30,923 nt of DNA, from IMG/VR virus record IMGVR_UViG_3300003894_000017, positions 1-30,923 of that record; one strand, given 5' to 3'. Shown piece by piece: positions 1-30,923 of the stretch. The stretch comes from a virus. Position numbers and translations under genes: made by a program. Position 1 is the first letter of the stretch. Every line of letters begins with the position of its first letter. The notes beneath the pieces were generated by a model. It had not been told where the DNA came from. It was given only the letters and a program-made list of their open reading frames with translations, and searched no databases.

Positions 1-180
1 GTCTGGTTTCTGTTGTGGCTTACGACCAATCTCTAGACCAGCTCGACCAGCTGACTTGACTTGACCACCACCAAGATCAGTGCCACCTTTCTTTGCCTTA
101 TCAATGGCAGCACTCATTCTTTCTTGTGTACCTAACTCTTGCTCACATAAAAACCATAGAGCATCTAACGGATCACTCAT
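1..180 (-). CDS. Hypothetical protein, 3' end cut by window edge
   Basis: An open frame of 60 codons runs from the ATG at 180 to the window edge, so only the N-terminus is visible. It begins MSDPLDALWFLCEQELGTQE and continues into a Gly/Lys-rich stretch (AKKGGTDLGGGQVKSAGR). No domain is recognised. It lies 20 nt downstream of the gp55 stop codon and has its own late-promoter-like ATAAATA element 22 nt ahead of the start, so it may be transcribed both with gp55 and late. Real gene likely; function unknown. Confidence 0.6.
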   Translation of the reverse strand, partial: MSDPLDALWFLCEQELGTQERMSAAIDKAKKGGTDLGGGQVKSAGRAGLEIGRKPQQKPD

Positions 181-200
181 CTCATACCTCTACTTTTGAG

Positions 201-707
201 TTATTTATTTCCATTACGTCGTTGTTCAACGACATCCTTGATTGAGTTGAAGTCACTTGATTCACCTAACTGATCTCCAACAAAGAACTCTTCGAATCCT
301 GACTTGGAAATAATCTTGTCACAAATCTCAATCTGTCTCTTCTCTTTACCGATACGACGGATAAAGGCATACCAACACACCTGTGTGAAGTAGGAGAAGG
401 GGTTCTTTGACTTCTCAGGATCAAAGTTATGAGCATAGATGACACAGTTCTCTACAGCATCACAGACCATGTCCTGACGGTACATATAATTAGAGAAGTT
501 AGGACGCATAGATAGATGTTCTGCAATGTCAAGAAAACACTTACCAATGTAACCAGGAATACGGGGCCATCCCTCATCTTTTTTGGTAAGTCCTTTCTCT
601 TTAGCAACATCTACCTTCTTTCTGTATTCAACAATGGCAGCGTAGAACTCTTTGTTATCAATAAAGTTATTACGTTGACGTTTCTTTGGTGCTGGTGTTG
701 TGGTCAT
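201..707 (-). CDS. 55: Late sigma factor gp55
   Basis: The 168-aa product resembles T4 gp55, the phage sigma factor that directs host RNA polymerase to late promoters. It has the same size class as T4 gp55. The segment around residues 90-125 (NFDPEKSKNPFSYFTQVCWY then AFIRRIGKEKRQ) is the sigma region 2-like part conserved in this family; the N-terminus is basic (PKKRQRN). It is preceded by a sigma70-type promoter (730-759), consistent with transcription by unmodified host polymerase before late genes. The many ATAAATA/CTAAATA elements in the window are its expected targets. The C-terminal clamp-binding tail of T4 gp55 is not obvious in the last residues. Confidence 0.9.
   Translation of the reverse strand: MTTTPAPKKRQRNNFIDNKEFYAAIVEYRKKVDVAKEKGLTKKDEGWPRIPGYIGKCFLDIAEHLSMRPNFSNYMYRQDMVCDAVENCVIYAHNFDPEKSKNPFSYFTQVCWYAFIRRIGKEKRQIEICDKIISKSGFEEFFVGDQLGESSDFNSIKDVVEQRRNGNK
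202..208 (-). promoter_or_regulatory. T4-type late promoter element (ATAAATA)
   Basis: ATAAATA on the minus strand, 22 nt ahead of the start codon at 180. It overlaps the last codons of gp55. Same motif and spacing as ahead of many other genes in the window. Confidence 0.45.
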
Positions 708-729
708 AGATGTACTGTTTGTTGATCAT

Positions 730-759
730 ATTATAACATAAATCACTTGCACTTGACAA
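730..759 (-). promoter_or_regulatory. Sigma70-type promoter ahead of gp55
   Basis: On the minus strand TTGTCA (754-759) and a perfect TATAAT (730-735) are separated by 18 bp. The expected start near 723 leaves a leader of about 16 nt before the gp55 ATG at 707. It is unlike the single-box late elements seen elsewhere in the window and suits early or middle expression. Confidence 0.6.
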
Positions 760-816
760 GGTAGTAAATCTTGTGTAGACTGTGAGTGTCGGGAACAAGG
801 GTTAATAATAAGCTAA

Positions 817-830
817 GTTACTTAAGTAAC
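817..830. repeat. 14-bp perfect palindrome downstream of the 151-aa gene
   Basis: GTTACTTAAGTAAC is its own reverse complement. It sits 2 nt beyond the stop codon of the gene at 833-1288 and about 58 nt upstream of the gp55 promoter. It has no T-tract, so a factor-independent terminator is not supported; it could be a binding site for a dimeric protein or chance. Confidence 0.5.
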
Positions 831-832
831 CA

Positions 833-1288
833 CTAGGCTAAAGGATCATCATACTCTATGTAATCATCATCAGATACACTAGGAGAAGAAGAATAGATAT
901 CCTCTAAAAGAAGACGGGTCGATTCTATTTTACCGATATATCCTACGTTGTTTTCTGATTCAACTTTACGTTTGACTGGGGATGAGACTTTTGCAGCGAT
1001 AAGTGCTTTTGAATAGAAGTCTGTACCGAATTTATCTAGTTCTGATATGGAAATGACATGGTGTTTGTAGATGATTGTCATGTCATCATTTCCGTATAAC
1101 ATCCACTTTTTGGGTACTAAACCAGATACTGCTACTCCTTTTTGATGATCAATTGACATCGTCTCTGAAATGACGATAGGACTTTGAACTAGGAAGTAGT
1201 CAACACCTTCTTCACTTGATGGGATAACCTCTGCAAGAACCTCTTCACCCGTTACTAATTTGAGAGTAGCGTAGAAGGGATCTAACAT
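833..1288 (-). CDS. Conserved hypothetical protein, possible Sm-like fold
   Basis: 151 aa between UvsW and gp55, starting MLDPFYATLKLVTGEEVLAE. The opening strand pattern (KLVTGEEVLAEV, then SPIVIS) resembles small barrel proteins of the Sm/LSm-like type that T4-like cyanophages commonly carry near UvsW; this is a pattern judgement, not a proven match. The middle holds alternating hydrophobic strands (DDMTIIYKHHVISISEL), and the C-terminus is acidic and serine-rich (SSSPSVSDDDYIEYDD). It has its own CTAAATA element upstream and starts 6 nt after the UvsW stop. Function unknown. Confidence 0.75.
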   Translation of the reverse strand: MLDPFYATLKLVTGEEVLAEVIPSSEEGVDYFLVQSPIVISETMSIDHQKGVAVSGLVPKKWMLYGNDDMTIIYKHHVISISELDKFGTDFYSKALIAAKVSSPVKRKVESENNVGYIGKIESTRLLLEDIYSSSPSVSDDDYIEYDDPLA

Positions 1289-1293
1289 ATTAA

Positions 1294-2766
1294 TTATGTA
1301 AGTTGGACAATACTATTTAGAGATACCTCTTGTATGGTAAATTCGAAGTCTTCTTCAGTATAGTATTTGATACGTTCCGCTAAATGCGAAAGGGTGAAGT
1401 TTGATCTCCCACCATTCTTTCTGAAGTCATCTGCAACGTCATATAACATACATCTATCTTTTTGATTTGCCTTTCTCAATCCACGACCAATGGATTGTAG
1501 AACTCTGACACGAGACTTAGAAGGAGATGCAAAGATCACATGATGTAAGTTCTTGATATTGACACCAGTTGACATCGTGCCATAACTACCAAAAATAATG
1601 AGGTCGTCATTCTTCTCTGCCAAAGATCTTACCTGTTCTCTTTCCTTGACATCAGTGTCACCATAGATTAAATGAACAGGTCTGATAGTCAGGTTTCTCA
1701 TCATCTCCGACATTGGAATACCATGTTTCTCGACACGAGCAAACAATACCAATACATTTCCTTTCAATGCATGAGCTAGTTCACAGATATATTTGTTTCT
1801 TCCATAATCCTGACCAAGATATTCAATCTCATCATTGTAAGTATTGAATACTTGTGGGGTATGTTTGATAATATGAATTTTTACATTCAACTTGGCAAGG
1901 AATCCCTTCTCCATCAAATCAGAGGAACTGGTGGTCTTAAATACTGGACCGAAGTGTGACTCAAGAATCAACTGATTGACATTCTTACCATCCAATGTAC
2001 CAGTAAAACCATACCTCCACTTGGCGTCAGGACACTTCTTCATAATCCCCTGTAGCACCTTTGCTTTGAAGTTATGACACTCATCCCCGATGACCCCATC
2101 AAACTGGCGGTACCATCCCTTCTGCAACCCGTAGATGGATTGGAATGTTGAGATAGTGACGGGTGCCTTGGTATCTAATGAATGACCTTGATAAATCTTG
2201 TGCATATTTTCTTCGTCCCATCCATAATCAATGAAGTCCTTATACATCTGTTCCACAAGAGACTTCGTAGGGACAACAATCAAGACTCTCTTGTCGATTG
2301 ACTTCAAGTATCTAGCAATCGAATAGATCATCAAGGATTTTCCTGATCCTGTCGGGGAGATGATAGTCTTTCGATATTCTTTGAGTGCATGAAAGACAGT
2401 ATCGATTTGATACTCTCTGGGTTTGACATTGGAAATCTTAGCCATGAAAAGTTCAACACCCTCATAGAAGATTCTTTCGTCGGTTTCATATGGTACACCG
2501 TAAAACTTATTATCCTTGAACTCCCAAGTGTAATTATGTTTATCACACCACTTACAAAGACGATACACCAGACCAACAGGAATTGTAGACGCTGCTACAC
2601 TACACAATCGAATCTTACCATCCCAATATTTCTTTCGGTATGCAGGAGAAAAGGAGGCACCTTCTACATCAAAAGAAAATGCCTCCTGTAATTCGTACAG
2701 TATATGTTGACCACACTCTAACTGTAGATCTATCTCATTCTTTTTACTAATAATAACGTCAGTCAT
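1294..2766 (-). CDS. uvsW: UvsW DNA/RNA helicase
   Basis: 490-aa superfamily 2 helicase. Visible motifs in order: REYQ (about residues 117-120, Q-like motif), Walker A PTGSGKS (138-144), PTKSL motif Ia (166-170), DECH box (228-231), GFTGT motif III, and SIGRGLRK motif VI near the C-terminal third. T4 UvsW unwinds branched recombination intermediates and R-loops and helps switch from origin-dependent to recombination-dependent replication. The residues ahead of the helicase core (about 1-110) match the small N-terminal domain of the family. It lies downstream of uvsY, its functional partner in recombination, with a 72-aa gene and a micro-ORF between them. A CTAAATA element precedes it, in line with the late expression known for UvsW in T4. 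Confidence 0.95.
   Translation of the reverse strand: MTDVIISKKNEIDLQLECGQHILYELQEAFSFDVEGASFSPAYRKKYWDGKIRLCSVAASTIPVGLVYRLCKWCDKHNYTWEFKDNKFYGVPYETDERIFYEGVELFMAKISNVKPREYQIDTVFHALKEYRKTIISPTGSGKSLMIYSIARYLKSIDKRVLIVVPTKSLVEQMYKDFIDYGWDEENMHKIYQGHSLDTKAPVTISTFQSIYGLQKGWYRQFDGVIGDECHNFKAKVLQGIMKKCPDAKWRYGFTGTLDGKNVNQLILESHFGPVFKTTSSSDLMEKGFLAKLNVKIHIIKHTPQVFNTYNDEIEYLGQDYGRNKYICELAHALKGNVLVLFARVEKHGIPMSEMMRNLTIRPVHLIYGDTDVKEREQVRSLAEKNDDLIIFGSYGTMSTGVNIKNLHHVIFASPSKSRVRVLQSIGRGLRKANQKDRCMLYDVADDFRKNGGRSNFTLSHLAERIKYYTEEDFEFTIQEVSLNSIVQLT
1314..1320 (-). promoter_or_regulatory. T4-type late promoter element (CTAAATA)
   Basis: CTAAATA on the minus strand, 26 nt ahead of the start at 1288, inside the 3' end of uvsW. 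Confidence 0.45.
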
Positions 2767-2790
2767 GAAGAAATATCATGTCACCTGACC

Positions 2791-2797
2791 TATTTAG
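2791..2797 (-). promoter_or_regulatory. T4-type late promoter element (CTAAATA)
   Basis: CTAAATA on the minus strand, 25 nt ahead of the uvsW start, overlapping the last codons of the 72-aa gene. Confidence 0.5.
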
Positions 2798-3012
2798 AAT
2801 CCGCCACCACCTCTCTTCTTCGGTTTAGAATCAATCACTTCAACGGATTCAAACTTGTCTGGTTTCTCAAACCACATAGCCTTGACAAGATCATAACTAT
2901 CTACCACTACACTGTTACCATCTTTGTCATAAACCCTGTAATGATGTCGGTCATACAGTTTTGTGCAGTATGTTGTGAAGTAACCTTCATCTCCTGGTGA
3001 TAATGTTTTCAT
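2794..3012 (-). CDS. Small conserved hypothetical protein between uvsY and uvsW
   Basis: 72 aa, starting MKTLSPGDEGYFTTYCTKLY and ending in a basic, glycine-rich tail (KPKKRGGGGF). The core (HHYRVYDKDGNSVVVDSYDL) looks like a compact beta fold with a D-x-D-G turn. No function is recognised. Its ATG overlaps the stop codon of the upstream 25-aa micro-ORF (ATGA), which suggests translational coupling in a uvsY - micro-ORF - this gene - uvsW unit. Confidence 0.75.
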   Translation of the reverse strand: MKTLSPGDEGYFTTYCTKLYDRHHYRVYDKDGNSVVVDSYDLVKAMWFEKPDKFESVEVIDSKPKKRGGGGF

Positions 3013-3086
3013 TTCTTAGTGCTCCAAGTTTGTTCCATTGCAAAAACAAGTAAGGTTATAAAACCTACAATAAACCATGTGGTCAT
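3009..3086 (-). CDS. 25-aa single-span membrane micro-protein
   Basis: The micro-ORF encodes MTTWFIVGFITLLVFAMEQT followed by WSTKK: almost entirely one hydrophobic helix with a short basic tail. Support for reality: its ATG overlaps the uvsY stop codon (TAATG), a good ribosome site (GGAGGA) lies 5 nt upstream inside uvsY, and its own stop overlaps the next start (ATGA). Both junctions are typical of coupled phage genes. Function unknown; it may act in the host membrane or mainly couple translation. Confidence 0.6.
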   Translation of the reverse strand: MTTWFIVGFITLLVFAMEQTWSTKK

Positions 3087-3508
3087 TAAATTCCTCCTGA
3101 AGTAAATGTTCGCCATTGAATAGCATTCTTGATATTATATGACAACTGATGAACTTGTTTTAGTATCTCTTCTAATGTTCGAAGAACTGTTTGATAATAC
3201 TCAACCTTCATTTCTACACGGTTGATATCTTCATCAACTTCGATCCAATTATTAACTTCACTTCTTGCCACTTTGTATGGGAATGGTTCACTATCCTCTG
3301 GAACATGTTTACCAGAATAGAATAACCATTTATTATGTTTCATAACCTTGAGTTCTTGTTGTTTCTTTTTCAACAACAATGTATACTCACTGAGTAAGGT
3401 CAAATACTTTTGATGGAGTTGTGGAATTTTGATTGAAGACTCATCAAGCATCACCTGATCAATCTTACTATCTTTCTCCCACATCTCTATGATCTTTTCT
3501 AAATCCAT
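3086..3508 (-). CDS. uvsY: UvsY recombination mediator
   Basis: 140 aa, near the 137 aa of T4 UvsY. UvsY loads the UvsX recombinase onto gp32-coated single-stranded DNA. The N-terminus (MDLEKIIEMWEKDSKID) and the central lysine-rich helix (LLKKKQQELKVMKHNKW), followed by the YSGK region, fit the family; the C-terminal half is a long predicted helix suited to hexamer formation. It lies between the gp3-like gene and uvsW as in T4-like cyanophages. An extended -10 element (TGATATAAT) lies 22 nt ahead of the start, which may reflect middle-type expression. Confidence 0.92.
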   Translation of the reverse strand: MDLEKIIEMWEKDSKIDQVMLDESSIKIPQLHQKYLTLLSEYTLLLKKKQQELKVMKHNKWLFYSGKHVPEDSEPFPYKVARSEVNNWIEVDEDINRVEMKVEYYQTVLRTLEEILKQVHQLSYNIKNAIQWRTFTSGGI

Positions 3509-3529
3509 ATCGATAGGAACACTACCAAT

Positions 3530-3538
3530 ATTATATCA
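3530..3538 (-). promoter_or_regulatory. Possible extended -10 promoter for uvsY
   Basis: TGATATAAT on the minus strand, overlapping the stop region of the gp3-like gene. No convincing -35 box is visible, so the call rests on the TG-n-TATAAT pattern and the 22-nt spacing to the start codon. Confidence 0.3.
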
Positions 3539-4225
3539 CGAAACTCCAGGAATACTTTCCCCAAGTTCCGTTTTTCTATAATTAGGTTTCATTGATTTGT
3601 CAGTGGCCTGAGCAGCTTCATAGATGAAGTAGTCAAAATAATCATAACGTAATGTACACTCTGCCACAAAGTATTGAATATCAGGTACCGAAGCGTCAAA
3701 GTTGACTGTGGTCAATGAGATTGGGAATGTATTTTTGAATACAAATTCAGCAACAGGACGATAGTTACTTGACAATACAATCAACGAACAATCACTCTTC
3801 CATTGATTTTCCCAAATACCGAGTCCTAATTTGTCACGAGGTTCAAATGGAGTTATATCATTTTTATTATATCCATCATTATATGTGTATTCCTGAGAGC
3901 TATATGGAGTGGTGATCTTCCGAATCCAATCATGAACTTGATAATAGTTCTTCATGTTCTCGTCAATCAAGAACTTAATAAACAATGGCTCGTAATACAA
4001 TTCATCACCAGGATGATAGACCGTATTGAGCCTGGTCGTTTGATTGGCAGTTCCCATTGAGATGGCAGGAATCGATGCCCCTTGACAAAAGAACTCTGCA
4101 GCAGGCATCTGTGCAACTTTAAATTGGAACCCAACTGGAGAAAGAAAGTTACGATTCTCTAGATTGAGTTCCTGATTACGAGCAGGTCTCTGTGGTAATG
4201 AGTTGTTATATGAGGGTACTACCAT
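3536..4225 (-). CDS. 3: Tail completion / tube-associated protein, gp3-like
   Basis: 229 aa. The N-terminal part reads NRNFLSPVGFQFKVAQMPAA, then FFCQGASIPAIS and later FIKFLIDENMKNYYQVHDWI. This SPVGFxF ... IP ... F-x-x-DE ... W-I pattern is the tail-tube fold seen in T4-like tube-associated proteins. In T4-like cyanophages a protein of this type between gp23 and uvsY is usually called gp3 (tail completion and sheath stabiliser). The pattern also fits the gp54 tube initiator, which shares the gp19 fold, so the exact T4 counterpart is less sure than the tube-associated role. A CTAAATA element lies 14 nt ahead of the start with no clear ribosome site between. Confidence 0.65.
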   Translation of the reverse strand: MVVPSYNNSLPQRPARNQELNLENRNFLSPVGFQFKVAQMPAAEFFCQGASIPAISMGTANQTTRLNTVYHPGDELYYEPLFIKFLIDENMKNYYQVHDWIRKITTPYSSQEYTYNDGYNKNDITPFEPRDKLGLGIWENQWKSDCSLIVLSSNYRPVAEFVFKNTFPISLTTVNFDASVPDIQYFVAECTLRYDYFDYFIYEAAQATDKSMKPNYRKTELGESIPGVS

Positions 4226-4237
4226 TTGTTTTTAGTA

Positions 4238-4441
4238 TTATTTAGGGCTCCATCCTGCACCGGCAGCACTAACCCAAGGGAATGGATTTGGTGGAACTGC
4301 CTTTGGCTTCTCTTCAGATACAGGAATGGGTGAACGGAATGACTTGTACAATACTGTAAACTCATCAAATGTAATGTCAAGTTCTTCTAACTTACTCTCC
4401 ATGAGGTCATAGAGTTCGAAGATCTTCTTGTTGTCAGTCAT
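4238..4441 (-). CDS. Small hypothetical protein
   Basis: 67 aa: an acidic helical N-terminal half (KIFELYDLMESKLEELDITF) and a Pro/Ala-rich C-terminal half (AVPPNPFPWVSAAGAGWSPK). No family recognised. It has an ATAAATA element 22 nt upstream and ends 13 nt before the gp3-like gene, so it is probably a late gene co-expressed with it. The proline-rich tail with two tryptophans could be a binding segment. Confidence 0.65.
   Translation of the reverse strand: MTDNKKIFELYDLMESKLEELDITFDEFTVLYKSFRSPIPVSEEKPKAVPPNPFPWVSAAGAGWSPK
4239..4245 (-). promoter_or_regulatory. T4-type late promoter element (CTAAATA)
   Basis: CTAAATA on the minus strand, 14 nt ahead of the gp3-like start. The transcript leader would be under 10 nt, shorter than elsewhere. 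Confidence 0.4.
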
Positions 4442-4462
4442 GATGATTATATCAACTACGAG

Positions 4463-4469
4463 TATTTAT
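4463..4469 (-). promoter_or_regulatory. T4-type late promoter element (ATAAATA)
   Basis: ATAAATA on the minus strand, 22 nt ahead of the start at 4441 and overlapping the stop of the homing endonuclease gene. It lets the genes downstream be transcribed independently of the endonuclease. Confidence 0.5.
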
Positions 4470-4939
4470 GTTAGGTATTCCCAGTGATATCCACCAGCCT
4501 TCTCTACCCTTCCTCTCAATACATTACTGATACCACTGTATAGTTTGGGATTTCCCAGTTGTCTTCCGGCATCTCTTGCAGATGAATACACTACTCCTGT
4601 CTCCACACACCTGATCTGTTTGGAGTTGGCCTTTTGTGCTGCCTTCACTTGAACTTGACTGATTGGTCTCCTTCCCATCCAACATTGGTTTAGTGTTGGT
4701 TGCATCAACCAACAATAATACTCTTCATCATCTCCCTCACAGAGAACTTGAGACCTGAAGTTACTCCAACCATACTCATTGATATTTTTATATAATGGCA
4801 AGTGGTTATGTTCTCCTCTTTTGGCCCTATTCTCATGTTTATAACATCTACCTTTGAGACCATTTCTATCACTAGTGACACCAACATAAGTGTCACCTGT
4901 AATCATATTGGTAAGCATATAGGTTGCAGTATTAGCCAT
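4466..4939 (-). CDS. GIY-YIG homing endonuclease (free-standing)
   Basis: 157 aa. The N-terminal GIY-YIG nuclease signature is present in variant form: TYMLTN (6-11) for the GIY strand and TYVGVT (17-22) for the YIG strand, followed by the expected arginine region (GRCYKH, 30-35) and the NINEYGWSNF helix (52-61). Residues 108-155 (IRCVETGVVYSSARDAGRQL and on to GGYHWEYL) form a NUMOD1-like DNA-binding module. This nuclease-plus-NUMOD layout is that of seg-type free-standing homing endonucleases, which spread by cutting related phages near their own locus; adjacent gp23 is a plausible target region. The start is placed at the ATG directly after the gp23 terminator T-tract; M8 and M12 are alternatives but would break the first nuclease strand. 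No standard ribosome site is free outside the hairpin. Confidence 0.88.
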   Translation of the reverse strand: MANTATYMLTNMITGDTYVGVTSDRNGLKGRCYKHENRAKRGEHNHLPLYKNINEYGWSNFRSQVLCEGDDEEYYCWLMQPTLNQCWMGRRPISQVQVKAAQKANSKQIRCVETGVVYSSARDAGRQLGNPKLYSGISNVLRGRVEKAGGYHWEYLT

Positions 4940-4966
4940 AAAAAAAGGAGGGGAATAAACCCCTCC
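4940..4966 (-). terminator. Factor-independent terminator after gp23
   Basis: On the minus strand GGAGGGG, loop TTTATT, CCCCTCC, then seven T. It ends 1 nt before the endonuclease ATG and lies about 40 nt beyond the gp23 stop. Confidence 0.88.
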
Positions 4967-5008
4967 AGTATAAGATATAAGTTTGTACCTGTAAATAGGT
5001 ATTTTAAC

Positions 5009-6802
5009 CTACATCAAATTGTCAATCCGAACGCGCCTGTAGTAGCGGTTGGTGTTGTCGGAGAGACGACCAAGTCCTTGGTTTTCTTCCATACGACCTT
5101 CTGCATAAGGGTTAGCAACCATTCCGTAACGAGTCTTAAACCCTATGTTTGGTTGAAATGTCTCGGCGGTTACGGAGCGAACCATCTGTAGAGGCACGTA
5201 GGGACAGTAAAAAATCCCAGCGTCGTAGGCATTAGTACCCTTATAGCCAGCAACGTAGTAGTGAGTGTCACTTACGTTAGCAGAGTAAGGATCAATGAAA
5301 ACCTTGATCTTACCATTGATTGTACCGGCGAATAGGTTACCGGTGTCATCAACGTTGAGGTTAGCGTTGAGGGCAGGGGTGTAATCAAGTACACCAGCCA
5401 TGGTTAGGGCGGAAGCAACGTCTGCGGAACAGATGATGAAGTTTCCTTTGCCTCTTCTGGTGAGCTGAGCGATGGCGTTCATGTCACGCTCAATCTGGAA
5501 GAGTAGACCCTTGAACTTCTCAACACTCCAACGGCCGTTGGAATCGAGGTCGAGGTCGAAAATACCAGGGGTATTTACGTTGTTCTGTGCACCAGGCTTA
5601 GCGGTACGATATACTGTGCGGATTACCTCACGGTTGATCTCGGCTAGGATCTCAGAGGAGAGAATGTTAGCGAGTTCAGCTTCAGCATCAAGACCATGGA
5701 TGGCACGTAGATCCTGAGCCATTTCCATGGAGTATTGAGCCTTGAGGGCACGACCCTTGGCTTCAACAACAACCTTCTCGATAGAGAAGCCCATTTGACG
5801 GAAACGGAAGTCACCATCGGAAGGACCACCAGCAACACCGTCATACATTCCGGCACGCTCTAGGTCATGAGTGCTCATGCCCTGGAGGTCTACACGGGGA
5901 TCGTTTGTGATGTCACGTAGGATAGGATCATAAGCACCACCGATGTATCCACCACCAGAAGCACCAGAGGCACCAGAGGAACCACAAGCAGGATCAGGAT
6001 AGTTTACGTTACCGGGGTTACCGAGATCGGGGTAAGGACCAGTGACGATTCCGTCACGGCTGTTGAGGAGACCAGGGTTGCCAGAACGTCCAGGTCCAGT
6101 TAGACCATCAGGGGATCTCCAGGTGCGACCAGGTACGTGGTCATAGGGGATATACTTCTCTCTATCACCATAGATGGGGCATCCACCTTCGTCGAAACCA
6201 ATGAGTTCCTGTTGTACGGAACCGTCATCGTTACGATACTGGTAAGGACCAGCTTCGGTAGGAAGACCTAGGGCAGAAGAGAAAGTAGGATCGGGCTCGT
6301 CATATAGTGCCTCGTTAGGGCCCATGGGGCCGTCATAGAGGGAACGCATTGCGAAGATCATGCCGGTAGGACCAGACATTGGCTGAACGCCACAAATGTC
6401 ATAGGCCAGTAGGTTAGGCATGGAGCGTCTAATCAAGGAGATTAGAACGGGATCGAAACCAGCAACGGGTCCTCTGTGATCAGCATAACCTGAATAACCA
6501 GCAACGGGGTCACCGATGATGCTGTTTACAGGAGCAACTTGACCGTCGGCACCGGTGTAGGTTTGACCAGCGGGGTTTACGTTGTTGGTTGGAGGACCAT
6601 CAACGGGGTAGGAATAAGAGTTAGGGATGTTCTCAGTGAGAAGACCATTGGAAACTCCCATGGCAGATTGCTCACGGAGGAATCTCTCTTGGTTTTCTAG
6701 GAGTTGAGCAGTGACAGCCTTTCTGTATGGATCTGTGATCTCAGGTAGATCTTGATGATTCAGAATGGGCTCCCACTTTTCCTGTAGATGTTGTGTAGAC
6801 AT
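5009..6802 (-). CDS. 23: Major capsid protein gp23
   Basis: 597 aa, longer than T4 gp23 (521 aa) and than usual cyanophage versions. It forms the hexamers of the head shell. The conserved C-terminal two thirds include GFSIEKVVVEAKGRALKAQY (about 338-357), the AELANILSSEILAEINREVI helix and the GKIKVFIDPY strand. The N-terminal segment (to about residue 57, GLLTE) is likely the prohead peptide removed by gp21; LTE/N is a possible cleavage site but not certain. Residues about 175-308 are a Gly/Pro/Ser-rich insertion (for example SSGASGASGGGYIGG) where relatives usually have a short loop. The gene follows gp22 and ends in a strong terminator, as expected for the most abundant virion protein. Confidence 0.96.
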   Translation of the reverse strand: MSTQHLQEKWEPILNHQDLPEITDPYRKAVTAQLLENQERFLREQSAMGVSNGLLTENIPNSYSYPVDGPPTNNVNPAGQTYTGADGQVAPVNSIIGDPVAGYSGYADHRGPVAGFDPVLISLIRRSMPNLLAYDICGVQPMSGPTGMIFAMRSLYDGPMGPNEALYDEPDPTFSSALGLPTEAGPYQYRNDDGSVQQELIGFDEGGCPIYGDREKYIPYDHVPGRTWRSPDGLTGPGRSGNPGLLNSRDGIVTGPYPDLGNPGNVNYPDPACGSSGASGASGGGYIGGAYDPILRDITNDPRVDLQGMSTHDLERAGMYDGVAGGPSDGDFRFRQMGFSIEKVVVEAKGRALKAQYSMEMAQDLRAIHGLDAEAELANILSSEILAEINREVIRTVYRTAKPGAQNNVNTPGIFDLDLDSNGRWSVEKFKGLLFQIERDMNAIAQLTRRGKGNFIICSADVASALTMAGVLDYTPALNANLNVDDTGNLFAGTINGKIKVFIDPYSANVSDTHYYVAGYKGTNAYDAGIFYCPYVPLQMVRSVTAETFQPNIGFKTRYGMVANPYAEGRMEENQGLGRLSDNTNRYYRRVRIDNLM

Positions 6803-6840
6803 TGTGGAATTGGTTACCTATTGTTTTAACGGTTAATAAA

Positions 6841-8031
6841 TCAGCGCTTTACAGTTCTAGAAAGAGCGGCATAATATCCAGCCATGCTGGAATCCATACC
6901 CTCTAGAATTGTAGGAGCGAGAGGCTCAGCGGATTCATCCAGGTATTGTGCATTTTGAGCAACTTGTTGAAGGGCATGTTGTCCACCAACAAATGACTCC
7001 TTTAGGATGTTGAGCTTCTCACGATAGTTTTCTTCACTTTCAAACTCAACACTCTCGGCTAGACCGGCAAGCTTATCCTTTGCTGTCTCTGAGAGATCCC
7101 AGGAGACATCAGATAGAACAGCTTGACGCTGGAAACCGGACATTTGAGAAGCGAGAACCACATTGGCCTCGATTTGCTCATTGAGTTTGTCTTCCATATC
7201 ATCAAGTTTTTCGACCATTGATTCAAAGATGTCATACTTCTCGTCGGGAAGGGTGACATAATGGTCTTCAAATAGTGATCTAAGACCACCCATAAAGCTC
7301 TCAGAGAGCTCGTTACGGATGCCATTTTCGACCACTAGTTTGTTCTCCTCTAGCCATTGGTTAGAGGTGTAGTTAAGGAACTGCTCAACTTTCTGAGCAA
7401 TTTCAGTAACTTCACTCTCAAAACGTGAGGAGAATTCTTCCTCCAATCTGGCAACTTCCAGTTGAAGCTTTTGGTTTAGAGCACTTTCGAAGATGACTTT
7501 AGCCTTGGCCTTAAAGTCATCGGAAGCGTTCTGTGCATCGGCGAGTTCACTAAGTGACTCACCGGCAGTATCGTCGATTTGTGTATGCTCATAGGTCTTC
7601 TTCTGACCTACAGTACGACGAGTTGTTCCGGCGGGTCCGCCGAGATTTGAAGCAGGGTTATGGCTGCTATCAAATTTCTTGCCAGGGCCAGTATTACCGC
7701 CAGGGACTACATCACCAGAAATTTTATCTTCAGGACCAGATGTAGTCTTCTTTGTTCCGTCATGGTTTGCATTGCCGGGAATGACATCTCCAGTTAAACC
7801 AGCAGGCATACCATCAGCAGATCCGCCGCCACCACCGGGTGCAGTTGCCTTACCGGTGCCTCTGAGATTTAACTTGGCAGAGTCGTCATCGGGCATGTAA
7901 TCATGAGGTGTTGGTCCACCAACGTCAGTCGTAGACTGACCGGGAACTAATGATGTTGGTACGAGTGTTTGCATTGGTTCTGCGGCAGAACCATTTGCAT
8001 TCACTTGGGTACGAGATTGAGGAGATGCCAT
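6841..8031 (-). CDS. 22: Prohead core scaffold protein gp22
   Basis: 396 aa between gp21 and gp23, the position of T4 gp22, which forms the internal scaffold of the prohead and is degraded by gp21. Residues about 160-340 are highly charged and helical (KAKVIFESALNQKLQLEVAR; EKLDDMEDKLNEQIEANVVL), fitting a scaffold rod. The N-terminal third (about 20-145) is low-complexity and Gly/Pro-rich, with two similar stretches (GDVIPGN and GDVVPGG). Two CTAAATA elements lie ahead of the start. Identification rests on position and scaffold character rather than catalytic motifs. Confidence 0.88.
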   Translation of the reverse strand: MASPQSRTQVNANGSAAEPMQTLVPTSLVPGQSTTDVGGPTPHDYMPDDDSAKLNLRGTGKATAPGGGGGSADGMPAGLTGDVIPGNANHDGTKKTTSGPEDKISGDVVPGGNTGPGKKFDSSHNPASNLGGPAGTTRRTVGQKKTYEHTQIDDTAGESLSELADAQNASDDFKAKAKVIFESALNQKLQLEVARLEEEFSSRFESEVTEIAQKVEQFLNYTSNQWLEENKLVVENGIRNELSESFMGGLRSLFEDHYVTLPDEKYDIFESMVEKLDDMEDKLNEQIEANVVLASQMSGFQRQAVLSDVSWDLSETAKDKLAGLAESVEFESEENYREKLNILKESFVGGQHALQQVAQNAQYLDESAEPLAPTILEGMDSSMAGYYAALSRTVKR

Positions 8032-8054
8032 TTGTCGTAACTCTAATTTCCAGT

Positions 8055-8061
8055 TATTTAG
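8055..8061 (-). promoter_or_regulatory. T4-type late promoter element (CTAAATA), proximal of two
   Basis: CTAAATA on the minus strand, 24 nt ahead of the gp22 start. A second copy lies 14 bp further upstream (8069-8075). Confidence 0.5.
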
Positions 8062-8068
8062 TCGTAGT

Positions 8069-8075
8069 TATTTAG
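8069..8075 (-). promoter_or_regulatory. T4-type late promoter element (CTAAATA), distal of two
   Basis: Second CTAAATA ahead of gp22, 38 nt from the start codon. Tandem late elements suit high scaffold and capsid expression. Confidence 0.45.
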
Positions 8076-8081
8076 AAATAC

Positions 8082-8117
8082 CTTAAGTTGACCGTTTTTA
8101 ATTACGGAAAACTCAAG
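8082..8117 (-). other. Imperfect hairpin between gp21 and gp22
   Basis: An outer arm cttaagtt (8082-8089) pairs with aactcaag (8110-8117) with one mismatch, and an inner CCGT/ACGG pair closes an AT-rich loop. It overlaps the gp21 stop codon. There is no T-tract, so an mRNA processing or attenuation role is only a guess. Confidence 0.3.
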
Positions 8118-8754
8118 ACATTAATAAGTTATGGAAACTGTTTAGAACTTCTTCTTCCAGTTCCCATGGTGCACAATTGTTTAGTCTCTGTTGTGCAAGA
8201 GAAACTTCTTGTTCTTTTAGAAGTCCGTTGTCCCAGATCCATTCTTTTCCTTCCATAATGCCTTGAACGAAAGCGTCCGGAGCAGAGGGATCTGCAACAA
8301 TGTCAGCAGCAGTAGCCAACATGAAGTCTTCACCAACATAATTAATACCGTTCTTTTTGACGAGTGATCCCATTCCACGAGATGATACCCCGAGTGTGAC
8401 ACCATCATTTAAAAGAGCACCAGCAATACGACCCATAGGTGTTTCTAGGATCTTTGCCTTTCCGGTGAAGTTGGATCCTTCCTGACATAATGAGGTGATT
8501 TTGTGAGACACCCTGTCAAGATTGACTGTTGGTCCGTCGGGGTGACCCAACTCCCCCATAGCACGGTTCTTAACGATATACTCCGTGTTGTAACGATCAA
8601 CTTCTTTAGCAAGAATACGAGATTCGTAAATCCTACCATTCCGATTCTTGATATCTCCCTGCAAAAAAGTACCCTCGATGTAGAACGACTTCTTACCATT
8701 CTTTTCTTCTGTTAGTACTCTGACTGATTCGATTTCTTCTCTAATCAGCTTCAT
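8113..8754 (-). CDS. 21: Prohead protease gp21
   Basis: 213 aa, matching T4 gp21 (212 aa), the serine protease that matures the prohead by cleaving gp22, gp23 and internal proteins after Glu. The catalytic histidine is in GELGHPDG (H71) and the nucleophile in LGVSSRGMGS (S124 or S125), the standard herpes-assemblin-like order His ... Ser. It begins MKLIREEIESVRVLTEEKNG like its relatives. Its ATG overlaps the stop of the upstream core-protein gene (TAATG), indicating coupling. It probably also trims the two putative capsid-targeted proteins encoded between gp16 and gp17. Confidence 0.96.
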   Translation of the reverse strand: MKLIREEIESVRVLTEEKNGKKSFYIEGTFLQGDIKNRNGRIYESRILAKEVDRYNTEYIVKNRAMGELGHPDGPTVNLDRVSHKITSLCQEGSNFTGKAKILETPMGRIAGALLNDGVTLGVSSRGMGSLVKKNGINYVGEDFMLATAADIVADPSAPDAFVQGIMEGKEWIWDNGLLKEQEVSLAQQRLNNCAPWELEEEVLNSFHNLLMS

Positions 8755-8972
8755 TACTCTTCCTCCTCGGATGAATATGGACGTTCATAATTTAATTCTG
8801 ACCCATCCGCCGGCATGTCAACGACAGGAGCAAAGTAATCAGCGGCAATTTGTGGTTTGATTTCACTAATCTTTTCATAAGAACGAGCTAAAAGTTCAGA
8901 GTTTAAAACATCTGAAGCTTCTGCATTCTTACCTTGAACGATAAGATCAATCAATTCTGCAACTCTTGACAT
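8754..8972 (-). CDS. Small prohead core protein (gp67/gp68-like)
   Basis: 72 aa between gp20 and gp21, where T4 has the core proteins gp67 and gp68. The N-terminal helix (MSRVAELIDLIVQGKNAEAS) and the LLARSYEKISEIKPQIAADYF segment match the pattern of small prohead core proteins in T4-like cyanophages; the C-terminus is very acidic (PYSSEEEE), as in T4 gp67. Assigned by position and character, so which of gp67 or gp68 it equals is open. An ATAAATA element lies 23 nt upstream. Confidence 0.72.
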   Translation of the reverse strand: MSRVAELIDLIVQGKNAEASDVLNSELLARSYEKISEIKPQIAADYFAPVVDMPADGSELNYERPYSSEEEE

Positions 8973-8994
8973 AATGATTTGTTTTATATGTGGT

Positions 8995-9001
8995 TATTTA
9001 T
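8995..9001 (-). promoter_or_regulatory. T4-type late promoter element (ATAAATA)
   Basis: ATAAATA on the minus strand between gp20 and the small core protein, 23 nt ahead of its start. It would drive the core-protein/gp21 pair. Confidence 0.5.
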
Positions 9002-9013
9002 AACTATGGTAGT

Positions 9014-10774
9014 TTACATAGGTTTGGTCATAGGACCACCAGGAACAGAACCACCACCATCTACCGGAATATCAGGCATTTGTTGTGAAGGATCCCCGGA
9101 TAAATCCATATCTCCTTCCACATCTGGTTCTGGCATATTACCTTCAGTCGGTGCATCTTCCATACCAGCTTGTTGTAACTGGTTCTGTTGTGCCATTACA
9201 GCTTCTGGATCTGGGATGATACCAACGTTACGTTCGTAAGCAATCTGTTTATCGATCTCTTTGATCTCTCCATCAGTGTAACCAAGTAGGTCGTGACGAA
9301 CTTGATAGACAGAGAAGTACTTACCAAGATAAGGTTCTGCCATTGATGCAAGTTGCATCTTCTGTGTCATCATATCCATCTTTGACATCTCATGATAATG
9401 ATTGTCATAGATGAAGTTGTATGTGATGTGTTCCCTCATGGCATCAAACTCTTTAGGTGATACCACACCTTTGAGAACGAGCTGTGTCTTGAGAATATCT
9501 GTAAAAAGGTATGAGAATTTCTTTCTCATTCTTCCTACAAACTTAGCAAACTTGATTTCATCTCTTGAGACAGAACCGTCATCACCTAACTGCATTCCGT
9601 CTCCACTATCCACACGGGAGTAAGGAACATTCAAGGCACGATATAGTTTCTCTTGGAAATACTTGAGGTCTTCGAGCTCGCCTAAGTTTTGACCACCAGG
9701 AAGAGTTTCAACTTGAGTTCCACGACCACCTTCACGACGAGGGAGCCAATAGTCCTCAAGCATTGACATAAACTTTTTGCTATCACGAATCTCACCAGTG
9801 TTCTGATCATACGTAATCTTCGTACGATACCTTGCCATGGTATCTTTTAGATATTGTTCTGCCTTAGCCTTGGGTAAGTTACCTACGTCAATATAAAAGA
9901 GTCTTCTTTCTGGAGCACGAGCCATACGATAGATAACAATTGCATCCTCCATCCAACGAAGTTGATTCAGTGCCTTACTTGCTTTGTTAAGGTATGACAA
10001 TACATTACCATTGTTACCATCAACAAGACCAGAGGTAATATAAACAACAGAGTCACGGGCAATTCTTACAGTTTGATTATTACCCATGGAGTTCATACCA
10101 CCCATCCCCATATAATTCAATCCCTTTTTGTTATAAAGGAAGTATTCAATGACACGAGCTGGCATTTGTGCTGATGCCTGTCCAAATACCTTAGGTTCTT
10201 TAGCAGAATATGTAGGTCTTGGATTCTTCAACATAGGCTCCGGAAGATTACGATTATATTCACGAACCAGTTTGATCTTCAGAGCATCAATGTTACGGAT
10301 GTCAGTGATACCTCGTTCTGGTTGGTTGAGATCAATAACTTTATGATAAAATAATCTTCCATCAATAAACCAACGACGGAACATCTCATGTGACTTATTG
10401 GTAAAGTCTAATAGGTGTAAGATATAGGCAAACTCTTCTCTAATAATAGTCTTGACTCGTTCCGAAATGTCAAGATTTGATAAGTCAATTGCTACGGGAG
10501 TATCATTAGTATCAGATACAATAGCTTCATTGACGATATCTTCGATGGCACTATCCACTTCTGGATGTAAAGCCATACAACGATAATTACGAATCAGTTC
10601 ATATGTTGCTTGACCCTGGGCATCCAGGGGCATACTATAACCCGTCAGACCACCTGCAGCAACTGTTACGCCGTCATCTGCGTTAGGTGGAACTGGACTA
10701 AACTTCTTTACTTCTTCTAGTTCGTCCTTCTTATATGAAAAGCCGAACAACCTGGGTGGTTGATTTTGAAACAC
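9014..10774 (-). CDS. 20: Portal vertex protein gp20
   Basis: 586 aa (T4 gp20 has 524). It forms the dodecameric portal through which DNA is packaged and to which the neck and tail attach. Typical family stretches are visible: ELIRNYRCMALHPEVDSAIE (about 60-79), then DIVNEAIV, the FRRWFIDGRLFYHKVID region, and PERRLFYIDVGNLPKAKAEQ. The C-terminal 60 residues are Gln/Pro/Asp-rich and variable. The start is a GTG: only one codon lies between it and an in-frame stop upstream, and the next ATG would remove about 48 residues. A terminator and an ATAAATA element directly precede it. Confidence 0.96.
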   Translation of the reverse strand: MFQNQPPRLFGFSYKKDELEEVKKFSPVPPNADDGVTVAAGGLTGYSMPLDAQGQATYELIRNYRCMALHPEVDSAIEDIVNEAIVSDTNDTPVAIDLSNLDISERVKTIIREEFAYILHLLDFTNKSHEMFRRWFIDGRLFYHKVIDLNQPERGITDIRNIDALKIKLVREYNRNLPEPMLKNPRPTYSAKEPKVFGQASAQMPARVIEYFLYNKKGLNYMGMGGMNSMGNNQTVRIARDSVVYITSGLVDGNNGNVLSYLNKASKALNQLRWMEDAIVIYRMARAPERRLFYIDVGNLPKAKAEQYLKDTMARYRTKITYDQNTGEIRDSKKFMSMLEDYWLPRREGGRGTQVETLPGGQNLGELEDLKYFQEKLYRALNVPYSRVDSGDGMQLGDDGSVSRDEIKFAKFVGRMRKKFSYLFTDILKTQLVLKGVVSPKEFDAMREHITYNFIYDNHYHEMSKMDMMTQKMQLASMAEPYLGKYFSVYQVRHDLLGYTDGEIKEIDKQIAYERNVGIIPDPEAVMAQQNQLQQAGMEDAPTEGNMPEPDVEGDMDLSGDPSQQMPDIPVDGGGSVPGGPMTKPM

Positions 10775-10798
10775 GGACTATAATACTGTCTTATGATC

Positions 10799-10805
10799 TA
10801 TTTAT
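10799..10805 (-). promoter_or_regulatory. T4-type late promoter element (ATAAATA)
   Basis: ATAAATA on the minus strand, 25 nt ahead of the GTG start of gp20 and just after the gp19 terminator. Confidence 0.55.
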
Positions 10806-10809
10806 GACA

Positions 10810-10838
10810 TAAAAAAAGGTCTCCCCGAAGGAAGACCT
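10810..10838 (-). terminator. Factor-independent terminator between gp19 and gp20
   Basis: On the minus strand AGGTCTTCC, tetraloop TTCG, GGGAGACCT, then seven T. The nine-pair stem (one G-U) with a UUCG tetraloop is a stable terminator. It ends the tail sheath/tube unit; transcription restarts at the late element at 10799-10805. Confidence 0.9.
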
Positions 10839-10861
10839 GGAAAAAGTATACGGAAAATATA

Positions 10862-11527
10862 TCAAGAGAGTGTCTTTCTGAGATCCTGTACCACTGGAGT
10901 ACCAGTTTCATCATTTGCTGCGACCTTCTTGATGCTAACTTCATCTGCATCTGGACCAGCACCTGACCAGTATTGGACTGCCCATGTACAGGAGTATTCT
11001 GCAATAGTATCATTTGTGCCGAATTCAAGAGCAATATCGCCAATGCTCGTTGGCCATATACCATTCATTTGATATACTTTTAACTGTTTACCTTCACGAT
11101 CTAACTGACGAACAATAGCAGTTCCAAAGTAACCTTCGTCTGCATTTGTTAAATTGTTTGTACCGTCATCAATTTGATTCAGACCTAGAGCATAGTTGTG
11201 GTTTTGAATATACTCTGACCATTTTTCAATAGCATTACGTAGTTTGTAATCAGTATCTGAGAAGATTGTTGTTTCCCAATCAGCAAAGGTTCTGTCACCA
11301 GATACCTTCATCTTACGTCCCCTAAAAGGAACTTCAATAACACCGATCTGTGAACCGGGTAGAGTTGCACCTTTTACAAGGAAGATACTTTTTTGGGTTA
11401 AATCTTGAAGATCGACTCGAAGAATTGCGGGGAAGGTGATTGAAACCTCAAACATGGTGGGGCGAACCCCACCATTTGCTAAATTGGATTTAAATTCTTC
11501 AATAGACCTTTTGGATGTGTACACCAT
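10862..11527 (-). CDS. 19: Tail tube protein gp19
   Basis: 221 aa, larger than T4 gp19 (163 aa) but within the range of cyanophage tube proteins. It stacks as hexamer rings inside the sheath. Typical pattern: N-terminal NLANGGVRPTMFEVSITFPA (about 16-35), GATLPGSQIGVIEVPFRGRK (about 53-72), DRTFADWETTIFSDTDYKLR (about 78-97), and the C-terminal EYSCTWAVQYW strand. An AGAGGTAA ribosome site precedes the start. It follows gp18 after 35 nt with no clear late element of its own, so it is probably co-transcribed with the sheath gene. Confidence 0.95.
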   Translation of the reverse strand: MVYTSKRSIEEFKSNLANGGVRPTMFEVSITFPAILRVDLQDLTQKSIFLVKGATLPGSQIGVIEVPFRGRKMKVSGDRTFADWETTIFSDTDYKLRNAIEKWSEYIQNHNYALGLNQIDDGTNNLTNADEGYFGTAIVRQLDREGKQLKVYQMNGIWPTSIGDIALEFGTNDTIAEYSCTWAVQYWSGAGPDADEVSIKKVAANDETGTPVVQDLRKTLS

Positions 11528-11562
11528 AGTTGTTACCTCTTAGTTGGTTGTTTTATAAAATT

Positions 11563-14500
11563 TTAGCCAGCGTTAGGTCTTCTGAAGAGACCAACCTGTT
11601 CACCGAATGAAGCACCAGTCTTCGTGGCAACAAACGTAAGTTGTACGAAGTTGATGGAACGATTAGGCTTGATGTAGAAGTCAGCAATGAACTCGTTACG
11701 ATCAATAACCTCAGGTGTGTTGTTGGACTCGTCACAAACCACGAGGAAGTCAGTCAGACCTCTCTTAGACTGAATGTCTCTGAGGAAGGGGTTGACATTG
11801 TTCTTGAAGTTTATACGGGTTAGAGGATCGTTGAACTCGAAGAGTACCGTTCTTGCAACTTTTTGAATCTGCTTCTCAAGGAAAAGGAAGAGTCTTCTTA
11901 CGTTGATTCTGCTGAAGGCAGAAGTGAAGGCGAGAGCTGTCTTGTCTCCATATAGAACGGTTCCTTCTCCGGGGAAGGTAACAACAGGGTTGACACGAGA
12001 GGTGAATAGATCGTCACGTTGTGACTTGTTGGGGTTGAATCCAAGTTTCACAACATTCTTGATCTGACCACGAACCAAACCAGCAGGAGAGAAGAATGGC
12101 TGTGATACGAGTGAAGTTTGTACAATCGTTCCGGCAACGTCAGCATTCAATGGATAGTAATCGAAACGATCATTGAAACGATCGTAACTATACTTGTAAC
12201 CACTGTCAATGATTGCATAAGATGAAGATGCTAGTTGGTCTGCCCAGGTGATGATTCTTCTACCAATTTCAGAAGCGTTGATTGGTTCAACGGCAGCAGA
12301 TTTTGGAGGAGACACTAGAGCCACACAGGTCTTAAGCTGTTCAGCTAGAGAGATAATGAAGTTGGCCTTAGCAACCGCAGGTGCAAAATCATTTTGAATG
12401 CTTGACTGTAGTGAGCTTTCAGAGAAAACATCAGCTGGTCCTTGTAGGATGTAGTCAAGGTCAGATAGGTTATCGGTGATTACTTTATTGTAACCGACTT
12501 GAATCTCACCAAATGTGGCCTTGAGGTTATCTACACCACCCTTGAGTAGGTAAGGTACATCAACCTTGCTGTTGATGTTGTTTGTATCGACAGCTCCGAA
12601 ACGAGGCATGAGATACTGACATCTGACTCCGGCACCGATTGGAGTTCCAGGAGGAGCCAATACAATGTTAGATGGATTGATGTCCATTGTCTCTAACTGA
12701 GCGTTAGAGTAAATATATTCATTGTTATTGTTGAGAAGATCCTGATAGAAGTTATCAGATCCTTCAACGTTCTTAGCCCCACGTAACTTGGAGGCTAATA
12801 GATACTCATTGAGGATAGTTCCCTTTCCGCCAGGTAGTCCGACAGCCTGTGTGAACTCACCAGTTGCATCATAAACAATCAAGTTAAGTTCGTCATTGCT
12901 GGCGCCCTTATTCTGAGCGTCGAATGATGTTCCAGGACGTGGAGCGAAGTTAGACCAGGGGATACCTTCGAAGGCAATCTGTTTGGAGTACCAATCGTCG
13001 GCAGCATTGATGGTGAATACTCGGATACCGTCATTAATATAATCAATACTTAGATTAGGTCTGTAGGATATAACCCACTTCTCTTCTCTAGAATTCCATA
13101 TCAATTCTGCTCCAAGAGAAGCAGGTCCACTTACGAATACTGCGTTACCTTCCTCATCTACGATGGGAACACCCACGGCATCTAGTGCACGTGTGGTTGA
13201 CCTAACAACATCTCCATCATTAGGACGTGCCTTCCAGCCCCAAGAAATACCTTGGTTTCTGGTGTATTGGGCAGGAGCAAAGATGGTGTTAATCTTGAGG
13301 TTGTTATCAATCAATTGGTTATAGTATAGATGTACACCCTCTGCGTAGGTGTTGAGAACTCTACCTACATAAGTCTCATTTCTTACAAGAACTTCATCAT
13401 CTACTCTGAAGTTGATAGGAGTGAGACCAGCATTGTCGGTGATCAACATCACACGAGCAGCAGCTGCACTTACATCCATAACAAGTCCAATTGGAACTCT
13501 ATCGATACCCTCAAAAGGTCTCATAGGACCAGTGATGATATCACCACGCTTGACGACGTCATCGTCAATATCGAATGGGATTGGATCAATAACAAGAAGT
13601 TCCCATTCTTGAATAGATGTATCTAGGACAAAGGGACTTACGATGTCTACCTCATATACGATTGTAGAATCCTTAACTCCTACTCTCTTTCCAAATGTGA
13701 ATTGAGCAGATCTAGAGGCATCATCTGCTCTCTTCCAAGGACCTTCACTTGTATCGTAGATACCGTTCTCAACAGGATTCTCCTGATCCTTGAGTAGAAC
13801 TCTGCTGTTATCAGTAATTGTTCCGTCAAGAGTTTCAGTAGGATCTTCGGCACCAACCTCAAGATTAAGTTGATTGAATTCCTTGTCCTGACTCATATCA
13901 GTAAGTGTTTGAGTTCTTAGATTTTCATCATGGAACTCAAAGAAGTCAGGTGCATACCCACCTTCTGTTACACGAACATACTTGAATTGTCTGAACTCAG
14001 TTGCCTCGTCGGCATCAACTGCACGAGTCCAAGGACCCATGCTATTAACAACATAGATACCATTATCTCTGCTTGATGTACCACCATTATCCCAGTTTGT
14101 AGTAGCTCCAGTGATTAGAACTCTCATGCTGTCGAGAAGTTCAACACCATCAGCTGTTATCACATTAGCCTTGTTACCATCAGTCCCAATTAATTCATTA
14201 CCATCCTCATCAAGACCGTTGAGGAATCTTTCGAATGTGATATCCTCTTCGAGGCCAGTAAGAGCTTCGCGGGTGTTAATAAAGAGCTGATCATTATCGG
14301 TTAGAGATACACCTGTATATGTCCAGAATGTATCAGAGTTGTCCTGACCAATTCCAGATTGTACTCTTGCAACTCTATTGGTGTCAAATTGATCAAAGGC
14401 AAGATCACCACCAAATCTTCTCCATCCCTCACTTGTTGCTATCCAAATACCATTCTGAGTTGCATCAGCTTGGTCTTTGATTAGAACAATGTCATCCTCG

Positions 14501-16227
14501 GTGACTGCATAACCGTCAATCTCAACTCCGATAGCATCTGCATCCTCAGAAAGATTGATTCCGTCTACCTCAATATCATTACCAGCAACGTCCTTAGATA
14601 CATATGATTCATCACCATTTGTTGCAACAACAACGGTTTGCAATCTCCATCTCGTGACATCATTGTTTCTGATTAGAGAATTGAGATCTACTTCAGTTCC
14701 AACTGAATCGTTATATGTAACTGTGTCTGTGGTGATTACGGCATTAACATCAATCCACTGGTCACGGGGCTTGATTCTTTCAGATAGATCAAGAGATTCT
14801 GCCGGAATGATATTATTTGGATCAGATTCATCGGCGCTACGGGATACTAGATCGACTTCGGGTTCGAAGAATTGAATCTCAGGAGAATCATCTAGGCTAG
14901 GATTATTATTTCCTAGGTATTCAAATACCTTGTCTTTGTTGGTATCACCTTCGTTAACAAGAACTCTCTTTCCGGTTGTGAAGTTTCCACCACGATCAGC
15001 GTTATCAGCTCTCAACCAATCGAGAGGTCTACCGTTAGGATCAAATCCTCTTACGAGGTAGATTCCGTTTTGAGTTGGATTTTCCTGTCTCCAGATTAGA
15101 ACACGATCACCAGATACAGCCAATACACCATCAACAAATTGCTCACCTCTGAGGGGAACATCGATACTAGCTACATCTTGATCGCTACTAGTGGCTAGTC
15201 TTACAGGAGCAAAAGAACCGGAAGTTGTATTTGCAGGATCTACCTCAATATAGACATACTCGCCTAGTTGTTCACCAGGGCCTAGTATACTCTTGTCGAA
15301 TCTGGCAGACATGTCACCGGTATACTTGTCAGAATCTTCATTGACAATAATCTTACCGGCATCTAAGACTTGACTGATTACATGACCAGATCTAGAGTTG
15401 TATGTAAGCTGATAATCAGCACCACTATCGATAACGGCAATACCAATACCATTACCCCATGCTCCGGGATCTTTAGAGATGAAACGGGCATTAGGGACAA
15501 CAACCATTAGTTGTCCGAATTCGGCAGGGTTGCCATCAAGTCCACGACTTTGGATGACATTCACACGACTGCCATCAGAATAACCTTTACCAGTTTCTGA
15601 AATCTTGGCAGATAGAATTTCTCCCGTTCTTTCATCAGCAACGATGTCAACTCTCAAACCACCTTCACCACCCACCGCAAGTCCTTTAGCGGTTCTGTAG
15701 TTTTGGCCACCATCAATAATCTTTACAGACTGGGGAATAGTTCCTAGGTTGATTACAGACTGACCAGATGTTGCTGTAAGGAACTGAGTCTCATTCTTGA
15801 TATAAGCGTTAGACTGGAATAACTCGTTAGGAGTGTATCTTAGACCAGTGTTAGGGTTGATTTTTCCTTCTAGGGATTTATCTAGGAAGAAGTTATCAAC
15901 GGCATTCTTCATTGTTTGGAAGTTGCCGGCTTCGTTACCAGATCCATCTCCTACGGAGTCATCCACACGAACAACATAACATTGTCCACTATACTCTAGG
16001 AAATTATCAACTGTATACCAGTACTCATCCTGGTTAAATTCAATTTGGGGCTTACCAAATACGGTAAGAAGTTGTTGTTCGTCAATAATTTTTACGACTT
16101 CATCAACAGGACCTCTCTGGAATGGACCTGCTAAGAAAGCATTATTATTAATAGTTGCGTCAGGCGTTCCTCTAGTAAGGTCCACCTCCTGGATAACTAC
16201 TCCAGGTGATGCGGTCTTAATAACCAT
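11563..16227 (-). CDS. 18: Giant tail sheath protein gp18 with inserted repeat domains
   Basis: 1554 aa; T4 gp18 has 659, so this sheath subunit is more than twice the standard size. The N-terminal sheath signature (MVIKTASPGVVIQEVDLTRG, then NAFLAGPFQRGPVDEVVKI) and the C-terminal contractile core (about 1130-1554, including SYAIIDSGYKYSYDRFNDRF and NPFLRDIQSKRGLTDFLVVC) are conserved. Between them lie extra domains: a GxGY-type beta segment (about 168-248) related to one in gp13, and four divergent copies of an R-V-L-I/L-x-x-Q-x-x-x-x-x-N-G-I-Y/W ... W-x-R-A domain (about 360-455, 575-655, 695-770, 805-877). These would lie on the outer surface of the sheath. Two late elements and an AGGAG site precede it. 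Confidence 0.93.
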   Translation of the reverse strand: MVIKTASPGVVIQEVDLTRGTPDATINNNAFLAGPFQRGPVDEVVKIIDEQQLLTVFGKPQIEFNQDEYWYTVDNFLEYSGQCYVVRVDDSVGDGSGNEAGNFQTMKNAVDNFFLDKSLEGKINPNTGLRYTPNELFQSNAYIKNETQFLTATSGQSVINLGTIPQSVKIIDGGQNYRTAKGLAVGGEGGLRVDIVADERTGEILSAKISETGKGYSDGSRVNVIQSRGLDGNPAEFGQLMVVVPNARFISKDPGAWGNGIGIAVIDSGADYQLTYNSRSGHVISQVLDAGKIIVNEDSDKYTGDMSARFDKSILGPGEQLGEYVYIEVDPANTTSGSFAPVRLATSSDQDVASIDVPLRGEQFVDGVLAVSGDRVLIWRQENPTQNGIYLVRGFDPNGRPLDWLRADNADRGGNFTTGKRVLVNEGDTNKDKVFEYLGNNNPSLDDSPEIQFFEPEVDLVSRSADESDPNNIIPAESLDLSERIKPRDQWIDVNAVITTDTVTYNDSVGTEVDLNSLIRNNDVTRWRLQTVVVATNGDESYVSKDVAGNDIEVDGINLSEDADAIGVEIDGYAVTEDDIVLIKDQADATQNGIWIATSEGWRRFGGDLAFDQFDTNRVARVQSGIGQDNSDTFWTYTGVSLTDNDQLFINTREALTGLEEDITFERFLNGLDEDGNELIGTDGNKANVITADGVELLDSMRVLITGATTNWDNGGTSSRDNGIYVVNSMGPWTRAVDADEATEFRQFKYVRVTEGGYAPDFFEFHDENLRTQTLTDMSQDKEFNQLNLEVGAEDPTETLDGTITDNSRVLLKDQENPVENGIYDTSEGPWKRADDASRSAQFTFGKRVGVKDSTIVYEVDIVSPFVLDTSIQEWELLVIDPIPFDIDDDVVKRGDIITGPMRPFEGIDRVPIGLVMDVSAAAARVMLITDNAGLTPINFRVDDEVLVRNETYVGRVLNTYAEGVHLYYNQLIDNNLKINTIFAPAQYTRNQGISWGWKARPNDGDVVRSTTRALDAVGVPIVDEEGNAVFVSGPASLGAELIWNSREEKWVISYRPNLSIDYINDGIRVFTINAADDWYSKQIAFEGIPWSNFAPRPGTSFDAQNKGASNDELNLIVYDATGEFTQAVGLPGGKGTILNEYLLASKLRGAKNVEGSDNFYQDLLNNNNEYIYSNAQLETMDINPSNIVLAPPGTPIGAGVRCQYLMPRFGAVDTNNINSKVDVPYLLKGGVDNLKATFGEIQVGYNKVITDNLSDLDYILQGPADVFSESSLQSSIQNDFAPAVAKANFIISLAEQLKTCVALVSPPKSAAVEPINASEIGRRIITWADQLASSSYAIIDSGYKYSYDRFNDRFDYYPLNADVAGTIVQTSLVSQPFFSPAGLVRGQIKNVVKLGFNPNKSQRDDLFTSRVNPVVTFPGEGTVLYGDKTALAFTSAFSRINVRRLFLFLEKQIQKVARTVLFEFNDPLTRINFKNNVNPFLRDIQSKRGLTDFLVVCDESNNTPEVIDRNEFIADFYIKPNRSINFVQLTFVATKTGASFGEQVGLFRRPNAG
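13588..15210 (-). repeat. Four tandem 'NGIY' domain repeats inside gp18
   Basis: At protein level the cores are DRVLIWRQENPTQNGIYLVR, DIVLIKDQADATQNGIWIAT, a degenerate copy SMRVLITGATTNWDNGG followed by DNGIYVV, and SRVLLKDQENPVENGIYDTS. Each is followed by a W-x-R segment and a V-x-V strand (for example GPWTRAVDADEATEFRQF; GPWKRADDASRSAQFTFGKR). This domain type occurs as repeats in other phage virion proteins. DNA identity between copies is low, so the duplications are old. Confidence 0.8.
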
Positions 16228-16257
16228 GTTTGCTCCTGAATATACGATATTCAGTTT

Positions 16258-16264
16258 TATTTAG
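16258..16264 (-). promoter_or_regulatory. T4-type late promoter element (CTAAATA)
   Basis: CTAAATA on the minus strand, 31 nt ahead of the gp18 start; the nearer of two late elements in this gap. Confidence 0.5.
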
Positions 16265-16285
16265 AGAAACCTATATTTCACGGAG

Positions 16286-16293
16286 TATTTATA
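16286..16293 (-). promoter_or_regulatory. T4-type late promoter element (TATAAATA, perfect)
   Basis: TATAAATA on the minus strand, the full T4 late consensus, 59 nt ahead of the gp18 start. With the element at 16258-16264 it gives gp18 two late promoters. Confidence 0.6.
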
Positions 16294-16355
16294 ATCCAAA
16301 AAAATGTCCTACTTTTTCTTCCAAATACCCCATCACGACTACATTTTATTCCGTA

Positions 16356-18056
16356 TTACCATCCGTCAAATCCCCCTTGACCTGACCATTCCCATGGGCT
16401 GTATGGCATTCCATAATCACCACCAAATCCATCAGCTGATTTCCATAACCTACCTTCATTATCTATCTCATCCCGAGCATCACTTCCATCTAAAATAAAA
16501 CCAAAAGGGGCCATATCACTTTCCAAACTTTCCTTATCTTCTGCATATAATTCTTCACGGACTGATTGTTCCGTCATCTCTTTGAAGTAATCCTGTGCCA
16601 CTGCCCAGGCATAAATAACCATACACATCACAAGGTCATCATGGCATCCTTCTTCAGCAGAAAAAGAGTCACGCTTCTCAACAAACGTGGTGAGCTCGTT
16701 GATGATTTGGAAGTCTTGGAAAAGAATCTTATCAGACTCCACCATTTGTTTGAGGTTACTACAACCAAGTTTCTTAGGAGCCTTAGCCATCTTAAGTCCA
16801 AGTTGAACTTTGCCTCCAGAAAATCCATAACCTAGAACCTGACCTGCACGTCCTCTCATTGCAGTCATCAATAAATTCTCATATTCCATATCATAGTATA
16901 TGATGGATGCTACTTGGTCTCCAATATCATTGACCTCACATAGTATCCAGGCGTTATTATACTTCTTACAGGTACTCACAATAATATCGGGGAACAGCAT
17001 CGGTTTGATTGTGTTGTTCCTATACTTTGCTACGAGTTTATGAGGATAGGATGTAATGTCAACTAAGATAAAGGCAGAGTAATCTAACTTCATACCTCTT
17101 GATACATCAACAGTCATCAAATATTCATGACCTTCTATCGGGTCTTCAAATATATCTAATCCACCAGATGATGTAATCGGATCATGGTATACAAGTGACT
17201 TCAGTTTACTACCAGCAATCAATGTACCGGCAGAACCAATGAAGTCACATTCAAATTCCTGAGCAAACTGTTGTTCACTAGTGTTGGCAATCGTCTCTGC
17301 CTTCCACTTCTCATCACGACCAGGGACTTCTGACCAGTGAGCTTCAATAGAATTATAACTATTCCTTCCTTTCTCTGCATCTTCCCACAACTTATAGAAG
17401 TGGTTCATCCCATTCGGGGTAGATACAATAATAACCTTAGTAGATTTACCAGAGGAGATTGTAGGATATACAGACGAGAAGAATTCTTCTGCAATGTTAG
17501 TTGGAACGAAAGCAAATTCGTCCAACATTACAATATTATAAGAGAAACCACGAACAGCAGAACTAGAAGTTGAACTAGCAGTGATGCGACTCCCATTCTC
17601 AAGTTCAATAGAACCCTTGTTCCAGGCAATAACACCTTGTTGTAACCACTTCGGAAGATTTTCATAAGAGGTTTGTAGTTTAGCCATCAATTCAAACGAA
17701 GTCTCTCGTTTGTTAGCAAGAATAGCAACGTTGATGTTGTCACGAAAAATAGCCTGGTGAATCAGATAGGCCGTAACCGTAACTGACTTACCAGACTGGC
17801 GTGGTAGTTTACAGATTGTGAATCTGTTATTATGAAACGAATTGATTAGTTGTTGCTGAAATGGATATGGATGAAAAGGAACGATACCTTCATCCAATGA
17901 AATAACTTTAATATAATTATGAAGAAAATATTCTGGGTCCTTAGAACACTTAATAATTTCTTGGACCTGATGCTTCGTAAAATTTATCGTGACTCCTCTT
18001 TGTTTGAGGAGGGGATTCATTTTATAATGTAGGTCGCTACCTCTCTTCGCTGCCAT
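16356..18056 (-). CDS. 17: Terminase large subunit gp17
   Basis: 566 aa; T4 gp17 has 610. It is the ATP-driven packaging motor and headful nuclease. ATPase motifs: Walker A KLPRQSGKS (83-91) and Walker B IVMLDE (175-180), then the STPNG coupling motif (212-216). Nuclease acidic residues: D317 in MTVDVSRG, E374 in ILCEVNDIGDQ and D473/D474 in CHDDLVM. The last 70 residues are variable, Gly/Trp-rich and end SGQGGFDGW. It starts inside the 3' end of a 35-aa membrane micro-gene and is separated from its partner gp16 by a six-gene cassette, unlike T4 where the two are adjacent. No intron or insertion is seen. Confidence 0.97.
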   Translation of the reverse strand: MAAKRGSDLHYKMNPLLKQRGVTINFTKHQVQEIIKCSKDPEYFLHNYIKVISLDEGIVPFHPYPFQQQLINSFHNNRFTICKLPRQSGKSVTVTAYLIHQAIFRDNINVAILANKRETSFELMAKLQTSYENLPKWLQQGVIAWNKGSIELENGSRITASSTSSSAVRGFSYNIVMLDEFAFVPTNIAEEFFSSVYPTISSGKSTKVIIVSTPNGMNHFYKLWEDAEKGRNSYNSIEAHWSEVPGRDEKWKAETIANTSEQQFAQEFECDFIGSAGTLIAGSKLKSLVYHDPITSSGGLDIFEDPIEGHEYLMTVDVSRGMKLDYSAFILVDITSYPHKLVAKYRNNTIKPMLFPDIIVSTCKKYNNAWILCEVNDIGDQVASIIYYDMEYENLLMTAMRGRAGQVLGYGFSGGKVQLGLKMAKAPKKLGCSNLKQMVESDKILFQDFQIINELTTFVEKRDSFSAEEGCHDDLVMCMVIYAWAVAQDYFKEMTEQSVREELYAEDKESLESDMAPFGFILDGSDARDEIDNEGRLWKSADGFGGDYGMPYSPWEWSGQGGFDGW

Positions 18057-18144
18057 CTAATTTAATTACCCAAATTATAAAAAGTAATGTAGCAAATAAC
18101 AAAAATCCAATCAGTAAATTGACGGTCCAGACTGGGTCATTCAT
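18037..18144 (-). CDS. 35-aa single-span membrane micro-protein
   Basis: Translation reads MNDPVWTVNLLIGFLLFATL then LFIIWVIKLDGSEER: a short polar N-terminus, one long hydrophobic helix (about 8-27) and a charged tail. The ATG overlaps the stop of the 63-aa gene (ATGA) and the gene runs 20 nt into gp17, a compact coupled arrangement that supports it being real. Function unknown. It resembles in design the 25-aa membrane micro-protein between uvsY and uvsW, but not in sequence. Confidence 0.6.
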   Translation of the reverse strand: MNDPVWTVNLLIGFLLFATLLFIIWVIKLDGSEER

Positions 18145-18332
18145 GGCTTCAGCCAATCCTCTACCAATATATAGTCAGGATTCTCGACCCTAAGTTTACT
18201 CAAGAAACGGGCATGATATGTGGGTGGGTTTAGACACTTTTTGACATGTATCTCTTTCTTGGTGTGATTCCACCATATTAGACCACCGTAGGTTGATTTA
18301 CGCAAACTCATCGAACTTGGCTTTACTACCAT
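18141..18332 (-). CDS. Small hypothetical protein upstream of gp17
   Basis: 63 aa from the ATG at 18332, or 56 aa from a second in-frame ATG (MSLRKSTYGGLIWWNHTKKE). Rich in Lys, Trp and Tyr (HVKKCLNPPTYHARFLSKLR), with no recognised family. It lies between the capsid-targeted candidate and the 35-aa micro-gene, and its stop overlaps the next start (ATGA). No late element is evident, so it is probably read through from upstream. The basic, aromatic composition would suit nucleic-acid contact, which is only a guess. Confidence 0.55.
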   Translation of the reverse strand: MVVKPSSMSLRKSTYGGLIWWNHTKKEIHVKKCLNPPTYHARFLSKLRVENPDYILVEDWLKP

Positions 18333-18362
18333 CAGTATACATTAAAATCATCATTATGTAAA

Positions 18363-18761
18363 TTACTTCTTCTTCTTGATTTTGTTTCTATCTAAATTTG
18401 CTGTTTTTAATGCATTATCAGCATCTTTCTGACTAAGTGTATAATTGTTGTCCTTTGGTTTGGGCATCTGTCGTGCATCAGTTCTATCAGATACTTTAAG
18501 GGTTAAAACCTTAGAATTCTCTGCTGCTGTTTTTGCCGCAGGTCCTTTCCTTCCTCTGGATGCTGCGTGTTTCTTATCGGGTGTTGTAAATACTCTACCC
18601 TTCTCATCCCACGATCCTTTCTTACCATCTCTGCCCTTAGTGCTATCCCAGAATCCACGACTCCTGATACTAGATTCTGAATTAGGATGGGTGCCATGAT
18701 AGTGATTTTTAAACTTAAGTTGCTTTGGAGCTTCCTCCATAAATTGCTCATAAGTTTTCAT
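18363..18761 (-). CDS. Putative capsid-packaged protein with ADP-ribosyltransferase-like motifs
   Basis: 132 aa. The first eleven residues, MKTYEQFMEEA, align position by position with the capsid-targeting peptide of T4 internal protein III (MKTYQEFIAE, cut by gp21 after Glu10), so the protein is probably loaded into the prohead and trimmed. The body begins HYHGTHPNSESSIRSRGFWD (20-39), a pattern like the H-G-T/x-x-x-I-x-x-x-G-F start of ADP-ribosyltransferases, followed by GRVFTTPDKKHAASRG (55-70) and a VLTLKV strand (85-90). A clear third-motif Glu is not seen, so activity is unproven. The C-terminus is basic (NKIKKKK). T4 packages an ADP-ribosyltransferase, Alt, in its head, which makes this combination meaningful. 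A strong AGGAG site lies upstream; the gene follows the 455-aa gene after 10 nt. Confidence 0.6.
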   Translation of the reverse strand: MKTYEQFMEEAPKQLKFKNHYHGTHPNSESSIRSRGFWDSTKGRDGKKGSWDEKGRVFTTPDKKHAASRGRKGPAAKTAAENSKVLTLKVSDRTDARQMPKPKDNNYTLSQKDADNALKTANLDRNKIKKKK

Positions 18762-18771
18762 TGATTTTCTC

Positions 18772-20139
18772 CTAGCAATTCCAGGCTCTTAAAGATTTAT
18801 TGATACGGCTATCGGGGTCACTTGCCGTCTTCTTTGATGTAAGTTTCTTTTTCATTCCAGACATACGTGCACAGAATGAAGCTCTTCTAGGATTACCTTT
18901 CTTTTTAGAAGGTGCCTTGAGGTCGGAGCCGGGGTTCTCTCTCTCGTAGGACTTACGTCCTTTTTCATTGAGCCCCCCGGCTTCATTCTTTCCCGACTTC
19001 TTAGTCCAAGCAGCTCCCTCTTCTAAGAATTCAAACTCCAGATGATCTAGTGTTCCACCAAATCTGACAGTGTTTTCTCCTATCAACATATGATAAGCAC
19101 CATCCTCCATTAGACATGGAACGCTGGTTGGTGTTCCATACTCTTCAGTGATAAGTTCCAGTGTTTCTTGGTCCTCATCGGACATCTGTAACCAATCTTC
19201 CTTGGCAAGAATGACAAAGTTCTTTGTCATAGGAGGGACAAAGACCATAGAATTATCAGGACACTTAACTGCATAATAAGAGATTACTTTAGCACCTGGA
19301 TAAACCATATCCACACATCTCTGCATCTGGTCTGGAGTTGGATAATTTACTTCAGGCCAGAAGAATCTCCATCTCTTATATTGACATCTAAACATAAATG
19401 TCACTTCATATACTTGACCAGTTGTGGATATTCTAACTGCCTCATCAAGAGGAATCCATCCACATTGCTCAACAATTTGATTCTCTTTCACCCAGTCATC
19501 AGGAATCTGTCCATCGTGTTCCTCACGGAACATACGATTCAATTCCTTTGGTGTAATCTCTTCTTCCTTTGCCAATTGACGCATGACTTTGTCAATGGCA
19601 ATCCAGGAGTGGTCTTCTAACTTGAGTAGTCTCTTCTCTAGTTCAGTAACAATAGGATTCTCAGCTAGGAATTCTTGTTCGTCTCCATCCTCTTCTGTAT
19701 AAAGATCATCCTCGGAAATAATACCAAACTTATTATGAATATATGACTCATACTCTTCCAATGTCATGGAAGAGGTGAGTGCGGCATAGTTATCTTTTTT
19801 GATTCCAATGTTACCACCATGTTCTCCGGTCAGTGACATCTCACCTAGATCACCACCATTAGGACCAGTCTCTGTGGGTTGTCCCTCATCACCACTACCG
19901 TTTCCTCCAGTGATCTTTCCATACATCTGAAGCGCCTGGTTGGCAACACTCTTCATAGAACGAACAGGTTTTACTTCCTTCTCACTAATAACTTTTTCTT
20001 CTACGGGAACCTCGATGTCAGAAATAGATGACTTCATAGTAGAGTATCCTTTCTCTACCATTTGTTCTCTTTGTTCTGTCAAATCGATTTTGATTCCATC
20101 TTTGAGTCCTTTGAGACTCTGAATAAACTGCCGGGACAT
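18772..20139 (-). CDS. Hypothetical protein with C-terminal DUF6321-like domain
   Basis: 455 aa. The last 65 residues (NEAGGLNEKGRKSYERENPG, then RRASFCARMSGMKKKLTSKK and a terminal SRINKSLRAWNC) match the pattern of the small basic domain known as DUF6321, often seen as a short protein in marine phages. Ahead of it is an acidic middle region (about 145-250, EEDGDEQEFLAENPIVTELE) and a compact Trp/Tyr/Cys-bearing region (about 225-340, FMFRCQYKRWRFFWPEVNYP). Residues about 75-115 are Gly-rich. No catalytic motif is recognised. A CTAAATA element lies 22 nt upstream, so it probably starts its own late transcript that includes the next gene. It does not begin with the capsid-targeting peptide. 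Confidence 0.8.
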   Translation of the reverse strand: MSRQFIQSLKGLKDGIKIDLTEQREQMVEKGYSTMKSSISDIEVPVEEKVISEKEVKPVRSMKSVANQALQMYGKITGGNGSGDEGQPTETGPNGGDLGEMSLTGEHGGNIGIKKDNYAALTSSMTLEEYESYIHNKFGIISEDDLYTEEDGDEQEFLAENPIVTELEKRLLKLEDHSWIAIDKVMRQLAKEEEITPKELNRMFREEHDGQIPDDWVKENQIVEQCGWIPLDEAVRISTTGQVYEVTFMFRCQYKRWRFFWPEVNYPTPDQMQRCVDMVYPGAKVISYYAVKCPDNSMVFVPPMTKNFVILAKEDWLQMSDEDQETLELITEEYGTPTSVPCLMEDGAYHMLIGENTVRFGGTLDHLEFEFLEEGAAWTKKSGKNEAGGLNEKGRKSYERENPGSDLKAPSKKKGNPRRASFCARMSGMKKKLTSKKTASDPDSRINKSLRAWNC

Positions 20140-20160
20140 CTTAGTTAAAACCTTTATTGT

Positions 20161-20167
20161 TATTTAG
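20161..20167 (-). promoter_or_regulatory. T4-type late promoter element (CTAAATA)
   Basis: CTAAATA on the minus strand, 22 nt ahead of the 455-aa gene. Confidence 0.5.
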
Positions 20168-20173
20168 ATTTAA

Positions 20174-20686
20174 TTACTTGACTACCACTTTAGGTCCACT
20201 TCCAGTATAACTATCCTCTGTTCCTGATGCCTTTGGTTTTAAAGCATCCTTTACTATACCACCTGCAAATCTTCCCGCTGCGCCCAGACCTCTCTTTGCT
20301 AGATTTCCTGCACCCCTCTGTAACTTACGTCTCAAATTCGGATCAGCAAATTTATTTGGACCATCTGGTTTGGATGTGATAGGTGGTCTGCCAGAAGGTG
20401 GCTTTCCTTTTAGACGAGGGTTTCCACGCATTTTGGAACCAGGGGCCACTTTATTACCAGATGGTGCCCTACTGGCGGTCTTACCTGCTTGGGTTGCTCT
20501 ACTGGCGGTGTTACCTGCTTGGGTTGCTCTACTGGCGGTGCCAGCCGATCTGGCTGCTCCTGCTACACCCCTTGCTTTCGCCCCAACTTTAGCAGCTTGA
20601 GCTCCCATCTGTGCTACTCTGGCAAGAGCACCCCATAACTCATCAAGATTTTCGACTTCTTCGTTGAACTGTTTATAAGTTTTCAT
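20174..20686 (-). CDS. Putative basic internal head protein with capsid-targeting peptide
   Basis: 170 aa. It begins MKTYKQFNEEV, the same peptide type as T4 internal proteins and as the gene at 18363-18761; cleavage after Glu10 is predicted, although Asn at -3 differs from the usual Leu/Ile. The mature part is Ala/Gly/Arg/Lys-rich and highly basic, with a 10-residue tandem repeat (SRATQAGNTA / SRATQAGKTA) and Pro/Lys-rich middle (KMRGNPRLKGKPPSGRPPIT). Such a composition suits binding to packaged DNA. T4 internal proteins are likewise small, basic and injected with the genome. It may alternatively be a membrane-active or structural protein, since Ala/Gly-rich helices (GAGNLAKRGLGAAGRFAGGI) could be amphipathic. 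Confidence 0.65.
   Translation of the reverse strand: MKTYKQFNEEVENLDELWGALARVAQMGAQAAKVGAKARGVAGAARSAGTASRATQAGNTASRATQAGKTASRAPSGNKVAPGSKMRGNPRLKGKPPSGRPPITSKPDGPNKFADPNLRRKLQRGAGNLAKRGLGAAGRFAGGIVKDALKPKASGTEDSYTGSGPKVVVK
20471..20540. repeat. 30-bp tandem repeat, 2.3 copies
   Basis: The plus-strand unit starting actggcggtcttacctgctt at 20471 recurs at 20501 with one change in the region shown and starts again at 20531. It encodes the ten-residue repeat of the basic internal-protein candidate. High DNA identity points to a recent duplication. Confidence 0.85.
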
Positions 20687-20691
20687 TTTGT

Positions 20692-20853
20692 CTATCCTTG
20701 TTTTTCGGAAGTGGCCCTGGCAATTCCACCATAAATGTTTTGAGCTGTCTGTTCTGCATCACATGCATTGATACCCAAGACGACCACTTGTTTAGATGGT
20801 CTTGATTGGTATGGGTATATAATGGTCACATTGTAATTTTTGAGTCTCGTCAT
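20692..20853 (-). CDS. 53-aa hypothetical protein
   Basis: Translation starts MTRLKNYNVTIIYPYQSRPS and continues through KQVVVLGINACDAEQTAQNI. The strand-turn-strand-helix pattern (NVTIIYPY ... KQVVVLGINACDAEQTAQNI) looks like a small alpha/beta domain of the kind that presents a modified or single-stranded ligand, but no family is recognised. It has an ATAAATA element 13 nt upstream and ends 6 nt before the basic internal-protein gene, so the two are probably one unit. It starts the cassette that separates gp16 from gp17. Confidence 0.65.
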   Translation of the reverse strand: MTRLKNYNVTIIYPYQSRPSKQVVVLGINACDAEQTAQNIYGGIARATSEKQG

Positions 20854-20864
20854 AGGAATTTCTT

Positions 20865-21323
20865 TTATTTATTATCAATTGGATTGTTACTAATTGACCC
20901 TGCCTCCTTTAGAGATTTCAATAACTCTTCGGTGGAACCAGACAAAAATATATTATTTTGAGTATTAGTATTTTGTACCTTTGTGTCTTCAACTTCTAAG
21001 TCTTTCATCTTCTTCTGAAGGTCAGCTAACTTATCAACAACATCTGCAGTAGCTTTTGCTCCATTGAAACAAACCTCATATGCTCTTGGGTGTTGTGATT
21101 GCATTGCTGCATCCATACTCTCATTGAGAGTTTCCTGCATCTTTTCTACAAGATCATATAACTGAGCTCTTTGATAAGTATAATCCTTTTCAATATCATC
21201 TTCTCTTGTTGTCATCTTCAGGGGTTTTTCTTCCTCTCGTTTGACAATCTCTACCTTCTCGACCTCAGTGGGTTCGATATTAAATGTTTCATCTAATGAT
21301 TCAAAGGCTTTGTCTTTACTCAT
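20865..21323 (-). CDS. 16: Terminase small subunit gp16
   Basis: 152 aa (T4 gp16 has 164). It recognises concatemeric DNA and stimulates gp17. The central segment (YTYQRAQLYDLVEKMQETLN, about 48-67, through HPRAYEVCFNGAKATADVVD, about 79-98) is the helical oligomerisation core of T4-type small terminases, with KLADLQKKMKDLEV continuing the helix. The acidic N-terminus (EPTEVEKVEIVKREEEK) and Asn/Thr-rich C-terminus are variable. Its ATG overlaps the gp15 stop (ATGA), so it is translationally coupled to gp15. Confidence 0.9.
   Translation of the reverse strand: MSKDKAFESLDETFNIEPTEVEKVEIVKREEEKPLKMTTREDDIEKDYTYQRAQLYDLVEKMQETLNESMDAAMQSQHPRAYEVCFNGAKATADVVDKLADLQKKMKDLEVEDTKVQNTNTQNNIFLSGSTEELLKSLKEAGSISNNPIDNK
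20866..20872 (-). promoter_or_regulatory. T4-type late promoter element (ATAAATA)
   Basis: ATAAATA on the minus strand at the gp16 stop region, 13 nt ahead of the 53-aa gene. Confidence 0.4.
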
Positions 21324-22204
21324 AGGTCTTGTTGATCCATGATATTCTGTCCTTCGTTCTGAACCATTCCGAAGAATGCATTATCATCAGAGTAGATGTC
21401 CTGGAATGTTTCAACATAAGTCCATGCCTCATTAGCAGGATTGACTTCATCCCTAGGAACTGGTGGTTCCTCAAGAGACTTGACCTCAGCACTATATCTA
21501 ATCTCTGCAGGACGACGAACAATATCAGAACGATAATCGATCTTGACCTTACGAATATCTTTGTTGAGATCAAGAGGTCCGAAGAGGTAAGTCTTCACAG
21601 TAAAGTTTAGAGTCCAGATAAGAGTTCTTCTTGTAGTATAATCTCCTTCATAATCATCCTGATATCCAACACCATTCAAGACAATAGCAATATCTCTTTC
21701 TTCTCTTGTCTCATCGATAACGACAATGGATACATTCAAAGAAGGATGAAAATGAGGTAAGATTTGTTCTAAAATCTGTAGTCCATCATCCTGATTCTTT
21801 GATAGGATGTTCAGTTCAACCTCTAAGTTATAAGGAACAGGTACGAACTGAGCATATTGAGCTGGTTGTTTTGATTCCTCGGCAGGAGATCCAGCAGGTG
21901 GAATCGTTCTTGTAAACTGAGTAGGTGTCAACTTACGACCTACATCATAATTGAGTCCTTTGATCTCAAATGAGATACGAGGAAGGGAGATCTGTGTTCC
22001 TGCTCTCTCGGGAGTGGGTTCCCCTGCAATCATTGCTAGGAACTTCTGGTATGGTCCATACATTACAGGGACCTTGTAGCTCTCTAGTGCCTCTGGATTA
22101 GACCTATCTGAAGTCTTTCTCTTGATAACAAGATTATTGAATACCGTTCCAAAAGCAATAATACTTTTACGAAAGATTTGGTGATAATGATAACGTCCAA
22201 GCAT
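21320..22204 (-). CDS. 15: Tail completion / sheath terminator gp15
   Basis: 294 aa (T4 gp15 has 272). It caps the top of the tail and joins it to the neck. The N-terminus (MLGRYHYHQIFRKSIIAFGT then VFNNLVIKRK) and the VPVMYGPYQKFLAMI segment are the family hallmark; the middle (LPRISFEIKGLNYDVGRKLT) and DLEVELNILSKNQDDGLQILEQ-like region also fit. The gene sits between gp14 and gp16 as in T4. A full TATAAATA late element lies 22 nt ahead of the start. The C-terminal 35 residues (EVNPANEAWTYVETFQDIYS) are variable. Confidence 0.95.
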   Translation of the reverse strand: MLGRYHYHQIFRKSIIAFGTVFNNLVIKRKTSDRSNPEALESYKVPVMYGPYQKFLAMIAGEPTPERAGTQISLPRISFEIKGLNYDVGRKLTPTQFTRTIPPAGSPAEESKQPAQYAQFVPVPYNLEVELNILSKNQDDGLQILEQILPHFHPSLNVSIVVIDETREERDIAIVLNGVGYQDDYEGDYTTRRTLIWTLNFTVKTYLFGPLDLNKDIRKVKIDYRSDIVRRPAEIRYSAEVKSLEEPPVPRDEVNPANEAWTYVETFQDIYSDDNAFFGMVQNEGQNIMDQQDL

Positions 22205-22225
22205 GACAAATAAAACCTTTATTGT

Positions 22226-22233
22226 TATTTATA
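22226..22233 (-). promoter_or_regulatory. T4-type late promoter element (TATAAATA, perfect)
   Basis: TATAAATA on the minus strand, 22 nt ahead of gp15, in the short gap after gp14. Confidence 0.6.
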
Positions 22234-23433
22234 TCAAACGAACCCGAATGGATTTTGGTCGGCAGGATCAAGAACATGAATTTTGTCAAACTCTTCTTGA
22301 ATGACCATACTGTCATTGAATGCCATGGGCTTCTCTGTCGCCTTGAATGAGTACCATGTGGCTCCACTTTCTTGTCCAATGACGACAACCTTATCAAAGT
22401 CATTTTGGTTTACATTTCCAAAGTCATCCTGTTCATCTGGATCCAAGTCGGTTAGATTATCAATCCATAATATACCACCAGGCTTATCCCATCTCTTTAC
22501 ACTACCATAAACAACCGGCACTTTATTACTATATCCGGGATCCTTGAATAAACTAAATGGTTGTTGGTCTTTTGGTGTAGGTTCTCCAAGAGCGGTTCCA
22601 CCATCTGCACTGAATATAATCTCATTCGGTCTCAAGTTATCTGGATTGACAAATATATCAGCCGTTCCACCGTTTACATTTCTAAAGAATTGATACACTG
22701 CAGCCAATCCACCATCAATAGTGGTATCCAATGGGTACTCAGTTAAGTTAAAAATACTTACCCTCTCATTAAATTTAAATGTACCAATATTATCGGCATC
22801 TTTGAACATTTGAAATTGTAATTGATAATAATCAGTAAGAACTTGAACATCATCTGGTCTGATATAATTTGTATCAAACTCTTCCCCTGAGTATTCAAAT
22901 CTTTCTACTTGTAAATCAAATGTATACCCCTTACCTAACTGGAAGAATTGTTCATCTGAGTTAACATACTTGACCTCAAATAAACTATCATCAAACGGGA
23001 AGTATATAACATCTCCTTCTTTTGGTCTTTGAGCAGTCTCTCCCTCTAAGAAATTTAAGACATCTGTTGGGGGTCTTTCATTGATTGCATTGTAATATGA
23101 TTTTACAAAAGGTGCATAGTAGGCAATCCACTCTGACCTAGACATAGTCAAAGTAAGTTCAGAACTATCTCTGAGTCCAAACTTGGTTAATAACTCCATA
23201 TTATTCTGGAATCCAGAAAAACTCTTGATGTACATAGGTATAGGTAATGCAAATTCAAATGCAGACTTTGTACCCTCATGTAAAAGTTTATCGTAATTCA
23301 ACATACGACGAGGCATATAAAGTATGTCCACACCAAACATCTTTATCTGTTCACGACAAAGATCATCCAAGAGTAATGTCTCTCCCGAATAACCTGTTGT
23401 ATTTGAAAAGAATGAGTTGGTATACGGAGTCAT
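22234..23433 (-). CDS. 14: Neck protein gp14
   Basis: 399 aa; T4 gp14 has 256. With gp13 it forms the neck that closes the packaged head. Recognisable parts: REQIKMFGVDILYMPRRMLN (about 28-47), FALPIPMYIKSFSGFQNN, and PKEGDVIYFPFDDSLFEVKY (about 136-155) followed by FFQLGKGYTFDLQVERFEYS, close in pattern to T4 gp14. The C-terminal 130 residues or so (from about 270) extend beyond the T4 protein and hold short strand-rich segments (VPVVYGSVKRWDKPGGILWI; DKVVVIGQESGATWYSFKAT). An ATAAATA element lies 14 nt ahead of the start. Confidence 0.94.
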   Translation of the reverse strand: MTPYTNSFFSNTTGYSGETLLLDDLCREQIKMFGVDILYMPRRMLNYDKLLHEGTKSAFEFALPIPMYIKSFSGFQNNMELLTKFGLRDSSELTLTMSRSEWIAYYAPFVKSYYNAINERPPTDVLNFLEGETAQRPKEGDVIYFPFDDSLFEVKYVNSDEQFFQLGKGYTFDLQVERFEYSGEEFDTNYIRPDDVQVLTDYYQLQFQMFKDADNIGTFKFNERVSIFNLTEYPLDTTIDGGLAAVYQFFRNVNGGTADIFVNPDNLRPNEIIFSADGGTALGEPTPKDQQPFSLFKDPGYSNKVPVVYGSVKRWDKPGGILWIDNLTDLDPDEQDDFGNVNQNDFDKVVVIGQESGATWYSFKATEKPMAFNDSMVIQEEFDKIHVLDPADQNPFGFV

Positions 23434-23446
23434 ACCCTTTTAGTTC

Positions 23447-23453
23447 TATTTAT
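23447..23453 (-). promoter_or_regulatory. T4-type late promoter element (ATAAATA)
   Basis: ATAAATA on the minus strand overlapping the stop of the metallopeptidase candidate, 14 nt ahead of gp14. Confidence 0.4.
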
Positions 23454-24130
23454 GGATTACCATCCCAGAAACCATTCTTAATTAACCATTCACCTGTGAG
23501 TGGAGTGGGCTTGTAAATTCTCCACATATCTTTTTCTGGATTCTTACATGCCTTGAGAGCATTGACAGTCATGTTTTCGGTATCACCTGCCCATAGAGCT
23601 TCTCTCTCCCAGGGAATAGCTTGAGGCATTCCACCATAGGCGATGTCTGCTCTTAGATGATAAACATTAGGAACATCTTCTTCATTATTGATGATTGCAA
23701 TATTATTATTGTCAATCGTTCCTGCCATACAATCTTGAGCAACGTGCCACCCTTCGTGTCGTGTTACACTCAATAGTGCCTCAGGATTCCACATATAATA
23801 TTCATTTAGAAAAAAGTTATTGCCAACTGTATGATAGACACCACGATGGGAGATAGGAAAATACTTCTCATCAGCGAGATATACACCGACACCGATTCTC
23901 TGCATCTGTGCAATCAAAGACTCAAACTCTTCTCTTACCAATTCATAATCAGTTGTTGGATATAATTTTTGAATTTGTTCAATCGATGTAATCTCTCTCA
24001 CTCCCTCGGTGCACTCTTGTAATAACATACAACCCAGAGAGTCATATGACTTCCATCTCTCGATAGTAGGTGTTGCCATCACAGGTGAAGCGATAGTGAT
24101 GGAAGCTAGAATTGATAATAATTTTTTCAT
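23450..24130 (-). CDS. Secreted zinc metallopeptidase candidate
   Basis: 226 aa from the ATG at 24130, chosen because it opens with a clear signal peptide (MKKLLSILASITIASPVMAT, cleavage after VMA, residue 19); the longer frame to 24313 overlaps gp13 and encodes a non-secretory, shadow-like extension. HEGWH (125-129) is an HExxH zinc-binding motif with two histidines and the catalytic Glu; a downstream WEREALWAG segment (174-182) could supply the third ligand Glu as in gluzincins. Six cysteines or so are present, including CMLLQEC, compatible with disulfides in the periplasm. It lies between gp13 and gp14 with its own late element. It could help lysis or act on the cell surface; substrate unknown. 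Confidence 0.75.
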   Translation of the reverse strand: MKKLLSILASITIASPVMATPTIERWKSYDSLGCMLLQECTEGVREITSIEQIQKLYPTTDYELVREEFESLIAQMQRIGVGVYLADEKYFPISHRGVYHTVGNNFFLNEYYMWNPEALLSVTRHEGWHVAQDCMAGTIDNNNIAIINNEEDVPNVYHLRADIAYGGMPQAIPWEREALWAGDTENMTVNALKACKNPEKDMWRIYKPTPLTGEWLIKNGFWDGNP

Positions 24131-24150
24131 AATAATTATATTATTGTAAC

Positions 24151-24157
24151 TATTTAT
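24151..24157 (-). promoter_or_regulatory. T4-type late promoter element (ATAAATA)
   Basis: ATAAATA on the minus strand at the gp13 stop codon, 21 nt ahead of the metallopeptidase ATG at 24130. Its place supports that start over the longer one. Confidence 0.5.
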
Positions 24158-25314
24158 CCTACAAGGTCCCGAGGTGGGTCGGCAATATCCATGGCAAATC
24201 TTTGTCTGATAGTGTCTCGTTCTTGTTGGGCGTCGCTGAGGATTCTTTCTCCATTCATTGTCAATCCTCCAGGTAGTTGGACCTGTTGATATTTGGATAG
24301 ATTTTGACCCCAAGCCATCTTCACAAGAGCTGTGGCATAAAGCTTAAGCCACCCGTCATTCCAGAGGTCAGGGAACATATCAGGATTTGGTTTGACATCA
24401 CAGAAGAAACACAACATACCACCAGGTCCTACCTCACGATTGAGGTCTGAATCAATGAATAACCTATGTGTAGGTAGATTGAAGTGCCATTGTTTAGGTG
24501 GGTACAATATAAACTCAACAGTTGCTAGGAATGATTGGAAGGCATAATACCGAGCAAAACCAAATCCATTATCATCACATTCACCACTCAGTCCGGGGAT
24601 GCCACCACCCCATAAAGGAGGAGTTCCAATTCCTCCACCACCAATTCCTCCACCGATGAATCCCCCGCCGGTGCTTCTTGGCTTCAACACCTCGGTCACA
24701 CCTATGACATCATCTGGTAATATAATATAATTGTTTTGTGTTCTAATTTGTGTTGTTCCAGGTGTACTTTGACCTTGACTGGCTAGTTTGGTGACTTCAA
24801 ATACGGCACCAGAACCACCACTAATCATAACTTCATCACCTACCTTATATCCACTTCCCTTCGTGTATGGAACGACTGTAATGATGCCACAATCTGTTGT
24901 CCTATCACTTCCAGCAACGACTGTAAGACCCCTTCCGTCTCCACCAGTAGTGGTAGAGAACAAAGGTTCCCCACCCTTTGGTTGAGGTCCTGGATACCCA
25001 CTACCGGGGTTCACCATAATCAACTCTTGGACTGCACCCTCAGCACAAGCACCAGCAGAACCAGAAGCATATTGGTCTACAGGATTGATTTTATATGATG
25101 TCCATTTACGGATGAAATCACCAGTCCACTGACAGGTTAGATACACCTTCTCAGTTCCATCGAAGTGTTGTCTCTCGTGGAAATACTGAAAGGCATCATC
25201 AATAGCAATATCGATTTGTTCCTCGGATACATTGACTTCTAACACAGGTTTACCCAACCTGATTAGGATATGTTCCCGAAACTCCTCTCTATTTTGTGGC
25301 TTTGCTACCGTCAT
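24154..25314 (-). CDS. 13: Neck protein gp13 with an inserted GxGY domain
   Basis: 386 aa (T4 gp13 has 309). It binds the portal and, with gp14, closes the head after packaging. Family hallmarks: KPQNREEFREHILIRLGKPV (5-24), NVSEEQIDIAIDDAFQYF (28-45) and, at the C-terminus, DGWLKLYATALVKMAWGQNL (320-339) with QVQLPGGLTMNGERI (344-358). Between them, residues about 81-183 form an inserted strand-rich domain with two GSGY motifs (105-108, 153-156) and ISGGSGAVFEV, related to a segment of gp18. Residues about 215-244 are Gly-rich (GGGFIGGGIGGGGIG). An ATAAATA element lies 14 nt upstream. Confidence 0.92.
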   Translation of the reverse strand: MTVAKPQNREEFREHILIRLGKPVLEVNVSEEQIDIAIDDAFQYFHERQHFDGTEKVYLTCQWTGDFIRKWTSYKINPVDQYASGSAGACAEGAVQELIMVNPGSGYPGPQPKGGEPLFSTTTGGDGRGLTVVAGSDRTTDCGIITVVPYTKGSGYKVGDEVMISGGSGAVFEVTKLASQGQSTPGTTQIRTQNNYIILPDDVIGVTEVLKPRSTGGGFIGGGIGGGGIGTPPLWGGGIPGLSGECDDNGFGFARYYAFQSFLATVEFILYPPKQWHFNLPTHRLFIDSDLNREVGPGGMLCFFCDVKPNPDMFPDLWNDGWLKLYATALVKMAWGQNLSKYQQVQLPGGLTMNGERILSDAQQERDTIRQRFAMDIADPPRDLVG

Positions 25315-25316
25315 AA

Positions 25317-25739
25317 CTATTTTTGATTATTTATGATAGTCTCCAATACAAGAACTCTACCCTCAAGTTGTCTTACTATTTTAACGGCTTCAAGGACTTC
25401 CTTTGGGGGTTCAAACTCTTCAATCCACTTGTCATTTTCCTCAACTTCCTCCATCACTCTATCAATTTCACTTCTAAGTGCCTGAATCTCCCGATTCTGT
25501 TTTGCATCATCGGGCAGTGACCCCATAGTACCAAGTGGCCAATTGATTCTAAAATTAGAATTCAATTTAACAGCCTCGGCTTTGAGTTCTATTCTATTTT
25601 CTATGGTGTTAAGTCTCTCTAACACTCCACTATACGCCCAAGTAAAAACAGATACAGCTCCTATGATAGAGATGATGTTGCGAATAGGCATCGCAACCGC
25701 AGTGTTGTCGGACATACTTGTGATTTTTTCGTCACTCAT
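25317..25739 (-). CDS. Membrane-anchored coiled-coil protein
   Basis: 140 aa. Residues about 17-36 (MPIRNIISIIGAVSVFTWAY) form one transmembrane helix; most of the rest is charged and helical, with heptad-like stretches (LERLNTIENRIELKAEAVKL and REIQALRSEIDRVMEEVEEN), so a coiled coil projecting from the membrane is likely. No family recognised. It starts 5 nt after the 112-aa membrane gene with an AGAGG site inside that gene, so the two are probably partners. A role in lysis (spanin- or antiholin-like) or superinfection exclusion is possible but unsupported by any specific motif. Confidence 0.7.
   Translation of the reverse strand: MSDEKITSMSDNTAVAMPIRNIISIIGAVSVFTWAYSGVLERLNTIENRIELKAEAVKLNSNFRINWPLGTMGSLPDDAKQNREIQALRSEIDRVMEEVEENDKWIEEFEPPKEVLEAVKIVRQLEGRVLVLETIINNQK
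25328..25334 (-). promoter_or_regulatory. T4-type late promoter element (ATAAATA)
   Basis: ATAAATA on the minus strand at the end of the 140-aa membrane gene, 14 nt ahead of gp13. Confidence 0.4.
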
Positions 25740-25744
25740 CGATA

Positions 25745-26083
25745 CTACCTCTTTTTCTTTGGATTGATGACAGATTTTACCGGTGGTTCTTCGTCAGATT
25801 TCTTCTTTATCGTTTTAGGTGTATTGTTCTTTGTACATGAACATCCACAAAGATTCCCTCCATTCTTTGATGCGGCAATCCCGAACCCTGCAAGACTTCC
25901 AGAGAAGACAGAAGCAATAAAAGTAGGATCAAAATCAAGAATCCTCTCTCCATTAGGCAATCTTACATATGAAAAAGTGAGTAACGATGCACTCCAGATC
26001 AATACAATGACTTTAACTAAATCACTCAACCATTCTCTTTGTTCTTCTACATCCTTCTTTACAGTTAAATTATTATCAGTCAT
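25745..26083 (-). CDS. Small protein with two membrane helices
   Basis: 112 aa. Two hydrophobic helices are visible: about 22-40 (LVKVIVLIWSASLLTFSYV) and about 55-71 (FIASVFSGSLAGFGIAA). They are followed by a Cys-bearing stretch (NLCGCSCTKN) and a very basic tail (PKKKR at the end). Two helices with a charged C-terminus is the general design of class II holins, but no sequence family is recognised, so holin is only one option. The CGC-SC cluster could bind metal or form disulfides. It is first in its unit, behind a terminator and a TATAAATA element. Confidence 0.7.
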   Translation of the reverse strand: MTDNNLTVKKDVEEQREWLSDLVKVIVLIWSASLLTFSYVRLPNGERILDFDPTFIASVFSGSLAGFGIAASKNGGNLCGCSCTKNNTPKTIKKKSDEEPPVKSVINPKKKR

Positions 26084-26125
26084 GGGTATCCTTAGTAGGT
26101 TTTCATGACTGAGAATTCACTGAGT

Positions 26126-26133
26126 TATTTATA
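26126..26133 (-). promoter_or_regulatory. T4-type late promoter element (TATAAATA, perfect)
   Basis: TATAAATA on the minus strand starting right after the T-tract of the fiber terminator, 43 nt ahead of the 112-aa membrane gene. Confidence 0.6.
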
Positions 26134-26173
26134 AAAAAAGGGGGTATCCTTGGTTTTTGCCAAGGACCCCCGT
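26134..26173 (-). terminator. Factor-independent terminator after the fiber gene
   Basis: On the minus strand GGGGGTCCTTGG, loop CAAAAA, CCAAGGATACCCCC (one bulged T), then seven T. A long GC-rich stem ending the fiber unit about 30 nt beyond its stop codon. Confidence 0.9.
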
Positions 26174-26201
26174 TGCGACGACGATATAATAATATTTATT
26201 A

Positions 26202-29200
26202 TCAGGTTACTCTCCAATGGATAGATCCGTTGGAGTTCTTGTAGATAGCACCAATTGCAACACCATCATCGCCGGCGGCAGTGTCATTGTTATAAGGACC
26301 AGGAATACTGGTACCATTGAGAATGTTTGCAATGGCAGTATCAGCATCAGACTCATTCTGATCTACATCAGCCTGAGTGGCTTCCTGTGCAGTCTCAAGT
26401 GCCTGTAGGGCTTCTTTGACTGTCTGGTTATCTGCGATAGTAGAACCATCAAAGGTTCCAAGATCATCAGAACTAGCAGCAACACCAAGCGTGGTGTGAA
26501 TATGATCGATATCAAGAACAGACTTGACACCAGGAATGTCACTGGCACCAGTACCACCGTTAGCGACAGGCAGTACACCTGTGACATCAGCTGCTAGGTC
26601 AACAGCACCAAGTGTAAGTTCTTGGTCGGTGATTGTGACATAGTCACGACCAGCGGCAATAGTTACATCAGTGGAGTTGTCTGTTCCGGCAGCATCAACA
26701 CCGAGTGTTGTTCTAGCGGCAGCAGCATCAGCGTCGTCTACCAAGGTGAGACCGAAGGCAGAAACAGCAGAAGCATCAAGCTTGAGTGCGATAGCAGCAT
26801 CAGCATCTGCTTCGTTCTGATCTACATCAGCTTGAACAGCAGCAACAGCAGTTGCTGTAGTAGGATCAGCTTCCAGTGTGTTCAGACGACCATCATAAGC
26901 ATTGATGTTGGCGAAGCTGGTGAGGATTGTACCATTACCATCAATAGCTGTGTTGTTATCGAGGTAAAGGTCACCAGTGATTTCAACACGACCACCAGGG
27001 GCAGGACGAAGTTCAATGTTGTTACCAACGTTGATGTAAGTACCACGAAGGTCGTTCTTGATTCTGGTTAAATTAGAAACAAACTCAGCGATTGCTGTAC
27101 GAGCTGTGGTTTCACCTTCAGTGGCAGTCTCCAGTGTCTGAAGAAGTTGCTTGACGGTCTGTCCATCACCTAATGTAGAACCGGTAAAGGTTCCCATTGC
27201 TGTAGCACCTTCAGACTGACCTAAAGCGGTGTAGATGTTGGTACGAGCTGTGTCAATTTCGGTCTCAACAGCATCGATACGACCACGTTCGGTGGCAAGA
27301 GCAGCGTCATTGCTGGTTACATATCCAGCAAAGGCGTTGTCGTTTTCAGTATCAACAGAGTTGATTAGATTTACGATTTCGGCAAAGGAGTCTTTGTCTG
27401 CATCCACAGCATCTAAAATAGCGTCAATACGACCACGCTCAACTGCAATAGCAGCATCACCATCAGTCTCATTTTGATCAACGTCTGCCTGAATGGCGTC
27501 AAGTTGAGTCTGGATGTTAGAAGTTACACCATCAACGAAATTGAGTTCGGCACCAGTTACAGTCAGATCAGTGCCGTCAGGCATTCTAACTGTTTCAAAC
27601 AGTTCAATACGTGAACCTGTTGCTGGTTGAAGAGAGATCTTAGGACCAACTACGATGCTAGATGATTGAGAGTCATTGCGAATCTTGAACTCATTACCAG
27701 ACTCTTGAAGTCTCGCAAGAGTACCGAACAAGATGTCACCAGTGAAGGTAGCACCATCTAAGATATCAGCAATCGCTGCTTGTCTGTCACTGATTTCAGT
27801 TTCAGTAGCAGTCTCCAGTGTCTGGAGTAGTTGCTTGATGGTTTGACCATCACCTAATGTAGAACCAGTAAAGGTTCCCATTGCTGTAGCACCTTCAGAC
27901 TGACCTAGAGCAGAGTAGATGTTGGTACGAGCTGTGTCAATTTCGGTCTCAACAGCATCGATACGACCACGTTCGGTGGCAACAGCTGCATCGTTACTAA
28001 GGACATAAGCAGCAAAGGCATCATCGTTAGTAGTATCAACAGAGTTGATTAGATTTACGATTTCGGCAAAGGAGTCTTTGTCTGCATCCGCAGCATCTAA
28101 AATAGCGTCAATACGACCACGCTCAACTGCGATAGCTGCGTCAGCGTCTGCCTCATTCTGGTCAACATCTGCCTGAACAGCAGCAACTGCGGCAGCAGTT
28201 GTTGGATCTGCTTCTAGAACATCAAGTCTTGTGTCTAGGGCTTCGTCGGAAGCAACTCTTGCAGCTGCTTCGGCACTGGTACTACCATCAACATATGACT
28301 TAGTAACAGGATCAGCTTCTAAAACAGTAATACGACCATCAAAAGTGTTGATAGATTCGAAACTGGTTAGAACTGTATCAGATCCATTGATAAGATCACT
28401 ATTGTTATCTAATCTAAGGTCACCAGTGATTTCAACACGTCCACCAGCAGCTGGACGAAGTTCAATATTGTTACCTAGATTTAGGTAAGTGCCACGAAGA
28501 TCATTCTTGAGTTTTGTTATATTGGAAACAAACTCAGCTACTGCAGTTCTGGCAGAAATCTCTCCCTCGGTGGCAGTCTCCAGTGTCTGAAGAAGTTGCT
28601 TAATAGTTTGACCATCACCTAGTGTAGAACCGGTGAAGGTTCCCATTGCAGTAGCACCTTCAGTTTGTCCAAGGGCAGTGTAGATGTTGGTACGAGCTGT
28701 GTCAATTTCTGCTTCAACAGCATCGATGCGAACACCTAGAGCAGCATCAGCTGCATCAGCGGCAGCCTCATTCTGGTCTACATCAGATTGAACGGCAGCA
28801 AGTGCAGTTGCTGTAGTGGGATCAGCTTCTAGAACATCAAGTCTTCCAGATAGAGCAGCTTCTGCAGCATCGGAGTCAAGTTCAATCTTATTTACGTCAC
28901 CTTGAAGGGCAGCAATTGCAGCCTCTACATTACCTTGATTGAGATCTACATCAGCTTGAATTGCAGCTCTTGCTGCCTCAGCTTCTGCTTCGTTCTCAAT
29001 CTTATGCCACATACCACCATGGGCATAGAACATAGCACCATCAGCATGACTATGAACCACACGACCATGATTGAATCCGGCATCAGGGAATGAAGCCTGA
29101 TCAGCAAATAACCACATATCAGTGGCAATCAATGAATCAACACGAGCAGACTCTGTCGTGATTCTATCATTAATGGTTGTGATGAAGTTAGCATCATCGC

Positions 29201-29519
29201 CTAGGGCGTCTGATAGTTCACCAAGTTGATCTAATACAGCTGGTGCATCACCAACTAGGTTAGTAATTTGAGTATTGATATACTCTCTTGTTGCTTCGTC
29301 TGCATTGACGAGGGTATTTGTTGCCTGGTCATATGCCAGAACACCTTCGTCATTAGTCAGACATGCGTTGGCAACACCAGCCACTGGAGTCCAATCTCCA
29401 CTGGCAAGGGCAGCCTCTGCTTCGGCACGGGTCTTGAAATATCTTGAAAAACGATTGTATTCATCTCCTGTGCCACGAAGGGATAGATGATCTACCCCAA
29501 GTGTGTTGATTGCGGCCAT
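26202..29519 (-). CDS. Modular tail fiber-like virion protein
   Basis: 1105 aa, acidic, Ala/Asp/Thr-rich, with no signal peptide. It is built from recurring modules: a coiled-coil type unit (VQADVDQNEADADAAIA, at least five variants), a 59-residue unit (TARTNIYTALGQTEGATAMG ... IKQLLQTLETATE) three times at about 258-316, 513-571 and 741-799, and a beta unit (NNIELRPAAGGRVEITGDL) twice. Near the C-terminus is LPVANGGTGAS, a motif common in phage tail fibers, and the protein ends NSNGSIHWRVT. Trimeric fiber architecture is expected from this pattern, but host receptor and attachment point are unknown. Its ATG overlaps the stop of the 140-aa gene (TAATG), with a GGAGAGG ribosome site. Confidence 0.8.
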   Translation of the reverse strand: MAAINTLGVDHLSLRGTGDEYNRFSRYFKTRAEAEAALASGDWTPVAGVANACLTNDEGVLAYDQATNTLVNADEATREYINTQITNLVGDAPAVLDQLGELSDALGDDANFITTINDRITTESARVDSLIATDMWLFADQASFPDAGFNHGRVVHSHADGAMFYAHGGMWHKIENEAEAEAARAAIQADVDLNQGNVEAAIAALQGDVNKIELDSDAAEAALSGRLDVLEADPTTATALAAVQSDVDQNEAAADAADAALGVRIDAVEAEIDTARTNIYTALGQTEGATAMGTFTGSTLGDGQTIKQLLQTLETATEGEISARTAVAEFVSNITKLKNDLRGTYLNLGNNIELRPAAGGRVEITGDLRLDNNSDLINGSDTVLTSFESINTFDGRITVLEADPVTKSYVDGSTSAEAAARVASDEALDTRLDVLEADPTTAAAVAAVQADVDQNEADADAAIAVERGRIDAILDAADADKDSFAEIVNLINSVDTTNDDAFAAYVLSNDAAVATERGRIDAVETEIDTARTNIYSALGQSEGATAMGTFTGSTLGDGQTIKQLLQTLETATETEISDRQAAIADILDGATFTGDILFGTLARLQESGNEFKIRNDSQSSSIVVGPKISLQPATGSRIELFETVRMPDGTDLTVTGAELNFVDGVTSNIQTQLDAIQADVDQNETDGDAAIAVERGRIDAILDAVDADKDSFAEIVNLINSVDTENDNAFAGYVTSNDAALATERGRIDAVETEIDTARTNIYTALGQSEGATAMGTFTGSTLGDGQTVKQLLQTLETATEGETTARTAIAEFVSNLTRIKNDLRGTYINVGNNIELRPAPGGRVEITGDLYLDNNTAIDGNGTILTSFANINAYDGRLNTLEADPTTATAVAAVQADVDQNEADADAAIALKLDASAVSAFGLTLVDDADAAAARTTLGVDAAGTDNSTDVTIAAGRDYVTITDQELTLGAVDLAADVTGVLPVANGGTGASDIPGVKSVLDIDHIHTTLGVAASSDDLGTFDGSTIADNQTVKEALQALETAQEATQADVDQNESDADTAIANILNGTSIPGPYNNDTAAGDDGVAIGAIYKNSNGSIHWRVT
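27125..27299. repeat. Fiber module copy 3 (C-terminal copy)
   Basis: About 175 bp closely matching 27809-27983 and 28574-28748 at DNA level, including cagtctccagtgtctg and the stretch encoding GTFTGSTLGDGQT. Confidence 0.8.
27809..27983. repeat. Fiber module copy 2 (middle copy)
   Basis: Offset by 684 bp from the copy at 27125. The neighbouring block encoding ERGRIDAILDAADADKDSFA is also duplicated (about 27399-27460 and 28079-28140). Confidence 0.8.
28574..28748. repeat. Fiber module copy 1 (N-terminal copy)
   Basis: Offset by 765 bp from the copy at 27809. High DNA identity among the three copies indicates recent duplication or gene conversion within the fiber gene. Confidence 0.8.
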
Positions 29520-29941
29520 TAAACCTCTCCTACATTAACATTTTGAGCATAAAGATATCCAGTAGCCAGTCCGGCTCTGAATCTCAGGTCCTCTAGTTCC
29601 TCTAACTTAGTCAATAAGTTATCAATTCTAGAAGAATTGTTTGATGCGGATGCAGTTGTTTTAACATCTAATGCATCGATAAGATTTTGTAAATCTCCAA
29701 GTGACCCATTAACACTATCAGATAGATCACTGACAGAGTCGGTGATTAGGGTATTAACAGATTGTAAATCTGATAAGTACTGATCATAACCAATAAGATC
29801 AGAGAAAGACAACCTTGAATTTAGTGTAGCAAAGCTTACACTTTTCGAGACCTGATTAGTAACATCGGCTACAAGAAACAGATCGGTTTGACTTAAGGTG
29901 CTTGAAGATGGCAGTTCACTTACTTTTAATGATGAAGCCAT
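29519..29941 (-). CDS. Small fiber-associated structural protein
   Basis: 140 aa, Ser/Leu/Asp-rich, starting MASSLKVSELPSSSTLSQTD, a beginning (SLKVSELP) seen in short cyanophage fiber or baseplate-attached proteins. Heptad-like stretches (SVNTLITDSVSDLSDSVNGS; RIDNLLTKLEELEDLRFRAG) suggest a trimeric coiled coil. It is coupled to the large fiber gene by a 1-nt stop/start overlap, so it is probably a fiber connector, chaperone or short fiber. A strong AAGGAGG site lies 5 nt before the start. Confidence 0.7.
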   Translation of the reverse strand: MASSLKVSELPSSSTLSQTDLFLVADVTNQVSKSVSFATLNSRLSFSDLIGYDQYLSDLQSVNTLITDSVSDLSDSVNGSLGDLQNLIDALDVKTTASASNNSSRIDNLLTKLEELEDLRFRAGLATGYLYAQNVNVGEV

Positions 29942-29963
29942 ATATTCCTCCTTATAAAATTAA

Positions 29964-29975
29964 AGAACGCGTTCT
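29964..29975. repeat. 12-bp perfect palindrome upstream of the fiber unit
   Basis: AGAACGCGTTCT is its own reverse complement, in the leader between the CTAAATA element (30012-30018) and the 140-aa gene. No T-tract follows. It may fold in the mRNA leader or bind a protein. Confidence 0.4.
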
Positions 29976-30011
29976 CAAGTCACTTTTATTATTTTTGAAT
30001 AGTATCAATAG

Positions 30012-30018
30012 TATTTAG
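30012..30018 (-). promoter_or_regulatory. T4-type late promoter element (CTAAATA)
   Basis: CTAAATA on the minus strand, 71 nt ahead of the 140-aa gene; the longest leader among late elements in the window. Confidence 0.4.
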
Positions 30019-30032
30019 AATTTCGAGGGATA

Positions 30033-30923
30033 TTAGTTCTGTATAAACTTTAATTTAAAATCTCCAGATGTGTCAGTATTAAGACTAGCAAACCTGTGTT
30101 GTATATTACCATCTGCGCCAATTTGTGCAAAATTACCATTCATCACAATAAAGTTATTCAATTGTGGTAACACTACGGGAGTATCTTGAGCAGGTACACC
30201 GAACCATTGTAAAACTTCTGCATATACTTGGTCAACTGCAACTTCGGGAATGAATCTACCCAAAGGTGATCCATCAGTTTTGGTTGCACCGGCCCCTTCA
30301 ATAGTATAGTTAGGGTAGTAACCTGTGGGATAAAATCCTCTAATAATTGGTCCACCAAGAATAAAATGATGTGAGGCCCAGGCGTGGTCAGTGCCTTTGT
30401 TGACATTTGATCTTAGGGTTCTACCAAAATCAGATCCATGCATAATGACTACTTGATCAAATAAATTAACCGCCGGATCAGATAAAAAGCTGACCAAAGC
30501 TTCCAAAGATTTATCAATTGTTCTGAGACTAATATTTAAGTTTAGTCTCAATTCAGAGTGATGATCCCAACCACCAAATGGAACAAAAATAGTCTGTCTT
30601 CTTTGTTGGTAACCAGATCCTGCTGGAGCTTTGGCGGCAGAATAGATAATCTTTGCAGTAGATCTAGCAAATTCTATCCAACTTACAATGATACTACCAT
30701 CACCTTTAAAGGCATTTTCGATACCTAGAGCATTATCAAAGTAACCATTGAGTCTCTTTTTAGTATCGTCATCTACATTAGTATCATTTTCCCATGTAAA
30801 GAGTGCATCAAATGTAGTTTGTTGATCAACGTCAGCCGTATTGAAAACTTCTTTTATGGAATTAATTATAGGATTAATTCTGTCAGGATCATCAAGAGTG
30901 TTGCCTTCTGTATCAACATCTCT
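30033..30923 (-). CDS. DUF1501 family protein, C-terminal part (5' end outside the window)
   Basis: The frame is open from the window edge to the stop at 30033 (296 residues visible), well beyond the TTG at 30551. Hallmarks of DUF1501, an alkaline-phosphatase-superfamily group, are present in order: TIFVPFGGWDHHSELRLNLN, then VVIMHGSDFGRTLRSN, GTDHAWASHHFILGGPIIRG, and GRFIPEVAVDQVYAEVLQWF. In relatives the GGWD-H-H and DH residues belong to the metal site; substrates are mostly unknown, with sulfatase-like activity often suggested. The last 45 residues (VVLPQLNNFIVMNGNF onward) are phage-specific. Its place ahead of the fiber genes suggests a virion role, for example acting on surface polysaccharide during adsorption, but a secreted or intracellular enzyme is possible. 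Confidence 0.85.
   Translation of the reverse strand, partial: RDVDTEGNTLDDPDRINPIINSIKEVFNTADVDQQTTFDALFTWENDTNVDDDTKKRLNGYFDNALGIENAFKGDGSIIVSWIEFARSTAKIIYSAAKAPAGSGYQQRRQTIFVPFGGWDHHSELRLNLNISLRTIDKSLEALVSFLSDPAVNLFDQVVIMHGSDFGRTLRSNVNKGTDHAWASHHFILGGPIIRGFYPTGYYPNYTIEGAGATKTDGSPLGRFIPEVAVDQVYAEVLQWFGVPAQDTPVVLPQLNNFIVMNGNFAQIGADGNIQHRFASLNTDTSGDFKLKFIQN

What the first reader, a model, noticed from the sequence alone, without database searches (positions are those of the whole stretch)
18363..20686. Two proteins with a T4 internal-protein-like capsid-targeting peptide
Two non-adjacent genes start MKTYEQFMEEA and MKTYKQFNEEV. The rest of the proteins are unrelated, so only the first ten or eleven residues are shared. 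These match the T4 internal protein III targeting peptide (MKTYQEFIAE), after which gp21 cleaves. A shared leader on unrelated bodies is what a packaging signal looks like. Prediction: both are loaded into the prohead, trimmed by gp21 (encoded in this window) and injected with the DNA. Capsid-packaged effectors in cyanophages are little described as far as I know.
Basis: partly seen in the sequence, partly recalled or inferred. Interest (0 to 1): 0.82.

Follow-up and report, generated by a model that had tools for sequence, protein, structure and literature searches.

The report
Capsid-import tags on cyanophage proteins
Two otherwise unrelated proteins of a virus that infects marine cyanobacteria start with the same ten-residue tag that phage T4 uses to load proteins into its head, and related viruses carry the tag on enzymes that have been detected in virus particles, so these proteins are probably injected into the host with the DNA.

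Summary
In detail: the only two ORFs in the window that match M-K-T-Y-x-x-F-x-x-E are A (18363-18761, 132 aa) and B (20174-20686, 170 aa), both on the minus strand. Chance expectation is about 0. The leader equals the T4 ipII/ipIII capsid targeting sequence at residues 1-4, 7 and 10; published work says targeting needs residues 4 and 7 and processing needs 8 and 10. I find the packaging reading well supported. In Synechococcus phage S-CREM2, the gene in B's slot (MQTFSMFFSE) was detected in virions, and a loose form of the leader marks mainly virion proteins (5 of 6 hits; SAM lyase, kinase, cytidylyltransferase). The core cyanophage cytidylyltransferase/NMNAT, found in three virion proteomes, starts with the leader in 10 of 13 genomes examined. 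B's slot carries the leader in all 12 phages examined, on basic, mostly unalignable bodies. A's slot holds a SAM-lyase-like body in the nearest relative and a divergent ADP-ribosyltransferase-like body here. Corrections: B lacks a good gp21 site at residue 10 but has L-D-E at 14-16; virion-packaged enzymes were already reported in cyanophages; what seems new is the tag that explains them. Packaging, cleavage and injection remain untested for this phage.

The parts
20174..20686 (-). Protein B, 170 aa, leader MKTYKQFNEEV + basic Ala/Gly/Lys/Arg-rich body (body pI 11.7); first leader gene after terS; syntenic with S-CREM2 ORF136 (virion protein)
   Evidence: S-CREM2 ORF136 with 8 unique peptides in the virion
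20657..20686 (-). Leader (capsid targeting sequence) of B, residues 1-10; Y4, F7, E10 conserved
20639..20647 (-). Residues 14-16 of B, L-D-E, matching the gp21 consensus L/I-x-E; likelier cut site than N8-E9-E10
   Evidence: sequence and published consensus; inference
18363..18761 (-). Protein A, 132 aa, leader MKTYEQFMEEA + divergent ADP-ribosyltransferase-superfamily-like body (HYHGT...I..RGF...VFTTP...A) with a Lys-rich tail
18732..18761 (-). Leader of A, residues 1-10, candidate gp21 cut M-E-E|A
18417..18719 (-). ART-like domain of A (about residues 15-115); family-invariant H22, I32, G36
18772..20139 (-). 455-aa gene between B and A, C-terminal DUF6321; homologue of S-CREM2 ORF137, a virion protein
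   Evidence: PF19846 5e-23; 34% identity to ORF137, E 2e-74; ORF137 4 peptides in virion
8113..8754 (-). gp21 prohead protease, the enzyme expected to remove the leaders
   Evidence: Peptidase_S77 2.9e-33
6841..8031 (-). gp22-like scaffold (core) protein, the expected docking partner of the leader
   Evidence: T4_CASP 7e-64
20161..20167 (-). CTAAATA late-promoter-like motif just upstream of the 455-aa gene and hence of A
   Evidence: 8 copies in the window, all on the coding strand and upstream of gene starts, incl. gp18 and gp22; late-promoter role from general knowledge

Best explanation
A and B are internal head proteins of a T4-like cyanophage. Their first ten residues act as a capsid targeting sequence: late in infection the leader (Y4 and F7 above all) docks the protein on the gp22-type scaffold core inside the prohead, gp21 cuts after a glutamate (E10 in A; E10 or more likely E16 in B), and the mature, strongly basic body stays in the head with the DNA and is ejected into the next host. 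The slot is conserved and the cargo is replaceable. B is the rapidly diverging DNA-compacting or defence-countering internal protein of the terS-side slot. A is cargo of the terL-side slot, here a divergent ART-superfamily domain that may modify a host macromolecule at the onset of infection. Shown: leader, its enrichment, its association with virion proteins in relatives, the slot pattern, and A's family. Inferred: docking, cleavage, injection and enzyme activity in this phage.
For: Leader statistics and permuted controls. T4 genome scan returns only ipII, ipIII and gp61.1. T4 CTS mutagenesis: residues 4 and 7 target, 8 and 10 process. S-CREM2: loose leader on ORF6 SAM lyase, ORF13, ORF14 kinase, ORF136, ORF154 cytidylyltransferase, all virion proteins, and on only one non-virion ORF, Fisher p = 0.003; the narrow form gives 3 of 3, p = 0.013. 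ORF136 lies in B's slot and is in the virion. Cytidylyltransferase T4-GC190, detected in virions of S-SM1, S-SCSM1 and S-CREM2, starts with the leader at its annotated start in 10 of 13 genomes; S-PM2's copy lacks it and was not detected in S-PM2 virions. Leader or close variant in B's slot in 12 of 12 phages, bodies pI 9.5-11.7, only 6 of 55 pairs among the 11 relatives alignable and B none at E<1e-3. Nearest relative L040 has a second leader gene in A's slot with a SAM-lyase-like body. A body matches ART-like leader proteins at 2e-11; the top 22 fold hits of the family model are all ART superfamily.
Against: No virion data exist for this phage; it is a metagenomic fragment. The S-CREM2 authors could not rule out co-purified contaminants. 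The loose regex was fixed after I had seen the virion N-termini. Exceptions: T4 gp61.1 and S-SCSM1_30 start with the leader and are not annotated as virion proteins. Many virion proteins lack the leader, as expected for tail and shell parts. B lacks the hydrophobic residue 8. The A model itself is low-confidence (pLDDT 63, no significant single fold hit).
Confidence: 0.84

Rival explanations
1. The leader marks structural or scaffold-core proteins that are packaged but act only in head assembly or DNA condensation and are not host-acting effectors.
For: B and its slot relatives are small, basic and low in complexity. Published review: T4 IPIII mutants show head-assembly defects.
Against: Leader-bearing bodies include SAM lyase, cytidylyltransferase, kinase, DPBB lytic transglycosylase and ART-like domains. 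T4 Ip1-3 inhibit restriction enzymes after injection.
Confidence: 0.25
2. The leader is a short conserved N-terminal helix unrelated to packaging, for instance a chaperone or membrane signal or a start-region preference.
For: A few leader genes are not annotated as virion proteins: T4 gp61.1, S-SCSM1_30.
Against: Enriched in virion proteins, identical to the experimentally defined T4 CTS in T4 itself, and position-specific against permuted motifs.
Confidence: 0.06
3. A is not an ADP-ribosyltransferase-fold protein; the HGT motif is a coincidence in a disordered basic protein.
For: No Pfam hit for A itself; AF2 model at pLDDT 63 and best fold E 0.29; relatives hit ART-PolyVal, PARP and DUF3990 only below curated cut-offs.
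Against: Body-only profile match 2.3e-11 against 0.24 for the best of 200 shuffles; family model with top 22 hits all KptA/Tpt1, diphtheria toxin or PARP, probability up to 1.0.
Confidence: 0.2

Closest known systems
T4 internal proteins IPII and IPIII with the capsid targeting sequence MKTYQEFIAE
   Same: N-terminal, same residues 1-4, 7, 10; small basic bodies that are unrelated to each other; gp21 and gp22-type core in the same genome
   Different: Residue 8 is M or N instead of I; bodies not recognised as T4 IPs; genes sit between terS and terL; host is a cyanobacterium
S-CREM2 ORF136 and ORF137 (virion proteins of a cluster C cyanophage)
   Same: Same gene order terS - leader gene - DUF6321 gene - terL; both detected in virions
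   Different: ORF136 leader is MQTFSMFFSE and its body does not align with B; S-CREM2 has no gene in A's slot
T4 Alt, the injected ADP-ribosyltransferase (and head-packaged phage ARTs surveyed in PMC9503650)
   Same: ART-superfamily cargo predicted to be packaged and injected
   Different: A is a 132-aa KptA/PARP-like divergent form with an IP-type leader; Alt is a separate, larger R-S-E type ART (own knowledge). No homology between them was tested

Membership tests
T4-type capsid targeting sequence (CTS) proteins | N-terminal ten-residue leader with aromatic residue 4 and F7 (targeting residues) | tested here: met
   published residue roles
T4-type capsid targeting sequence (CTS) proteins | Glu at position 10 and L/I-x-E gp21 site | tested here: inconclusive
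   E10 in both; P3 is M in A and N in B; B has L-D-E at 14-16
T4-type capsid targeting sequence (CTS) proteins | gp21 protease and gp22-type scaffold encoded by the same phage | tested here: met
   Peptidase_S77 and T4_CASP in the window
T4-type capsid targeting sequence (CTS) proteins | Protein present in the virion | tested here: inconclusive
   Not testable for this phage; syntenic S-CREM2 ORF136 and several other leader proteins are in virions
T4-type capsid targeting sequence (CTS) proteins | Leader removed by gp21 and protein ejected with DNA | not testable with these tools
   needs N-terminal peptides and infection assays
ADP-ribosyltransferase superfamily (protein A) | ART fold | tested here: inconclusive
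   Relative L237 model: top 22 PDB hits all ART, best E 1.5e-3, TM 0.3-0.43; A's own model weak
ADP-ribosyltransferase superfamily (protein A) | Curated Pfam ART model above its cut-off | tested here: not met
   A: no hit; relatives: PARP 3.9e-4, ART-PolyVal 0.006-0.012, below cut-off. A is therefore called ART-like, not filed in a named ART family
ADP-ribosyltransferase superfamily (protein A) | Motif I His and full catalytic triad | tested here: inconclusive
   H22 invariant in 10 sequences; motifs II and III not assigned with confidence

The most novel reading that the evidence does not exclude
Kyanoviridae and related aquatic T4-like phages share one portable capsid-import address, M-K-x-[FY]-x-x-F-[hydrophobic]-x-E, which loads a large interchangeable set of enzymes (NMNAT-type cytidylyltransferase, SAM lyase, kinase, Cas9-like nuclease, ART, lytic transglycosylase and dozens of unknown bodies) into the head. 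In several cargoes it is followed by a second shared ~50-aa GHGGW module. Dedicated cargo slots sit beside the terminase genes.
Probability: 0.6. Interest if true: 0.76.

Novelty: new member of a known kind. Interest (0 to 1): 0.62.

Why it matters
Cyanophage virions repeatedly contain metabolic and regulatory enzymes, and authors could not tell packaged cargo from contamination. A leader readable from sequence answers this for many of them, turns hypothetical proteins into a testable list of injected effectors in abundant ocean viruses, and offers a way to load chosen proteins into cyanophage heads.

Tried and rejected
tblastn of A and B against 50,697 phage records found nothing, and the IMG/VR search with A alone failed, so homology was reached through the leader pattern instead. 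Pfam gave nothing for A or B. Chance or shared DNA origin of the leader was rejected. I considered that leader-only similarity drives the A family; removing the leader kept the match. I considered a leader in every T4-like phage: S-PM2, HTVC008M and MED4-213 gave no hit with the strict pattern. In P-SSM7 and Syn33 the gene order beside terS differs, so the slot rule holds only for relatives of this clade. The literature searches found no paper describing the leader in cyanophages; the library is open-access only, so this is weak evidence of novelty. Repoila 1994 and virion tables in supplements could not be read.

Full report
What is there. The window is part of the structural module of a T4-like cyanophage, all on the minus strand: gp16 (20865-21323), B (20174-20686), a 455-aa DUF6321 gene (18772-20139), A (18363-18761), a 63-aa gene, gp17 (16356-18056), sheath, tube, portal, gp21 (8113-8754), scaffold gp22 (6841-8031) and gp23 (5009-6802). 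A starts MKTYEQFMEEA and B starts MKTYKQFNEEV. The pattern occurs only at these two places in the window, never in shuffled sequence. The nearest isolate by DNA is Synechococcus phage S-CREM2.

Is the leader more than chance. In a set not chosen for the leader (window, S-CREM2, 80 terminase loci), 15 of 4,303 distinct N-termini fit [KRQN]2-[FY]4-F7-E10, against a mean of 0.25 for the same residues placed at other positions; none of 7,919 placements reached 15. In IMG/VR, MKTYxQFxEE gives 33 stretches, the permuted MKYTxFQxEE gives none, and a pattern for MKTF..[KQE..]FxxEA gives at least 120. These leaders sit on about 59 body clusters (one cluster each is A and B themselves). Across 17 records a strict leader pattern gives 28 hits and its reversed control 3. 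In T4 the pattern returns ipII, ipIII and gp61.1.

Match to the known signal. A review of Black's work states that the first ten residues of T4 IPIII suffice for packaging, that residues 4 and 7 carry targeting, that 8 and 10 carry processing, and that gp21 cuts after L/I-x-E (PMC9026906). A and B keep Y4, F7 and E10. In the relatives residue 8 is usually L, I or F. A has M8, and B has N8 but an L-D-E at 14-16. I therefore expect cleavage after E10 in A and after E16 (or E10) in B; this is inference.

Link to real virions. The S-CREM2 paper lists 52 virion proteins out of 219 ORFs (PMC10665884). Reading the N-termini, ORF6 (MKDFDSFLEE, SAM lyase domain PF23780), ORF13 (MKDLHSFLTE), ORF14 (MKRFDAFLTE, kinase), ORF136 (MQTFSMFFSE) and ORF154 (MKNFSSFLTE, cytidylyltransferase) carry the leader and all five are in the virion; one non-virion ORF fits the loose regex (Fisher p = 0.003); the narrow form gives 3 of 3 (p = 0.013); shifted motifs give 0-1 hits. 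The loose form was settled after the list had been seen, so I put more weight on the next test. ORF12, labelled Cas9, has RFASFMAEA at residues 18-26.

Independent test. Genome-wide scans with the strict pattern land exactly on the annotated start of the cytidylyltransferase/NMNAT (T4-GC190) in S-SM1, S-SCSM1, Syn9, P-SSM2, P-SSM7, Syn33, S-SM2, SynMITS9220M01, S-SCSM2R and S-CREM2, but not in S-PM2, Melnitz-1 or MED4-213. This protein was reported in the virions of S-SM1 (PMC3037559), S-SCSM1 (PMC9602691) and S-CREM2. The S-SM1 paper says it had not been detected in S-PM2 virions, whose copy lacks the leader. Detection depth differed between studies, so this contrast is suggestive only. The S-CREM2 and S-SCSM1 authors left open whether such enzymes are packaged or contaminants.

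Slots and cargo. In 12 of 12 phages in which the gene after terS is complete and the arrangement is the same (the window, S-CREM2, contig L063 and nine metagenomic contigs), that gene starts with the leader or a close variant (L048 MKTYRQLAEV, L054 MKTYELFTEA and L066 MKTYTKWFAE are variants; in L050 and the window a small gene lies in between). The bodies are all basic (pI 9.5-11.7) and mostly do not align: among the 11 relatives 6 of 55 pairs reach E<1e-3, and B aligns with none. The next gene, DUF6321, is conserved (34-41% identity) and its S-CREM2 homologue is also a virion protein. Between DUF6321 and terL, the closest relative L040 has a second leader gene whose body is SAM-lyase-like (BLAST 1.5e-9 to S-CREM2 ORF6; PF23780 3e-5, below cut-off). 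In the window that place holds A. So a fixed place and fixed leader carry different cargo. All eight CTAAATA motifs of the window lie on the coding strand, one just before the DUF6321 gene, which fits late expression; the motif's role is from general knowledge.

What A is. A has no Pfam hit. Body-only profile search places it in a family of leader proteins with an HGT/HYT...I...GF...V(Y/F)TT motif pattern (E 2.3e-11; best of 200 shuffles 0.24); H22, I32 and G36 are invariant. Relatives weakly match PARP, ART-PolyVal, DUF3990 and RNA 2'-phosphotransferase profiles, and several match PHROG 2667 'internal head protein' through the leader. The AF2 model of relative L237 (pLDDT 78) has its top 22 PDB matches all in the ART superfamily, Tpt1/KptA first, best E 1.5e-3, TM 0.3-0.43. 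A's own model is weak. I call A a divergent ART-superfamily protein with about 75-80% confidence, and make no claim about substrate. A survey already proposed that ARTs near head-packaging genes are packaged (PMC9503650); the leader gives that idea a mechanism here.

Verdict. A and B are, very probably, capsid-targeted internal proteins of the T4 kind. The kind is known; the extension to cyanophages, and the explanation of earlier puzzling virion enzymes, appears new within the open-access library searched.

Noticed in passing
L037:10582-12846 and 7707-10313 (S-CREM2 ORF14, ORF12); L260, L266 and cluster of leader loci: A ~50-aa module after the leader (A..LGL..DGHGGWYD..GEF.AKT..GKLKF...Q) is shared by cytidylyltransferases, the S-CREM2 kinase and the 'Cas9' protein; in S-CREM2 only those two virion proteins have it. 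It may be a second docking or DNA-binding element.
   Followed up: partly
L161:5915-9422: Five consecutive leader-bearing ORFs with different bodies in one aquatic contig, a possible dedicated cargo island.
   Followed up: no
L010, L020, L021, L033: DUF6321-like C-termini occur in proteins that themselves start with the leader, suggesting that DUF6321 is a packaged-protein domain.
   Followed up: partly
window 11563-16227: The tail sheath protein is 1554 aa, about twice the 794 aa of S-CREM2, with at least three repeated inserts of the type R-V-L-[LI]-[KW]-x-Q-x-[NA]-P..NGI[YW].
   Followed up: no
window 5009-6802: The major capsid protein is 597 aa against 456 in S-CREM2, with an insertion rich in Gly, Asp and Pro at about residues 180-300.
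   Followed up: no
T4 NC_000866 18966-19130: T4 gp61.1, a 54-aa protein of unknown function, starts MKTFKEFIKE, a CTS-like leader.
   Followed up: no
window 20450-20540: B contains a 10-aa tandem repeat TASRATQAG(N/K), about 2.5 copies.
   Followed up: no
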